Of a DNA stretch of 57,908 bases, positions 1 through 57,908 are shown one piece after another; position 1 is the first letter of the stretch; every line of letters starts with the position of its first letter. The DNA is from Burkholderiales bacterium (lineage in GTDB: Bacteria; Pseudomonadota; Gammaproteobacteria; Burkholderiales; SG8-39), in assembly GCA_014860355.1 (NCBI GenBank), contig JACZJV010000181.1, positions 1-57,908 of the forward strand, given 5' to 3'. A program made the position numbers and the translations under genes. The notes beneath the pieces are model-generated. The model was not told the DNA's origin. It worked only from the letters and a program-made list of their open reading frames with translations, and made no database searches.

Positions 1-107
1 CGCTACAATGGCGCGATCGAATCAAGCCAAACCAGATCAACCGCCGCGCGGCGGACGTCCTTTCTCTCCGCTCCGAACTGCACGCGCATCCATGAAGACC
101 CTGCCGC

Positions 108-1766
108 ATGACTGATGCCGCCACACGCCGCAGACGCAAGCGACTGCGGCTGGGGCCGCTGATGCGCGTGCTGCTGCCCTCGCTGTTCACGCTGACACTG
201 ATCGTGCTGTTGATATTCACGATAGTGTTCACCGAGTACACCTGGCAATGGGTCATGTTCCTGTCCGGCATCCTGTTCGCCTCGGTGCTGTCCATGATCA
301 GCGCCACCTGGAAAAGCAGCTGGCGCATGGCGCGGCGCACGGCCGAGGCGGTGCACTACAAACAGCGACTCCAGGCCGAAATCCAGCAGCACCGCGGCAC
401 GCGCGAACAGCTGGAGCGCGAGCTGGCGCTGCACCAGCTGGACCGCACGCGCCTGGCGAAGGAAACCGAGGCCCACCGCCAGATCGCCGCGGGCAAGCGC
501 GCGGCCGAAAGCAGGCTCGCGATGCTCAAGCTCCATCTGGATGAGATCGCCGTGTTTGTCGATCGCGAGCGTAACTGCGGCTTCCATACCAGGCGGTTTG
601 CCGCCTGGGCCGGCATGCCCTCGATGCGCATAGACGGGCTTGCGCTGGAGGAAGCGCTGTCGGCGAGCGCCGCCGAGACCCTGCGCCCGCGGCTGCTCGA
701 TGCCATGGACGGGCGCGGCGCGCGCGCCGAGATGTCGATCGAACACAACAGCGGCAAGGAGCAGGTCGTGATGGTGGATTTCCTGCCGCAGCGCGACGAC
801 TCGGGCGAAGTCAGCGGGACGCTGCTGCTGATAAGGGAGCCGCAGGCAACTGCTTACGGCGCATTGACGAGCGCCGATGCCGCATCGCAGGAGGCCCAGG
901 TGTCGGCGGCAGAGGAAACGCATCGCGGCGCCACCAAGGTGTTGATCGCGGATGAGAACGGCAACTCGGTCTACCTGAGCTCGCTCACCGAGGAGTTGAG
1001 CGGCTGGGGCAATCCGCGCGAGCGCATACACCACGCGATCCAGCACGACGGATTCGATCTGTACGCCCAGGAAATCGTCGCGCTCGCCGCGGATGAACCG
1101 CAGAAGTCCATGCACGAACTGCTCATACGCATGCACGACGAGGAGCAGAACATGGTCCCCCCGGGGACCTTCCTGCCGATCGCCGAGCGCTTCAACATGA
1201 TGCCCGACATCGACCGTTTCGTGGTGCGCAAGGCCATCGCCGCGCGCGCGGCCATGGACGCCGCCTCGGATCCGGCGGCGAACTCGGCCGGTGCGCCGCT
1301 GCTGTGCATCAACCTCGCGCGCAGCACCATCGAGGACGACGCCTTCCCCGCGTTCGTCCTGCGCGCGCTGGAGCGCAGCGGGATGCCCGGACAGATTTTG
1401 TGTTTCGAGATCGCCGACGGCGATGCGACCGCCTGCCTCCCCGACGCGGTGCGCCTTGCGCGCGAATTGAAGCCCGCCGGGTGCCGCTTCACCCTCGACG
1501 GCTTCGGCCGCGCGGGCATCGGCTTCGAGCACGTCAAGGCGCTGCCGCTCGATTACCTCAAGATCGACGGCAGCATCATCCTGCAGATCCTGCGCGTGCC
1601 CGAGGCGCTGGCCAAGGTGCGCGCGATCCAGCGCGTAAGCAATGTCATCGGGCTGCGCACCATCGCCGAGATGGTGGAGAGCGACGAATGCCTGGAACGC
1701 CTGCGCGCGGTCGGCGTCAATTACGCCCAGGGCTTTGGCATCGCTCAGCCGCGGCCCTTCGCCTGA
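108..1766 (+). CDS. Membrane-anchored protein with degenerate EAL domain
   Basis: Two predicted membrane helices (about residues 20-42 and 47-66) are followed by a long charged coiled coil (about 75-150), a PAS-like segment (about 140-245) and a C-terminal EAL-type domain (about 310-552). The EAL signature reads ELLIR with E337. The DDFG metal-binding motif reads LDGFG, so the second Asp is replaced by Gly465. The lysine of LKID is kept (K485). EAL domains with this loss usually do not cleave cyclic-di-GMP and act as binding receptors; that is an inference here. No GGDEF domain is visible. It precedes lapG and lapD on the same strand, which suggests a role in the same cyclic-di-GMP controlled surface process. 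The ATG has only a weak ribosome binding site. Confidence 0.8.
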   Translation: MTDAATRRRRKRLRLGPLMRVLLPSLFTLTLIVLLIFTIVFTEYTWQWVMFLSGILFASVLSMISATWKSSWRMARRTAEAVHYKQRLQAEIQQHRGTREQLERELALHQLDRTRLAKETEAHRQIAAGKRAAESRLAMLKLHLDEIAVFVDRERNCGFHTRRFAAWAGMPSMRIDGLALEEALSASAAETLRPRLLDAMDGRGARAEMSIEHNSGKEQVVMVDFLPQRDDSGEVSGTLLLIREPQATAYGALTSADAASQEAQVSAAEETHRGATKVLIADENGNSVYLSSLTEELSGWGNPRERIHHAIQHDGFDLYAQEIVALAADEPQKSMHELLIRMHDEEQNMVPPGTFLPIAERFNMMPDIDRFVVRKAIAARAAMDAASDPAANSAGAPLLCINLARSTIEDDAFPAFVLRALERSGMPGQILCFEIADGDATACLPDAVRLARELKPAGCRFTLDGFGRAGIGFEHVKALPLDYLKIDGSIILQILRVPEALAKVRAIQRVSNVIGLRTIAEMVESDECLERLRAVGVNYAQGFGIAQPRPFA

Positions 1767-1866
1767 GCCTGAAATAAATGGGGTCGGGTTCACAATTGAG
1801 GCATAGTGAGGCAATTTCGTTGATGCAAGACGCCGACGACGCGACTGCAACATAGGAAACACGCCC

Positions 1867-2271
1867 ATGGGTACACGCTCCGAACTCGAGGCTGCCTTGC
1901 AGAAAGCCGAGGCCGAGTGGCGCGAAGCACTCCACGAACTGGAACTGGCGCAAGCGCGCTTGACCAAGGCAAACACCGGTTGGGATCAGCTGATCGCCGA
2001 CCGGCGCAAGAGCGTCCCTGACCGGCGCAAGCCGGGCACCGTCTGGAACGGTCCGTTTCCCGACAGGCGCGTTGCCACCAGCGACCGGCGCGTACGCGAC
2101 ACCGGCATCGCCGCGCTCTCCAAGGTCGTCGCCAACCAGCACCGGATCTATCTCGAACGGGACAAAGCCGAGGAAGAACTCGCCGCAGCAAGGCTCAGGC
2201 TGGACGCCGCAGGCGCGAAGCGGGACAAGGCCGCCGCCGCGCTGGATAAACCGGACGACGCAGCAAACTGA
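1867..2271 (+). CDS. Small coiled-coil protein with DRR repeats, unknown function
   Basis: A 134-residue hydrophilic protein that I do not recognise. The N-terminal 40 residues and the C-terminal 45 residues look like amphipathic, charged helices able to form coiled coils. Between them are four short repeats built on Asp-Arg-Arg (ADRRK, PDRRK, PDRRV, SDRRV). There is no signal peptide or membrane segment, so it is probably cytoplasmic. It lies between the degenerate EAL gene and lapG on the same strand, with about 90-100 bp on each side, so co-transcription is possible but not shown. Codon use resembles the neighbours. Confidence 0.6.
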   Translation: MGTRSELEAALQKAEAEWREALHELELAQARLTKANTGWDQLIADRRKSVPDRRKPGTVWNGPFPDRRVATSDRRVRDTGIAALSKVVANQHRIYLERDKAEEELAAARLRLDAAGAKRDKAAAALDKPDDAAN

Positions 2272-2362
2272 ACGCAGGCGCAAGCGCCTGCCCCGGCAGG
2301 ACCGGCAGGTGTCCCTAGCCGCCATACCCCGGGGCATACCAGTCAACGAACCAGGGAGTCCG

Positions 2363-3103
2363 ATGCCAGTCCTGAACGCAAACGCGGATCGCAGCGGCGC
2401 CGATGCCAGGCGGCGGCGCGGGCTGCGCCGGCTCGCGTATCTGGCGCTGCTCGCGATCGGCGCGGACATGGCGCTGGCGGCGGCGCCGGGGCCGGGATTT
2501 TCGCGCAGCGTGACCGCGGGCCTGGTGCAGCGCTACGCGGCCAGATTCGGAGCGGACAGCAGATCGCGCATCGACGGCTGGCAGCAATTCGTGCGTTCGG
2601 TTCAGGCCGAAGAGCGACAAGCCGCCGGCGGCGAGCTGGCGCTGCTGGTACCGGTGAACACCTTTTTCAATCGCCTGCCCTTCCTCAGCGACACGGCCCA
2701 CTGGAGGGTGGAAGACTATTGGGCTTCGCCGGCGGAGTCGATAGGCAGCAACGGTGCCGACTGCGAGGATTTCTCCATTGCCAAATACTACGCCCTGAAA
2801 GAACTGGGCATACCGATCGAGCGCCTCAGGATTACCTACGTCAAAGCCGCGCGACTGGACCAGGCGCACATGGTGCTCGCCTACTACCCGGCGCCCGGCG
2901 CCGAGCCGCTGGTGCTGGACAACCTGGAGAACGATGTCAGACCGGCATCGCAGCGCGCCGACCTGGTACCGGTGTACAGCTTCAACGACGAAGATCTGCT
3001 GCTGGTGCGCGAGGGCCAGGCCGGCAAGAGAGCGGGCAGCGCGCGGCAGATCAGGTTGTGGCGCGGCTTGCTCGACAAGCTGCAACAGGAACTGTTGTAC
3101 TGA
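2363..3103 (+). CDS. lapG: Periplasmic LapG-like cysteine protease (BTLCP family)
   Basis: Bacterial transglutaminase-like cysteine proteinase. In the Lap system this periplasmic calcium-dependent protease cuts the N-terminus of a LapA-type adhesin and releases cells from biofilm. The catalytic triad is visible as Cys134 (in NGADCEDF), His169 (in QAHMVLAY) and Asp186 (in VLDNLEND). An N-terminal hydrophobic segment ending in ALAAA is a probable signal peptide. The ATG was chosen because AGGGAG lies six bases upstream and the protein then has the usual LapG length (246 residues). lapD follows 39 bp downstream, the standard partner arrangement. No large repetitive adhesin or type I secretion genes are present in the window, so the substrate is elsewhere or absent. 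Confidence 0.92.
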   Translation: MPVLNANADRSGADARRRRGLRRLAYLALLAIGADMALAAAPGPGFSRSVTAGLVQRYAARFGADSRSRIDGWQQFVRSVQAEERQAAGGELALLVPVNTFFNRLPFLSDTAHWRVEDYWASPAESIGSNGADCEDFSIAKYYALKELGIPIERLRITYVKAARLDQAHMVLAYYPAPGAEPLVLDNLENDVRPASQRADLVPVYSFNDEDLLLVREGQAGKRAGSARQIRLWRGLLDKLQQELLY

Positions 3104-3142
3104 GCATTACCAAAAGCGTGCTAGGCTAATCGGGACAACATC

Positions 3143-5095
3143 ATGACTTTATTCCGGCAACTGTTTTTCGGCGCGTCGCTGCTGTTCCTGCTGGTCCTGG
3201 TGGGGGTGGAGGCGATCTACCTCTCCAACGCGCGCCTGTACGTGCAGCAGCAGCTCGAATCGCATGCGCAGGACGCAGCGACCTCGCTTTCGCTCTGGCT
3301 CGCAACAATCAAGCCGTTCGAGGACCGCGCGCTGATCGAGACCGCGGTCAAGTCCTCCTTCGACCGCGGCTACTATCAGTCGATACGCGTGGTATCGATC
3401 AGCGGCGAAACCCTGGCGGCGAAGGAGCTGGCCCCCGCGCAAGGTGAAGTGCCGGCCTGGTTCACGCGGCTGTTTCCCCTTCGCGCGCCCGGCGCCGAGG
3501 CACTGATCAGCGCCGGATGGCAGCAGCTAGGACGCGTGCTAGTGACCAGCCATCCGAACTTCGCCTACCTGCAGCTCTGGCACACGGGCGTGCAGACGCT
3601 GGTGCTGCTGCTGCTCGTGTATGCGCTCGCGCTGCTCGCCCTGCGCGCCTTCCTCAGTACCATCCTGCGTCCCTTGAGCGCGGTCGAAGACGCGGCGCTC
3701 GCCATCGGCGAGCGCGATTTCAGGACCATAGCGCTCGCCCCCAGGTCGCGCGAACTCGGTCGCGTGGTCTCCGCGATGAACAGCCTGTCGGCGAAGATCA
3801 GGCGCCTCATCGAGGACGAGTCGGCGCGCGCCGAATCGCTGCAGCGCGCAGCCTACAGCGATCCGGTCACCGGCCTGCTCAACCGCCGCGGACTGGAACA
3901 CGAACTGCAGAGCCTGCTGCGCGCCGAACGCGACGTCTACTCCGGCGTGTTCGTGCTGCTCGAGCTGGAGCGTTTCAAGGAGTACAACCTGCGTCGCGGC
4001 TATCAGCGCGCCGACGAACTGCTGGCGCTGATCGCGCGCGTCATGAGCGGCGCCTGCGCCGGCCAGAACGCCGTGTGTTCGCGCTTCGGCGGGGCAAGCT
4101 TCACCGTGGCCGTGCTGAACATCGATGCGGGCGCCGCCCGTACCCTGACCGCGGCGATCAGCTCCAGCGTCGAAGCGGCCCTGGCCGAGCAGTCGCTAGC
4201 CGCGGAGGTCGAATTTCATTGCGGCGCGGCGCATTTCGATGCCGGCGCCCCGCCGCTCTCCGAGTTGCTGGCTGCGGCGGATCTGGCGCTGAGCCGGGCG
4301 CAGGGAAAAGGGCCCGACAGCTTCGACCTCATCGCGCTCGCGGAGATCGACCTGCGCGCCCGCGGCTCGCTTGCCTGGCGCGCGCAGATCGAGGACGCGA
4401 TCGACACCGACAAGCTCGCGCTGTACACGCAGCGCGTGGTCGGCCTGCCCGCGCGCGCACTGCTGCAGGAGGAGGTGGTGACGCGCATACTCGACGGCGA
4501 CAGCAATGCGGTGCCGGCGGCGCAGTTTCTGCCCATGGCGGCGCGCCACAGCCTGATGCCGCGCCTCGATTTGCGCGCGCTCCAGATATTGATCGCGCGC
4601 ATCGACGCCGGCGCGAGACTCGCACCGGTGATCGCGGTCAACGTCTCGGCGCAGACCGTCGCCGACGCGGCCTCGCGCCGCAGCCTGATCGCGCTGCTCG
4701 AGAGCCGGCGCGACATCGCCGCGCGCCTGGTGCTGGAAATGACCGAGTTCGGCGTGATCCAGGCGCCTGCGCTCAGCCTCGCCTTCGCCGCCGAGGTGCG
4801 CCGGCTGGGCGCGCAGTTCGCGATCGACAATTTCAACCTGCACCGCGAGTCGCTCAGGCGCCTGCGCGAACTGTTGCCGCATTACATCAAGCTCGCGCCG
4901 GTGTACACCAACGAGCTGAGGCACAACCAGGACAGCCGCTTCATCGTGTCCTCGCTGATCCGCATCGCGCAGACGCTGGAAATCGGCATCATCGCCCAGG
5001 CGGTCGAGGCCGAAACCCTGATCCTGCTGCTCGATGAAATGGGTTTCGCCGGCTACCAGGGCTACGCCAACGGGCGGCCCGCGCCGATCGCCTGA
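3143..5095 (+). CDS. lapD: LapD-like cyclic-di-GMP receptor, degenerate GGDEF-EAL
   Basis: Inner-membrane protein of 650 residues. It has an N-terminal membrane helix (about 5-27), a periplasmic LapD_MoxY-type domain (about 28-150), a second helix (about 152-175), a HAMP linker, then GGDEF and EAL domains. Both enzymatic domains have lost their signatures: GGDEF reads GGASF near residue 316, the EAL triplet region reads YTQRVV, and DDFG reads DNFN. LapD proteins bind cyclic-di-GMP through the dead EAL domain and, when bound, hold LapG through the periplasmic domain. This fits the adjacent lapG. The last 34 bp overlap the 3' end of the convergent diguanylate cyclase gene. Confidence 0.93.
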   Translation: MTLFRQLFFGASLLFLLVLVGVEAIYLSNARLYVQQQLESHAQDAATSLSLWLATIKPFEDRALIETAVKSSFDRGYYQSIRVVSISGETLAAKELAPAQGEVPAWFTRLFPLRAPGAEALISAGWQQLGRVLVTSHPNFAYLQLWHTGVQTLVLLLLVYALALLALRAFLSTILRPLSAVEDAALAIGERDFRTIALAPRSRELGRVVSAMNSLSAKIRRLIEDESARAESLQRAAYSDPVTGLLNRRGLEHELQSLLRAERDVYSGVFVLLELERFKEYNLRRGYQRADELLALIARVMSGACAGQNAVCSRFGGASFTVAVLNIDAGAARTLTAAISSSVEAALAEQSLAAEVEFHCGAAHFDAGAPPLSELLAAADLALSRAQGKGPDSFDLIALAEIDLRARGSLAWRAQIEDAIDTDKLALYTQRVVGLPARALLQEEVVTRILDGDSNAVPAAQFLPMAARHSLMPRLDLRALQILIARIDAGARLAPVIAVNVSAQTVADAASRRSLIALLESRRDIAARLVLEMTEFGVIQAPALSLAFAAEVRRLGAQFAIDNFNLHRESLRRLRELLPHYIKLAPVYTNELRHNQDSRFIVSSLIRIAQTLEIGIIAQAVEAETLILLLDEMGFAGYQGYANGRPAPIA

Positions 5096-6417
5096 GATTG
5101 CGCGAACCCCGCATCGCCCGGACCTGCGGGCTGGCGGAACATCGGAAAGAAGGCCCGGTCCACGACCATCAGGTGGCGCGCGACCACGTCCTGCGCGAGG
5201 AACTCGACGATGGCGCCCAGGCTCGCCTTGCCCGCTTCGAGCTGTTCTGCCATGTACTGGGCCCGGCGCAGCAGTCCGGCGTGCGCCTGCCGGTGCTGCG
5301 GCAATTGCGCGTAGTGCAGGCGCTCGAGGATGGCCTCCTCGTCGGCGAAGTGGCGCTGCACATGCGCGAGCAGCCCGCCCAGCGCCGAGCGGACCGCGCC
5401 CGGCGCAATCCGCTCGGGCAGAGCGGCATCGATCAATATATTGGCCAGGCGGAACAATTCGCGGTGCTCGCCGTCGATGGTGGCATCGCCGCATTCGTAG
5501 CCTTCCTGCCAGGCGAGATGCAGCGCGCCGGCGCCGCCCGCCGCCGCCCAGGCGTCGGAGTTGCCCTGGCGCGACACCACGACGCGATTGCGCCCGCTGC
5601 GCTTGGCTTCGTACAGCGCTTCGTCCATGCGCCTGAACCAGCTCTGCGCGTCTTCGTCGCCGTCGTGCTCGGCGACGCCGAGGCTGACGGTCACCCTGCC
5701 CGCCCCCTCGAATGCGTGAGCGGCCACGGCCTCGCGCAGGGTCTCGGCCACGCGCTCGGCGCCGCGATAGCCGGCGGAGGAAACCAGCACCACGAACTCC
5801 TCCCCGCCCCAGCGGAACAGCAGGTCCGAGGCGCGGATGCGCTTGCGCGCGAGCTGCACCAGTTCGCGCAGCACCGAATCGCCCACGGCGTGGCCGTAGT
5901 CGTCGTTGATCTTCTTGAAGTGGTCGGCGTCGAACAGGATCAGCGACAGCGGTTGCCGGTTCGCCAGACTGCGCGCGCGCTCGGATTCGATCACGCGGTC
6001 CAGGTGCGCGCGGTTCCATGCCCCGGTCAGGTGGTCGGTGGCGACGAGCCGCTCGAGCTCGCCGATGCGCGCGCGCAGCGCATCCAATTCGGAATGCTGC
6101 TCTACGCCTCCCGCTTGCTCGATGATCAGCAGTATATGGCCGGAGGCGCGCACGGCGCGGGCGCGGACTTCTGCGTCTGCGCCTTCGCGCAGCGACAGCG
6201 TCAGCTTGTGCCAGCCGTCGCGCTGATCATGGATCAGGGCGCCCAGCCGGCCGGCGTTCACGCCGTCCGCGCCGAAGCGCTGCAGGAACATCGCGTTGAC
6301 GCGTTCGGTGCGCCCGGAGGCATCCAGTAGCGCCAAGGGCGCGGGAAACGCGACGAAGGTTTCCAGCAGGTCGACGTCGGCCGGGTGGGCGGACCCAGGC
6401 GGATTTTCGGTCGTCAT
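5062..6417 (-). CDS. Diguanylate cyclase with PAS-like and hemerythrin domains
   Basis: Cytoplasmic protein of 451 residues. A PAS-like N-terminus (about 17-100) is followed by a short coiled coil, a GGDEF domain (about 125-285) and a C-terminal bacteriohemerythrin (about 300-430). The active site reads GGEEF (204-208), and an inhibitory I-site RASD lies five residues before it, so it should make cyclic-di-GMP and show product inhibition. All seven di-iron ligands of hemerythrin are visible: His318, His356, Glu360, His375, His379, His415 and Asp420. Such fusions are expected to tune cyclase activity to oxygen or redox state; for this protein that is inference. It converges with lapD and could supply or sense the same signal. 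Confidence 0.9.
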   Translation of the reverse strand: MTTENPPGSAHPADVDLLETFVAFPAPLALLDASGRTERVNAMFLQRFGADGVNAGRLGALIHDQRDGWHKLTLSLREGADAEVRARAVRASGHILLIIEQAGGVEQHSELDALRARIGELERLVATDHLTGAWNRAHLDRVIESERARSLANRQPLSLILFDADHFKKINDDYGHAVGDSVLRELVQLARKRIRASDLLFRWGGEEFVVLVSSAGYRGAERVAETLREAVAAHAFEGAGRVTVSLGVAEHDGDEDAQSWFRRMDEALYEAKRSGRNRVVVSRQGNSDAWAAAGGAGALHLAWQEGYECGDATIDGEHRELFRLANILIDAALPERIAPGAVRSALGGLLAHVQRHFADEEAILERLHYAQLPQHRQAHAGLLRRAQYMAEQLEAGKASLGAIVEFLAQDVVARHLMVVDRAFFPMFRQPAGPGDAGFAQSQAIGAGRPLA

Positions 6418-6447
6418 GGCCGATCAATGGCAACGGTGGCGATACTG

Positions 6448-7944
6448 CTATTCCGGAATCGCATAAGAATTCTCCCGAAACAGCTTCAGGCAGGCGTCGA
6501 CTGCCGCCGGGTCGAAGGCGGTGCCGCGCTTGCTTTCGATCTCCTGCAGGGCGACCTCGATCGCCAGCCCCGGGTGATAGGGTCGATGCGAGGTCATCGC
6601 TTCGACCACGTCGGCGACCGCCATGATGCGCGAGCCCTGCAGGATTTCATCGCCCTTTAACCCCTGCGGGTAGCCCGAGCCGTCCAGCCTTTCGTGGTGC
6701 TGCAGCACGATGCTGGCGATGGGCCAGGGAAACTCGATCTCCCGGAGGATGTCGTAGCCGGCATGCGAGTGCGTCTTGACCAGCGCGAATTCGCTGTCCG
6801 TGAGTCTGCCCGGCTTGGTGAGGATTTCCGCGGGGATCTGGATCCGTCCCAGATCGTGGATATTCGCGGCGAGCCGGATGCCGTCGATTTCGTCCTCGTC
6901 CACGCCGAGTTCGCGCGCGATGGCGACCGCCAGCTCGCCCACGCGCCGCTGATGTCCCGCCGTATGCGGGTCGCGCGCTTCCACCGTATCGGCGATGGCG
7001 CGGATGGAAGCCTCCAGGCTCTTGCGCAGTTTCTCCTGGAATTGCTCCCGCGCCCGCGCAATGCGGTCGCGCTCGACCCTGGTGCGCTGGCTGGCGATGC
7101 CGAAGGACAGGTCGGCCGCCGCCTCGCTCAACAGCCTGACTTCCTCGCTGCCGAATGCACCGGTGTCTTCGGCGCAGATATTGAGCACGCCGATTACGCG
7201 CTCGTCCATGCGCAAGGGCAGAATGACGCAGGAGCCGCAGCCGCTGCGCATCGCATAGTCGCGCCAGGACGGCGGACCGGGTTCCCTCTGCAAATCCTGC
7301 ACCACCACCGCCACATCGTTGCGGATTGCCTTGCCCAGTGGCGTCTGCCCGCATTCGGCGTCTCCCCAGGTGAATTTCGCGCTGTCGAGAAATTTCCCGC
7401 TCAGGCTGCCGCGCTGCGCGACCGGGCGCAGGCTCTTTTCGGCGTCGCCCTCCACGTAGCCGATCCAGACGAGGCGATGCCCGCCCGCCTCGGCGATCGC
7501 CCGGCACATCTCGCTGAGCAATTCCGGTTCTCCCCGCTTCGCGATCGCCAGCGCGCGATTGCCCGCCGAGAGCACCCGCAGCGCGCGTACCGTGCGCGAG
7601 AGCTGCAGCTCCTTCGACTGCAGCGCCTCGGCCATGCGGTCGAAGGATAGCGCCAGTTGTTCGATTTCGTCGCCATCGGCGTCAAAGCCCACGCGCGTGG
7701 CCAGATCGCCCTTGGCGAGTTTTTCCGCGGCGCCGGTCAGCGCCGCGATGCGCCGCACGAACACCGACTCGCTGCCCAGCCACACGGCTGCGAAGGTGAG
7801 GACGAGCAGCGCCAGTTCGAGCAGGCGGCCCTCGCGCTCGCCGAACGCATGATAGACAGTCAAGCCGAGCACGAGCGCGAGTGGTATCGCGATCAGCAGC
7901 AGGACGCGCGCCCGGAGGCTACGCAACACCTTAGGCATCAGCAT
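6448..7944 (-). CDS. HAMP-GAF-HD-GYP cyclic-di-GMP phosphodiesterase
   Basis: The N-terminus carries two hydrophobic helices, then a HAMP linker, a GAF-like sensory domain and a C-terminal HD-GYP domain. HD-GYP signatures are intact: HQRRVGELA, NIHDLGRIQIP and HHERLDGSGYPQGLKG. These proteins hydrolyse cyclic-di-GMP to pGpG or GMP with a metal centre. The open frame extends upstream to 8064, but that extension is hydrophilic and overlaps the preceding gene. I chose the ATG at 7944; the ATG at 7938 is equally plausible. It lies about 100 bp downstream of the MshEN-type ATPase gene on the same strand, so the two may be co-expressed. Confidence 0.88.
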   Translation of the reverse strand: MLMPKVLRSLRARVLLLIAIPLALVLGLTVYHAFGEREGRLLELALLVLTFAAVWLGSESVFVRRIAALTGAAEKLAKGDLATRVGFDADGDEIEQLALSFDRMAEALQSKELQLSRTVRALRVLSAGNRALAIAKRGEPELLSEMCRAIAEAGGHRLVWIGYVEGDAEKSLRPVAQRGSLSGKFLDSAKFTWGDAECGQTPLGKAIRNDVAVVVQDLQREPGPPSWRDYAMRSGCGSCVILPLRMDERVIGVLNICAEDTGAFGSEEVRLLSEAAADLSFGIASQRTRVERDRIARAREQFQEKLRKSLEASIRAIADTVEARDPHTAGHQRRVGELAVAIARELGVDEDEIDGIRLAANIHDLGRIQIPAEILTKPGRLTDSEFALVKTHSHAGYDILREIEFPWPIASIVLQHHERLDGSGYPQGLKGDEILQGSRIMAVADVVEAMTSHRPYHPGLAIEVALQEIESKRGTAFDPAAVDACLKLFRENSYAIPE

Positions 7945-8047
7945 GCCGCCTGCCGCCCATCGGCGCGGTCCGGCGCTGCCGGGATGAACCGGGCCGGGAT
8001 CTGCTTTGACGCAGTCATTGCGCAACCCGACCCTGCACTGATATGTG

Positions 8048-10546
8048 CTAGGCGCACACCGCACGCACCTGCAGCATGTCCGTCTCGCCGCGCAGCGCTC
8101 TTTCCATGCCGTTTTGTTTCAGCGTGCGCATGCCGGCGGCGATGGCGGCATCGAGTATATCGCTGGCGTAGGCTTTGGACTGGATCTGCCGCTTGATCGC
8201 AGGATGCGCGACGAACAGTTCGTGGATGCCCAGCCGCCCCCGGTACCCGGTCTGGCCGCAAGCCGGGCAGCCCTGGGCCGAATACAGGACGAGTTCCCTC
8301 TTGTCGCCGCCGAAGCTGTTGCTCCATCGTTCCACCTCCGCGTCCGGATCGAGAGGACCGCCGCGGCAGTACTCCAGCGCCAGTTCGCGCAGTTCATGCG
8401 CGGCGGGTGCATGGGGCGTCTTGCAATCGGGACACAGGCGGCGTGCCAGACGTTGCGCGAGCACGCCCAGCAGCGCATCGGCGAACTGGAACGGATCCGC
8501 GCCCATGTCGAGCAGGCGCACCACGCTTTCCACCGCGCTGTTGGTATGCAGCGTGGACAGCACCAGGTGTCCGGTGAGCGAGGCCTCCAGCCCGATTTTC
8601 GCGGTCTCCGCGTCGCGCATCTCGCCCACCATGATCACGTCCGGATCGAGCCGCAGAAAGCTGCGCAGGGCCCCGGCGAAGGTCCAGCCTATCCTGGGGT
8701 TGACCTGCACCTGGCGCAGGCCCTGCTGGGTGATTTCGATCGGGTCCTCCGCGGTCCAGATCTTGCGCTCCGGCGTATTGATGCTGGCGAGCGCCGAGTG
8801 CAGCGTCGTGGTCTTGCCCGATCCGGTCGGGCCGCAGATGAGTATCAGGCCGTGCGGCTTGACCAGCATCTGCCTGAGTTCGTCCAGTTCCTTGGGCTCC
8901 ATGCCCAGGCGGTCGATGGGTACGGGCTTCACCGCCGCGAGGATGCGCATCACCACGTCTTCGAGGCCGTTCGACGTGGGTATCGTCGACACGCGCAGTT
9001 CGATGCGGGCCGGTCCGAAGCGCTTGAAGTCGATGCGTCCGTCCTGCGGCTTGCGCCGGTCGGATATGTCGAGCTGGCTCATGATCTTGATGCGCGAGAG
9101 GATGGCGTTGCGGAACTTGGGCGGCAGTTCCATGTAATCGACCATGACGCCGTCCTTGCGCAGCCGTATGCGGATGTTCTTCTTTCCCGGATAGGTCTCG
9201 ACGTGGATGTCGGAGGCCTGCTGCGCGTATGCGTCCAATATCATCTTGTTGACGAATTTGACCAGGGTATTGTCGGATTCGTTGACCGAATCCTCCATCA
9301 CCTCCAGTTCCGTTCCCTCGGCCTCCAGTTGCGCCAGCAGTTCGTCGGTATTGGATTCGGGCACGGCCGAATGATAGAACGCCAGGTCGTCGGGCTTGTC
9401 CTTCGAGCGGTCCATCTCGATTGCGTGCGCGACAGGTTCGGTGCTATCGCCATAGCAGCGATGTATGGCTTCCCTGATAGCCTCGTCCTCGGCAATGGCC
9501 GGAATGACCTGCAGCCCCGTCAGAAAGCGCAACTGGCCGACGAAGGGCATCGAGGTCGGATCGGACACCGCGACGACCAGTATCCTGTCGGTCCTGTATA
9601 TGGGCAGAACGCCATGGCGCCACGCCATGCTCGCCGGCACCAGCGCAAGCACGTCGCGCGACATCTTGAACTCGCTCAGGTTGACGAAAGGGATGCCGAG
9701 CTTGTGCACCATCACCTTGCGTATCGTGTCGCGCTCCACCATGCCCATGGCGACCAGCAGTTCGCCCAGGGGTTTCCTGCGCTGCAGTTTCTGCTGCGCG
9801 AGCGCGCTCGAGAGCTCCATATCGGTCAGCAATCCCAGTTCGATCAGCGATTCGCCGAGCTTGAGCAGCGGACGCGCGGCCACGTTCTGAATGGCGGCGG
9901 ACAGCGCCTCGGGCGTGACCACCTGCCTTTCAGTAAGCAGTTCGCCCAGTTTCTGGGCGCGCAGCTTGCGCTGCTCAAGCAGCGCGGTCTCGATCTGTTC
10001 CGCCGACACGGCCTTCTGTTCCACCAGTATGGTTCCGATGCGCTCGCCGATGCGGAACTCGCGCATGGCAAGCTGCGGCACGAAACAGCGCAGGACCGTG
10101 TGCTCCGTTTGCGGCAGGAACAGGAACAGCCCGTGGTCCTCGGCGACAAAGCCGATGGTGTCGCCGACGAAGGTTTCGCCATTGAGGTAGTCGATGAAGA
10201 ACGACTGGCTCCTCGCTTCGGGCAGCAGCACGCCTGTCTGGGACGCGGGCAGGCCCTCGTGCTTCCTGATGACTACCGGTCGCGAAAGCGTCAGTCGCTG
10301 GAACGCGCCGAAGCCGACGCCTTGGATCTCCGCCGCGTGCGCCGGCTGGATCTCGATCACCTCCTCCTCGGTCAGGACGCGCATGATGCGCCCGCTTACC
10401 TGGCGGCCATTCGAGAGATCGATCACGCACTGTTCCGGCGCCGACGCGGTATCGCTGCCGGGGATGACGAAATAAGGCGGGGACGGCCACAGGAACCCGC
10501 GTTCCGGTTCGACGGATCGGGGGTCCTTCAGATCGGTGTCGTTCAT
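8048..10546 (-). CDS. PilB/GspE-type secretion ATPase with tandem MshEN-like motifs
   Basis: Secretion ATPase of 832 residues. The C-terminal half is a classic GspE/PilB motor: Walker A GPTGSGKTT with Lys578, Asp box, Walker B DVIMVGEMRD, His box, and a zinc module with CPDC and CPAC pairs. These hexameric ATPases drive type IV pilus or type II secretion assembly at the inner membrane. The N-terminal 165 residues have no domain I recognise. Residues 169-285 contain four successive (R/K)(I/L)GxxL motifs resembling cyclic-di-GMP-binding MshEN half sites, where known MshEN domains have two. The length exceeds the usual 560-600 residues. No pilin or other assembly genes are nearby, so the target apparatus is unknown. 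Confidence 0.88.
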   Translation of the reverse strand: MNDTDLKDPRSVEPERGFLWPSPPYFVIPGSDTASAPEQCVIDLSNGRQVSGRIMRVLTEEEVIEIQPAHAAEIQGVGFGAFQRLTLSRPVVIRKHEGLPASQTGVLLPEARSQSFFIDYLNGETFVGDTIGFVAEDHGLFLFLPQTEHTVLRCFVPQLAMREFRIGERIGTILVEQKAVSAEQIETALLEQRKLRAQKLGELLTERQVVTPEALSAAIQNVAARPLLKLGESLIELGLLTDMELSSALAQQKLQRRKPLGELLVAMGMVERDTIRKVMVHKLGIPFVNLSEFKMSRDVLALVPASMAWRHGVLPIYRTDRILVVAVSDPTSMPFVGQLRFLTGLQVIPAIAEDEAIREAIHRCYGDSTEPVAHAIEMDRSKDKPDDLAFYHSAVPESNTDELLAQLEAEGTELEVMEDSVNESDNTLVKFVNKMILDAYAQQASDIHVETYPGKKNIRIRLRKDGVMVDYMELPPKFRNAILSRIKIMSQLDISDRRKPQDGRIDFKRFGPARIELRVSTIPTSNGLEDVVMRILAAVKPVPIDRLGMEPKELDELRQMLVKPHGLILICGPTGSGKTTTLHSALASINTPERKIWTAEDPIEITQQGLRQVQVNPRIGWTFAGALRSFLRLDPDVIMVGEMRDAETAKIGLEASLTGHLVLSTLHTNSAVESVVRLLDMGADPFQFADALLGVLAQRLARRLCPDCKTPHAPAAHELRELALEYCRGGPLDPDAEVERWSNSFGGDKRELVLYSAQGCPACGQTGYRGRLGIHELFVAHPAIKRQIQSKAYASDILDAAIAAGMRTLKQNGMERALRGETDMLQVRAVCA

Positions 10547-10639
10547 GCTGCGCCCGCTGTAGTCTTCACGCTGCGTCTGCGCCTGATACGATCATCTTAC
10601 TCCAAGCGCGAGCCCGGGACCTGCATAGACGCGCTTCGC

Positions 10640-12211
10640 TCAAGGCGGTACGCGATCCGGCCCGGGCGCTTCGCCACCCTCCGCCGGCGGCCTGGGCGTG
10701 AGCAGCGGATACGGTCCGTCGACAAAGTCGTGGCTGCCCAGGATGATTTCGCGCAGGGCGCGCCGGCTCACCTTGCCCTGGGCATTGCGCGGCAACGCCG
10801 CAACGCTGACATAGGCGCGCGGCTGCTTGTGGCGCGACAGCGCCGCGACGCGCTGACGCGCCTGCGCGCTCCAGTCGCCGCACGCGCCCTCGGCGGCAGC
10901 GACGATGACCTCGCCCCAGTAGTCCGAAGGCAGGGATGTGACGCACACCGAGCCGCAATCGGCCGTGCCGGCGAGGCAGGATTCGATCTCGTCTGGATTG
11001 ACGCGGTAGCCGCCGGTCTTGATCACGTCGGCCACGCGTCCGGTGAGCCAGAGGCGGCCGCGCGCGTCCGTCCTGCCCAGATCGCCGCTGCGGTGCCAGC
11101 CGCCCGGATGCGGATGGTAGCCGTCGGCATCGACATGGCCTTCGGACATGTGGCGCGCGCGCAGCCACACTTCGCCTTCGAAGCCCGCCGCGAGGCACTC
11201 GCCTTCCACAGCGCGGATTTCGATTTCCACACCGGCGCCGGGCCAGCCGAGGCAGCAGCCGGATTCGCGCGCTTCGCGGGTGAAATGCGCGTGCACCTCG
11301 GCCGGCGCGAGCACGGTGATCGGATTGACGCACTCGCTCTTGCCGTAGGTGATGCGCACCACCGGACCGAACATGGCCGAGGCGCGCGCGTAGAGCGCCG
11401 GCGCCAGCGGCGCGGTGCCGGTGAACACGCAGCGCAGGCCGCGATAGCGCGTTTCACCGAATGCCGCCGCCAGCTTGGCCAGAACCGTCGGCGGCGCGAA
11501 CAGCGCGTCGAGCCCGCCTGGTTCGAGCACAGCGCGCACGCGCGCCGCGTCGACCCCGTCGTGCAGCAGCACTTCGCCGCCGTGCTCGTACCAGGCCGCC
11601 GCGAGCAGGCCGGCGCCGTGAATGTACGGCGTCATCAACAGAATGCGCGATCCCGGGTCCGGCGCGAACGGCAGCGCCGCCTTCTGCAGCTGATTGCCGA
11701 TCCAGCGGCGGCCGTGGCTGTAGACGAACCCTTTGGGCCTGCCGGTGGTACCCGAGGAAAACAGGATGCGTCCGCGCGCTTCGGCCGGCACCGGCGCCAG
11801 CGTTACGCCCGGATCTGCGGCGGCCAGATCCTCGACCAGGATGGGCTCGATGCCGAGTGAGCGCAGCGCGCCCGCGCGCTCGCGCCGCGTCACCGCAATG
11901 CGAAAACCGGCGAGGCGCGCGCTCCAGGTGATTTCATCCGCCGTGTAGCCCCAGGCGAGCGGCGTTTCCGCCGCGCCGCTGAGCGTGACGCCGCAGGACG
12001 ACCATACCGAGGCAAGGCAGTTGGGCAGTAGCGTCGCCACCGATTCGCCCTGCTGCACGCCTGCGGCGAGCAGCTGCGCGGCCAAGGCATGCGCACGCGC
12101 GCACAGCGCCGCGTAGCTGAGCGCCTCGCGCTCGTCACGCACCGCGGTGAGCCCGCCGTAGCGCGCCGCCAGGGTGCGCAGCTCCCGCGACCAGGGAATG
12201 CTAGCGAGCAC
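10640..12211 (-). CDS. AMP-dependent acyl-CoA synthetase/ligase
   Basis: Adenylate-forming enzyme that activates a carboxylic acid to its AMP ester and then to a CoA thioester. The ATP loop reads FSSGTTGRPKGF, the A5 motif YGKSE, the hinge region GDLGRTDARGRLWLTGR, and the C-terminal catalytic lysine lies in NAQGKVSRR. No ATG fits. I chose the GTG at 12211, which follows the dctM stop codon by five bases and gives 523 residues, normal for the family. The tight spacing to the TRAP genes suggests that the imported acid or a product is converted to a CoA ester. The substrate cannot be read from the sequence. The open frame continues upstream antisense-free into dctM but that part is not coding in this frame. 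Confidence 0.87.
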   Translation of the reverse strand: MLASIPWSRELRTLAARYGGLTAVRDEREALSYAALCARAHALAAQLLAAGVQQGESVATLLPNCLASVWSSCGVTLSGAAETPLAWGYTADEITWSARLAGFRIAVTRRERAGALRSLGIEPILVEDLAAADPGVTLAPVPAEARGRILFSSGTTGRPKGFVYSHGRRWIGNQLQKAALPFAPDPGSRILLMTPYIHGAGLLAAAWYEHGGEVLLHDGVDAARVRAVLEPGGLDALFAPPTVLAKLAAAFGETRYRGLRCVFTGTAPLAPALYARASAMFGPVVRITYGKSECVNPITVLAPAEVHAHFTREARESGCCLGWPGAGVEIEIRAVEGECLAAGFEGEVWLRARHMSEGHVDADGYHPHPGGWHRSGDLGRTDARGRLWLTGRVADVIKTGGYRVNPDEIESCLAGTADCGSVCVTSLPSDYWGEVIVAAAEGACGDWSAQARQRVAALSRHKQPRAYVSVAALPRNAQGKVSRRALREIILGSHDFVDGPYPLLTPRPPAEGGEAPGPDRVPP

Positions 12212-12216
12212 CGTGC

Positions 12217-13488
12217 TCAGTGCATCAGCAGCTGCGGCAGCCAAGTCGAAAACACCGGAACATAGGTGATCAGGAGCAGCAGGCCGAACATGAGAAGTAT
12301 GAACGGCAGGGTGCCGCGTACCACCTCGGCCAGCGGCGTGCGCGAGATGTTCGCGATCACGAACAGGTTCAGGCCGACCGGCGGGGTGAGAAGCGCGAGT
12401 TCCATGTTGACCACCATCACCACGCCGAAATGAATCGGATCGATTCCCAGCGGCCCGAGCATCGGGATGATCACCGGCAGCGTCAGCAGCATCACCGAAA
12501 AGACTTCCAGAAACATCCCCAGCATCAGCAGCAGGATATTGACCACCACCAGGAACTGCCAGCCTTGGATCTTGTGCTCCTTCACCAGTTCCACCGCGCG
12601 CGTGGCGACGCCGGTTTCGGTTATCCAGTGGCCAAACGCCAGGGCCACGGCGATGATGATCATAATCGCCGCGGCATTGCGTATCGCCTCGGCCAGCACG
12701 GGCAGCAGCCCGCGTAGCGAAATGCCCCGGTAGACGAACAGCGACAACACTATCGCCACCACGGCCGACAAGGCGGCCGATTCGGTCAGGGTGACGATGC
12801 CGGTGTACAGGCCGCCGAGCACGATCACCGGCACCATCAACGCCGGAATAGCGTGGAACGTGCGCCGCAGGCGCTCGCGTCCGGGCAGGGACTCTCGGCG
12901 CGAATAATTGTGGCGATGGCTGTACCAGATGATGTAGGCCGAGAACAGCGCCGCCTGCATCAGGCCCGGGATCACGCCGGCAAGGAACAGCCGCGGGATG
13001 GACTCGTCCGCGAGCACGCCGAAAACGACGAAGGCGAGACTGGGCGGGATCAGTATCCCCAGCGTGCCCGAAGCGCCGATGATGCCGGCCGCGAAATGCG
13101 CCTGGTAGCCGTGCTCGCGCATCGCCGGCACCAGGATCGTTCCCATGGCGATCGCCGTGGCCACCGAGGATCCGCACATCGCAGCGAAGATGGTGCAGGA
13201 GAACACGCAAACCAGGCCGAGGCCGCCGCGCACATGCCCGACCCATGCCTCGGCCGCCCCGATCAAGGCCCTGGCAACGCCGCCGCGCTCCATCAGGGTG
13301 GCGGCGATGACGAAGTACGGCACCGCCAGCAGGGTCTGCGAGTTCAGTTCGTCGATGAGCTTCTGCGCGAACGAGAGTAGCTTGCCGTCGATGCCGAACA
13401 TCAGCGCGCCTGTGGTGCCCAGCGCGAGGTAGATCGGGACGCCGATAATCAGCAGCGCCAGGAACAGTACGAGGAAGACGGAAGTCAA
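12217..13488 (-). CDS. dctM: TRAP transporter large permease DctM
   Basis: Large membrane subunit of a tripartite ATP-independent periplasmic transporter, 423 residues with about 11-12 hydrophobic helices. Typical DctM stretches include FAAMCGSSVATAIAMG, GILIPPSLAFVVFG and the C-terminal LLTPPVGLNLFV. It carries sodium-coupled transport of an organic acid delivered by the binding protein. The only start that gives the full first helix is TTG at 13488, directly after the dctQ stop codon. It sits between dctQ and the acyl-CoA ligase in one operon. Confidence 0.93.
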   Translation of the reverse strand: MTSVFLVLFLALLIIGVPIYLALGTTGALMFGIDGKLLSFAQKLIDELNSQTLLAVPYFVIAATLMERGGVARALIGAAEAWVGHVRGGLGLVCVFSCTIFAAMCGSSVATAIAMGTILVPAMREHGYQAHFAAGIIGASGTLGILIPPSLAFVVFGVLADESIPRLFLAGVIPGLMQAALFSAYIIWYSHRHNYSRRESLPGRERLRRTFHAIPALMVPVIVLGGLYTGIVTLTESAALSAVVAIVLSLFVYRGISLRGLLPVLAEAIRNAAAIMIIIAVALAFGHWITETGVATRAVELVKEHKIQGWQFLVVVNILLLMLGMFLEVFSVMLLTLPVIIPMLGPLGIDPIHFGVVMVVNMELALLTPPVGLNLFVIANISRTPLAEVVRGTLPFILLMFGLLLLITYVPVFSTWLPQLLMH

Positions 13489-13492
13489 GGCG

Positions 13493-14053
13493 CTAGCGCT
13501 TTGCTCTGAAGGCTCTTATGCAGCGCACGAGGTACGCCACAGCCATCAGCAGAGCGCCCACCGGCAGTGCCGCCCCGTATATCCACAACGGGAAGCGCAG
13601 GCTGCTGGTGGAAACGTCGCCGTAGGACCAGGTCTGCCAGGTGATGGCCACTCCGGTGCCCAGCAGCAATAGGGCGAACGCCAGTCCGAGCAACTCGCCG
13701 AATATATTGACGGCGCGGCGGAACCCGGGCGCGAACACGGCGACGAACAGGTCGGCGCGGACATGGCGGTCGGCCGCGGTCACCAGCCCGAGCGCGAGGA
13801 ACACCGCCCAGATCACCAGGTAGACCTGCACCTCTTCCGCCGCCTCGACCGCGTAGTGGGGAACGAAATAGCGCACGAACACGTTGTAGGAGCAGACCAG
13901 CAGGGCGAGCAGCGCCAAGCCGCCGACGAGCATCTCCTCGAAGCGCACCCAGGCCGAGCGCGGCGCCGCATGCGGCGCGAGCTCTGCCTCAGCCTTTCCG
14001 GCGAGCGCGCCGGCAAGGCTAGCCTGCACCGGCGCCCGGTCCTTCGTCGTCAC
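13493..14053 (-). CDS. dctQ: TRAP transporter small permease DctQ
   Basis: Small membrane subunit of the TRAP transporter, 186 residues with four hydrophobic helices and the DctQ-type stretch VFVRYF near the end of the first helix. It pairs with DctM in the inner membrane. The start is taken as GTG at 14053 because no ATG precedes the conserved region by a normal distance; the ribosome binding site is weak, and coupling to dctP (40 bp upstream) is likely. Confidence 0.9.
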   Translation of the reverse strand: MTTKDRAPVQASLAGALAGKAEAELAPHAAPRSAWVRFEEMLVGGLALLALLVCSYNVFVRYFVPHYAVEAAEEVQVYLVIWAVFLALGLVTAADRHVRADLFVAVFAPGFRRAVNIFGELLGLAFALLLLGTGVAITWQTWSYGDVSTSSLRFPLWIYGAALPVGALLMAVAYLVRCIRAFRAKR

Positions 14054-14093
14054 CGTATTTCAGCGCCGATGGGATATTTCAGGCTTGATTCGT

Positions 14094-15125
14094 TCAGAAC
14101 TTGACGCCGGCCGCTTTCAGTTCCTTCAAAGCCAGATCGACTGCGTCGGCATCGATCTTCATTTCCTTGACCAGTCCGGCCTGCGTCGTCATCAGGTGCT
14201 TTCTCGTGGCGACGATGTCCGCGGGCGACGCAGTAACGATCTTCATGCTGTGCTTCATCAGCGTATCGCGCGCCTCGATCTGCGCGTCGTGGGCGATCTG
14301 GCGCTCGTGTACGATAATGGCGTTCCAGGACGCCACTAACGCGTCCTGCACGTTCTTCGGCTGCTTGTTCCAGAAATCCAGATTCACCATGGGCACGTAC
14401 TGGCCGAAGTACTGGAAATCCTCGAAGCTGTTCTTGAGTCCGGAATCCCAGAGTTTGGCGGTGACGGCGCTCTGGTGAGTCGTGGTCACGCCCTCTACCA
14501 CGCCCTGGCTCAGCGCGAGGGGCAGGTCGGGCCAGGGGATCAGCGTCGGCGCGCCGCCCAGCGCCTTGATGCGGGCGGCGTTGGCGCTGCCGCCGGGGAA
14601 GCGGATCTTCATGCCCTTGAGGTCGCTGTACGTCCTGATCGGCTTGGACACGCTGTAAAAGTGCTGGAAACCCAGATCCATCCACTTGCCCAGGATCTTG
14701 ACCTTGAGTCTTTCTTCCATGCGCTTGTTGATGAACTGGCCGACCTTGCCGTCCATGATCTTGTGCACCGTGGCTTCGTCAACGCCATAGAACATCGGCA
14801 GCGTCTGTATCGCGGTGTTCGGTGCCACCCCGTCGAGCTGCCAGGTGCCAGGGATGCCCATTTCCACCGCGTCCTGGCGCAAGGCCTTGGGAATATCGCG
14901 GTCGCGGAACAGCTGCGCGCTCGGATAGATCTCGACCGCAAGCTTGTCGCCGATGCGCTGCTTTAACACGGCCGCGAACGCCTCGGTGCTGATGTTGCGC
15001 ACATGCGATGCGTTGGTGTCCAGAGAAATGCGCATCTTCGTCTGCGCGAACGCGGCGCCATGCGGCAGCCACAGCGCGATCAGGCCGGCAAGTCCCAATG
15101 CGACAGCAGTCCGTACTCGTTTCAT
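14094..15125 (-). CDS. dctP: TRAP transporter solute-binding protein DctP
   Basis: Periplasmic binding protein of the TRAP system, 343 residues. A signal peptide ends near AAFAQ (about residue 28). The DctP fold is marked by the stretch DLKGMKIRFPGG, which contains the conserved Arg that binds the ligand carboxylate, and by ALSQGVVEGVTTT. The start is firm: a near-perfect AAGGAGGTGAC lies just before the ATG. It heads the dctP-dctQ-dctM-ligase operon and is divergent from the FMN dehydrogenase gene, so the ligand may well be a hydroxy acid; this last point is inference. Confidence 0.93.
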   Translation of the reverse strand: MKRVRTAVALGLAGLIALWLPHGAAFAQTKMRISLDTNASHVRNISTEAFAAVLKQRIGDKLAVEIYPSAQLFRDRDIPKALRQDAVEMGIPGTWQLDGVAPNTAIQTLPMFYGVDEATVHKIMDGKVGQFINKRMEERLKVKILGKWMDLGFQHFYSVSKPIRTYSDLKGMKIRFPGGSANAARIKALGGAPTLIPWPDLPLALSQGVVEGVTTTHQSAVTAKLWDSGLKNSFEDFQYFGQYVPMVNLDFWNKQPKNVQDALVASWNAIIVHERQIAHDAQIEARDTLMKHSMKIVTASPADIVATRKHLMTTQAGLVKEMKIDADAVDLALKELKAAGVKF

Positions 15126-15263
15126 GTCACCTCCTTGTAAATGATTTTGATTGCCAGGGTATCGTTTGACACCCGAAGCTTGTGTGCGTTTCAATGTACG
15201 TATATTCGAATGTCTTGTAAAGTGAAGGCTGGACCCGCGGCCCCGCCGCCCAGCGAAGCGACC
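15126..15263. promoter_or_regulatory. Divergent control region between dctP and FMN dehydrogenase
   Basis: This is the only space for the promoters of the two catabolic arms. It is AT-richer than its surroundings. A TTGACA lies at 15166-15171 on the plus strand and a TATATT at 15201-15206, but their spacing is too long for one promoter. The partial palindrome TGTACGTA around 15195-15202 could be an operator. No regulator gene lies next to it. The assignment as a control region rests on position, not on a matched motif. Confidence 0.35.
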
Positions 15264-16346
15264 ATGAACCCATCCCCATTTCTGACCCTGCACGAGCTGG
15301 TGAAAAAAGCCCGGCAAAAACTCAACCACGACAACTGGGACTATATCGTCGGCGGCACCGAGACCGAGACCACCGTCAGGCGCAACCGCCTGGCACTCGA
15401 TACCATCGCGTTCCGCCCGCGGGTGCTGCGCGACGTCAGCCAGGTCGATGCCTCGACGCAGTTTCTCGGACGCAGGCTGCGCCTGCCCCTGATCCTTGCG
15501 CCTATCGGCGGCCTGGAGCTGTTCGCGCCCGAAGGCGGCGGCGCAGCGGTCAAGGCGGCGCAGCAGTTCGGTGTCGCGCACATGCTGAGCTCGGTGTGCG
15601 AACCGGGCCTGGACGCCGTGGCGCAGGCGGCGCCCGATGCCCTGCGCATATTCCAGCTCTACACGCGCGGCGACGCCGACTGGGTCGACGCCATCGCCGC
15701 GCAAGCGATCGCCGCGGGCTACAGCGCGTTCTGCCTCACGGTCGACACCGCCTACTACAGCCGGCGCGAGCGCGACCTGGCGAAACGCCATACGCGCAGC
15801 GGCTACATGCCGAAACGCGAATTCCAGGCCCGGCTCACCTGGGCCGACGTCGCCCGGCTCAAGGCCAAGTTCGCGATCCCGCTGATCCTGAAAGGCATCG
15901 CCACCGCGGAGGACGCCAAGCTGGCGCTGGAGCACGGCGTGGACATGATCTACGTCTCGAACCACGGCGGACGCCAGCTCGACCATGGCCGCGGCACCAT
16001 GGAGGTGCTGCCCGAAATCGTCGCCGCGCTCGGGGGGCGCGTGCCCGTCATCGTCGACGGCGGATTCAATCGCGGCTCGGACATCGTCAAGGCGCTTGCC
16101 GCCGGCGCGAGCATGATCGGCATCGGCCGCATGCAGTGCATCGGCCTGGCCGCAGGCGGAGTAGCCGGGCTGGTGCGCCTGCTCGAACTCCTGGAACAGG
16201 AAATCCACATCTGCCTCGGCCTGCTCGGCGTCAACACCTGGGCCGAGCTCGACGCCTCCTATCTGCATCCCGCACCTGCGGTGAGCACCGGCGCGACGCT
16301 GGGCGCCTTTCCGCTGCTCTCGCTCGAGGAGCAGTCGTTTTACTAA
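15264..16346 (+). CDS. FMN-dependent 2-hydroxyacid dehydrogenase
   Basis: Member of the lactate/mandelate/glycolate oxidase family, 360 residues. It oxidises an L-2-hydroxy acid to the 2-keto acid and passes electrons from FMN to a quinone, cytochrome or oxygen. The active-site motif SNHGGRQLD carries the catalytic base His234 and the substrate-binding Arg. LTVDT and the phosphate-binding IVDGGFNRGSDIVKALAAGA segment are also present. The start was set at the ATG giving MNPSPFL; the frame is open further upstream to 15141 but that part is not conserved-looking. It heads a rightward set with a PEP-mutase-family lyase and an enoyl-CoA hydratase. Substrate is not identifiable. Confidence 0.9.
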   Translation: MNPSPFLTLHELVKKARQKLNHDNWDYIVGGTETETTVRRNRLALDTIAFRPRVLRDVSQVDASTQFLGRRLRLPLILAPIGGLELFAPEGGGAAVKAAQQFGVAHMLSSVCEPGLDAVAQAAPDALRIFQLYTRGDADWVDAIAAQAIAAGYSAFCLTVDTAYYSRRERDLAKRHTRSGYMPKREFQARLTWADVARLKAKFAIPLILKGIATAEDAKLALEHGVDMIYVSNHGGRQLDHGRGTMEVLPEIVAALGGRVPVIVDGGFNRGSDIVKALAAGASMIGIGRMQCIGLAAGGVAGLVRLLELLEQEIHICLGLLGVNTWAELDASYLHPAPAVSTGATLGAFPLLSLEEQSFY

Positions 16347-16392
16347 ACGAACTTAAAGGCGGCCATGTCCGAAATTATCATCCCGAGCTTAG

Positions 16393-16449
16393 CGAGGAAT
16401 CTTTTTTTTTCCGCAGATGAAAAACAGATTCCTCGGCCGTAGGCCTCGG
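16393..16449. repeat. Hairpin-forming intergenic repeat
   Basis: Arms CGAGGAATC (16393-16401) and GATTCCTCG (16427-16435) pair perfectly around a T-rich 25-base loop. A smaller palindrome GGCCGTAGGCC follows. The outer flanks (TCATCCCGAG and CTCGGAATGACA) also resemble each other inverted, a layout typical of dispersed REP-like elements. It lies between the FMN dehydrogenase and the lyase gene and could act as an attenuator or mRNA stabiliser. Confidence 0.55.
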
Positions 16450-16491
16450 AATGACATCCAATTTTGAATTGATCACCAGATAAGGCAAATC

Positions 16492-17364
16492 ATGAGATGG
16501 GCTGAACGGCGCGAGCGCTTCCGCGCGATCCTCGAGGGCAAGACCTGCGTGCATCCGGCCTCGGTGTTCGATCCGCTTTCGGCGCGCATCGCCGAGGACC
16601 TGGGTTTCGAGCTCGGCATGTTCGCCGGGTCGATAGCGTCGCTGGCGGTGCTCGGCGCGCCCGACCAGACGCTGATCACCCTCAGCGAATTCGCCGAACA
16701 GGCGCACCGCATCTGCCGCGCCGGCGCCCTGCCGCTGCTGGTGGACGCGGACCACGGTTACGGCAATGCGTTGAATGTCATGCGCACGGTGGAAGAACTC
16801 GAGACCGCGGGCATAGCCGCCCTCACCATCGAAGACACTTCCCTGCCCCAGGCATACGGCGCCGGCGCCGGCGTGAAGCTGATCGCGCTGGAAGAGGGCG
16901 TGGGCAAAATGAAGGCGGCCCTTGCTGCCAGGCGCGATGCGCGCCTCGCCGTCGTCGGGCGCACCAGCGCCCTGGCGGTCAACGGCCTCGATGACGCGCT
17001 CGCCAGAGGCAGGGCCTACGAAGCGGCGGGCGTCGATGCGCTGTTCTTCCTCGGCGTGCGCACGCGCGCGCAGCTCGAGGCCCTCGCCGCCGGCTGCAGG
17101 ATACCCATCGTGCTCGGCGGCGTCGGCGCGGACCTGAACGACCGCGACCTGCTGGGCGCGCACGGCGTGCGCATCAGCCTGCAGGGGCATCAGCCGTTCA
17201 TGGCCGCGGTGGCGGCAGTGCACGCAACCATGAAGGCGCTGCGTGTAGGCACGGCGCCCGCAAAACTCGCGAACCTTGCCTCGGCGCAGCAGATACAGCA
17301 ACTCAGCCGCGACGCCGACTACGCGCGCTGGAACGAAAGTTTTCTCGGTGGCGCCGGGAAATGA
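16492..17364 (+). CDS. Isocitrate lyase/PEP mutase-family lyase, oxaloacetate decarboxylase-like
   Basis: 290-residue protein of the PEP mutase/isocitrate lyase superfamily. It closely follows the Pseudomonas oxaloacetate decarboxylase PA4872 pattern: ASVFDPLSARIAEDLGFE, ITLSEFAEQ, then VDADHGYGNALNVMRTVEEL with the metal-binding Asp and His, and LTIEDT. Known members decarboxylate oxaloacetate to pyruvate or cleave related 2-oxo or 2-hydroxy diacids. In the catalytic loop region this protein reads GRTSAL where the reference has ARTNAE, so the substrate may differ. It lies between FMN dehydrogenase and enoyl-CoA hydratase genes on the same strand. AAGG precedes the ATG. Confidence 0.82.
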   Translation: MRWAERRERFRAILEGKTCVHPASVFDPLSARIAEDLGFELGMFAGSIASLAVLGAPDQTLITLSEFAEQAHRICRAGALPLLVDADHGYGNALNVMRTVEELETAGIAALTIEDTSLPQAYGAGAGVKLIALEEGVGKMKAALAARRDARLAVVGRTSALAVNGLDDALARGRAYEAAGVDALFFLGVRTRAQLEALAAGCRIPIVLGGVGADLNDRDLLGAHGVRISLQGHQPFMAAVAAVHATMKALRVGTAPAKLANLASAQQIQQLSRDADYARWNESFLGGAGK

Positions 17365-17451
17365 AACACCGACCGGGCCTGATCCCGGTCCGGGCCGCCT
17401 TCCAGGGCGGGCGCACCAATCGGATTTCGAACAACCAGGAGCCGTAGGCAC

Positions 17452-18249
17452 ATGGAACTTCCCGACTACCAGACCCTCAAGACCGAGACCGCCGCGCCGC
17501 ATGTACTGCTGGTGACGCTCAACCGGCCCGAGATCGCCAACGCGCTCAATACGCAGATGGGCCGCGATTTTTTCGACCTGTGGACGCGCCTGACCGAAGA
17601 TTCGGGCGACATCCGCTGCGTGGTGCTTACCGGCGCCGGCGCAGAACACCTTGTCTCCGGCGCCGACCTGAAAGAGCGCGTCGGCATGACGCGCGAGCAA
17701 TGGCGGCGCCAGCACGAAATTTTCGAGCGCCACTACTGGGCGCTGAGCGATCTGCCCCTGCCGGTGATCGCCGCGGTCAACGGCCATGCCTATGCCGGCG
17801 GCTTCGAGGCCGTGCTCTCCTGCGATTTCGCCTACGCGGTGAAGACCGCGCGCTTTGCGCTCACTGAAGTGACCCTGGGCATCATGCCCGGCGCCGGCGG
17901 TACGCAGAACCTGCCGCGCGCGGTGGGCGAGCGCCGCGCCAAGGAAATCATCATGACCGCGCGCCCCTTCAGCGCCGAGCAGGCCTACGAATGGGGCGTG
18001 GTCAACGAACTGTGCGAACCGGCGGAACTGATGCCCAGGGTGCTCGACACTGCGCGCGCCATCGCCGCCAATGCGCCGCTGTCGATCCGCCAGGTGAAGA
18101 AATCGGTGCGCTACGGCATGCAGATGGAGCTCAAAACCGCCTACCGCTTCGAGGTCGAGGCCTACAACCATCTGGTCGAGACCGAGGATCGCTACGAGGG
18201 CATCAAGGCCTTCAACGAAAAGCGCAAGCCGGTGTTCAAGGGAAGTTGA
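17452..18249 (+). CDS. Enoyl-CoA hydratase/isomerase family protein
   Basis: Crotonase-fold protein of 265 residues. The oxyanion-hole segments are HLVSGADLKE and HAYAGGFEAVLSCDFAYA, and the catalytic region reads EVTLGIMPGAGGTQNLPR, with a glutamate in the first and last expected places. It most likely hydrates a trans-2-enoyl-CoA or a related CoA ester in the cytoplasm. It is the last gene of the rightward catabolic set and would act after the acyl-CoA ligase encoded by the divergent operon. Paralogues differ in substrate and that cannot be decided here. A strong hairpin follows the stop codon. Confidence 0.88.
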   Translation: MELPDYQTLKTETAAPHVLLVTLNRPEIANALNTQMGRDFFDLWTRLTEDSGDIRCVVLTGAGAEHLVSGADLKERVGMTREQWRRQHEIFERHYWALSDLPLPVIAAVNGHAYAGGFEAVLSCDFAYAVKTARFALTEVTLGIMPGAGGTQNLPRAVGERRAKEIIMTARPFSAEQAYEWGVVNELCEPAELMPRVLDTARAIAANAPLSIRQVKKSVRYGMQMELKTAYRFEVEAYNHLVETEDRYEGIKAFNEKRKPVFKGS

Positions 18250-18265
18250 TATTCGCCAGCGCACC

Positions 18266-18293
18266 CGCCCGCGGATTTGCACTGCCGCGGGCG
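18266..18293. terminator. Bidirectional hairpin between convergent genes
   Basis: A nine-base-pair perfect stem, CGCCCGCGG with CCGCGGGCG, encloses a ten-base loop. It sits midway between the convergent enoyl-CoA hydratase and PAS-GGDEF-EAL genes. There is no T-tract, so termination would be weak or factor-assisted. Confidence 0.5.
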
Positions 18294-18318
18294 AGCCGCG
18301 GACCGTAGACCCGTCCGT

Positions 18319-20370
18319 TCAGGGTCGTGCGAACGCCGCAAATTCCTCCGCTGGAACCGGATTGCCGGCGAGATAGCCCTGGAATTCGTCGCAGCCATGC
18401 GCGCGCAGGAAATCGAGCTGTTCCTGCCGCTCCACGCCTTCGGCCAGCGCCGTCAGATTGAGCGTTTTCGCCAGGTTGATGATGGCGGCGGCGATGGCGC
18501 GGTCGTCGACGTCGGTGCCCAGATCGCCGATGAAGGAACGATCTATCTTGAGCTTGTCGATGGGATATCGTTTCAGATACGAGAGCGACGAATATCCGGT
18601 GCCGAAATCGTCTATGGTGATCGTGACGCCGAGCGCGCGCAGTCCGGCCAGCGCGGCGCCGACTATCTCGGTGTCCATCAACAGGCCCTCGGTGAGTTCG
18701 AGTTCCAGGTAGCGCGCTTGCAGCCCGGTCTCGTCGAGCACGCGCGTCACCGCGGCCACCAGATCGCCGCGACGGAACTGCACCGCCGATACGTTGACCG
18801 AAATCGGCATCGCGTCAAAGCCGGCCTGCTGCCACGCCTTGTTCTGGCGGCAGGCTTCGCGCAGCACGTAGTGGCCGATCTCGTCGATCAGACCGCGCGT
18901 CTCGGCGAATTCGATGAATTCCGATGGGTCGATGAGGCCGCGCTCGGGGTGGCGCCAGCGCACCAGCGCCTCGATGCCGACCAGGCGCAAGTCTTGCACG
19001 CTGCGTTGCGGCTGGTAGTACAGCACGAATTCCCCGAGCTGCAGCGCTTCGCGCAGCCTCGCCTCGCGCGCCATCATCTCGGCACCCTCGCTGGAGAGCC
19101 CCGGAGTATAGAAGCGGCTGTGACCGCGGCCATGATCCTTGGCGCTGTACATGGCCGCGTCCGCGTGGCGGATCAGGTCTTCGGGGTTGTCGCCGTCGCG
19201 CGGAAAAACGCTGATGCCTATGCTCGCATTGGCATAAAGTTCGTGGCATTCGAGCACGATAGGCGCTGAAATCGTCTGCAGCAGTTTGTCCGCAACCTTG
19301 CCGGCGTCTTCGGGCGTGGCGAAATCGGCGAGGATCACCAGAAATTCGTCTCCGCCCAGCCGCGACACCATGTCCGCCTCGCGCAGAACCACCTTGATGC
19401 GCGCCGCCACCTCCTTGAGCAGGGCATCCCCTACATGGTGCCCGAGCGTATCGTTGACGGTCTTGAAATTGTCCAGATCGATGAACATGATCGCCACCAG
19501 CGTGCCGTGGCGCCGCGCCAGCGCCAGTATCGTGGTCAGGCGCTCGGTCAGGTAAGCCCGGTTGGGCAGGCCGGTGAGCATGTCGTGGTGCGCGAGGTAG
19601 TGGATGCGCGCCTCGGCGTGCTTGCGCGCGGTGATGTCGCGCAGCGCGCCCAGCCGCTGCGCCTCGCCATTGACGTACACCGTCTTGGCGGCGATTTCAA
19701 CCGCGATCTTGTGCCCCTTCTTGTGCACTATCTCGGCCTCGTAGGGCTCTTCGCGCTCCCGGCGCATGAATTCGATCATCGTCAGGTGCCACTCCGGCGG
19801 AACGAACTCCAGCACCTTCGTTCCTATCATTTCCTCGCGCGCGTAGCCGCAGATCTGGAGCAGCGCTTCGTTGACGTCGGCGAGGACGCCGTTCTTGTGG
19901 AAGAAAATCCCTTCGCGCGTCGCCTCGGCGAATTTGCGCAGGCGCTCCTCGCTTTCGCGGACGCTGCGCTCCGCGAGCCGATGCCGCGTGATGTCGGTGA
20001 TCAGCACGAACGCGCCCAGCATCTGCGCCTGCCCGTCGAAATGGGGGATCAGATGCACCTCGATGACGCGCTGCTCACCGTTGGGCAGGTTCATGGGGCG
20101 CACATAGTCGACCCGTTCTCCCTTGAGCACGCGCGCGACCTGCGGCTCGATCATCAGCCACGCCTTCTCGCCGATGGCCTCGCGCACGGTCTTGCCGATG
20201 ATCGAGTCCACGGTCCAGCCGTTGGATTCGGCATAGGCCTTATTGGCGAACACGCAACTCAGATTCTTCGGCTCGTAATACGCGATCAGCGCCGGCACAT
20301 TGTCGGCGACCAGGCGCAGCAGGGCGTCCCCGCCCTGCCCTTCGGCCTTGCCTGGCGCGATCCCTGCCAC
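18319..20370 (-). CDS. PAS-PAS-GGDEF-EAL cyclic-di-GMP enzyme
   Basis: Cytoplasmic protein with two PAS domains (about 15-130 and 135-255), a GGDEF domain and an EAL domain. The GGDEF motif is intact and has an RxxD I-site (READ) five residues before it. The EAL domain keeps EALVRW, NVSAVQF, ELTEG, DDFGTGYSS, LKIDRSF and AEGVE, so phosphodiesterase activity is expected; cyclase activity is also possible. I chose the GTG at 20370, ten bases after the otnI stop. A further upstream GTG at 20415 would overlap otnI by 35 bp. Its place at the end of the threonate operon is unusual and suggests that sugar-acid use and cyclic-di-GMP are linked, which is inference. Confidence 0.92.
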   Translation of the reverse strand: MAGIAPGKAEGQGGDALLRLVADNVPALIAYYEPKNLSCVFANKAYAESNGWTVDSIIGKTVREAIGEKAWLMIEPQVARVLKGERVDYVRPMNLPNGEQRVIEVHLIPHFDGQAQMLGAFVLITDITRHRLAERSVRESEERLRKFAEATREGIFFHKNGVLADVNEALLQICGYAREEMIGTKVLEFVPPEWHLTMIEFMRREREEPYEAEIVHKKGHKIAVEIAAKTVYVNGEAQRLGALRDITARKHAEARIHYLAHHDMLTGLPNRAYLTERLTTILALARRHGTLVAIMFIDLDNFKTVNDTLGHHVGDALLKEVAARIKVVLREADMVSRLGGDEFLVILADFATPEDAGKVADKLLQTISAPIVLECHELYANASIGISVFPRDGDNPEDLIRHADAAMYSAKDHGRGHSRFYTPGLSSEGAEMMAREARLREALQLGEFVLYYQPQRSVQDLRLVGIEALVRWRHPERGLIDPSEFIEFAETRGLIDEIGHYVLREACRQNKAWQQAGFDAMPISVNVSAVQFRRGDLVAAVTRVLDETGLQARYLELELTEGLLMDTEIVGAALAGLRALGVTITIDDFGTGYSSLSYLKRYPIDKLKIDRSFIGDLGTDVDDRAIAAAIINLAKTLNLTALAEGVERQEQLDFLRAHGCDEFQGYLAGNPVPAEEFAAFARP

Positions 20371-20380
20371 CGCTACGCGC

Positions 20381-21157
20381 CTAGAGCCAGGCCCGCAACC
20401 AGCCCAGCCCGGCACTGGTCCCGGCGCGGGGCCGGTACTCGCAGCCTACCCAGCCGGCATAGCCGAGTTCGTCCATCAGACGGAACAGATAGGGGTAATT
20501 GATTTCGCCAAGGTCGGGCTCGTGGCGCTCGGGCACGCCCGCGATCTGGATGTGCCCGACACGGGCGATGTACTGGCGCAGCTTCATCGCCAGGTCGCCC
20601 TCGACGATCTGACAGTGGTAGAAATCCATCTGCACCTTCAGGTTGGGCGCCCCGACTTCGGCGCAGACCGCGTGCGCCTCGTCCTGGCGGTTCAGAAAGA
20701 AACCCGGGATGTCGCGCGTGTTGATCGGCTCGATCACTACGGTGACGCCGGCCGAAGCCGCCTGCGCTGCCGCATAGGCCAGATTGCGCACGTAGGTCTC
20801 GCGATGGCGCGCACGCTCCTCGCCCGGCCGGATCAGTCCGGCCATCAGGTGCACGCGCTCATTGCCGAGCACGCGCGCATACTCGAGCGCGCTCGCGACG
20901 CTCTTCCTGAATTCGTCCTCGCGCCCGGGCAGCGAAGCGAGGCCGCGCTCGCCCGCTTCCCAGTTGCCCGGCGGCCCGTTGAACAGCGCCTGGGTCAGGC
21001 CATGATCGGCGAGGCGCGCGCGTATGTCCGCCGCTGGGTGGGCGTAGGGGAACAGGAATTCGATGCCCTTGAATCCGTCCCTGGCGGCGGCGCCGAAGCG
21101 TTCGAGGAAATCGTGCTCCTGGTACATCATCGACAGGTTGGCGGCGAATTTTGGCAT
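20381..21157 (-). CDS. otnI: 2-oxo-tetronate isomerase OtnI (hydroxypyruvate isomerase family)
   Basis: 258-residue TIM-barrel isomerase. The opening [21 protein letters not shown] and the metal-site segments [31 protein letters not shown] and [15 protein letters not shown] are characteristic of the hydroxypyruvate isomerase/OtnI family. In four-carbon acid sugar catabolism OtnI interconverts 2-oxo- and 3-oxo-tetronate, the step between LtnD-type oxidation and OtnK. Genes ltnD, otnK and otnC lie just upstream on the same strand, which favours OtnI over hydroxypyruvate isomerase (Hyi). The ATG gives the normal family length. Confidence 0.9.
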
Positions 21158-21191
21158 GATATTTTTCCCTGGACTGGATTGAAGAATCGAC

Positions 21192-21827
21192 CTAGCCGGC
21201 AGGATAGCGCCGGCCGACGGCGTCCACCTGCTCCGGCGTGAGCGCGCGCACGCGCCGCCCCTGCAGCAGCAGGTACAGGCGCGCCGTGGCTTCGAGCTCC
21301 TCCATCGCATCGGCGGCGGCCGCAAGACTGCTGCCCGCGACCACGGGACCGTGATTGGCGAGCAGCAGCGCGTGATGCTTGCCGGCGAATCCGCGCACCG
21401 CCGCAGCCAGCTGCAGGTCCCCGGGAGCGTAGTAGGGCACCAGCGGCAGGCTGCCGATGCGCATCACGTAATACGCCGTAAGCGGCGGCAGTACGTCCGC
21501 GGGATCGATCTCCTCCAGCACCGACACCGCGACCGAATGGGTGGCGTGCAAATGCACCACCGCCTGGTTGCGCTCGCGCTCCTGGTACATGGCCAGATGC
21601 AGGAAACTTTCCTTCGACGGCGCATCGCCCGAGACCAGCCTGCCCTGCCAGTCGAGTTTCGACAGCCGCGCGGGATCGAGCCTGCCCAGGTTCGACCCGG
21701 TGGGCGTGAGCAGCCAGCCTTCGTCGCAGCGCGCACTGATGTTGCCGGTGCTGCCGTGCGTGAGACCGCGCGCGAAAATCGAGCGGCCCAGCTCGCAGAT
21801 CTCGTCGCGCAATAAGTTCTCTTTCAT
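21192..21827 (-). CDS. otnC: 3-oxo-tetronate 4-phosphate decarboxylase OtnC (class II aldolase)
   Basis: 211-residue class II aldolase/adducin-family protein. It shows [21 protein letters not shown], then the zinc-ligand motif VVHLHATHS and the third histidine in [12 protein letters not shown]. In the threonate pathway this enzyme decarboxylates 3-oxo-tetronate 4-phosphate to dihydroxyacetone phosphate and CO2. It is 34 bp upstream of otnI. It is separated from otnK by about 310 bp that hold a complex hairpin module. Confidence 0.9.
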
Positions 21828-21879
21828 CGCAGATCGAGCCGCGGCGTCTTGAAGCCGCCGCCTTCCAAGAGCAAGCATT

Positions 21880-22062
21880 GCGCGCTCCGCGCGCCAACCG
21901 TGTTTTTGGTACGGATGAAGAACCTATCCGTACCAAAAACACGGTTATGGAAAAAAAACACGCGGTTTGGGTTTGCCTTTATCCAAGATCGTCGATTGCG
22001 TGCGGATACGCTTTTCATCCGCGCGCAATCGACGATCCGCGCGGACGGGACGCCGTCCGCGC
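21880..22062. repeat. Four-hairpin module, left copy (order D-A-B-C)
   Basis: This fills most of the gene-free stretch between otnC and otnK. Four stems occur in series. D: GCGCGC pairs across a three-base loop (21880-21894). A: a perfect 21-bp stem, 21896-21916 with 21926-21946. B: a 21-bp stem with one G.T pair, 21987-22007 with 22017-22037. C: GCGCGGACGG with CCGTCCGCGC, 22039-22062. A second copy in mirror order lies at 24375-24555. The stems of A differ between copies by paired changes that keep the pairing. Short reading frames across it are by-products. It may be a mobile or structural DNA element, or an RNA element inside the otn transcript. Confidence 0.8.
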
Positions 22063-22140
22063 AAGCGCCAACGGGCTTTCGTTCGCCCAACTTCGCAACT
22101 TCGCAAGAACAAACGGCAGGATTCAATTCGCCAGGCATGA

Positions 22141-23409
22141 TCATGCGTCTAGCTGTTCGAGCGACTTCGCAAAAAAATCCCGGCTGCCGAAGTTGCCCGA
22201 CTTGAGCGCGAGCAGGATGGGATGCGCTCCCTGCGTCGCGGTCCAGGGCACACCGGGGTCGATCTGCGGCCCGATCTTCAGCGCCGTGACGCCCAGCGCC
22301 TGCACCACCGCGCCCGCAGTCTCGCCGCCCGCGACCACCAGCCGCGTCACGCCGCGTTCGATCAGTCCCTGCGCGACGGCTGCGAGCGCGCGCTCCACCA
22401 TGGCGCCGGCCTCGGCCACGCCGAGTTTCACCTGCACCGCTTTTACCTCTTCGGGTGCGGCCGTGGCATAGAACAGCACCGGCCCCGACTCAAGCAGGGA
22501 GTCCGCCTGCGCGAGCGCGGCGGTCGCTACGTCGCCGCCGCCGGCGGCGATCGCCAGCGGGTCGATGCGGATGGCCGTGCGCCCGGACTCGATCCAGTGC
22601 GCCACCTGGCCGTTGGTTGCCTGCGAACATGAGCCGGAGATGACCGCGGCCCCTCCGGGCACGCGCGGCAATTCGGCCGCATCCGCGCGCAGCGGCAGCA
22701 GGACCGCGCGGCGGAAGTTCTCCGGCAGGCCGATGGCGACGCCGGATCCGGCGGTAATCAAGGGATGCCCGGCGCAGGCTGTGGCGATCGCATGCAGATC
22801 GGCATCGTTGATCGCATCGACCACGGCGAGGCGTGCGCCCTCGGCCTGCAGCGCCGCAAAGCGCGCGCGTATCGCCGCCTCGCCCGCAGCCACGTCGGTC
22901 CAGGCGACCAGGCCGACTTTGGCGCGCGACTGCGCCTGCAGCACGCGCACCAGGTTCGAGTCCCGCATCGGGGTGAGGGGGTGATCGCGCATGCCGGATT
23001 CCGACAGCGGAACCTGGCCCACGAACAGGTTGCCCATGTAGATGGTGCGCGCATTGGTCGGGAATGCGGGGCAGGCGATGGCGATGTCCGCGCCCAGCGC
23101 CTGCATCAGCGCTTCGGCCACCGGGCCGATATTGCCCTGCGGCGTCGAATCGAAGGTGGAGCAATACTTGAAAAAGAACTGGCGGCAGCCGGCGCGCCTG
23201 AGCCAGTCGAGCGCAGCCAAGGATTGCGCCACCGCCTCGGAGGCGGCGATGGTGCGCGACTTCAAGGCCACCACCACGGCATCGACCTCCCCGGCCAGGG
23301 GCGCCTCGGGCACGCCTATGGTCTGCAGCGTGCGCATGCCGCTGCGGACCAGGTTGTTGGCGAGGTCGGTGGCGCCGGTGAAATCGTCGGCAATGCAACC
23401 AAGCAGCAT
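22141..23409 (-). CDS. otnK: 3-oxo-tetronate kinase OtnK (DUF1537/four-carbon acid sugar kinase)
   Basis: 422-residue kinase of the former DUF1537 family. The N-terminal sugar-binding domain begins LGCIADDFTGATDLANNL and contains KYCSTFDSTPQGNIGP. The C-terminal nucleotide-binding domain contains LVVAGGETAGAVVQALG. It phosphorylates 3-oxo-tetronate with ATP in the cytoplasm. It starts three bases after the ltnD stop codon, so the two are translationally linked. Length and both domains are intact. Confidence 0.93.
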   Translation of the reverse strand: MLLGCIADDFTGATDLANNLVRSGMRTLQTIGVPEAPLAGEVDAVVVALKSRTIAASEAVAQSLAALDWLRRAGCRQFFFKYCSTFDSTPQGNIGPVAEALMQALGADIAIACPAFPTNARTIYMGNLFVGQVPLSESGMRDHPLTPMRDSNLVRVLQAQSRAKVGLVAWTDVAAGEAAIRARFAALQAEGARLAVVDAINDADLHAIATACAGHPLITAGSGVAIGLPENFRRAVLLPLRADAAELPRVPGGAAVISGSCSQATNGQVAHWIESGRTAIRIDPLAIAAGGGDVATAALAQADSLLESGPVLFYATAAPEEVKAVQVKLGVAEAGAMVERALAAVAQGLIERGVTRLVVAGGETAGAVVQALGVTALKIGPQIDPGVPWTATQGAHPILLALKSGNFGSRDFFAKSLEQLDA

Positions 23410-23412
23410 GGC

Positions 23413-24306
23413 TTAAGCTTTCCGTTTCGGAAGTTCTATGCCGGGATAGTTCTTGACCACGGATGAATCGTCCTCGCCGCCGCGCCCTGCCGCCGCGGCC
23501 GCCAGGAACATCTGGTGCGCGGTCGCGGTAAGCGGCAGCGGAAACGCCGACTTTCTCGCCGTGTCCAGAACGATCCCCAGGTCCTTGACGAATATATTGA
23601 CCGAGGACAGCGGCGTGTAATCGCCGGCGAGGATGTGCGGCACCCGGTTCTGGAACATCCAGGACGAACCCGCGCTATTGGATATGACTTCATAGAGCAC
23701 CGCCGGGTCGGCACCGGCGCGTATGCCCATGGCCATCGCTTCGGCCGCCGCGGCGATGTGCACGCCGGCGAGCAACTGGTTGATCATCTTGACCTTGGAG
23801 CCTGCGCCCGGCGCCAGGCCCAGGCGATACACTTTTGCCGCGATCGCCTCGAACACGTCCTCGACCTTGGCGAAATTCTCCTCGGCGCCTGCGCCCATGA
23901 CGGTCATCTGCCCGCTGGCCGCCTTGGCCGCGCCCCCCGACACCGGCGCATCGATCATGCCGATACCCCTGGCTGCGAGCCGGGCCGCGAGCGATTCGGC
24001 GAATTCGGGGGCGACGGTGGCGCTTGCGATCACCACCGACCCCGCGCGCATCGCGCCGGCAGCGCCGTTTTCGCCCAGCAGCACCGCCTCGGTCTGCTGC
24101 GCATTCACCACCAGCGTCAGCACCACCTCGCAGGCCGCACCCAGTTGCGCGGGCGTGGCGCAGGCGATGCCGCCTTCGGCCGCAAACGCCGCCAGCACCT
24201 CGCTGCGCACATCGCAGGCGTGGGTGCGGAATCCCGCACGCAACAGCGATCGCGCCACGCCCAGGCCCATCGCACCCAGTCCGATGACTCCTACGCATCT
24301 GCTCAT
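23413..24306 (-). CDS. ltnD: L-threonate dehydrogenase LtnD (3-hydroxyisobutyrate dehydrogenase family)
   Basis: 297-residue NAD-dependent beta-hydroxyacid dehydrogenase. It begins with the Rossmann motif VGVIGLGAMGLGVA, then has the substrate motif DAPVSGGAAKAASGQ and the catalytic lysine region GAGSKVKMINQLL. Within an otn cluster this family oxidises L-threonate to 2-oxo-tetronate. Erythronate is handled by a paralogue, so D-erythronate cannot be fully excluded. The ATG at 24306 has AAAGG nine bases upstream. The frame is open farther upstream but enters the hairpin module and is not real protein. Confidence 0.9.
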   Translation of the reverse strand: MSRCVGVIGLGAMGLGVARSLLRAGFRTHACDVRSEVLAAFAAEGGIACATPAQLGAACEVVLTLVVNAQQTEAVLLGENGAAGAMRAGSVVIASATVAPEFAESLAARLAARGIGMIDAPVSGGAAKAASGQMTVMGAGAEENFAKVEDVFEAIAAKVYRLGLAPGAGSKVKMINQLLAGVHIAAAAEAMAMGIRAGADPAVLYEVISNSAGSSWMFQNRVPHILAGDYTPLSSVNIFVKDLGIVLDTARKSAFPLPLTATAHQMFLAAAAAGRGGEDDSSVVKNYPGIELPKRKA

Positions 24307-24374
24307 ACGCTTACCTTTCTCTGCCAAATGTACCGATCCGAGTTGCACCGCGCTTGTTATCCAGTCGCGATGTT

Positions 24375-24555
24375 GCGCGGACGAGAAACCGTCCGCGCGG
24401 ATCGCCGTTTGCGCGCAGATGAAAAGCACATCCGCGCGCAATCGACGATCTTGTATGAAACCCTCACCCTGTGACAGGAGTTAACCGTAACCGTGTTTCC
24501 CGTATGGATGTGTTTTTCATCCATACGGGAAACACGATTGGCGCGCGCAGCGCGC
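24375..24555. repeat. Four-hairpin module, right copy (mirror order C-B-A-D)
   Basis: Mirror image of the module at 21880-22062. C': GCGCGGACG with CGTCCGCGC (24375-24398). B': 24400-24420 with 24430-24450, three mismatches; its right arm is identical base for base to the right arm of B. A': a perfect 19-bp stem, 24492-24510 with 24518-24536. D': GCGCGC with GCGCGC (24543-24555). The two modules bracket exactly ltnD and otnK. This one would lie in the ltnD leader or promoter region. Confidence 0.8.
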
Positions 24556-24611
24556 AAATCCACTCCTGGCCATGCGAGTATGCTTGATACGCCACACATC
24601 CTTGCCCGCCT

Positions 24612-25901
24612 TCACTTCGCCAGCCTCGCGTTCGCCAACTCCAGCCGGTCCACCAGATTGCGCACCAGGGCGCGCGTGAGCTGCAGCTGCGCGCCCAGGC
24701 TCATCATCGACAGCGCCTCGGGCGCGAATTCGGCCAGCAGGATGCTGGTCATGGACTCCACCGTCGCATGCCGCGGCATCTCGCCGCCGCGGATGTAGGC
24801 CATCTCGCCGAAGCTCTCGCCTTCGCTGATGGTGTTGAGCAAATGCCCTTCAAGGGTGACCTTGACCTGGCCCTGCGCAAGGAAGAAAAAGCTCTTGCCC
24901 GGTTCGTTCTCGCGGATGATGGCCTGCTTCGCCGCGACTCGCGTCCACTGTCCCGCCTGGGTCAGCTCCCACAGCTCCGCGTCGGAGAGCGCCGACAGCA
25001 TCTCGACGCGCTGCAGCGCGATGAATTTCTCGCTGTCCATGATGGCCTCGGGCGGCAGCACCAGCTTGCCCACGTCGGAGAGCGCACGCGCGAATTCGTC
25101 CCAGGTGTCGTAGCGCAATTCGGGCTTCTTGACCAGGGAGCGCAACACCACGCGGTCGATCTCCCGCGGCAGCGTAGGGCGCAGGCTGCTCGGTGGCGCC
25201 GGCGGCTGATGCAGGATTTTTTCAACCAGCATTTCCAGGCTGTCGGCGACAAACGGTCGTTTCCCCGTCAACAGCTCGTACATCACCACGCCCAGGCAAT
25301 ACATGTCGCTGTGGTGGGTGAGCGGAGTGTCTTCGAGCTGCTCCGGAGACATGTAAAAGGGCGAACCTATGGTCGCCGTTTGCACCGAATGGGCCTTGCG
25401 CAGCAGCGCGGCGCCGAAATCGGCGATTTTTACATCGGTACCCTTGGCAATCATGATGTTCGCCGGCTTGATATCGCGGTGGACGATGCCTTCGTTGAAG
25501 GCGTAGGCGAGCGCGCCGCAGCACTTGAAGCCGATCTGCAGCACGTCTTCCACCGGGAGCAGGGTATCGGCGCTCACATGCTGCGACAAGTCGCCGCCCG
25601 CAACCACCTCCATGGCGATATGGCCGGAGTCCTCCTGCACCACCGCGTCGAGAATCGCGGCGATATGCGGATGCTTGAGCTTGCCTGCCAGCGACGCTTC
25701 GTTGAGGAATTGCGAGCGGTATACCGCGCCGAACTCGGGGTCCTTGAACACCTCGGGCTCGATCACCTTGAGCGCGACTTCCTTGCCCGAAAAAGTGTCC
25801 ACGGCGAGATAGACGGTGCCGGTTGCGCCCTTGCCCAGTTGCCTGCGGATATCGTACTTGCCGATCTGCAGGCTCAGACCAGATTCGGAGGATAGGTCCA
25901 T
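24612..25901 (-). CDS. Ser/Thr protein kinase with C-terminal cyclic-nucleotide-binding-like domain
   Basis: Hanks-type kinase domain (about 14-275) with a glycine loop GKGATGTVYL, catalytic lysine in VALKV, VHRDIKPANIM and metal-binding DFG in KIADFGAAL. The C-terminal third (about 300-410) is a CAP_ED-type fold with FFFLAQGQVKVT, GESFGEMAYI and a MPRHATVES segment where cAMP pockets have their conserved Arg. It is soluble: no membrane helix follows the kinase domain, unlike many bacterial PknB proteins. A small second messenger or other ligand could control phosphorylation. An upstream ATG at 25958 would add 19 residues. No obvious substrate gene is adjacent. Confidence 0.88.
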   Translation of the reverse strand: MDLSSESGLSLQIGKYDIRRQLGKGATGTVYLAVDTFSGKEVALKVIEPEVFKDPEFGAVYRSQFLNEASLAGKLKHPHIAAILDAVVQEDSGHIAMEVVAGGDLSQHVSADTLLPVEDVLQIGFKCCGALAYAFNEGIVHRDIKPANIMIAKGTDVKIADFGAALLRKAHSVQTATIGSPFYMSPEQLEDTPLTHHSDMYCLGVVMYELLTGKRPFVADSLEMLVEKILHQPPAPPSSLRPTLPREIDRVVLRSLVKKPELRYDTWDEFARALSDVGKLVLPPEAIMDSEKFIALQRVEMLSALSDAELWELTQAGQWTRVAAKQAIIRENEPGKSFFFLAQGQVKVTLEGHLLNTISEGESFGEMAYIRGGEMPRHATVESMTSILLAEFAPEALSMMSLGAQLQLTRALVRNLVDRLELANARLAK

Positions 25902-26033
25902 CAGATTTGGTCCATCATGCTTTGCCGAGTGCCATGGCGTTATTCTAACCTTTGCCATCCGTATTGGGCTATGGCAGCACGCTGCCCGGGCGCCGTCCCT
26001 ATGCCACTGCCTAGTATCCAGACGACGTAACCC

Positions 26034-28331
26034 CTAGCCGGGAGCAGCCTGCACGGCAGGCCGGTCGGCATCGTCGCTGGACTCGACGTCCGGATCGGCG
26101 TCCAGATCCACATCCTGCGCCGCCATGGTCATCGCCACCAGTGGCAGCGCCTGCAGCAGGCTAGGTAGGTCGCCCCCGGCCGGGCCGAAGAAGCGCCCGC
26201 CGTGTATGCCGAAGGGCAGGAACACCAGCGCGCTGTCGCGCGAGTGCGCGATTATCGCCTCTGCTTCGAGATGTTCGATCATCTCGATGCGCGCTTCGAT
26301 GCGAAATTCCGCCAGCGCTGCCTTGAGCGTCGCAGTCGCGCTTTCCTTGTCCTCTTCGTCCTTGGGCGCTGCAAGCAGGCGGATTTGCGCGTCTTCCCAC
26401 TCGTCGCTGCGCGTGATCAGATGCGCAAGCAGCAGCATCAGCTCCCCGGTCCGGTTCGGCCGCCACCAGACGTCGATGACACGCTCGTCTGCCGGGCGCG
26501 CGCTCACCTCGCTCCACTCCTGTTCATTGCCGTCGAGTACGAGCAGATTGCTGCCGAGGCGAAAGGCAGTGCGCAGATTCTGCCCGAAGCGATTCACGCC
26601 CAGCGCATGCGCGGAGGTGGAGGCGTCCTCGATCCAGTTGGCGACTACGGTATTGACACGCAGCGGGCCGATTCCCGCAGACTGCACGATAGCCGAGAGC
26701 ATCGCATCGAATTCGCCTCCGGTGACCACCAGCGCAAACGCAGTAGACCTGGATTCGCGCAACTCTTCTGCCAGCTCCTCGAGTACGCGCTTGCGCTGAT
26801 CGATCATTTCGGCTCCCTGGCCCTGGAGCACGCGCACCACGGTAGTCAGCCCGCTGCCGCCCTCTATCCAGGATGCGAACTGCAGCAGACGCTGCCGCCG
26901 GCGTGCGGTGTCCGAGAACACCAGCAGTTGCGGACGCCAGTCGCGCGGGTGCTCGGGCTCGGCGGCAGCGGCGAGCAGGTGTTTGCGTGCCATTTGCAGG
27001 TGGCTGGAGCGGCGGCTGTCCGCCCAGCCCGCGGGCGCCGCCTTGTGTTCGAGATACTGATAGATGCCGAACAGCACCGCCACGGCTATCGCGCCGCTCG
27101 CTAGATCGATGGCAAGCATTGCGCCGGCGCACAGCAGCGCCCCCGCCAGGCTCGCGCGCTGATCGAAGTAGCGAAATCGCGGACGAAACGAGGGGTTCTG
27201 CGTACGCGCCTCGAAATAGGTGGCGTAATTCAGCAGACCATAGGAGACCAGGAAGAACATCGACACCAGTGAGGCTATGGCATTGAGATCGCCCAGCGCC
27301 ACGACGGCGGCGGCAATGACCGAAGTCAGCAGCACGCCGCGACGCGGATTGTTGCCGGCGCCGCTGCCAAGGGCGAAAGGTTTTAGCGCCGGAAAAATGC
27401 CGTCCGCGCTCAAGGATTGCAGTATGCGCGGCGCGCCGAGAAACGATGCGAGCGCAGAGGACAGCGTCGCCGCAAGCACGCCGGCGACGACCAGCGGCGC
27501 GTAGCTGGCCACCCGTTGCATGGCGTCAAAGTCGGCGGAAAGTTCGGCGTTGGGCAGCGCCGCCGCGAACAGCACGGCCGCACCTATGTAAATCAGCATC
27601 GACAGCCCCACCGCCCAGAGCACGCCGCGCGGTATGCTGCGTCCCGCATCGGCCAGATCGCCCGACATGCTCACGCCCTGGGTGAAACCGGTGACCGCCG
27701 GAAAAAAGATCGCGAATGCGACCCAGAACGAGAGATGTCCGGGCGGCGGCTGCCAGTTTGCGGCCAGCGTCTCCATGTTCCAGGTGCCCAGCGCTCCCAG
27801 CGCAAATGCCCCGATTGCCGCGGCGATCGCCGCCATTACCAGATACTGAAACCGTGTTGCCCAGTCCGAGCCCATCCAGGCGAGCAGGCCGAGGGCGAGC
27901 ACCGCGCCGCCGCCGATTTCGCGCAGCAGCAGTCCATCGCGTCCGGGTAGCCAGGCGCCGACCGCCTCAGCAAAGCCGATGCAATAAAAGCCCACCGACA
28001 CCGCCTGCGCGAGAAACAACACCAGGCCGATGGCGCCGCCGAAGCTCACGCCCAGGGTTCTCGATATGAGGTAATAATCGCCGCCGCCCTTGACGCGCAG
28101 GTTGGTCGCGATTGCCGACAGCGACAGCGAGGTAAGCAGGGATACGGCATGGGCCACTGCGATAATCGCCAGCGCCTGCGCCAGCCCCGAGTGCCCGACG
28201 ACGTAGCCCAGGCGCAGGAACAGGATGATGCCGAGGATGGTCAGTATGCTGGGCGTGAACACGCCGGCAAAGGTGCCCAGCCCGGCATGCTTGGCAGCGG
28301 GAGCGGTGGCAGTTTGCGTATTTTGCTGCAT
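26034..28331 (-). CDS. SLC12-like cation-chloride cotransporter/amino acid permease
   Basis: 765-residue inner-membrane transporter with about 12 hydrophobic helices in the first 460 residues and a long cytoplasmic C-terminus. The first helix region TFAGVFTPSILTILGIILFLR and the segments LRVKGGGDYYLISR and GFTQGVSMSGDLADAGRSIPRG follow the SLC12 (Na-K-Cl cotransporter) pattern of the APC superfamily. The C-terminal domain resembles those of SLC12 proteins and ends acidic. Bacterial members are often labelled amino acid permeases and the true substrate is uncertain. It stands alone between the kinase and yedK genes. Confidence 0.83.
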   Translation of the reverse strand: MQQNTQTATAPAAKHAGLGTFAGVFTPSILTILGIILFLRLGYVVGHSGLAQALAIIAVAHAVSLLTSLSLSAIATNLRVKGGGDYYLISRTLGVSFGGAIGLVLFLAQAVSVGFYCIGFAEAVGAWLPGRDGLLLREIGGGAVLALGLLAWMGSDWATRFQYLVMAAIAAAIGAFALGALGTWNMETLAANWQPPPGHLSFWVAFAIFFPAVTGFTQGVSMSGDLADAGRSIPRGVLWAVGLSMLIYIGAAVLFAAALPNAELSADFDAMQRVASYAPLVVAGVLAATLSSALASFLGAPRILQSLSADGIFPALKPFALGSGAGNNPRRGVLLTSVIAAAVVALGDLNAIASLVSMFFLVSYGLLNYATYFEARTQNPSFRPRFRYFDQRASLAGALLCAGAMLAIDLASGAIAVAVLFGIYQYLEHKAAPAGWADSRRSSHLQMARKHLLAAAAEPEHPRDWRPQLLVFSDTARRRQRLLQFASWIEGGSGLTTVVRVLQGQGAEMIDQRKRVLEELAEELRESRSTAFALVVTGGEFDAMLSAIVQSAGIGPLRVNTVVANWIEDASTSAHALGVNRFGQNLRTAFRLGSNLLVLDGNEQEWSEVSARPADERVIDVWWRPNRTGELMLLLAHLITRSDEWEDAQIRLLAAPKDEEDKESATATLKAALAEFRIEARIEMIEHLEAEAIIAHSRDSALVFLPFGIHGGRFFGPAGGDLPSLLQALPLVAMTMAAQDVDLDADPDVESSDDADRPAVQAAPG

Positions 28332-28409
28332 GTATTGTTCCAGCTTGCGCCGGTAGTCGGCTGCGAGCGGGCGAGCGCCCAGTCTAACCGATACCCGGCC
28401 CGCCGGTCC

Positions 28410-29090
28410 TCATTCGAGCGGCGCACCTGCAGGCGCAATCAGCTCCGGTCCCTGGTTGCGGGCATTGCCGATCCGGCGGCCGATCGGAATGGCCTGCAAT
28501 TCCGTCGCCGGATAACTCGCGATCATGGTCTGGATCTGCGCCGGGTCCTGCAGCGCGGGATCGAGCCAGCGCGCGTACTGCGCGCGCGGAAGAATCACCG
28601 GCATGCGGTCATGGATGCGCGCCATCAATTCGTTGGGCTCGGTGGTGACTATGGTGAACGAACGCAACTCCCCTTCGGGCCCGGTCCAGGTCTCCCACAG
28701 TCCGGCGAAGGAAAACAGCCCGCCGCTTCTGAGCCTGATCAGATACGGCTGCTTCCCGCCCTCGTGCAGCTGCCACTCGTAGAAGCCCGTCGCCGGAACC
28801 AGGCAGCGGCGCTGCCGCAATGCACCGCGGAAAGCCGGCTTGGTCGCGACGCTTTCGCCGCGCGCGTTGATGGTCTTGTAGCCTATGGCTTTGTCCCTGG
28901 CCCAATGCGGAATCAGGCCCCAACGGTGCCAGCGCGCCTGGCGCTGCGCGCCCTCTTGCAGGATCACCAGCTGGTCGGTCGCCGGCGCCACGTTATAGCG
29001 CGCCAATGGCGACGCGCCCAATTCGGCCTGGACCTGAAACGCTTCGAACAGCGCCTGCGCATCGGTGATGATGTTGTATCTGCCGCACAT
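28410..29090 (-). CDS. yedK: SOS response-associated peptidase family protein (YedK/HMCES)
   Basis: 226-residue SRAP protein. YedK/HMCES crosslinks through Cys2 to abasic sites in single-stranded DNA and protects them. The start must be the ATG giving MCGRYN, because Cys2 becomes the catalytic N-terminal residue after methionine removal; the longer frame is rejected. Other conserved residues are visible: ARYNVAPATD, the Glu in GFYEW, and the His in ARIHDRMPVIL. It is divergent from the DUF2189-like gene. Confidence 0.93.
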   Translation of the reverse strand: MCGRYNIITDAQALFEAFQVQAELGASPLARYNVAPATDQLVILQEGAQRQARWHRWGLIPHWARDKAIGYKTINARGESVATKPAFRGALRQRRCLVPATGFYEWQLHEGGKQPYLIRLRSGGLFSFAGLWETWTGPEGELRSFTIVTTEPNELMARIHDRMPVILPRAQYARWLDPALQDPAQIQTMIASYPATELQAIPIGRRIGNARNQGPELIAPAGAPLE

Positions 29091-29185
29091 GCGGCGATTA
29101 TGCTGCCCGGGCCGGCGCTGCCGCAAGCCGCGCGGGGATTCCCCGCAAGGTTTGCCAACTCGCCCGGTTCACGTATATTTCCGCC

Positions 29186-29977
29186 ATGAGCGACACGAAC
29201 GAGGACGACGATCCGGGTGCGTCTTTCCCGCGGATTCGCGAGGTCGGCTTCGACGCACCCTGGCGCTGGCTCAGGGCCGGCAGCCGCGACCTGCGCCGCG
29301 CGCGCGGGAGCAGCCTGTTCTACGGCATGTGCTTTGCCCTCGCCGGCTGGATGATGCAGCTCGTGTTCGCGCACGCCTACGCGCTGTTTGCGGGTCTGGC
29401 CACGGGCTTTTTGTTGCTCGGCCCCTGCCTCTCGATGGGGCTGTACGACATCAGCCGCCATCTTGAACGCGGCGAAACGCCGCGGCTGGGCGAAAGCCGC
29501 ATCCCCTGGGGTTCCACGCTCGGCAATATCGGCGTATTCGCCGCCGTGCTGGCGGTGATCCTGCTGGTCTGGGCGCGCGCGTCGATGGTGATTTTCGCGC
29601 TCTCCTACAACAGCGGCGTGCCGAGCTTTGCCGACGTCCTGCGTGCGGTCTTCGGCTTCGAGCAGCCGGCCTTCGCGCTGATCTACTTCGCCGTCGGCGG
29701 CCTGTTCGCACTCCTGGTGTTCGCGATCAGCGTCGTCGCCATGCCGCTGATGCTAGACCGCGACACCGATGCGGTTACGGCCGCCATCGCCAGCCTGATC
29801 GCCTGCGGCCGCAACCCCGGCCCGCTCCTGCTGTGGGCTGCGTGCATCGTCGCGCTGACTGCGCTAGGCTTCGCCACGTTCTTCGTGGGACTGATTTTCG
29901 TCACGCCGCTGATCGGCCACGCCAGCTGGCACGCTTACCGCGATCTGGTCGAACCGGCACAGCGCATCGCTCCCTGA
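29186..29977 (+). CDS. DUF2189-like integral membrane protein
   Basis: 263-residue inner-membrane protein with about six hydrophobic helices. The N-terminal soluble segment REVGFDAPWRWLRAGSRDLRRA, followed by a first helix pair with LGPCLSMGLYDISR, is typical of the DUF2189 family. The function of the family is unknown. The ATG lies shortly after an AT-rich stretch (CGTATATTTCC). Two structured elements follow the stop codon. Confidence 0.8.
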   Translation: MSDTNEDDDPGASFPRIREVGFDAPWRWLRAGSRDLRRARGSSLFYGMCFALAGWMMQLVFAHAYALFAGLATGFLLLGPCLSMGLYDISRHLERGETPRLGESRIPWGSTLGNIGVFAAVLAVILLVWARASMVIFALSYNSGVPSFADVLRAVFGFEQPAFALIYFAVGGLFALLVFAISVVAMPLMLDRDTDAVTAAIASLIACGRNPGPLLLWAACIVALTALGFATFFVGLIFVTPLIGHASWHAYRDLVEPAQRIAP

Positions 29978-30034
29978 GAGCGAAAACCCGGCGCCCCGAG
30001 GTGCTACGCGCCCGCTACGCGTGTCACCTAAGAA

Positions 30035-30062
30035 CCTGTTGCAAAATGAATTTTGCAACAGG
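30035..30062. terminator. Perfect 13-bp hairpin after convergent genes
   Basis: CCTGTTGCAAAAT and ATTTTGCAACAGG pair perfectly around two bases. It lies between the convergent DUF2189-like and aldehyde dehydrogenase genes. It may terminate transcription from either side, or belong to a dispersed repeat. The very short loop suggests a DNA palindrome rather than an ideal RNA hairpin. Confidence 0.5.
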
Positions 30063-30080
30063 CCGATTTGGGGGAGTATG

Positions 30081-30123
30081 AGGGGATGTCCCACTAGGGG
30101 ACTTCCTTCGGGGCGTATCCCCT
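30081..30123. repeat. Three-way-junction-like structured element
   Basis: An outer stem AGGGGAT/ATCCCCT (30081-30087 with 30117-30123) encloses two inner hairpins: GTCCC/GGGAC, and a CC/GG pair closing a TTCG tetraloop. It is just downstream of the aldehyde dehydrogenase stop codon on the other strand. It could be a 3' UTR structure or part of an intergenic repeat together with the preceding palindrome. Confidence 0.5.
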
Positions 30124-30139
30124 TATTTTGAAATGAACT

Positions 30140-31621
30140 CTAAAGCTTTACGCAGACGTTGCGCAACTCGGTATAGAACTCGAGCGAATGCACGCCGCCC
30201 TCGCGGCCTATGCCCGACTGCTTCGAGCCGCCGAAGGGCGTGCGCAGGTCGCGCAGGAACCAGCAGTTGACCCAGCAGATGCCTACTTCGATTTTCGCGG
30301 CGACGCGGTGCGCGCGCGCGAGGTTGGTGGTCCAGATGGTGCTGGCGAGGCCGTACTGCGTGTCGTTGGCGAGCCGCACCGCCTCCTCCTCCGTATCGAA
30401 GGCGCGCACGTGGCAGCAGGGTCCGAAAATCTCCTCGCGCACCACCGCCGAATCCTCCGGCAACCCGGTCCAGATGGTCGGCTCGACCCAGCAGCCCCGG
30501 GCCAGCTCGCCTTGCATTTTCGGCACGCCACCGCCGGTGACAACGGTGGCGCCCTCCTTGCGCGCGCGCTCGTAATAGGAAATCACCTTGTCGCGGTGCT
30601 CCGCACTGATCAGCGGTCCGAGGCCGGTGTTCGCGTCCTCCGGGCGGCCGAGCTTGAAGCTCTCGGCCTTGGCTTTGAGCGCGGCGACGAATTTGTCGAA
30701 TATCGGCCGCTCGACATAGACACGCTCGGTGCCCAGACACACCTGCCCGCAGTTGGCGAACACCGCGCGTCCCATGCCCTCCACCGCAGCGTCGAAATCG
30801 CAGTCGGCGAACACTACGCCGGCGTTCTTGCCACCGAGTTCGAACGACACCGGGCGCACGCGCTCGGCCACCGCCTTCATGATGGCGGCGCCGGTGCGCG
30901 TCTCGCCGGTAAAGGTGACCGCGTCGATGCCGGGGTGGCGCGTGAGCAGTTCGCCGGCCGAGCCGGGACCGAAACCGTGGATCACGTTGTACACGCCCCT
31001 GGGCACGCCGACTTTGTTCATCACCTCGCCCAGCAGGGTCGCCGTGGCGGGCGTTTCTTCCGAAGGCTTGACCACGACCGTGTTGCCGCAGGCGAGTGCC
31101 GGGCCCACTTTCCAGGTCATCAGCAGCAGCGGCAGATTCCACGGCGCGATCACCGCGATCACGCCTCTGGGCACGCGGATGGCGTAGTTGATTGCGCCCT
31201 TCCTGTCGGGGGTGGCCATCTGGAAAAATTCGCTGGGCACGTTCTTCACCACGTCGGCGAAAATCTTGAAATTGGCCGCGCCGCGCGGAATGTCGATATG
31301 CCGCGCCAGGCTTGCGGGCTTGCCGGTGTCGGCGACTTCGGCCTCGAGGAATTCGTCGAAGCGCCGGTTGATTTCATTCGCCACCGCATAGAGCAGTTCG
31401 GTGCGCTCGGCCATTTCGAGCGCGCCCCAGGGCCCGGCGAGCGCCGCGCGCGCGGCGCTCACCGCCGCATCCACCTCGGTCTCCCCCGCCTCGGACACGC
31501 GCCCGAGCAGGCGCGCGTCCACGGGCGAGCGGTTCTCGAAGGTCTTGCCCGAGGCCGCCGCGACGAAGGCGCCGTCGATGAAATTGAGGAAGTTCGCCGA
31601 TGCCGCTGGAATCGTGCCCAT
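30140..31621 (-). CDS. Aldehyde dehydrogenase, 2-hydroxymuconic semialdehyde dehydrogenase type
   Basis: 493-residue NAD(P)-dependent aldehyde dehydrogenase. The sequence tracks the DmpC/XylG/AmnC subgroup very closely: SLARHIDIPRGAANFKIFAD, then APWNLPLLLMTWKVGPAL, the general-base region FELGGKNAG, the nucleophile in FANCGQVCLGTE, and the C-terminal GREGGVHSLEFYTELRN. That subgroup oxidises 2-hydroxymuconate semialdehyde in meta-cleavage of catechols, or 2-aminomuconate semialdehyde. No ring-cleavage genes are present nearby, so it may serve another semialdehyde. It is divergent from an SDR gene. Confidence 0.9.
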   Translation of the reverse strand: MGTIPAASANFLNFIDGAFVAAASGKTFENRSPVDARLLGRVSEAGETEVDAAVSAARAALAGPWGALEMAERTELLYAVANEINRRFDEFLEAEVADTGKPASLARHIDIPRGAANFKIFADVVKNVPSEFFQMATPDRKGAINYAIRVPRGVIAVIAPWNLPLLLMTWKVGPALACGNTVVVKPSEETPATATLLGEVMNKVGVPRGVYNVIHGFGPGSAGELLTRHPGIDAVTFTGETRTGAAIMKAVAERVRPVSFELGGKNAGVVFADCDFDAAVEGMGRAVFANCGQVCLGTERVYVERPIFDKFVAALKAKAESFKLGRPEDANTGLGPLISAEHRDKVISYYERARKEGATVVTGGGVPKMQGELARGCWVEPTIWTGLPEDSAVVREEIFGPCCHVRAFDTEEEAVRLANDTQYGLASTIWTTNLARAHRVAAKIEVGICWVNCWFLRDLRTPFGGSKQSGIGREGGVHSLEFYTELRNVCVKL

Positions 31622-31794
31622 GCCTGGTCCTTTTTCTGGATGACTCGCAGGCCGCCATCATAATCAAAGCCGGGCAGGCGTGCGAGGACAGCACCCGGAA
31701 GCACGCGCACAGCGCGCGCCGATGCTAGCATTGGTACCAGTCGACCGAAACAACTTGAATCCACTAAAACGACTTCAATTACAGGAGAACGGAT

Positions 31795-32541
31795 ATGTCC
31801 CGTGTTGCCATCATCACCGGATCCGGCCGCGGCATAGGCGCGGCGACGGCCAGACTCGCGGCCAGGCAAGGTTACGCCGTATGCGTGAACTACCTCAAGA
31901 ACGAAGAGCGCGCGCACGCGGTGGTGGCGCAGATTCGCGCGGGCGGCGGCAAGGCGATCATGGTGCAGGCGGACACCGCGAACGAAAGCGAAGTGATCAA
32001 ACTGTTCGAGCGCGTCGACAAGGAACTCGGGACGGTTAGCGCATTGGTCAACAACGCCGGCATCACCGGGCGCGCCGGACGCCTGGACAGCTTCGATGCC
32101 GGCGCAATCCGGCGCGTGCTCGAAGTCAATGTATCCGGCGCTATTTTCTGCGCGCAACAAGCGGTGCGGCGCATGTCGACCAGGACCGGCGGCGCGGGCG
32201 GCGCCATCGTCAACGTGTCTTCGCTGGCGGCCACCCTCGGCGGCGCCAATCAGTGGATTCCGTATGCCGCCGCCAAGGGCGCAATCAACAGTTTCACCAT
32301 CGGCCTGGCCAAAGAAGTGGCTGCGGAGGGCATACGCGTCAACGCCATCAGTCCCGGGCTGATCGACACCGAGATCCACGCCGAGGCGGGCCTGGGCGAA
32401 CGCTTGAAGACGGTGATTCCGATGGTGCCGATGGGCCGCCTGGGGACGGCGGAGGAATGCGCCGAGGCGATACTGTGGCTGCTCTCGGGCGAGGCCGCCT
32501 ATATGATAGGCAGCATTCTGACCCTGTCCGGCGGTCGCTGA
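31795..32541 (+). CDS. Short-chain dehydrogenase/reductase
   Basis: 248-residue classical SDR. The cofactor motif is TGSGRGIGAATA, the structural motif NNAG, the catalytic Ser lies in IVNVSSLAATLG and the Tyr-Lys pair in YAAAKGA. The pattern resembles the YgfF group of NADP-type oxidoreductases. The substrate is unknown. A good ribosome binding site (CAGGAG) precedes the ATG. A long hairpin follows the stop. Confidence 0.9.
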   Translation: MSRVAIITGSGRGIGAATARLAARQGYAVCVNYLKNEERAHAVVAQIRAGGGKAIMVQADTANESEVIKLFERVDKELGTVSALVNNAGITGRAGRLDSFDAGAIRRVLEVNVSGAIFCAQQAVRRMSTRTGGAGGAIVNVSSLAATLGGANQWIPYAAAKGAINSFTIGLAKEVAAEGIRVNAISPGLIDTEIHAEAGLGERLKTVIPMVPMGRLGTAEECAEAILWLLSGEAAYMIGSILTLSGGR

Positions 32542-32550
32542 ACTACGCTT

Positions 32551-32578
32551 GGTCGCAGGCCTGCTTCTGCCTGCGGCC
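32551..32578. terminator. Hairpin between convergent SDR and lipoprotein genes
   Basis: GGTCGCAGGC pairs with GCCTGCGGCC (ten base pairs, one G.T) around an eight-base loop. It is placed to serve both convergent genes. No T-tract. Confidence 0.5.
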
Positions 32579-32597
32579 GGTAGCGCCGCGTACGCTG

Positions 32598-34106
32598 TCA
32601 GCGCAACTCGAAGTATTTTTCGAACAGCCCCGGGTCGTCGAAATGACGTTCCCCGACAAATGCGGTGGCGTGCCGTCCCCATAGCCGCATCGCCCCGGCG
32701 TTGTCCACGCCCATCGGCCAGAACAGGTAGCGCTCGCCGCGCTCGCTGCCGGCGATGATGCCCTCGGGCCCGAACGCGCTGCGCCGCTGCGCACCGCCCG
32801 GCGGCGGCGCGGGCAGGCGCAAGGATCGCAGTTCGTCGTCCTCGGCAAACTCGTAGCGTTGAGCGGGCGGTGCGGGGCCTAGGCGGGTGACGCGCCTCAA
32901 ATAGTGCGTTCCGGCCTGCACATGCAGCAGCAGCGGCTCTCCGGCGTGAGCGAGCGGCAGTGACTGCGGCGCGAACATGGTCTCGTCCAGGGTCTCGGGC
33001 TGCGTGCGCGCGCGCACCGCTTCAGTGGGTATGAAGAGGTGATAGCAGCCGCAGGGGTGGATGGTGTCGTAGACCAGTGGATCGCCCTGCGTTCCCACCG
33101 TCACCCGCCAGATCAATCCATCGAATCTTCCGGCGAGCAGATCTGCGCCGGATTGCGCGCTGCGCGCCGCGAACCAGATCGTATAGACGAACTGCGGCAG
33201 CCAGCGTCCAGCGAAATAGGTGTAGCCCAGACGCCGGTAGACCACGGGACTAGCGGTGTCGACCTGCAAGCGTCCGGCGGCGTCGTACGCGAGCGCACCT
33301 ATCCTGTCGTCATTGCCGGCTTCATCGACCAGGAAGCGCGGCGCGTATAGCGCGAACAGCGCTTCTATGTCGGCATCACCCCACTGGTAGAGCCCGAGCG
33401 CATCGCGCGAGGCGTCGCTGAACAGGAGATTCAATTCGCCGCTGGCCAGGGTGCGAGCGGGAGGTGCGTAGGCAACCGACTTTCCCACCTGCGGCAAGGC
33501 TTCCAGGGGCGCATCGAATAGCGCTGCGGTCTCGGCCTGCCAGGCGCGCACGCCCTGGGCAAACGCAAGGCGGCTCAGCGGATACAGGCCGAGTACGCGC
33601 TTCCAGGTCTGATACTCGGCCGGAACCTGGGCCGCGGCACGCAGCCGCGCTCGCGACACCGGGTCGGCGAGATCGGCGCGGGCGAGCTCGAGGCGGCATT
33701 GCCCCAGGGACTGCTGCATCGCCTCGCGCGAGGCGTGCATATGCGCACCGATTGAAACATCCGGCAGGTTGGCGATTTCATAGCGGCGCGAGGCTGCGTC
33801 CATCGCAGCGGCGAGGCGCACCCAGGCCTTGAACTGCTCGCCCTCGCCGGCCCGCGCCGCGAGCGCGCCCAGCACGCGGTCGCTGCGCAAGTAGGGAAAT
33901 CCGGGAATCCGCGTGGCGCGCGCATCGCGCACGCCCGCGTCATCGACCGAGCGATCCAGGTCGGCGAACAGGCGCGCACAGCGCGCCGCATCCGCCGAAT
34001 CCGCGGCCTCCAGATGGCGTGATACGGGCTCGGACCGGTAGACGCCGGGGCCGGCGCATCCGCCCAGCAGCAAGCCCAATGCCAGCAGCGCAATCCGGAT
34101 GTTCAT
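32598..34106 (-). CDS. Predicted lipoprotein, unknown function
   Basis: 502-residue protein with a clear lipoprotein signal: hydrophobic ALLALGLLLGGC, with the lipobox LGGC placing the lipidated Cys at residue 17. It should be exported and anchored to a membrane. The rest is soluble and mixed alpha/beta, with a few cysteines (IHPCGCYH). I do not recognise the family. It starts six bases after the stop codon of the SRPBCC-domain gene, so the two form an operon and may share a role in the cell envelope. Confidence 0.75.
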   Translation of the reverse strand: MNIRIALLALGLLLGGCAGPGVYRSEPVSRHLEAADSADAARCARLFADLDRSVDDAGVRDARATRIPGFPYLRSDRVLGALAARAGEGEQFKAWVRLAAAMDAASRRYEIANLPDVSIGAHMHASREAMQQSLGQCRLELARADLADPVSRARLRAAAQVPAEYQTWKRVLGLYPLSRLAFAQGVRAWQAETAALFDAPLEALPQVGKSVAYAPPARTLASGELNLLFSDASRDALGLYQWGDADIEALFALYAPRFLVDEAGNDDRIGALAYDAAGRLQVDTASPVVYRRLGYTYFAGRWLPQFVYTIWFAARSAQSGADLLAGRFDGLIWRVTVGTQGDPLVYDTIHPCGCYHLFIPTEAVRARTQPETLDETMFAPQSLPLAHAGEPLLLHVQAGTHYLRRVTRLGPAPPAQRYEFAEDDELRSLRLPAPPPGGAQRRSAFGPEGIIAGSERGERYLFWPMGVDNAGAMRLWGRHATAFVGERHFDDPGLFEKYFELR

Positions 34107-34112
34107 TGCGCT

Positions 34113-34718
34113 CTACTGCGCCGCCTTGAACGCCTGGCGCGCAAGGGCATCGCGGCGCCGGATTTCGTCGACCATCTCGGTGAAATTCTTCTTCAAGGCG
34201 TAATGGACTATGCTCATTCCGATCAACGGCGGCAGGCTGAATTCAGGCACCAGTCGTCCAGTGTACGACAGGCGCACGCCGCCGCCCACGGGCAGCAGTT
34301 CGTAGCGGCCCAGCAGCTCGCGGAAACTGCCGCCGACCGAGCGCGCCACGATCGAGCTTGGCGGAAACTCCGCGACCAGCATGCGCGCTTCGATTTCCTG
34401 GGAGAAGAACAGGAATCCGAAGCTGCCCTTCTGATCGACCACCGTGCCGGTCCGATCACGCGACACGACTTTCGATACGCGCATGGTGGAAATAAATCGG
34501 GGGTAGGCCTCGTAGTCGGTAAGTACCGCCCATGCCAGGGCCGGTGCCGCCGCCAGATCGACGCGCGCCTCGGCGACTATGAATTCACCTTCGCGGGTGG
34601 CGGAAAAGTCGATTTCCGAACTTGCCGTCTGGCCATATGCCGCGCCCGCAGCCGACACGACCAGGGAGAGAAACACGCCGGTGACGCAATTGCGATTCAA
34701 CCTGTCCCCAAGGATCAT
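34113..34718 (-). CDS. Exported SRPBCC/START-like domain protein
   Basis: 201-residue protein with a probable signal peptide (hydrophobic VTGVFLSLVVSAAGAAYGQ). The body (about 35-185) fits the SRPBCC polyketide-cyclase-like fold: VDLAAAPALAWAVLTDYEAYPRFISTM is the usual first helix-strand pair of this family, which binds hydrophobic ligands in a deep cavity. A periplasmic location would suggest lipid or ligand handling. It is co-transcribed with the lipoprotein gene downstream. Ligand unknown. Confidence 0.78.
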   Translation of the reverse strand: MILGDRLNRNCVTGVFLSLVVSAAGAAYGQTASSEIDFSATREGEFIVAEARVDLAAAPALAWAVLTDYEAYPRFISTMRVSKVVSRDRTGTVVDQKGSFGFLFFSQEIEARMLVAEFPPSSIVARSVGGSFRELLGRYELLPVGGGVRLSYTGRLVPEFSLPPLIGMSIVHYALKKNFTEMVDEIRRRDALARQAFKAAQ

Positions 34719-34887
34719 TCCGGCAGCATCGCGATTGCCGCGGCCTGCTGCTCATTCAGCGCCGACCAGCATGGCGCCCCCGGGATGTTGCACCTGCGCC
34801 CGGCCGATTGCAACGCCGGCCGGCGCAGGAAAATCAGCGGCAATCCACGGCCATCGAACCCTTGGGCGAATAGCGGCCGGATTGCCG

Positions 34888-35154
34888 CTAACGATCAGCT
34901 GCCGATTGCGCAAAGCTGGCCGGCTTTACGCCGGGCGGAAGCGTTTCCTGCAACAAGCAGTCGAGATATTTCTGCACTTGCATATAGCGATGTTCAATAT
35001 CGGCGCCGGCGCCATTCAGTCCGTCCTGTGCCACCAGAGCCCAAGCCGTGCGGTTGCGTTCCCTGAATTCGACCCACGTTATTACATCCGAGTTCAGATC
35101 CATCACGTTCTGTGCAAGGCGCCGCGCAATTGCTTCTGCGTCAAATTTCGCCAC
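34888..35154 (-). CDS. Small hypothetical protein
   Basis: 88-residue soluble protein, rich in Ala, Asp and Gln, with no motif I recognise. The GTG start is supported by AGGAGG five bases upstream, an excellent ribosome binding site, and by a TATAAT about 75 bp upstream. Likely a genuine small cytoplasmic protein. Confidence 0.6.
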   Translation of the reverse strand: MAKFDAEAIARRLAQNVMDLNSDVITWVEFRERNRTAWALVAQDGLNGAGADIEHRYMQVQKYLDCLLQETLPPGVKPASFAQSAADR

Positions 35155-35230
35155 TATGACCTCCTTAGCTTAACCACAACACTAGCTAAGCAAGGGCTAT
35201 GCCCACCGCAGTAAAAGTCGTAAGTCGTTG

Positions 35231-35257
35231 ATTATAATTGTCAGCGCAGGCGCGTCG
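35231..35257 (-). promoter_or_regulatory. Possible sigma-70 promoter for the small gene at 34888-35154
   Basis: On the minus strand a perfect TATAAT (35236-35231) is preceded by TCGACG (35257-35252) at 15 bases, a four-of-six match to TTGACA. It would give a leader of about 70 bases before the GTG. The surrounding 230 bp otherwise hold no gene. Confidence 0.4.
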
Positions 35258-35384
35258 AGATGACGCGCAGCGTCACCCACACGCAGTTGGCGACTAGCGA
35301 CAGGCGTACGCCGGCATCCGCCGCCTGCCGCAATCCGGGGTGAAATCCGCTGCCCAACAGCGTCCGGGAGGCTGCAGGCGACTA

Positions 35385-35645
35385 CTAGTCAGCGCGCGCC
35401 TGCGAATGCTCCATGAATTCCCAGGGTACCGAAAACAATACGCCGTCACCGCATAGCGAACCGCCGGAGAACTCAGCCAGCGAGTCGTGCAGGTCCGGAG
35501 AATTGAGCTCGACATAGCACAAGTACTTTCTGTTGCAGTAGTTCTCGATGACCTTGGCTTTTCTGGCTCCGCTGAATCGGGCGCAAAGCGATTCCAGCGT
35601 CCGGCGAAACTTCGCGCTGTCCCTGATGTTCTCCAGACTCGTCAT
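35385..35645 (-). CDS. Small hypothetical protein downstream of J-domain gene
   Basis: 86-residue soluble protein with three or four cysteines and no recognised domain. It begins seven bases after the stop codon of the J-domain-like gene, so the two are almost certainly translated from one message. It may be the partner of that protein. There is no strong ribosome binding site, which fits translational coupling. Confidence 0.6.
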   Translation of the reverse strand: MTSLENIRDSAKFRRTLESLCARFSGARKAKVIENYCNRKYLCYVELNSPDLHDSLAEFSGGSLCGDGVLFSVPWEFMEHSQARAD

Positions 35646-35652
35646 GTTGCAG

Positions 35653-35979
35653 TCAGAGCGACTGAATCAGCTGCCTGACCAGGCCTGCTCCACCCTGCCC
35701 TGGCCTGGGCTGATGAAATTGATTGCGCTCGGCTCCCTCTGCCGGAAGTTCCGCGCCTAGCCCCACGTGGCGATCGTGTGCTTCGCGTGTTTCCGGATTG
35801 CACAGCACCAGGTAGGCCCGTTCTATGGCGGAGAACCTGGCCGCGCAGTACGCGTCGCCGGGATTGTGATCAGGCCGGAATAATTCACCCATGCTGAAAC
35901 ATGCATTCTCGATTTCATCATGCGTGGCGTCGGATCGTACGCCGATCACGTCGTAAAGCGATTGACTGATGATATTCAT
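35653..35979 (-). CDS. J-domain-like protein with altered HPD motif
   Basis: 108-residue protein. Residues 8-72 read as a DnaJ J-domain: LYDVIGVRSDATHDEIENA, then helix II ending in LFRPDHNPGD, then FSAIERAYLVLCNPETREAHD. The invariant HPD tripeptide that stimulates Hsp70 ATPase is RPD, so normal DnaK stimulation is unlikely. There is no Gly/Phe or zinc region, and the C-terminal 35 residues are low-complexity Gly/Gln-rich. It could be a J-like decoy or regulatory protein; that is inference. Confidence 0.72.
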   Translation of the reverse strand: MNIISQSLYDVIGVRSDATHDEIENACFSMGELFRPDHNPGDAYCAARFSAIERAYLVLCNPETREAHDRHVGLGAELPAEGAERNQFHQPRPGQGGAGLVRQLIQSL

Positions 35980-36351
35980 ATTCCCGGCTGCAGACAGAAT
36001 TACGATGGAAACAAGTATCGCGTTCGGGTCCGATTATGTGAATACAGGTTTGTACCCATAGCAGCGGTATCCGTTTATGCAGGCGGGCCGGTGCCTAGAC
36101 CTGCCTGCAAGCGGCCGTTTTCAAGCACAGCCAGTGAGCCGGCTGCAAAATGCGTTTTGAGAGGGCAAATACCGAAGAGTACGAGATGCGCTATTCCCGC
36201 GCGATGGACGCAAGCTGCGGCACTCTATTCAGGCGACTAGTTGCCCGCCCGGCACGTTGGTCATGACTGCGCAGTCAGACTGTCCTTGCTTCAGCGGCCG
36301 TGGCCGAATAGGCGGGCGGCGCCCGGAGACCGGCGCCGCGCAGGCCCGCCC
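35980..36351. other. Gene-free stretch with a hairpin after the ABC permease
   Basis: No convincing gene. A 106-codon plus-strand frame across it lacks a ribosome binding site and protein-like composition. On the minus strand, just after the ABC permease stop, GCGGCGCC (36316-36323) pairs with GGCGCCGC (36332-36339), a likely transcription end signal without a T-tract. Confidence 0.5.
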
Positions 36352-37302
36352 TCAGGCGCGTATTTCCCGGCGCTGGAACACCACGTAGGCCAGCGCGAAC
36401 AGCAGGCAGCTGCCTGAGAGCAGCGCGACCGTCTGCGGCCAGACCAGGCTCAGACTCTCGATCAGCGGCAGCGGGGAGCCGACCAGCGCCCGGTCGAGCT
36501 GGCTGTAGAACACCGGTCCCAGGCTGCGCACCGACGGATGCAGGATCACCTGCACGGCTTCCGCGTAGAGCGTGCTCGGCGAAACGCGGGCTATCATCGT
36601 GGCGAGTTCCGCCTGGTGGACTTGCAGGTCTTCGAAATAGGCAGGCCCGGTAATGGCCTGCGCCAGGTACTGGGAGAAGATCGGCCAGAGCAGCGCAAAG
36701 AAGATCCACACCCCCAGACCAACCATCGCCGAAGCCGACGGCTGCCTGAACAAGAGCGAAAAGAGCAGGGCGAGCGACAGCCACACGCCCGCGTAGAACA
36801 GGGTCAGCAGCAGGAACAGCAGTCCGCGGCCGACCTCCTCGCCCCCGGGCGGCAGGCCGAGCACCAGGATGCCGAAGCCGGTCGTCACCAGCCACAGCCC
36901 GACCAGCACCAGCGCAAGCATCGCCAGCGCCGCCAGGAACTTGCCCATGAGCAGCGCGTCGCGGTATATGGGTTGCGCGAGTACGCGGCCCAGCGTGCCG
37001 CGGCTCAACTCGCCGTTCACGGCGTCGAAGCCCAGGCTCACGGCCATCAGCGGTACGAAGAAGCCGAGGAAGCTCACGAAAGACGGCAAGGGCTGCTCGG
37101 CCGTGGTGAAGAGCTGCAGAAATGCAATGGGGCTCTCCGAAATCGTCGCCCGCATCTTCTGGCTGGCGACGTAGACCGCCCCTATCGCTGCAACCAGCAC
37201 CAGGATCTCGAGGATGCGCATGCGCGCCGAACCGAGCTGGTCGGCGAATTCCTTGCCGAATACGGGTCCGAGCCCGGTCCAGGGTGAGCCTTCCCGGTTC
37301 AT
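36352..37302 (-). CDS. ABC-2 type transporter permease
   Basis: 316-residue inner-membrane protein with about six hydrophobic helices and the ABC-2 permease layout: an N-terminal [14 protein letters not shown] segment before helix 1, a large loop, and the motif [23 protein letters not shown], which is the usual coupling region of NosY/ABC-2 permeases. Its ATG overlaps the ATPase gene stop codon by four bases. It exports an unknown substrate together with the adjacent ATPase. Confidence 0.88.
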
Positions 37303-38243
37303 GTCGCTGCTCCTGCAAACTGCGAGCGGAAGTAGTTTGCGTATACCTCGTCCAGACCCGGTCGCTCCATCTGGACCCCGCGTATCTGCGCGCCCGCGTC
37401 GATCGCTGCGCGTACCAGTGCCGAGCGCACGTCCTTGTCCGCCTCCACCAGCCAGCGGCTCGCGGACTCCGCCGCCACGCGGCCTACGCCCGGTACCGTG
37501 CGCAGCGCCGCGGCAAGACCGTCGCCCTGCGCTTCCAGGTGCACGCGACAGCTGGCGCCGAGCACCTGGCTGGCCAGTTCGTCCACCGTCCCGTGCAGCA
37601 CCATGCGCCCGCGGGAAAACAGCCCGACGCGATCGCAGATGGCCTGGACCTGGTGCAGGTAGTGCGAGGACAGCAGCACCGACATGCCCTCGTGCTTGAG
37701 CGCGAGCACCATCTCCAGAAACTCCTGGGCGCCCGCGGGATCCAGCCCCACCGTCGGCTCGTCGAGGATGGCAATGCGCGGCGCGCGCAGCACGATCTCT
37801 GCGAGTCCCAGCCTCTGGCGCATGCCGCGCGAATAGGTGGCGACGCGCCGGTCGATCACCTCGGCCAGCCCCATGCGCGCGAGCGCTCGCTCGATCCCGG
37901 CCTCGACGTCGGTAGAGGTCCTGCCGTTCAGTCGCGCCGTATAGCGCAGATTCTCGCGCCCGGTGTTGTCGTCGTAGTAGCCCACGGTGTCGGGCAGATA
38001 GGCTACCCGGCGCTTGACCGATATGGGCCGTAGGCGCGGATCCAGGCCCAGAACCTGGATTTCGCCTGCGCTGGGTTCGGTGAGGCCGAGCAGCATCAGT
38101 ATCGTGGTGGTCTTGCCCGAGCCGTTCGGTCCGAGCAGGCCGAACACCTCGCCTTCGCGCACCTCGAGATCGAGACCGTCCACGGCGAGCTTGTTGCCGT
38201 AACGCTTCGCCAGGCCGCGCGTGCGGATGACGGGCGCGTTCAT
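37299..38243 (-). CDS. ABC transporter ATP-binding protein
   Basis: 314-residue ATPase with Walker [10 protein letters not shown], signature [13 protein letters not shown] (SRGMRQR in place of LSGGQ), Walker [14 protein letters not shown] and switch His in [10 protein letters not shown]. The C-terminal 80 residues form a regulatory tail common in ABC-2 exporters such as NosF/CcmA types. The ATG overlaps the NEW3 gene stop codon by four bases, and its own stop overlaps the permease start. The three form one operon. Confidence 0.92.
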
Positions 38244-39385
38244 CGCCGGCCGTAGCGCATGACGGCGAAGCCGACCACCAGTACCGCCAGTGCCGCGATG
38301 GCGATGCCGATCACCCCCCACATGGTCGAGGTCATCACCGTTACCCGGTAGTTGGCCGAGGCACGGCTGGAGCCGTCCTTGGCATCGAAGGTCACCACGT
38401 AGTCGCCAGCGAGCGACTGCGATGCCGGGACGATGCTGGCGGTGACCTTGGCGTCCTGGTTCGGGGGCAGTACATCGACGCGCTTGGGTTCGAAATTCAC
38501 CTTCCAGTGGCTAGGCGGCTCGGCGGAGAAGCTGAGGTCGCGCGCAGGCGCGCTGCCGGTATTGCGCACGAGCAGGGTCACGGCCTCGGTCCTGCCGACC
38601 TGGGCCTCGCCCGAGAGCTGGCCGGTCGGCGTAGTGAGCACTAGGCTAGGCTTGCCCGAGACCACCATGTGCAAGCGCAGCGCGGCGCGGGTGTCGCCTG
38701 CGCCCGCCTGCACTTCGAGGTCATAGGCACCGGCGGTCGCGTCGCCCGGCGGGTTCACGTTGATGGTGACGTTCTTGTCCTCTCCCGCCTTGACCTGCAG
38801 TCCGGTCACCTCCTGCGCGCCGTACTGCGGCTTGAACGCGACTTCGAATCCCTGCGGCGCGCTCGCCGAAAGATTGACCAGAATGTCGCGGCCGCTCTTG
38901 TTCGAGATCTTGGCGTCGTAGCTGAACTGCGTCGTCGCCGCCCCCTTCAACGTCGGCAGGCTGGCCGTGATGCTGAGCCAATCCGGCAGGGTCTTGGCGA
39001 GGTGCAGATAGATGGGAAGCTCGGCGCGGTGGTCCTTGCCCTCGGCAGCGAGTCGGAAAGTGTATTCGCCCGCGTTCACGCCCTTGGGTGGCGTCAGGCG
39101 CAGGCTGACCTCGCGGCTGCCGTCGGGCTCGACGAACACCGAGCCTACGTCGCGCGCCCCGCCCTGAAATTCCGCACTCCATCCCTTGGCGAGCGAAAGC
39201 GCCTTCAGCTTCACCGGCTGCGGGTCCAGGCCGAAATTATGGATCGTGAGCGGGATAACGGCAGTACGCCCGGACTGTACCGCCTGGTCCGGGAACGGGG
39301 TGGAAAGGACGATCCCCGTAAATTTCGCCCACGCCGCGGGAACCAGGAACATAAGCAATAGGAGCGCGATCGCAATTCGTCTCAT
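38240..39385 (-). CDS. Exported NEW3-domain protein with C-terminal membrane anchor
   Basis: 381-residue protein with a signal peptide ([14 protein letters not shown]), repeated immunoglobulin-like beta domains, and a C-terminal membrane helix (about 355-375) followed by a basic tail. The repeats show the NPCBM-associated NEW3 pattern, for example [17 protein letters not shown] and [19 protein letters not shown]. It is thus a periplasmic protein held in the inner membrane. It heads an operon with an ABC ATPase and permease and probably assists their export or envelope function. Confidence 0.85.
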
Positions 39386-39803
39386 GTCTGTATCTCCCTC
39401 TCAAGATCTGGTCTCGAAGAATGGTTCGAGCAGATGCGCCGGCCTGCTCCTGGCGGCGACATCGCCATGCATGCCGACAATCCTAGGAACGGAAACTTAA
39501 GGCAGACTTAAAACGGCGGGCTGCGCTAGCCGGCCCGAGCGGCTACGCTAGCGGCCGGCGCCATTGCGGGGGAACGCGTTTCGTCCGGCGAATTTCACGC
39601 GGTTTCCGTGCTGTCCATCGGAATAGTCGCGCGCGCAAGTTGACTGGAATTTTGCAGCGCCGGCCGCTGTTTGCCCTACTGACATGCAAGCACGGCTGCA
39701 TGCGCCGCATCGCAATCGGCGGAAGTACAAACGCGATGCCGGATTGCGCGCACATTGCGGCGATCCGGCCGTCCTTCGTCCGCAGTGGAAGGAAAGTCCA
39801 AGG
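39386..39803. other. Gene-free stretch between divergent genes
   Basis: No supported gene. It must contain the promoter of the NEW3-ABC operon and that of the secreted protein at 39804. I could not match a consensus promoter with confidence. The plus-strand frame of the next gene stays open back to 39684, but without a ribosome binding site or signal-like sequence. Confidence 0.4.
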
Positions 39804-40520
39804 ATGGATTCAACAGTCAGGAAGCTCGGGATGGCGCCCCCGCCTGGGCGGTGCGGGATACGCTCGGCCGCGCGCAGGACGCAGCGCCTTGTTGGCCGCG
39901 CCTGCCTGACGGCGGCTTTGCTTGCGAGCACGGCCGCCGCGAGCCAGCCGGCCGCTGGCGCCGGCCAGACGCAATTCCGCAGCATTTCGACGCGGTTCAT
40001 CGCGGCTTTGGGTGATCCGACTGCGAGCTCGGGGAGCGGCGCGCACGCATGGGGGCTGTGGCCTCTGGACCCGGGCCCGCGGGGCGTAGAGCTGGACGAC
40101 TATGCGCGCCTGAAGGATGCGGGCGGCGTCGCCCCGGCGCGCTGGAAATTCGACGGCGCGGACTGGTGGCTGGAGGAACACGGCCTGATCATGGAAAAAC
40201 CGCAGTTCCCCATTGCTCCGGGCAAATACCTGGTCACGGGCGACCGCGCGGTGACGTCCGTGCTGACCATACATCCTCCGGACGGGAAAAATGCTATGCG
40301 CTGGGAGCTTGCCAACGGCGCAAGGCTGCACGACGTGACGCATCTCGCCTGCCGCTCGGCACGCTACAGGCCGGCCAAGGGCAGTGGTTCGTGTACGCCG
40401 GCACAGGTGCGCAAAACCGCGTTTCCGGTCGCCCCCGGGGCCGCGATGCCGCCGCTCGATGGCTGCGTGAAACAGGACTACGCAGTACTCATCGTGATCG
40501 GTGTAGGCGTGGAAGACTGA
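39804..40520 (+). CDS. Exported hypothetical protein (WGLWPLDPGPRG family)
   Basis: 238-residue protein. An N-terminal basic region followed by a hydrophobic stretch (GRACLTAALLASTAAA) suggests export. The mature part contains AHAWGLWPLDPGPRGV and ADWWLEEHGLIMEKPQFP, then GKYLVTGDRAVTSVLTIHPP and a C-terminal Cys-containing segment ending GCVKQDYAVLIVIGV. I recall such sequences as conserved hypothetical proteins of proteobacteria; no function is known to me. The ATG was chosen for the GGAAAG upstream and the signal-like start. Confidence 0.68.
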   Translation: MDSTVRKLGMAPPPGRCGIRSAARRTQRLVGRACLTAALLASTAAASQPAAGAGQTQFRSISTRFIAALGDPTASSGSGAHAWGLWPLDPGPRGVELDDYARLKDAGGVAPARWKFDGADWWLEEHGLIMEKPQFPIAPGKYLVTGDRAVTSVLTIHPPDGKNAMRWELANGARLHDVTHLACRSARYRPAKGSGSCTPAQVRKTAFPVAPGAAMPPLDGCVKQDYAVLIVIGVGVED

Positions 40521-40600
40521 GTTGCGCTTGCGCCCGCGATCTGCGCCGCGCGCGGCGACACATCGAGGTGCCGGCCTATGAAGCTAGCGATCCCGGAGCG

Positions 40601-40625
40601 CCGGAGCGGCTGAAAGCCGCTCCGG
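40601..40625. terminator. Bidirectional hairpin between convergent genes
   Basis: CCGGAGCGGC and GCCGCTCCGG form a perfect ten-base-pair stem with a TGAAA loop, twelve bases from the end of the isocitrate dehydrogenase gene. No long T-tract is present on either strand. Confidence 0.55.
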
Positions 40626-40637
40626 GCGCAAGGGCAA

Positions 40638-42875
40638 TCAGGCCTCGATGCACTCCAACACGGCGTTGAAGGTGGCGCTGGGGCGCATTACCGCAGTCAT
40701 TTTCTGAATGTCGGGCAGGTAGTAGCCGCCGATGTCAGCGCGCTTGCCCTGCACCGCGGCAAGTTCGGCCAATATTTTTTGCTCGTTCTGGGCCAGGGAT
40801 TTCGCCAGTGGCGCGAACCTGGCCTGCAGTTCCTTGTCCTCGGATTGCGCGGCCAGTTCCTGGGCCCAGTAAATCGCCAGGTAAAACTGGCTGCCGCGGT
40901 TGTCGAGCTCGCCGGTTTTGGGTGACGGGCCCTTGCGGTTGTCCAGCAGTTTGCCGGTGGCCGCGTCCAGGGTCTTGGCCAGTATTATGGCTTTCTTGTT
41001 GCCGTACTTGATGCCCAGGTCCTCGAGCGACACGGCCAGCGCCATGAACTCGCCCAGGGAATCCCAGCGCAAATGGTTTTCTTCGACCAGCTGCTGCACA
41101 TGCTTGGGCGCGGAGCCGCCGGCACCGGTTTCGTACATGCCGCCGCCGGCCATCAAGGGCACGATCGACAGCATCTTGGCCGAGGTGCCCAGTTCCATGA
41201 TGGGGAACAGGTCGGTCAGGTAGTCGCGCAGGATGTTGCCGGTGACCGAAATGGTGTCCAGGCCGCGCACCACGCGCTCCAGCGTGTAACGCATCGCGCG
41301 CACTTGCGACATGATCTGAATTTCCAAACCGCCGGTATCGTGCTCCTTGAGGTAGGCCTGGACTTTCTTGATCAATTCATTTTCGTGCGGGCGGTAGGGG
41401 TCGAGCCAGAACACGGCGGGCGTACCCGAGTTGCGGGCCCGCGTCACCGCGAGCTTCACCCAATCGCGAATCGGGGCATCTTTTGCCTGGCACATGCGCC
41501 AGATGTCGCCCTGCTCCACGTTCTGGCTGAGCAGAACTTCGCCGGTGGCCAGGTCGGTGATATTGGCCACGCCGTCCTCGGGAATCTCGAAGGTCTTGTC
41601 GTGCGACCCGTATTCTTCGGCCTGTTGCGCCATCAAGCCTACGTTGGGCACCGAACCCATGGTCCTGGGATCGAAGTTGCCATGCCACTTGCAGAAGTTG
41701 ATCATCTCCTGATAGATGCGCGCAAACGTGGACTCGGGCATCACCGCCTTGACCTCTTTCAGGCGGCCGTCGGCGCCCCACATCTTGCCGCCGTTGCGTA
41801 TCATGACCGGCATTGAAGCGTCCACGATGACGTCGTTGGGCGAATGGAAGTTGGTGATGCCTTTGGCCGAATCCACCATCGCCAGCTCGGGGCGGTGTTC
41901 GTGGCAGGCGTGCAGGTCGTTCTTGATTTCGTCCTGCTTGCTCTGCGGCAGGCTGGCGATCTTGTCGTAGAGGTTGACCATGCCGTTGTTGACGTTCACC
42001 CCCAGCTCGTCGAACAATTTGCCGTGTTTGGCGAACGCGTCCTTGTAGAAAATCCTCACGCAGTGGCCGAACACGATCGGGTGCGACACCTTCATCATCG
42101 TGGCCTTGACGTGCAGCGAGAACAACACGCCGGTGTTGTATGCGTCCTCGATCTCGTTTTCATAGAATTCGAGCAGGGCTTTCTTGCTCATGAACATGCT
42201 GTCGATGACTTCCTTGTCGAGCAAGGCCACCTTGGGCTTGAGCACGATGGTCTTCCCGCTTTTCGCGATCAGCTCCATCCTTACGTCGCGTGCCTTGTCC
42301 AGGGTCATCGACTTCTCACCGTGATAGAAGTCGCCATGGTGCATGTGCGACACGTGCGATCGACAGGCCTGGCTCCATTTCGCCATCGAGTGCGGGTTCT
42401 TGCGTGCGTACTCTTTCACGGCGCGGGGCGCGCGGCGGTCCGAATTGCCTTCGCGCAGCACCGGGTTCACCGCGCTGCCGGTGCACTTGGTATAGCGCGC
42501 CTGTATGGCTTTTTCTTCGTCGTTCCTGGGCGATTCGGGATAGTCCGGAATCTTGTAGCCCTTGGATTGCAACTCTTTGATCGCAGTCACCAGCTGCGTT
42601 ACCGGGGCGCTGATGTTGGGCAGCTTGATGATGTTGGCATCCGGCTGCAAGGTGAGCTTGCCCAGTTCGGCCAGGTTGTTGGGCACCCTTTGCGCGTCGG
42701 TCAGATAGTCCGGGAATTCACCCAGAATACGCGCAGCCACCGATATGTCGCTGGGGACCACGTCGATATCGGCCTGGGCCACGAAGCTGCGCACCAGCGG
42801 CAAAAAAGCCGCCGTCGCCAGCATGGGCGCCTCGTCTGTCAGGGTGTAAATGATCTGTGCTCTGCGTTTGTTCAT
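40638..42875 (-). CDS. icd: NADP-dependent isocitrate dehydrogenase, monomeric type
   Basis: 745-residue monomeric isocitrate dehydrogenase (IDH-II). It oxidises isocitrate to 2-oxoglutarate and CO2 with NADP in the TCA cycle. Recognised from family-specific stretches: [69 protein letters not shown] and [16 protein letters not shown]. Length is normal. The ATG giving MNKRRAQ is the family start. A candidate promoter lies about 110 bp upstream, and a strong hairpin follows. Confidence 0.96.
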
Positions 42876-42980
42876 GTCGGTTCGCCTGTGTCGTTCTAGT
42901 GGAATGATTCTGGAAAGTATCGCTCCCCGGACCTGTCCGCCTGTCCGCAAGGCAATATACCCGTCGCTGCTGTCGCTACC

Positions 42981-43008
42981 GTTATAGGACTTTGCCGGAC
43001 GTCGTCAG
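42981..43008 (-). promoter_or_regulatory. Candidate sigma-70 promoter of isocitrate dehydrogenase
   Basis: On the minus strand CTGACG (43008-43003) and TATAAC (42986-42981) are separated by 16 bases. This would give a leader of about 100 bases. The rest of the 300-bp gap between the selenoprotein gene and isocitrate dehydrogenase shows no gene. Confidence 0.42.
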
Positions 43009-43175
43009 ACCAGCCCTTGCCGGGCCCAGCCGGTCCCAGATCAGGGAACAAGGGACTGCGCGCCCGGGGATTATAGGCCAACTTGCATGCCCCCGGGCCG
43101 CCTCTGAATTGCGCGCAGAGATGCGCAGTGGCGCCGGCCGCGGCGCAAACCCGGGCAGACGCGGCTGATCGGCGC

Positions 43176-43706
43176 CTACTGCTGGCGTTCCAGCAGCAGG
43201 GGAAGGATCTGATTCACGGCTTCGCGCGCCTTTGCGCGCAGCGTGGCGTCGTCGTTGTTGGCAACAGGGTGGCCAATTACCGCAAACGGATAACCCGGCA
43301 AGCCGTTGAGTTCGCCCACCAGTTCCGCGCTGGTCGAGAAGCGGTCAGTGATGATGGCGACGGCCGGGATGCCCAGCCGCTCGGCTTCAATGGCGTCGTG
43401 CAGACTGCACGACGAGCAACTCCCTCAGTCGCCGATAGCGGAGAGGACGGCGTCCGCTCCGCTCATCTGCGCCAGCATTCCGGGAGGCACCGGCCGCGAA
43501 GCATCCGGTTTGCGCCGGCGTATGAATTCGCGCACACCGTGCTCCTTGCGCAGAATCTCCTCGACGAAATCGAACAGCCGCTCGGTGCCGATCTTGGCGT
43601 TGTCGATCATGCCGACGATAGCGCCGTCGAGCGAGGGCAGCGCCAGGGCCATGCGCATGGCGTCGCCCTGCGGTGCCTGCCTGGGATCCAGAACTCGGAG
43701 TGTCAT
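43176..43706 (-). CDS. UGSC-motif selenoprotein with in-frame TGA as selenocysteine
   Basis: A 176-residue protein when TGA at 43427-43425 is read as selenocysteine (residue 94). Upstream of it the frame gives a typical UGSC-family N-terminus (LPSLDGAIVGMIDNAKIG, then IRRRKPDASRPVPPG). Directly after it come GSCSSCSLHDAIEAERLGIPA and AELVGELNGLPGYPFAVIGHP, closing at TAG. Sec-Gly-Ser-Cys is the motif that defines the family; a U-x-x-C pair points to redox chemistry. A SECIS hairpin begins ten bases after the TGA, and selA, selB and selC lie upstream in the same direction. The ATG has AAAGGAG before it. Standard gene callers will stop at residue 93. The molecular role of the family is not known to me. 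Confidence 0.93.
43394..43427 (-). promoter_or_regulatory. Bacterial SECIS element of the UGSC selenoprotein
   Basis: Includes the Sec codon TGA (43427-43425). Ten bases later a nine-base-pair perfect stem, CGTCGTGCA (43414-43406) with TGCACGACG (43402-43394), closes a GTC apical loop. The loop lies about 20 bases after the TGA and begins with G, as bacterial SECIS elements do. The tip GTGCAGTCTGCAC closely resembles the E. coli fdhF tip (TTGCAGGTCTGCAC). SelB should bind here. The element also codes for SSCSLHD, so both functions share the sequence. Confidence 0.9.
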
Positions 43707-43732
43707 GGTTTGGTTCTCCTTTGGGACTGCGG

Positions 43733-44812
43733 TCAAACGTCGATAGCTACGGTAACTGCCAGTGATTTCTTGCCGTACCAGGGCGGAACGATCGCGCCGA
43801 ACCCTCCGGCGGGCCCGCCCGCGGCCACGACGAGCAGGTCGTCGGGGCTGCGCAGCGCGCAGTAAACCTTTTCCTCGTCCTTGCGCCCGGCAACGGCAGC
43901 CTTGCCGACCGCGCGCCAGTCGCCGCGTTTCACCCGGGCGACTTCGTACACGTATTCGCGAATATTCTGTTTGCTCCAGCCCGCTGCGGCAAAGATCTCG
44001 CGATGCTGCTTGGGAATCACGAAAGCGTAGTTTCCCTCCCAGATCGAATAAGTCAGCATGTTGTTGCGGATCGCGGACGCGTAGGTGTCGAGGATCTCCC
44101 TCGGGTCGTGGGTCCACTCGTTCATGATCTGGTGCGGGGATTGCACCTGCATGACGGTTATAGCAGAGGTGCCTGCCGGGATCCCGCGTTCGACCGACAG
44201 AGGCAGCCAGCCAGAGTCCTCCTCGTCCTCGGCCACGCAGAACGTGAACTTGCCCGGATGGCCCAGCGTGGACCGGTCGAGCTGTCCCGGAAAGCCGCCC
44301 AGGACATTCAACAGAACCAGGCGCACGCTGCGGCCGATGGTCGCATTTGCGCGCGCCGCATTGCCCAGGGCGTTGTGCGTCGCATTCATGCCGATTTCGA
44401 GACGGACCGGTCCGTTGACGACGATGAACGGCGCGCTGCCCCCGGTGCTGGCCGTGCTGCCGTGCAGGGCGTACTCTGGCCTGCACATGGCTTTGATGAT
44501 CGCGACGCTGACCGGAAAGTACTCGGGCAAGCAACCGGCCATGACCGCCGCAATCGCAAGCTTCTCGGCGCTGATGCTGCGCCGGCGTACCGGTTCTACG
44601 CCGATGATGTCGCCGGGCGCCAGGCCGGCCGCATCGAGAAAGCGCGCCACGGCGTCTTCGGTCGGCGCCACCACGGGCAGGCCATCGGTCCAGCCCTTGC
44701 GCTGGAACAATTCATTGGCCTCGGCCGCGTCGGCAACTTCCAACACTGCGCTCGCGTATCCTGCGCTGCTGCTCATTTGTCGCTCACCCGGGAAACCCTC
44801 CGTCCTGGTCAT
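43733..44812 (-). CDS. Partner protein of UGSC selenoprotein, unknown function
   Basis: 359-residue soluble protein with no signal peptide. The segments KGWTDGLPVVAPTEDAVARFL, AVMAGCLPEYFPVSVAIIKAM, HGSTASTGGSAPFIVVNGP, ARANATIGRSVRLVLLNVLG and LGHPGKFTFCVAEDEE look strongly conserved-type. I recall such sequences as hypothetical proteins next to UGSC proteins, but I cannot name an activity. The start at 44812 has GAAGG upstream and overlaps the CoA-transferase stop as ATGA; MSSSAGY at 44776 is an alternative. It ends 26 bp before the selenoprotein start. Together they probably form a two-component enzyme. Confidence 0.78.
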   Translation of the reverse strand: MTRTEGFPGERQMSSSAGYASAVLEVADAAEANELFQRKGWTDGLPVVAPTEDAVARFLDAAGLAPGDIIGVEPVRRRSISAEKLAIAAVMAGCLPEYFPVSVAIIKAMCRPEYALHGSTASTGGSAPFIVVNGPVRLEIGMNATHNALGNAARANATIGRSVRLVLLNVLGGFPGQLDRSTLGHPGKFTFCVAEDEEDSGWLPLSVERGIPAGTSAITVMQVQSPHQIMNEWTHDPREILDTYASAIRNNMLTYSIWEGNYAFVIPKQHREIFAAAGWSKQNIREYVYEVARVKRGDWRAVGKAAVAGRKDEEKVYCALRSPDDLLVVAAGGPAGGFGAIVPPWYGKKSLAVTVAIDV

Positions 44813-46041
44813 ATGATACCTTCGCTTCTGAGTCGCTGCACCTCTGCTGCACAAAGATTCGCATAACGCGCGAAAACTTCCTCGCTGTGCGCACCAGGGA
44901 CGGGTGCCGGGCTGTCGTAGCCCGCGGGTGTGCGGCTGAACTTGATCGGAAAGCCCGGCCCCGAAGCCGCGGCAGACATCCCGGTCATCGGATTTTCGAG
45001 CCGGACTATCATTTCGCGCTCCAGCAACTGAGGCCAGCACATGACTTCATCGGCTGAACGAACCGGGCTGCACGCGATACCCGCGCCGGCTAGCGCAGCG
45101 ACAATCGCATCCTTGCTGCGCGAGCCTGTCCACTGCATCACCACCGCGTCTACCTTCGCGTTATTGGCGATGCGCCAGCCGACTTGCATCATGTTCGCAT
45201 CGTCCTTGAGGTCGGAGCGTCCCATCGCTTCGAGCAGCGCCAGCCATTCGCTGTGCGTGGCCGCGCCTATCGCTACCCACCCGTCGCTAGCCTGGAACAC
45301 ATTGAAAGGCGAAAAGCGCATGATCCGGTTTCCCTGCCGGGGAGCGAGGTTCAGGCGCTCATAGCAGTCGATGGGTTCGTCGAAAATCAGCGAGAACAGG
45401 CTGTCGGACATGGCCACATCGATAGCCTGGCCTTCGCCGGTGCGCTCGCGGTGCAGCAGCGCAGCGACGATGCCGTGGGCGGCGAAAACACCGGAGATCG
45501 CGTCGGAGAGAGCCGATGCTGTCTTGACCGGCGGCTCGCCCGGCTGGCCCGTCATGCTCATGAGGCCGACAGCCGCCTGCACCATCAGGTCGTATGCCTT
45601 GTCGTTCTTCGAGGACCCGCTCGAACCATAGCCGGTGAGTGCGCAGTAGATGATTCCCGGATTTGCTTGCCGCAGCGCGGCGTAGTCGACTCCGAGCCGG
45701 CCTGCCACACCGCAACGGAAGTTCTCAACGACCACGTCCGCTTTCGCCGCAATATCTAGAAAGATCCTGCGACCCTGGTCCGATTTCAAGTCGAGCGTGA
45801 CGGATTTCTTGCCTCGGGCGCGCTTCAAATAGGCGAGTCCCATGTCCTGATCGGAGCGCCGCTCGAACGAGATTCCCCCGGGGCCATCATAGGGCGGGGC
45901 AAACGCGGTTGGATCCCCGCCTTTCGGATCGTCGATCTTGATGACCTCGGCGCCCATTCCTGCAAGCAGCAAGGTGCATTGCGGACCGGAGAAGAACCGC
46001 GTCAGATCCAGAACTACAATCCCGTCAAGAATCTTGCTCAT
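44809..46041 (-). CDS. CaiB/BaiF-family CoA-transferase
   Basis: 410-residue class III CoA-transferase. Family markers are LDGIVVLDLTRFFSGPQCTLLLAGMGAEVIKIDDP near the N-terminus, with the YLKRARGKKSVTLDLKS segment and the catalytic-Asp region in KNDKAYDLMVQAAVGLMSMTG. These enzymes move CoA between carboxylic acids through an aspartyl anhydride. GGAGGG precedes the ATG. A longer frame is rejected because its first 44 codons run into the tRNA-Sec gene. It is coupled to the UGSC partner gene, which suggests that the substrate of the selenoprotein pathway is an acid or its CoA ester (inference). Confidence 0.9.
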   Translation of the reverse strand: MSKILDGIVVLDLTRFFSGPQCTLLLAGMGAEVIKIDDPKGGDPTAFAPPYDGPGGISFERRSDQDMGLAYLKRARGKKSVTLDLKSDQGRRIFLDIAAKADVVVENFRCGVAGRLGVDYAALRQANPGIIYCALTGYGSSGSSKNDKAYDLMVQAAVGLMSMTGQPGEPPVKTASALSDAISGVFAAHGIVAALLHRERTGEGQAIDVAMSDSLFSLIFDEPIDCYERLNLAPRQGNRIMRFSPFNVFQASDGWVAIGAATHSEWLALLEAMGRSDLKDDANMMQVGWRIANNAKVDAVVMQWTGSRSKDAIVAALAGAGIACSPVRSADEVMCWPQLLEREMIVRLENPMTGMSAAASGPGFPIKFSRTPAGYDSPAPVPGAHSEEVFARYANLCAAEVQRLRSEGII

Positions 46042-46095
46042 GCGCCCTCCGGCAGTTTGTCGATACCGGCACCAGCTGGATCGGGGCCGCGTGAA

Positions 46096-46191
46096 TGGCG
46101 GAAGAGAGTGGGAGTCGAACCCACACAGGACCATCGAATGGCCCACACCGGATTTGAAGTCCGGCCGCACCACCGGGTGCGATTCTCTTCC
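46096..46191 (-). tRNA. selC: Selenocysteine tRNA, anticodon TCA
   Basis: The 96-base gene (CCA encoded) folds as a bacterial tRNA-Sec. The acceptor stem has eight pairs (GGAAGAGA with TCTCTTCC) and a G discriminator. The D arm has six pairs (CGCACC with GGTGCG) and a four-base loop. The anticodon stem CCGGA/TCCGG holds loop CTTCAAA with TCA at 46157-46155. A long variable arm (GGCCAT TCG ATGGTCC) follows, and the T arm is GTGGG/CCCAC with TTCGACT. It lies between the thioredoxin-reductase-like and CoA-transferase genes on the same strand. Confidence 0.97.
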
Positions 46192-46239
46192 ATCGAGGCG
46201 ACATCTCTATCCAACCCGACCCCATGCTGTTCCTGCTGT

Positions 46240-47145
46240 TCATGAGCGGATCATTGCCAAGGCGGACTTTGCCGCAGCCCTACCTTCGGCTACAGCGCCT
46301 GTGAGCAAGCCGCCGTAGCCTGAGCGTACGGCGCCCGCCGCAAATACCCCTGGCATGGCCGTGCGCAGTCCGGCATCCGTCAACAGCGCCCCGTCGCGAT
46401 CGCGCAGGACAGCGTCCGGCACGAAACCGCAGGCAGGTTCGAGGCCGACGTAGGCGAAAAATCCGGCGCAGGCGATCTCGTCCACTGCCTCGCTATCCAG
46501 ATTGCGCACGCGCACTGCCTGTACGGCGTCCCCACCGAGCACCGCTTCGACACGCGTGCGCCACTGAACCGATATGTTCGAACTTCCAAGTATGCGCTCG
46601 GTGAAATGCCTGCGCGCCCGGAAGTGCTCGCCGCGATGCAGCAGGTGCACCCGTTTCGCATATGCACTCAGAACCAGGGCTTCCTGCAGCGCCGAATCTC
46701 CGCCCCCGACCACGACCACGTCGCGATCCTGGTAATACGGACCGTCGCAATCGGCGCAGTGCGAAACGCCCTTGTCCTCAAACTCGCTTTCTCCCGGCAC
46801 TCCCAGCCGCCTGAGCCTGGCGCCCGAGGCAATGATGACGGCGCTGGCCCGGTGCGCGCCGGTATCGCTATGCACGACCAAGTCCTCGCCCTCGGCCGTC
46901 ATCGACGTCGCGCCCGCCGGGAGATGCTCTGCACCGAGTTTGCGCACCTTCATCATGAGGCTGGACGCAAGATCGATACCCGAGCCCTGGATCTCGCCGT
47001 CGAGTTCGTTGATGTTGGTGACCAGGCCGCCGTAGAGCAGGCTTTCCAGCGTGAGCGTGGACAGGCCGCTCTCCAGTGCCTGCCTGGCTGCGCTCAGTCC
47101 GGCAATGCCGCTGCCGATGACGACGAGATCGTGCGTTTTTGACAT
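46240..47145 (-). CDS. Thioredoxin reductase-like FAD/NAD(P)H oxidoreductase
   Basis: 301-residue low-molecular-weight TrxR-type flavoprotein. The FAD motif is VIGSGIAGLSAA near the N-terminus, the redox pair is Cys130-Ala-Asp-Cys133 (HCADCDGPYY), the NADPH motif is VVVGGGDSALQEAL, and the C-terminal FAD motif is GVFAAGAV. The partner thiol protein is not next door, but the gene sits 25 bp after selB and just before selC, so it could reduce the UGSC selenoprotein or supply selenide chemistry (inference). TTG at 47154 is an alternative start. General thioredoxin reductase is the other option. Confidence 0.88.
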   Translation of the reverse strand: MSKTHDLVVIGSGIAGLSAARQALESGLSTLTLESLLYGGLVTNINELDGEIQGSGIDLASSLMMKVRKLGAEHLPAGATSMTAEGEDLVVHSDTGAHRASAVIIASGARLRRLGVPGESEFEDKGVSHCADCDGPYYQDRDVVVVGGGDSALQEALVLSAYAKRVHLLHRGEHFRARRHFTERILGSSNISVQWRTRVEAVLGGDAVQAVRVRNLDSEAVDEIACAGFFAYVGLEPACGFVPDAVLRDRDGALLTDAGLRTAMPGVFAAGAVRSGYGGLLTGAVAEGRAAAKSALAMIRS

Positions 47146-47170
47146 GGAGGTCAAGTCCTGATGCGGGAAG

Positions 47171-49114
47171 CTAAGCCCTGGATTGCTGCTGCGCGTACGG
47201 GCCGAGGATCGGCAGGTAGTCCTTGCAGATGACGCGCAGGTCGCCGATGCGCCGGGTGATGCCGAGACGGTCGAAGCATTCCAGGATCTGGATTACCCGC
47301 GTGCGCCCGATGTCGGTGCGGTCCCGGACTTGCGCAGCGCTGAACCTGGCCTCAGGCGAAGCGCGAAACGCGGACTCGGCAACAGCCGCAAACTGCGCCA
47401 AGGTCGCGCGCAGGTAAAACCGCTCCGGCGTGACGCAGACGAGTTCCCCGGTTCTTGCCTTGCGGTGCAGAAAATCCTTTAGTACCGGTTCTTTGATTTT
47501 CGCCGCCGTAGCGAGTTGCGCAATCGTCAATCCGTTGAATCCCGCGCCGGCGAGCATGGGGCGCATCCGCTGCCACAGGGTTTCGTCTGCCGGGTTGTCG
47601 GTGGCTACGTGCCGGGGCGCTTTGGCCAGGGAACCGCTCAGCTCGATCTGCCTTTCGTCGGCAAGCCGGCGCAGCAGGAACTGAAACGTTTCCGCCGTGA
47701 GCTGGGGGGCGCATTCGCGCCGAAGCGCTGCGCTCTCCATGCCGAGGGCGCGTGGCCTTTCCGCATGAAACCGCTCCAGCGCGTCGCGTACGGCCGCATT
47801 GATCGTCGCGACGCTCGCGCGCGACAGACCGGTGCGAAGCTCCTTGCCGACGACCACCATGTCCCTGCTTTGCACGAGCGCCGCCAGGTGTTCGTCGTCC
47901 AGATTGAAAATGCGCGCGAACCATGACAGGTTCACGCCGGCGGGCGAGCATGCAAGCAGTGCGTCCAGCGCCTCGCGCGGGTCTGCGGATTCGAGCGCTT
48001 GCAGCTGGGCGGCGCGCAATTGCGGATCACGGCGCCGGGGCGGCGGGTACGGGTCGATGACCGCGCCCCCGCCGATGGTGCGCAGCGCCGACTGGTCGCG
48101 GACGATGAAGCGATCACCGTTCAGCGCCGCGATGGGTTTGTCGACGAGCAATTGCGCCAGCGCCGATGCTCCCGGTCCGATCTCGGCACCCCGCCGGATC
48201 GAAATCCGCGCCGTCACGTCTTTCGCGCCATGGTGCAGATGCACGGTCGTCCAATGCTTCAGCGGCCGGGTTTGCGCTCCGAGCAGCTGCAGGCGCACAT
48301 CCATGCGCGAGGTAGGCGCGTGCAGCGCGGGGGATACCAGCCAGTCCCCGCGTCCCGCATCGGCGAGTTCGACGCCGGACAGGTTGAGGGCGCAGCGCTC
48401 GCCTGCGACCGCCCGATCCGCCATCTTCCCGTCCTTCTGAATGGCGCGAACGCGAACCTCGACGCCGGCGGGCGAGAGCGTCAGCCTGTCCCCGGCAGCG
48501 GCAGCGCCCGTAAAAACCGTGCCGGTAGCAACCGTACCGCTACCCGCCACGGTGAAGACGCGGTCGACGGCAAAGCGGAATCGCCGCCCGAGCTGCCCCT
48601 GGCGGCGCAAGGTCCTCGCAGAATCCGCCAGCGCCGAGCGCAGCCGGTCCATGCCAATTCCGGACACCGCCGAAAGCTGCAGCACATCGATCGAGGCGAG
48701 GCCGGTCGCAGCAAGCAGTTCCTTCACGCTGGCGGCCACCTCCTGCGCACGTTGCGGCGAGCTTCGGTCGATCTTGGTGATCAGGGCAATGCCGCTTTTC
48801 ACCGACAGGAGCTGGAGGATATGCAGGTGTTCGACGGTCTGCGGCATCACGCCGTCGTCGGCGGCGACGACGAGCATGACGTAGTCGATGCCGCAGACGC
48901 CGGCCAGCATGTTGCGCACGAAGCGCTCGTGGCCCGGCACGTCCACGAATCCGACGCTGAGACCGTCCCCGGGAGTGCGCCAGTAGGCAAAGCCGAGGTC
49001 GATCGAAATGCCGCGCGCCTTTTCCTCGGGCAGGCGGTCGGTGTCGACCCCGGTCAAGGCCCTGACCAGGGTGGTCTTGCCGTGGTCTATGTGGCCGGCG
49101 GTCGCGACTATCAT
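47171..49114 (-). CDS. selB: Selenocysteine-specific elongation factor SelB
   Basis: 647-residue GTPase that carries Sec-tRNA to UGA codons by binding the SECIS hairpin. The G motifs are intact: GHIDHGKTT at the N-terminus, DVPGHE and TKID. The EF-Tu-like domains II and III follow, with [14 protein letters not shown]. The C-terminal third carries winged-helix domains that bind SECIS RNA, for example the segment ending [27 protein letters not shown]. The ATG overlaps the selA stop codon (ATGA), so the two are coupled. Confidence 0.97.
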
Positions 49115-50523
49115 GGCGCGCCGTCTGGCGACGCGAGGTGCTGCAGTTGAAAGACAAACTCGTGTTCATCGTCGAGGCAGCGCAGATCGAGGATCAGTTC
49201 ACCCTCGCTGATGCGGCCGATCACCGGCACCGGCAGCGCGCGAAAAGCCGCAGCCAGCGCGTCCGCCGCGCCGCTGCGGCGTTTGCCGCGCGGCGTCAGC
49301 GCGATTCCTGCGCTGGGCAAGGTATCCACCGGGAGCGCACCGCTGCCGATCTGGCTCAGGCAATCGACGATCCGGGTCGTTGCCAGCCCGTCGGCGGCCT
49401 TCGCGACCACGGGCATTATTCCCGCCGCCTGGGTGCGGATCTCGGCCTGCGACCGGGTCAGCATGCGCAGCGTGGGCAAGTCTCGCGCAAGCGTTTCCGG
49501 TCTGGCATACAGGCGCAGAACCGCCTCGAGCGCAGCGAGCCGAATCTTGTCCAGGCGCAGTGCGCGCTTCATCGGATTCCTCCTGATTTTCTCGATCAGG
49601 TCCGCGCGTCCGACGATCAGCCCGCATTGCGGGCCGCCGAGCAATTTGTCGCCGCTGAAAGTAACGACATCTGCTCCGTTGGCGATCGCTTCCTGTGGCG
49701 TCGGCTCGTGCGCAAGTCCGAACGCCTCCAGCTCGACCAGGGTGCCGGAGCCCAGGTCGTTGATGAGGGGCACTGCATGCTGCCGGGCGATGGCCGCCAG
49801 TTCGGATTCGGGAACCGTTGCCGTGTATCCATGAACCGCATAATTGCTCGTGTGGACCTTCATGATCGCGCCGGTGGCTGTTCCCAGGGCGCGCACGAAA
49901 TCCTGCGGGTGCGTCCGGTTGGTGGTGCCCACTTCGCGCAGCTTGCAGCCGGCGCTGGCCATGATGTCCGGAATGCGGAACGCGCCTCCGATTTCGACCA
50001 GTTCGCCGCGCGATACCAGAACCTCCCTGCGGCGCGCCAACGCATAAAGCGCGAGATATACCGCTGCCGCGTTGTTGTTGACGACAACGGCGGCCGCGGC
50101 GCCCGTCAGCCGGGTCAGCCAGGCTTCGACATGGCTGTCACGCTCGCCGCGGGCCGCACCGTCCACGTCGTATTCGAGATTGACCGGACGTGCCATCGCG
50201 CCGACGGCGGCCGCAACGGCCGCCTCGGGCAGCAGGGCGCGTCCGAGGTTGGTATGCAGCACGGTACCGCTGAGATTGAACACCGGGCGCAAGGACGGGC
50301 GCAGCAGCGCCTCGACCCTGGCAGCACAGGCGGCCGCGAGTACAGCGTCCGCCGGACAGCGGGCGCCCGGGTCGGACGCAAGGCGCGTACGCTCTGCGGC
50401 AAGCACGCCGCGTACCGCTTCGAGCAGCAGCGTACGGCCGTAGCGCCCGGCGAGTTGCGCTCCTGCGGCGGAGTTGAGCAACCGGTCTACCGAGGGCAGT
50501 GAGGCGCGATCTCCCTGCTTCAT
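49111..50523 (-). CDS. selA: L-seryl-tRNA(Sec) selenium transferase SelA
   Basis: 470-residue PLP enzyme that converts Ser-tRNA(Sec) to Sec-tRNA(Sec) with selenophosphate. The PLP lysine is Lys293 in [11 protein letters not shown]. Other SelA hallmarks are LPSVDRLLN at the N-terminus, [57 protein letters not shown] and [20 protein letters not shown] chose the ATG giving [10 protein letters not shown]; the frame is open 30 codons further upstream. It heads the selA-selB gene pair. selD, which makes selenophosphate, is not in this window. Confidence 0.96.
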
Positions 50524-50611
50524 CAGCTCGGTCCGGCGACGTTGACCTGCCTTTGCTGTCTGGCCATAGTCATTGGAGTGGTCTGCCCGGTGCGCGGACA
50601 TTCGATCGGTC

Positions 50612-50636
50612 AAAAGGAGGGTTGCCGCATCCCTCC
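50612..50636 (-). terminator. Rho-independent terminator before selA
   Basis: On the minus strand GGAGGG (50636-50631) and CCCTCC (50621-50616) form a stem with a nine-base loop followed by TTTT. It lies about 90 bases after the bacteriohemerythrin gene, and so separates it from selA, about 90 bases further on. Confidence 0.5.
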
Positions 50637-50726
50637 CGCCCTTGCGGCCAAGCTTGGCCTCAGGCCTGCATTATATTTCAAGGAACGGACGACCTCGCGC
50701 CCGAGAGGCAACGGCAGCCAGGCTGC

Positions 50727-51137
50727 TCAGTCCGTCGAAGAGAGAAAGACTGCGAGTTCCTTGTCTGCGGTGAGGATGTGGCGCGTCAACCAATCCTCCG
50801 GAAAATGAATCAATGGAATATGCGATCCGGCGGAATCGGCCTGGAACTTGGCCATGAATCTGATCGCCTGCCTGGTCAGCCGAAAATGTTCTGCGGCGTG
50901 CTGATCCGCCTTCGGGTAATTCTGTTCGGACATCAGTTGTTCTTCGAACGTGAAATGCACCTGCGCATGATGGATGATATCGTCCAGCAATTCGACACAC
51001 GCCGCCTTGCCTTTGCGCTCTTTTACGACGGTTGCCAGGCGGTTGAACAGATCGGCGAGGCGCTGGTGGTCGATGTCCAAGATGGCGTGCCCGGTGGCGA
51101 GCACGTTGTCCCAATGGATCCATTCCATGGTTTTCAT
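50727..51137 (-). CDS. Bacteriohemerythrin
   Basis: 136-residue stand-alone hemerythrin domain of the oxygen-binding di-iron family. Ligand motifs are in order: DIDHQRL, HFTFEEQL (His and Glu), HAAEHFR (two His) and HILTADKE (His and Asp). Known members bind oxygen reversibly and serve as sensors or carriers in microaerobic bacteria. The ATG giving MKTMEWI was chosen because GGATAGG precedes it; MEWIHWD three codons later is possible. It is not fused to any signalling domain. Confidence 0.92.
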   Translation of the reverse strand: MKTMEWIHWDNVLATGHAILDIDHQRLADLFNRLATVVKERKGKAACVELLDDIIHHAQVHFTFEEQLMSEQNYPKADQHAAEHFRLTRQAIRFMAKFQADSAGSHIPLIHFPEDWLTRHILTADKELAVFLSSTD

Positions 51138-51551
51138 TTGGAGCCTATCCGTAGCTGAAAATAAGGCTGTCATTGTCTAAGCCGGATCCATGCCCGCCGA
51201 AGCGGGTCTTCCCTGAAGGAGACTATGCATTGTCATGTTTTCCATGGTGCAGCCGGCCGGGCGCAATGGACAATAGTTCAAATGGTCTATTTCCAACGGC
51301 GCATCCCCATGATATGTCAGGGCGATTCTTCTGTTTTGATTACGCTCCGTGCACGTGCCTGCGACCCGTGCGGGACGCTCAGATCTTGCGCAAGCGCATC
51401 CCTGCTCGGACGGTCAACTCGTATCGCGCTCGCGTGGAACTGCGTCACCCCTGGGGGATATGCCCCTGCAACTGGTTCGCCGCACCCGATGCACCCGCCC
51501 GTCGCGTCAGCGCCGCGGTGGATTATCATCATGTTGCAGTATTTCCGGTGC
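51138..51551. other. Gene-free stretch upstream of hemerythrin-domain gene
   Basis: Only overlapping frames of unlikely composition are seen here, none with a clear ribosome binding site or family pattern. It should contain the promoter of the leftward bacteriohemerythrin gene. The sigma-54-like site for the rightward gene begins at its right edge. Confidence 0.45.
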
Positions 51552-51566
51552 TGGCACGGGATATGC
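51552..51566 (+). promoter_or_regulatory. Sigma-54-like promoter
   Basis: TGGCACG, four bases, then ATGC followed by T. The consensus is TGGCACG-N4-TTGC, so one base differs and the invariant GG and GC are correctly spaced. Transcription would start near 51578, leaving about 40 bases of leader before the TTG start of the hemerythrin-domain gene. No sigma-54 activator is adjacent. Confidence 0.55.
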
Positions 51567-51616
51567 TATAGGAGACATAGCCGGCGACCGCTGGACAACT
51601 TCCCGGAGAATAGAAT

Positions 51617-52090
51617 TTGGGTCAGATACTTAACTGGAAAAGAAGATTGGTCACTCCCAACGCATTGCGGCTCGCACACAACGAGGCGCGTGCGCTTTTG
51701 GTCCGGGCGACGATCGCGTACGGGAAAGTCCCTGGTGCGGCCAAACGCGTCGCGGATCTATGTCTGCCGCATTTCGAGTACGAGGAGAAGAATGTTTTCC
51801 CTATTCTCGCGTTGCTGCCTGACCTGCAGCGCGGCGAACTGCGTCGCGAAATGATGGCAGTCATGCCGCTCATCAGCGATTTTCGCGAGAAACATGAACT
51901 GGCGAATACGCATCACCACTCCATCCTGGCGGCGGTCGACGACCTGCTCGATGACACGCATAGTGACAAAAGCAGCGAATTTGCCGAATTTGCGTACAAC
52001 GTGCGGGTACACGAGAAGATAGAGGATGAAGTGATCTATCCTGCCGTGATTCTGATCGGACGGTACCTGCAGGAGCGACTCGCAAACTAG
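51617..52090 (+). CDS. Hemerythrin HHE domain-containing protein
   Basis: 157-residue helical protein with HHE cation-binding motifs: HNEARALL, HFEYEEKNVFPIL, THHHSILAAVDDLL and HEKIEDEVIYPAVI. It should bind a di-iron or similar metal centre and handle oxygen, nitric oxide or iron. The start is a TTG with GGAG upstream; no ATG fits before the first helix. It is preceded by a sigma-54-like promoter. Confidence 0.85.
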   Translation: MGQILNWKRRLVTPNALRLAHNEARALLVRATIAYGKVPGAAKRVADLCLPHFEYEEKNVFPILALLPDLQRGELRREMMAVMPLISDFREKHELANTHHHSILAAVDDLLDDTHSDKSSEFAEFAYNVRVHEKIEDEVIYPAVILIGRYLQERLAN

Positions 52091-52270
52091 CCGCGAATCG
52101 GCATTGGACTATGCCGAGGTACCGCATTCCGAATGCTGCGCAGCCCCAGGCGCGTGCGCTGTGCGCGCTGCGACCGCTCTCAGCATTCTGGTGGCTACGA
52201 CAGCCTGCTCGAGACCAATGCCGAAATCCGGACTCTGTTGATTCGGTCGGCGCAAAAACGCCGACCGGGG

Positions 52271-55200
52271 TCAATTGCGCGTTTGCGCCTGCGCAGCCCC
52301 GGTCCCATCGGTATAAAGCATTGCGACCTGATCCATTTCGACTTCGCACGCGTCCAGATGCGCCTCAATATCCGCTTGCCCCATGCCGTCGCGCAAGGCC
52401 TTGCCCAGTTCGGCGAACACCTGTCTTACCCTTTTCGCGCCCACCATGGCTGATATGCCCTCGACGTTGTGTATGACATTGCGCGCGGATTCATGGTCGC
52501 CTTCGGCAATATGCTCGCGCACCCGCGCCAGATCGCCGCGGTGCATGCGCTGGAACTCGCGCAGTACGAATTCCCGCGACATGCCATTGCCGAGGCTACC
52601 CCCCAGAATGGGACCAGAGTCCGACCCGGTCGATCTCCCGGCGCCCCGCTGCGATCCGGCCTGCTCTGCCTCCGCCTGATCATCGCGCTCGAGCGACTCC
52701 GCCAACCAGTGCCGCAGTTCCTTTGCCAGCGATTCCGGCGTGAGCGGCTTGGTGAGGTGCCCGTTCATGCCCGCACGCATGCACTTTTCCTTTTCTTCGG
52801 CAAATACGTTCGCGGTGACCGCGAGGATCGGGGTGCTCCAGTGCTCCGGCAACTGGCGGATTGCCTCCGTTGCAGCCAGGCCGTCCAGTCTGGGCATCTG
52901 CATGTCCATCAGGATCAGGTCGTAGACATGCTTGCTGGCGCAATCCAGCGCCTCATTGCCGTCTTTGGCCAAATCGACGGCACAACCCAGATCCGAAAGC
53001 ATCTGCCGAATCAGTTCGCGGCTAAGAGAATTGTCCTCGGCGACCAGCACCCGGCTTCCGTAGAATTTCACCGGGGTAGACGACTCCGGCGCGTCGTCTG
53101 CAGGCGCCTGGCTGCCGCGCGGGAGCAGGATCTCGAAACTGAATGTCGCGCCCGCGCCGGCACTGCTCTCCACGCTGATCACCCCCCCCATTTGACGCAC
53201 CAGGCGGTCGGATATGGTCAGCCCTAGACCCGTACCGCCATACTCGCGCGTGGTCGTGCTGTCGACCTGTTCGAAGGCGGCGAACAGCCGGGCGTGATCT
53301 TCGGGCGCGATGCCTATCCCTGTATCCTTGACCGAAAACAGCAGGCGAAGGCTGTCGCTACCCTCGCTCCTGAAAGCCACGCTCAGGGTGACCGCGCCCT
53401 GCTCGGTGAACTTGATTGCATTGGCGAGCAGGTTGATGAGTACCTGTCCCAGGCGAAACGCGTCGCCTCGCAGGATCGCCTCGCGCAACATCGGGTCCAC
53501 GTCCACAACCAGGTCCAGGCCCTTGTTCTTTGCCGAGCCGGTGACGACCAGGATCACACGATCAAGCACCTGGCCCAAGGAAAAATCGCTGTCGTCCAGG
53601 ACCAGGTGGTCTGTCTCGATCTTGGAGAGGTCCAGCACATCATTGACGACCGACAACAGGTGCTCGGAACTGTCGCACAGGTTGTCCAGGCGCTGACGCT
53701 GCGCCGCATCGCTTACGTCGCGCCGCAGCAACTGGGCCAAGCCGATAATATTGTGCAGCGGCGTGCGTATTTCGTGACTCATGTTGGCGAGGAAAACCGA
53801 TTTTGCGCTATTGGCCCGCTCGGCCCGTTCCTTCGACTGCGACAGTTCTTCCCGCGCGCGCTTGGCCTCGCTTATGTCCTTGAGCACCGCCACGGTAAGT
53901 TCGGGTTTGCCCTCGGCATCCCATACCAGGTTCACCGTCAAGTCGCACCAGACCTCGCTGCCGTCCTTGCGGATATAGCGCTTCTCTGCACGGAACTCCT
54001 TGGCCTCCCCGCGAATAAGACGCAGCATTCCCTCCACGCCCGCATCGCGATCATCCGGATGGGTCACTTCGGTGAAGGTCATTGCCTTCAGTTCCGCTTC
54101 GCTATATTGGAGCATGGCGCAAAAGTGCCGATTGGCGCTGAGGAAACGCCGGGTTTGCGGATCGCATATGGACATTCCGACAGACGAATTATCGAATGCC
54201 GCAAGGAATTTCGCCTCGCTGTCGCGCCGCTCGGCAACGGCGCGTGCGCGCGCCTCGTCGCGCTGGCGCAGCAATTCCTGCGCACGCGACAGCGCCTGCG
54301 CCACCTCGTCCGCTTCCTCGAGTCCGAGCGGTTTGATCGCGACTGCGTCCCCGCGCCCAATCGCCAGTGCGAGCGGAATCAATTCTTGCACCGGCCGCGC
54401 GATGCGCCGTGCCACGGCGATGGCCAGCGCGAGCCCCAGTAGCAGCAACGATGCTGCGCCCAAGGCATATATCGCGAGCCAGCGCTTCAGGTTTGCGCTG
54501 AGCTGCGCCTCCGGCACGCCGACCGCCACGGACCACCCGAAGTCCGACGAACGGCTGAAGGAAACCATCGCCGGTATGCCCTCCTGCGTATTCCCGTCGA
54601 ACATACCCTCCCGCGCTTGCAGCAGCTTTTGTTGCAGGCGTGCGGCAATTTTTTTGCCCACATACACTTCTTGCGCGCGATTGCGGGCGACAATGGTGCC
54701 ATTACGGTCGACGATGGACACGACCCAATCCGCAGGCAGGTGCTGCTGTTGCAGGATTTCAGACAGGTGCTTGGGTCGTATGCCCAGGGCGAGGCTATAC
54801 AGTACCTTGCCGTCGCGAATCACCGGAACCGCTATTCCGACCCACGGTACGTGCGTCGTGCCGCCTACGAACAGATCGGATACGACGGGTTTGCGCGTGT
54901 CCAGCACCTGACGCAGGACCGACGAATTGACCTGGCGCGGGAGCGGCGAACCGTAAGGGTGCAACAGGTTAATCAGCTGCTGGCCGGCCGGATCGGTGAG
55001 GATGATGGTGGATCCGGAGGTATATTGCATTACCTCCTGCGCTTTGTTGTAGAAGGAATCCAGATTCCCGCTCGTCAGACGCTGCGAACTCGCCAGCACG
55101 TTCATTGCCGCGATATCGGCCATTATGTCGCTTTCTACCACGCGCATGAGACCATGCGCCGCATCCAGGGCGTGGCGGGCTGTGTACTCGCGCTCTTGCT

Positions 55201-55345
55201 GGTAGATGAATATGCTGAGTATGGATGCGACCAGCCATCCGGGCAGCACACAGACGATCACCAGCTTGGCAATCCGTCGGTCTATCGACGTGGCGCGTTG
55301 ATTCGGCGTCCGGGCGCTAGCCGATTCCATTCGAACGCCTCGCAT
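52271..55345 (-). CDS. Hybrid sensor histidine kinase with REC and HPt domains
   Basis: Large membrane-bound hybrid kinase of about 1024 residues. Domain order: membrane helix (about 27-50), periplasmic dCache-like sensor (about 55-300), second helix (about 310-330), HAMP, PAS (about 390-510), HisKA with His524 in NMSHEIRTPLHNI, HATPase with NLLANAIKFTEQG and GGTGLGLTIS, a receiver with Asp814 in LILMDMQMP, and a C-terminal HPt with a phospho-acceptor His in VIHNVEGISAMVG. This is a full multi-step phosphorelay in one chain. The final response regulator is not in the window. ATG at 55330 is an alternative start; both have purine-rich leaders. Confidence 0.92.
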   Translation of the reverse strand: MRGVRMESASARTPNQRATSIDRRIAKLVIVCVLPGWLVASILSIFIYQQEREYTARHALDAAHGLMRVVESDIMADIAAMNVLASSQRLTSGNLDSFYNKAQEVMQYTSGSTIILTDPAGQQLINLLHPYGSPLPRQVNSSVLRQVLDTRKPVVSDLFVGGTTHVPWVGIAVPVIRDGKVLYSLALGIRPKHLSEILQQQHLPADWVVSIVDRNGTIVARNRAQEVYVGKKIAARLQQKLLQAREGMFDGNTQEGIPAMVSFSRSSDFGWSVAVGVPEAQLSANLKRWLAIYALGAASLLLLGLALAIAVARRIARPVQELIPLALAIGRGDAVAIKPLGLEEADEVAQALSRAQELLRQRDEARARAVAERRDSEAKFLAAFDNSSVGMSICDPQTRRFLSANRHFCAMLQYSEAELKAMTFTEVTHPDDRDAGVEGMLRLIRGEAKEFRAEKRYIRKDGSEVWCDLTVNLVWDAEGKPELTVAVLKDISEAKRAREELSQSKERAERANSAKSVFLANMSHEIRTPLHNIIGLAQLLRRDVSDAAQRQRLDNLCDSSEHLLSVVNDVLDLSKIETDHLVLDDSDFSLGQVLDRVILVVTGSAKNKGLDLVVDVDPMLREAILRGDAFRLGQVLINLLANAIKFTEQGAVTLSVAFRSEGSDSLRLLFSVKDTGIGIAPEDHARLFAAFEQVDSTTTREYGGTGLGLTISDRLVRQMGGVISVESSAGAGATFSFEILLPRGSQAPADDAPESSTPVKFYGSRVLVAEDNSLSRELIRQMLSDLGCAVDLAKDGNEALDCASKHVYDLILMDMQMPRLDGLAATEAIRQLPEHWSTPILAVTANVFAEEKEKCMRAGMNGHLTKPLTPESLAKELRHWLAESLERDDQAEAEQAGSQRGAGRSTGSDSGPILGGSLGNGMSREFVLREFQRMHRGDLARVREHIAEGDHESARNVIHNVEGISAMVGAKRVRQVFAELGKALRDGMGQADIEAHLDACEVEMDQVAMLYTDGTGAAQAQTRN

Positions 55346-56253
55346 TCGTTTTGCCTTTGCGCGGGGATGCAAGAGTCCGCCCGCGGCCGATCGTGTCCAT
55401 GGCTGCATGCCCGGCGCCGGCCCGATAAGCCAATAGATATTTGACGATCAGTTTCTGCTTCGGGCATGCGCCCTCTGGCCGGCGGCGGCGCCGTCGACAA
55501 CTCCTTGTGAACCCAAAATGCCGATTGAAACCCAAGCGCTAAACCGTCCACCGAAACAGGGCAAGTCCAACTCGTGCGGGCCTGCGAGCTGGCAGGCGGT
55601 TGTTTCAAGACTGCCGCAATTCGCGGCAAAATGCCAAATTCGCCTATTTTTCTTAAGCTTAGCGCATCGTGCTCACGGCAGTACCGCCTGTCAATACCGT
55701 AGCCATGGTACTCATCGCGCATTCTCGATTTGCCGTCGTCACGGTGCATACCGTCCGTCACGACGGCAGCGATCCAGCGCGGCGAAGTACGGGCACGTAG
55801 ATGCAGGGCGCTGCGCGGCGCCGGTGGGGGCCGCGCAGCACGAAAGGCCAGCGTCGGCAGATTCATGCACCCGTCCTGCACTAGCGCAAGCAAGCGTGCG
55901 TAGTGGTTCATGCGGTTCCTTCTAGCGTCGGATGGAATGCAGGGCGGCAGGCAGGGTCGCGGGGACCGGGTGAATATACGTCTGCGCTTATGCAAGGTCA
56001 ATGTGTACTCCGGCGAACGTGCATGAGCCTGTTCGCCGCCGGCGGGCACAGAAGCATTCAGGTAGGGTAATGCCGTATTGCGGCGCATAGTCTATAGGCA
56101 TCATAGTATTTGCGGACTATCTAGTCCTGCGCTGCAGCTTGCCGCTCAGGCAGCCCGGCAGCAGGCAAAAGCGCCAAGCGGGAGCAAAGAAGAGCGCACT
56201 TGCTGACCAGCGCACCGGGTCGGTTCTGGATCTCAAGCCAAGGAGAAACAGAT
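55346..56253. other. Gene-free stretch of about 900 bp
   Basis: Frames up to 268 codons exist on the minus strand, but they are Arg/Pro-rich, lack ribosome binding sites and resemble no protein family; one overlaps the sensor kinase start. Around 55641-55665 lies an AT-rich patch (CCTATTTTTCTTAAGC) that could be part of a promoter for the kinase. I see no RNA gene. The 20 bases before the ferritin-like gene carry its ribosome binding site (AAGGAG). Confidence 0.45.
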
Positions 56254-56865
56254 ATGAACGCGAGCACTTCAGCAGCCGGAACGCGCGACGCGCTTTCGAA
56301 CCCGGATGCTCCCCATCCGCTACCAGTTGGTGTGAATCTGCATGCGCGCAAGCAGATCGACTCGACCGCCATACTGTGTGCCCATGCGCTTGCGATCGAG
56401 CTCGAGGCGCAGGCGCGTTACCGTGAACTCGCGGCCCACATGACCGACAGCGGCAATGACGCCGTGGCAGAGCTTTTCGGTCGACTTGCCGAGTTCGAGG
56501 GTGAGCACGCGTCGCGCCTGGCGATGAAGTTTCAGGATGCGGATGTCCCGCTCCTTGCGCCGGAAGAGTACGCCTGGCTGGACAGCGGAGCGCCTGTGCC
56601 CGAAGCGCGGGCTTTCGTCTATAGAATGATGACGCCGCACATGGCGTTGGCGATTGCACTGAGCGCTGAAGAGCGGGCCAGGGCATTCTTTGAACGGGTA
56701 AGAATGGAGGCGCGCGACGCCTCCGTCCGGGAGTTGGCGGTCGAATTCGCGCTGGAGGAGGAAGCGCATATAGCCTGGGTGAGTGAAGCTATTGCGCGCC
56801 AGCCGCAACCATATCAGCCCAGCGACGATCAGCCGGGCGATCCCGCCATAGAGCAGCAGCGCTAG
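56254..56865 (+). CDS. Ferritin-like/rubrerythrin-type diiron protein
   Basis: 203-residue helical protein with a four-helix-bundle iron site: Glu in AIELEAQARYRELA, ExxH in FEGEHASRLA, Glu in LSAEERARAFFERV and ExxH in LEEEAHIAWVSEAI. This matches the rubrerythrin/ferritin-like family, which handles peroxide, oxygen or iron. It lacks the C-terminal rubredoxin iron-sulfur domain of true rubrerythrin. AAGGAG lies eight bases before the ATG. It is near two hemerythrin-type genes. Confidence 0.84.
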   Translation: MNASTSAAGTRDALSNPDAPHPLPVGVNLHARKQIDSTAILCAHALAIELEAQARYRELAAHMTDSGNDAVAELFGRLAEFEGEHASRLAMKFQDADVPLLAPEEYAWLDSGAPVPEARAFVYRMMTPHMALAIALSAEERARAFFERVRMEARDASVRELAVEFALEEEAHIAWVSEAIARQPQPYQPSDDQPGDPAIEQQR

Positions 56866-57177
56866 CCTGGACACCCGGAACCGCCGACGGGTGAAGGCTC
56901 GCATCGAGCAGGCAAGCGGCGGCAATCCAGTTGGATTCCGACCCTCACGGCGTCAGACCCGGGCGCGGTCCCTACGCCTCGGGATTACACCTTGTACAGC
57001 TATCGAACTGCCGGGCCGTGAGTTCGTCGCCGCCCTGCGCGAACTTCGCGAATCTGAGCGCAGGCTGGGTCTCGCCTTGCCTTCGCATGCCGGGTATGTT
57101 GGAATCCTAGTTTTCAAGGCTGCAAAACAAGGCGCACCAGCGTCGCAACATTCACGAAATCCAACGAGGAGTACACC
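56866..57177. other. Gene-free stretch before second dctP
   Basis: No supported gene. A 96-codon frame is Arg-rich and unconvincing. It should hold the promoter of the downstream TRAP gene; no consensus site was identified with confidence. Confidence 0.4.
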
Positions 57178-57908
57178 ATGAAGTTCGCTTGGCAATTGGT
57201 TACATTCGCAATTGGTGCGGTGCTCTGGCAATCCACCTTTGCGGCGGACGTAACGCTGCGCTTTCACCAGTTCCTGCCGCCGCAAGCGACGATTCCTTCG
57301 AAGGCCATCGCGCCATGGGCGCAGAAGGTCGAGAAGGAAAGCGGCGGGCGCATCAAGGTGCAGCAATTCCCCAGCATGCAGCTCGGCGGCAAACCGCCCG
57401 AATTGTTCGACCAGGCCAAGGACGGCGTGGTCGACATCGTTTGGACGGTCCTCGGCTATACCCCCGGCCGCTTCCCGAAATCCGAGGTGTTCGAACTGCC
57501 GTTCAGCAGCGGTCTGGCCGAACCGGCATCGCGCGCTTTCCAGGAGTACGTCGAGAAGAATGCGATGGACGAATTCAAGGACGTCAAGCTCATCGCGGTT
57601 CACGTGCATGGCCCCGGCTTGTTTCACAGCAGGGACCCCATCACCAAGCTGGAGGATCTGAAGGGTATGAAGGTGCGCGGCGGTTCGCGCATCGTCAACA
57701 TCATGCTCGGGCAGCTCGGCGCGACGCCGGTCGGCATGCCGGTTCCGGCGGTCGGCGAGGCCCTGTCCAAGGGCGTGATCAACGCTACGACGATACCCTG
57801 GGAAGTGGTGCCGGCGTTGAAGGTGCAGCAGATCGTCCACAACCATACCGGGTTTGCCGGCGACAAGGGCTTGTACACCCAGACCTTCGGGATCGTGATG
57901 AACAAGGC
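57178..57908 (+). CDS. dctP: TRAP transporter solute-binding protein DctP, partial
   Basis: The first 243 residues of a second TRAP binding protein; the 3' end lies beyond the window. The signal peptide ends near TFAADV. Conserved segments are LRFHQFLPPQATIPSKAIAPW, IKVQQFPSMQLGGKPPELFDQ, KLEDLKGMKVRGGSR (with the ligand-binding Arg) and EALSKGVINATTIPWEVV. It differs clearly from the DctP at 14094 and belongs to another operon. AACGAGGAG precedes the ATG. Its membrane subunits would be expected just downstream. Confidence 0.93.
   Translation, partial: MKFAWQLVTFAIGAVLWQSTFAADVTLRFHQFLPPQATIPSKAIAPWAQKVEKESGGRIKVQQFPSMQLGGKPPELFDQAKDGVVDIVWTVLGYTPGRFPKSEVFELPFSSGLAEPASRAFQEYVEKNAMDEFKDVKLIAVHVHGPGLFHSRDPITKLEDLKGMKVRGGSRIVNIMLGQLGATPVGMPVPAVGEALSKGVINATTIPWEVVPALKVQQIVHNHTGFAGDKGLYTQTFGIVMNK

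Follow-up and report, generated by a model that had tools for sequence, protein, structure and literature searches.

Gene arrangement at the locus

The window, i.e. the whole stretch of 57,908 nucleotides that was analysed, carries on its minus strand a group of genes in which selA, selB, a thioredoxin-reductase-like gene and tRNA-Sec all precede a CoA-transferase gene, a gene of an uncharacterised family (hereafter the partner) and a UGSC-family gene with an in-frame TGA. The individual features are:

43176..43706, minus strand: UGSC-family selenoprotein gene, 176 aa with selenocysteine (Sec) at residue 94, supported by read-through translation, profile matches and orthologue comparison
43427-43425, minus strand: in-frame TGA (codon 94) read as selenocysteine, supported by comparison with orthologues and homologues
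43394..43414, minus strand: SECIS stem-loop with a 9-bp stem and a GUC loop 22 nt past the first base of the TGA, supported by conservation and covariation
43716..43720, minus strand: AGGAG, a ribosome-binding-like site ahead of the UGSC start, read from the sequence
43733..44812, minus strand: partner gene, 359 aa from the ATG at 44812, whose homologues adjoin UGSC or are fused to it
44809..46041, minus strand: CoA-transferase family III gene, whose stop overlaps the partner ATG as ATGA
46100..46191, minus strand: tRNA-Sec, anticodon UCA (Rfam RF01852, 79.8 bits; ARAGORN 46096-46191)
46240..47154, minus strand: thioredoxin-reductase-like flavoprotein with a CADC motif (TIGR01292, 238 bits, below the cut-off of 343)
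47171..49114, minus strand: selB, Sec-specific elongation factor (TIGR00475, 421 bits against a cut-off of 242)
49111..50613, minus strand: selA, L-seryl-tRNA(Sec) selenium transferase (TIGR00474, 557 bits against a cut-off of 268; PF03841)

For the CoA-transferase the ATG at 46041 was chosen as the likely start, the open frame itself reaching 46173 and thus into the tRNA. SelD was found elsewhere in the genome, with two selD hits over the cut-off.

Translated on the minus strand with TGA as Sec, the UGSC frame starts with the ATG at 43706, meets the TGA at codon 94 and continues for 82 codons to the stop at 43176. The coordinates given by an earlier sequence-only reading were thereby confirmed, as was its placement of Sec-Gly-Ser-Cys exactly at the TGA. 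Its assignment to the UGSC family was borne out by the profile searches, in which the read-through product exceeded both curated cut-offs: PF24696 (UGSC family) matched residues 4-171 with the TGA inside (166.9 bits against a cut-off of 25; E 6.3e-49), and NF041046, the model that NCBI holds for the family in NCBIfam, gave 127.1 bits against a cut-off of 125. The same site scored 119.7 bits in the six-frame genome search, below that cut-off. Furthermore, Sec (or Cys)-Gly-Ser-Cys is present at the conserved site, and both a bacterial SECIS just 3' of the UGA and the Sec machinery of the genome are found. The window protein resembles the family (PF24696, NF041046) as it is described in PMC2398784 and PMC13188914 in motif, length, SECIS and Sec/Cys exchange, with no essential difference; the partner is separate and upstream in the window and fused in other members. 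The gene falls in a family published since at least 2008 and is therefore no new kind of selenoprotein; it is a clean example of a known family whose frame is truncated to 93 residues by the standard reading. Neither the Sec machinery in the window nor the upstream gene 43733-44812 had been noticed in the sequence-only reading.

Decoding of the in-frame TGA

If the TGA at which the standard reading ends were a true stop, the locus would hold a 93-aa protein followed by a decaying remnant, or a pseudogene. Five orthologues were compared in this respect, namely two from relatives, two from betaproteobacterial metagenome genomes and one from Sheuella amnicola. All five carry the TGA at the same codon, and Ka/Ks (pN/pS where saturated) was 0.08-0.26 before the TGA and 0.19-0.28 after it, so that, judged by these ratios, both halves of the gene are under purifying selection. 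The stop-codon and pseudogene readings were rejected on account of this downstream selection and the retention of the TGA, and the full Sec machinery as well as the TGC that three actinobacterial homologues have at this position also speak against them; we regard such a stop as exceedingly improbable. Homologues ending at the TGA, or unconserved downstream codons, had been named beforehand as signs of a true stop; the homologues run past the TGA and the codons are conserved.

The exchange of Sec for Cys was followed in two sets of genomes. In 80 loci of named genomes, which had been fetched by the partner and not by UGSC, 82 UGSC domain hits were obtained: 77 have TGA at the site, TGC replaces it in three (Mycobacterium gordonae, Mycobacterium sp. 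1164966.3 and Nakamurella leprariae), and the other two are fragments that lack this position. Exactly one TGA was present in 91 of the 99 profile matches from 60 genomes (this one and 59 relatives), the remaining eight being three short pieces and five longer copies without TGA, of which the three that were read carry Cys at the site. These residues also bear on the possibility that no Sec is involved and that the UGA specifies some other amino acid or is passed by general readthrough. Only the open frame is in favour of such decoding, whereas the three named homologues without TGA have Cys and not Trp at the site, the SECIS is conserved beyond coding constraint (see below), and selA, selB and tRNA-Sec lie nearby, leaving it a practically negligible probability. 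Four lines, i.e. machinery, selection, homologues and SECIS, thus agree in supporting selenocysteine as the meaning of the TGA. The sequence comparisons likewise support the earlier claim of one intact UGSC-family selenoprotein gene of 176 aa at 43176-43706, rather than two fragments or a pseudogene.

The SECIS hairpin

A hairpin starting ten bases past the TGA had been noted before, and a perfect 9-bp stem was indeed found 10 nt after the TGA (arms 43414-43406 and 43402-43394), closed by a GUC loop. When 143 TGA sites were scored, the stem averaged 7.15 compared to 5.07 (sd 0.11, maximum 5.28) in 100 synonymous-codon shuffles, every one of which lay below the natural mean. In 102 of these 143 sites the loop begins at a common offset, and 138 have G in the first two loop positions. 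In a set of 75 distinct sequences, none of 500 shuffles reached the natural value of either the covariation score (0.173, shuffled 0.089) or the stem pairing (85.3%, shuffled 79.2%). Two of the five covariation measures were not above the shuffles, namely the pairs changed on both sides (215/500) and the further pair types (440/500), and a slide of the stem by +2 gave nearly as many doubly changed cells (27 compared to 28). According to the shuffle comparisons, the hairpin is conserved beyond coding constraint.

With respect to thermodynamic stability, the hairpin in its 63-nt context was no more stable than dinucleotide shuffles (z -0.47; shorter stretches -0.84 and -1.51), and the support for the SECIS therefore lies in conservation and not in raw stability. 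The bare stem, which was chosen after the fact, is unusually stable (z -4.1).

Pairing with the partner gene

The partner family has a length of about 350 aa and gave no convincing match in Pfam, NCBIfam or PDB. When 83 partner proteins were compared with NCBIfam, seven families were hit at E <= 0.1, by a single protein in each case (best E 0.017), and none of these families was of the GrdE/PrdA type. In separate searches of 60 genomes (this one included), UGSC was found in 19 and the partner in 18 of those 19 and in none of the 41 others; in the lone genome with UGSC and without partner, the UGSC gene lies about 240 bp from the contig end. The same picture was obtained from 60 further fetched stretches, where a partner domain on the same strand is present within 300 bp of 67 of 69 UGSC domain hits, both exceptions being at contig ends, and two of 72 partner hits are without UGSC within 1.5 kb. 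At the named loci, UGSC was absent from the 800 bp around five of 83 partner hits; three of these five hits end no more than 250 bp from the end of the contig, and the other two have a UGSC at a distance of about 950 bp.

The gene order is variable, with the partner first (as in the window), UGSC first or both fused. Among the 31 UGSC loci first fetched (window included), the two genes are separate in 18 and form a single fused frame in 12, the remaining locus being truncated at a contig end. A conserved domain, Unknown_1, was reported as fused to UGSC as early as 2008 (PMC2398784), and this domain is probably the partner family described here. Furthermore, the distance matrices of UGSC and partner within one genome correlate with 0.92 (23 pairs) in the relative G018 and 0.84 (18 pairs) in the relative G040, compared to at most 0.36 in shuffles, which shows, as far as such distances go, that the pairs are inherited as units. 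A mirror-tree correlation of this kind is no proof of contact because linkage alone could produce it.

These observations bear on the question whether UGSC could be a stand-alone thioredoxin-fold thiol/selenol oxidoreductase or antioxidant with the partner as a frequent separate neighbour. The separation of the two genes at 18 of the 31 loci, the window among them, is in line with such a role, as is the UxxC motif; the near absolute co-occurrence and the fusions stand against it. From its gene context, UGSC is probably one half of a near-obligate pair and not a stand-alone redox protein. Recoding and gene pairing are thus both supported at the sequence level. The earlier description of the product as one redox protein holds with regard to the intact 176-residue chain; with its near-constant partner, this chain resembles a subunit of an enzyme more than a redox protein acting alone.

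Predicted fold and relation to GrdB/PrdB

In the thioredoxin fold, strands and helices succeed one another as beta-alpha-beta-alpha-beta-beta-alpha, and UxxC is located at the first long helix. UGSC shares with the thioredoxin-fold UxxC selenoproteins the motif at a helix start and differs from them in the strand/helix order of its predicted model. In this model (mean pLDDT 91.2) strand and helix alternate five times (strands 30-35, 60-65, 86-92, 115-120 and 142-144 with a helix between each) and no strand hairpin occurs; Sec94 is located at the start of the helix following the third strand. A Foldseek search with the model gave 1604 PDB matches (E <= 10), the best 50 of which contained no thioredoxin and no good global match and consisted of general alpha/beta proteins with modest TM-scores. 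The model thus points to a fold that is probably alpha/beta Rossmann-type and not thioredoxin, and it speaks against the 'likely Trx-like fold' given for UGSC in the 2008 paper (PMC2398784). Taking the fold together with the pairing, we consider a stand-alone thioredoxin-like protein unlikely.

Regarding the partner, the model of the protein alone is of similar quality (mean pLDDT 93.5), and its comparison with the PDB gave no match at E 0.001 or better. Fold matches to cyclic amide hydrolases and fumarase were dismissed as not meaningful, with none at E 0.001 or below and TM about 0.2.

For 76 aligned UGSC proteins, five models of the GrdB/PrdB type (glycine and D-proline reductase Sec subunits; PF07355, TIGR01917, TIGR04483) were the most frequent matches after the own family, TIGR01917 being matched by 35 of the 76 at E <= 0.1 with a best E of about 1e-5. 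UxxC at the aligned site and a similar stretch after it are common to both, although UGSC scores far below the family cut-offs: the window protein reached 14.0 bits against TIGR01917 (cut-off 602.2), and PF07355 was not among its Pfam matches at E <= 0.001. A PrdB-like profile was built from ten PF07355-matching proteins of related genomes, three of which were checked and found to be PrdB-like. Its hhalign comparison with UGSC gave E 6.7e-4 at a probability of only 27%, with Sec aligned on Sec, while the control comparisons of the partner with the PrdB-like and UGSC profiles revealed no relation (E 0.3 and 0.23). Sequence searches of the PDB with the UGSC, PrdB-like and partner profiles found no credible relative (best E 0.16, 0.02 and none, respectively). 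We read this weak similarity as that of a probable distant relative of the GrdB/PrdB Sec domain and not of a member.

GrdB and PrdB work with the pyruvoyl proproteins GrdE and PrdA. A Sec subunit that works with a second protein can be likened to UGSC and its partner; nothing resembling the pyruvoyl type of GrdE/PrdA was found among the partner-family proteins in NCBIfam and Pfam. As a side observation, PrdB-like genes of relatives (L203-L205, L207, L208, L210-L212) have a TGA inside a UPxC motif with the frame continuing, and are likely selenoproteins cut short by the standard reading.

Expansion and distribution of the family

The relative G018 contains 34 UGSC profile matches, 31 of them with an in-frame TGA, and G040 contains 19, each with one TGA. 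The median identity between the G018 paralogues is 26% (23 pairs compared), and such a number of divergent TGA-bearing copies in one genome fits substrate-specific enzymes better than an antioxidant with a housekeeping role. Since the seven species of the genus of G018, which belongs to the window's family, show 1 to 32 NF041046 matches each, the expansion is unlikely to stem from one chimaeric assembly. In a survey of 98 genomes of the window's family (this one included), 42 were matched by NF041046 and only 18 passed its tight cut-off, so that many true UGSC members may go unnamed.

For comparison, a row in a 2016 survey of over 5200 genomes, 'UGSC-containing protein 26 33', can be read as 26 organisms and 33 genes (PMC5029168). 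In the Global Ocean Sampling data, according to the 2008 paper (PMC2398784), UGSC was one of the most common selenoproteins, particularly in samples of non-marine origin. A 2026 review counts UGSC among the families largely uncharacterised in function and puts selenoproteomes of 57 and 63 genes on record, so that the total of G018 is no record (PMC13188914). A literature search of open-licence papers found no published report of such a UGSC expansion.

Proposed function and gene neighbourhood

We conclude that the locus very probably encodes an intact UGSC selenoprotein, with UGA decoded as Sec94, that would act as the Sec subunit of a two-subunit enzyme together with the product of 43733-44812. 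Decoding of the UGA would be carried out by SelB together with Sec-tRNA(Sec), the genes for both lying 2.4-5.4 kb upstream, and directed by the stem-loop located 22 nt downstream; the UGSC product would provide the Sec-bearing subunit and the upstream gene the other one. We infer a joint enzyme with a Sec nucleophile and a putative chemistry, in which the Sec94/Cys97 pair at the helix N-end of the Rossmann-type domain may serve as nucleophile or as redox couple towards a small substrate bound jointly with the partner, much as the probably related GrdB/PrdB Sec domains do. A candidate electron donor is the cluster's thioredoxin-reductase-like flavoprotein (46240..47154), which may mediate re-reduction by NADPH, and the coupled CoA-transferase would suggest a CoA-activated organic acid as the substrate.

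Of greatest interest are the partner and the radiation of the pair, for which a two-subunit selenoenzyme is the working hypothesis: near-obligate partner, probable non-thioredoxin fold and 31 TGA copies would turn an 'unknown redox protein' into a testable two-subunit enzyme. More tentatively, and with somewhat more doubt than confidence, UGSC and partner may form a large class of two-subunit selenoenzymes, distant kin of the GrdB/PrdB Sec domain, with a Sec nucleophile acting on diverse organic acids or CoA thioesters and a partner fold without clear solved relative. This class might have radiated into dozens of substrate-specific Sec-encoding paralogues per genome in bacteria such as Betaproteobacteria, Alphaproteobacteria, Actinobacteria and Chloroflexi.

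The remaining neighbours were counted over 159 UGSC/partner blocks in 141 stretches. The CoA-transferase is part of the UGSC operon chain in four blocks (window, L082, L089 and L145) and lies anywhere in 15 stretches; the thioredoxin-reductase-like gene is part of the chain in three blocks and lies anywhere in 10 stretches, and SelA or SelB is present in 10. The rule for operon chains permits little overlap and the chain counts are lower bounds, as illustrated by L163, where a thioredoxin-reductase-like frame directly after UGSC was undercounted. Because only three and four of the 159 chains hold them, neither the thioredoxin-reductase-like gene nor the CoA-transferase looks like a general component; both links are suggestive and fit some members. 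TctC/Bug solute-binding proteins, the commonest UGSC neighbours, were taken as background because four of five genomes checked carry at least 133 such genes, compared to nine here.

A second Sec cluster was observed in the same genome (G000:C38; L081:2942-8094), consisting of tRNA-Sec, selB, a thioredoxin-reductase-like gene and a fused UGSC-partner gene. Its selB is 53% identical to the first, one selA was found in the genome, and its tetranucleotide make-up fits the genome (r 0.98), which may be a mixed assembly. The thioredoxin-reductase-like genes of the two clusters are only 28% identical, so that the group to which they belong ('cluster 6') is a loose one. The CoA-transferase-partner-UGSC order of the window recurs in a SAR116 single-cell genome (L145, 64-8539), where a PrdB-type gene (by eye), selB, CoA-transferase, partner, UGSC and selA lie within 8.5 kb and the three genes are situated between selB and selA.
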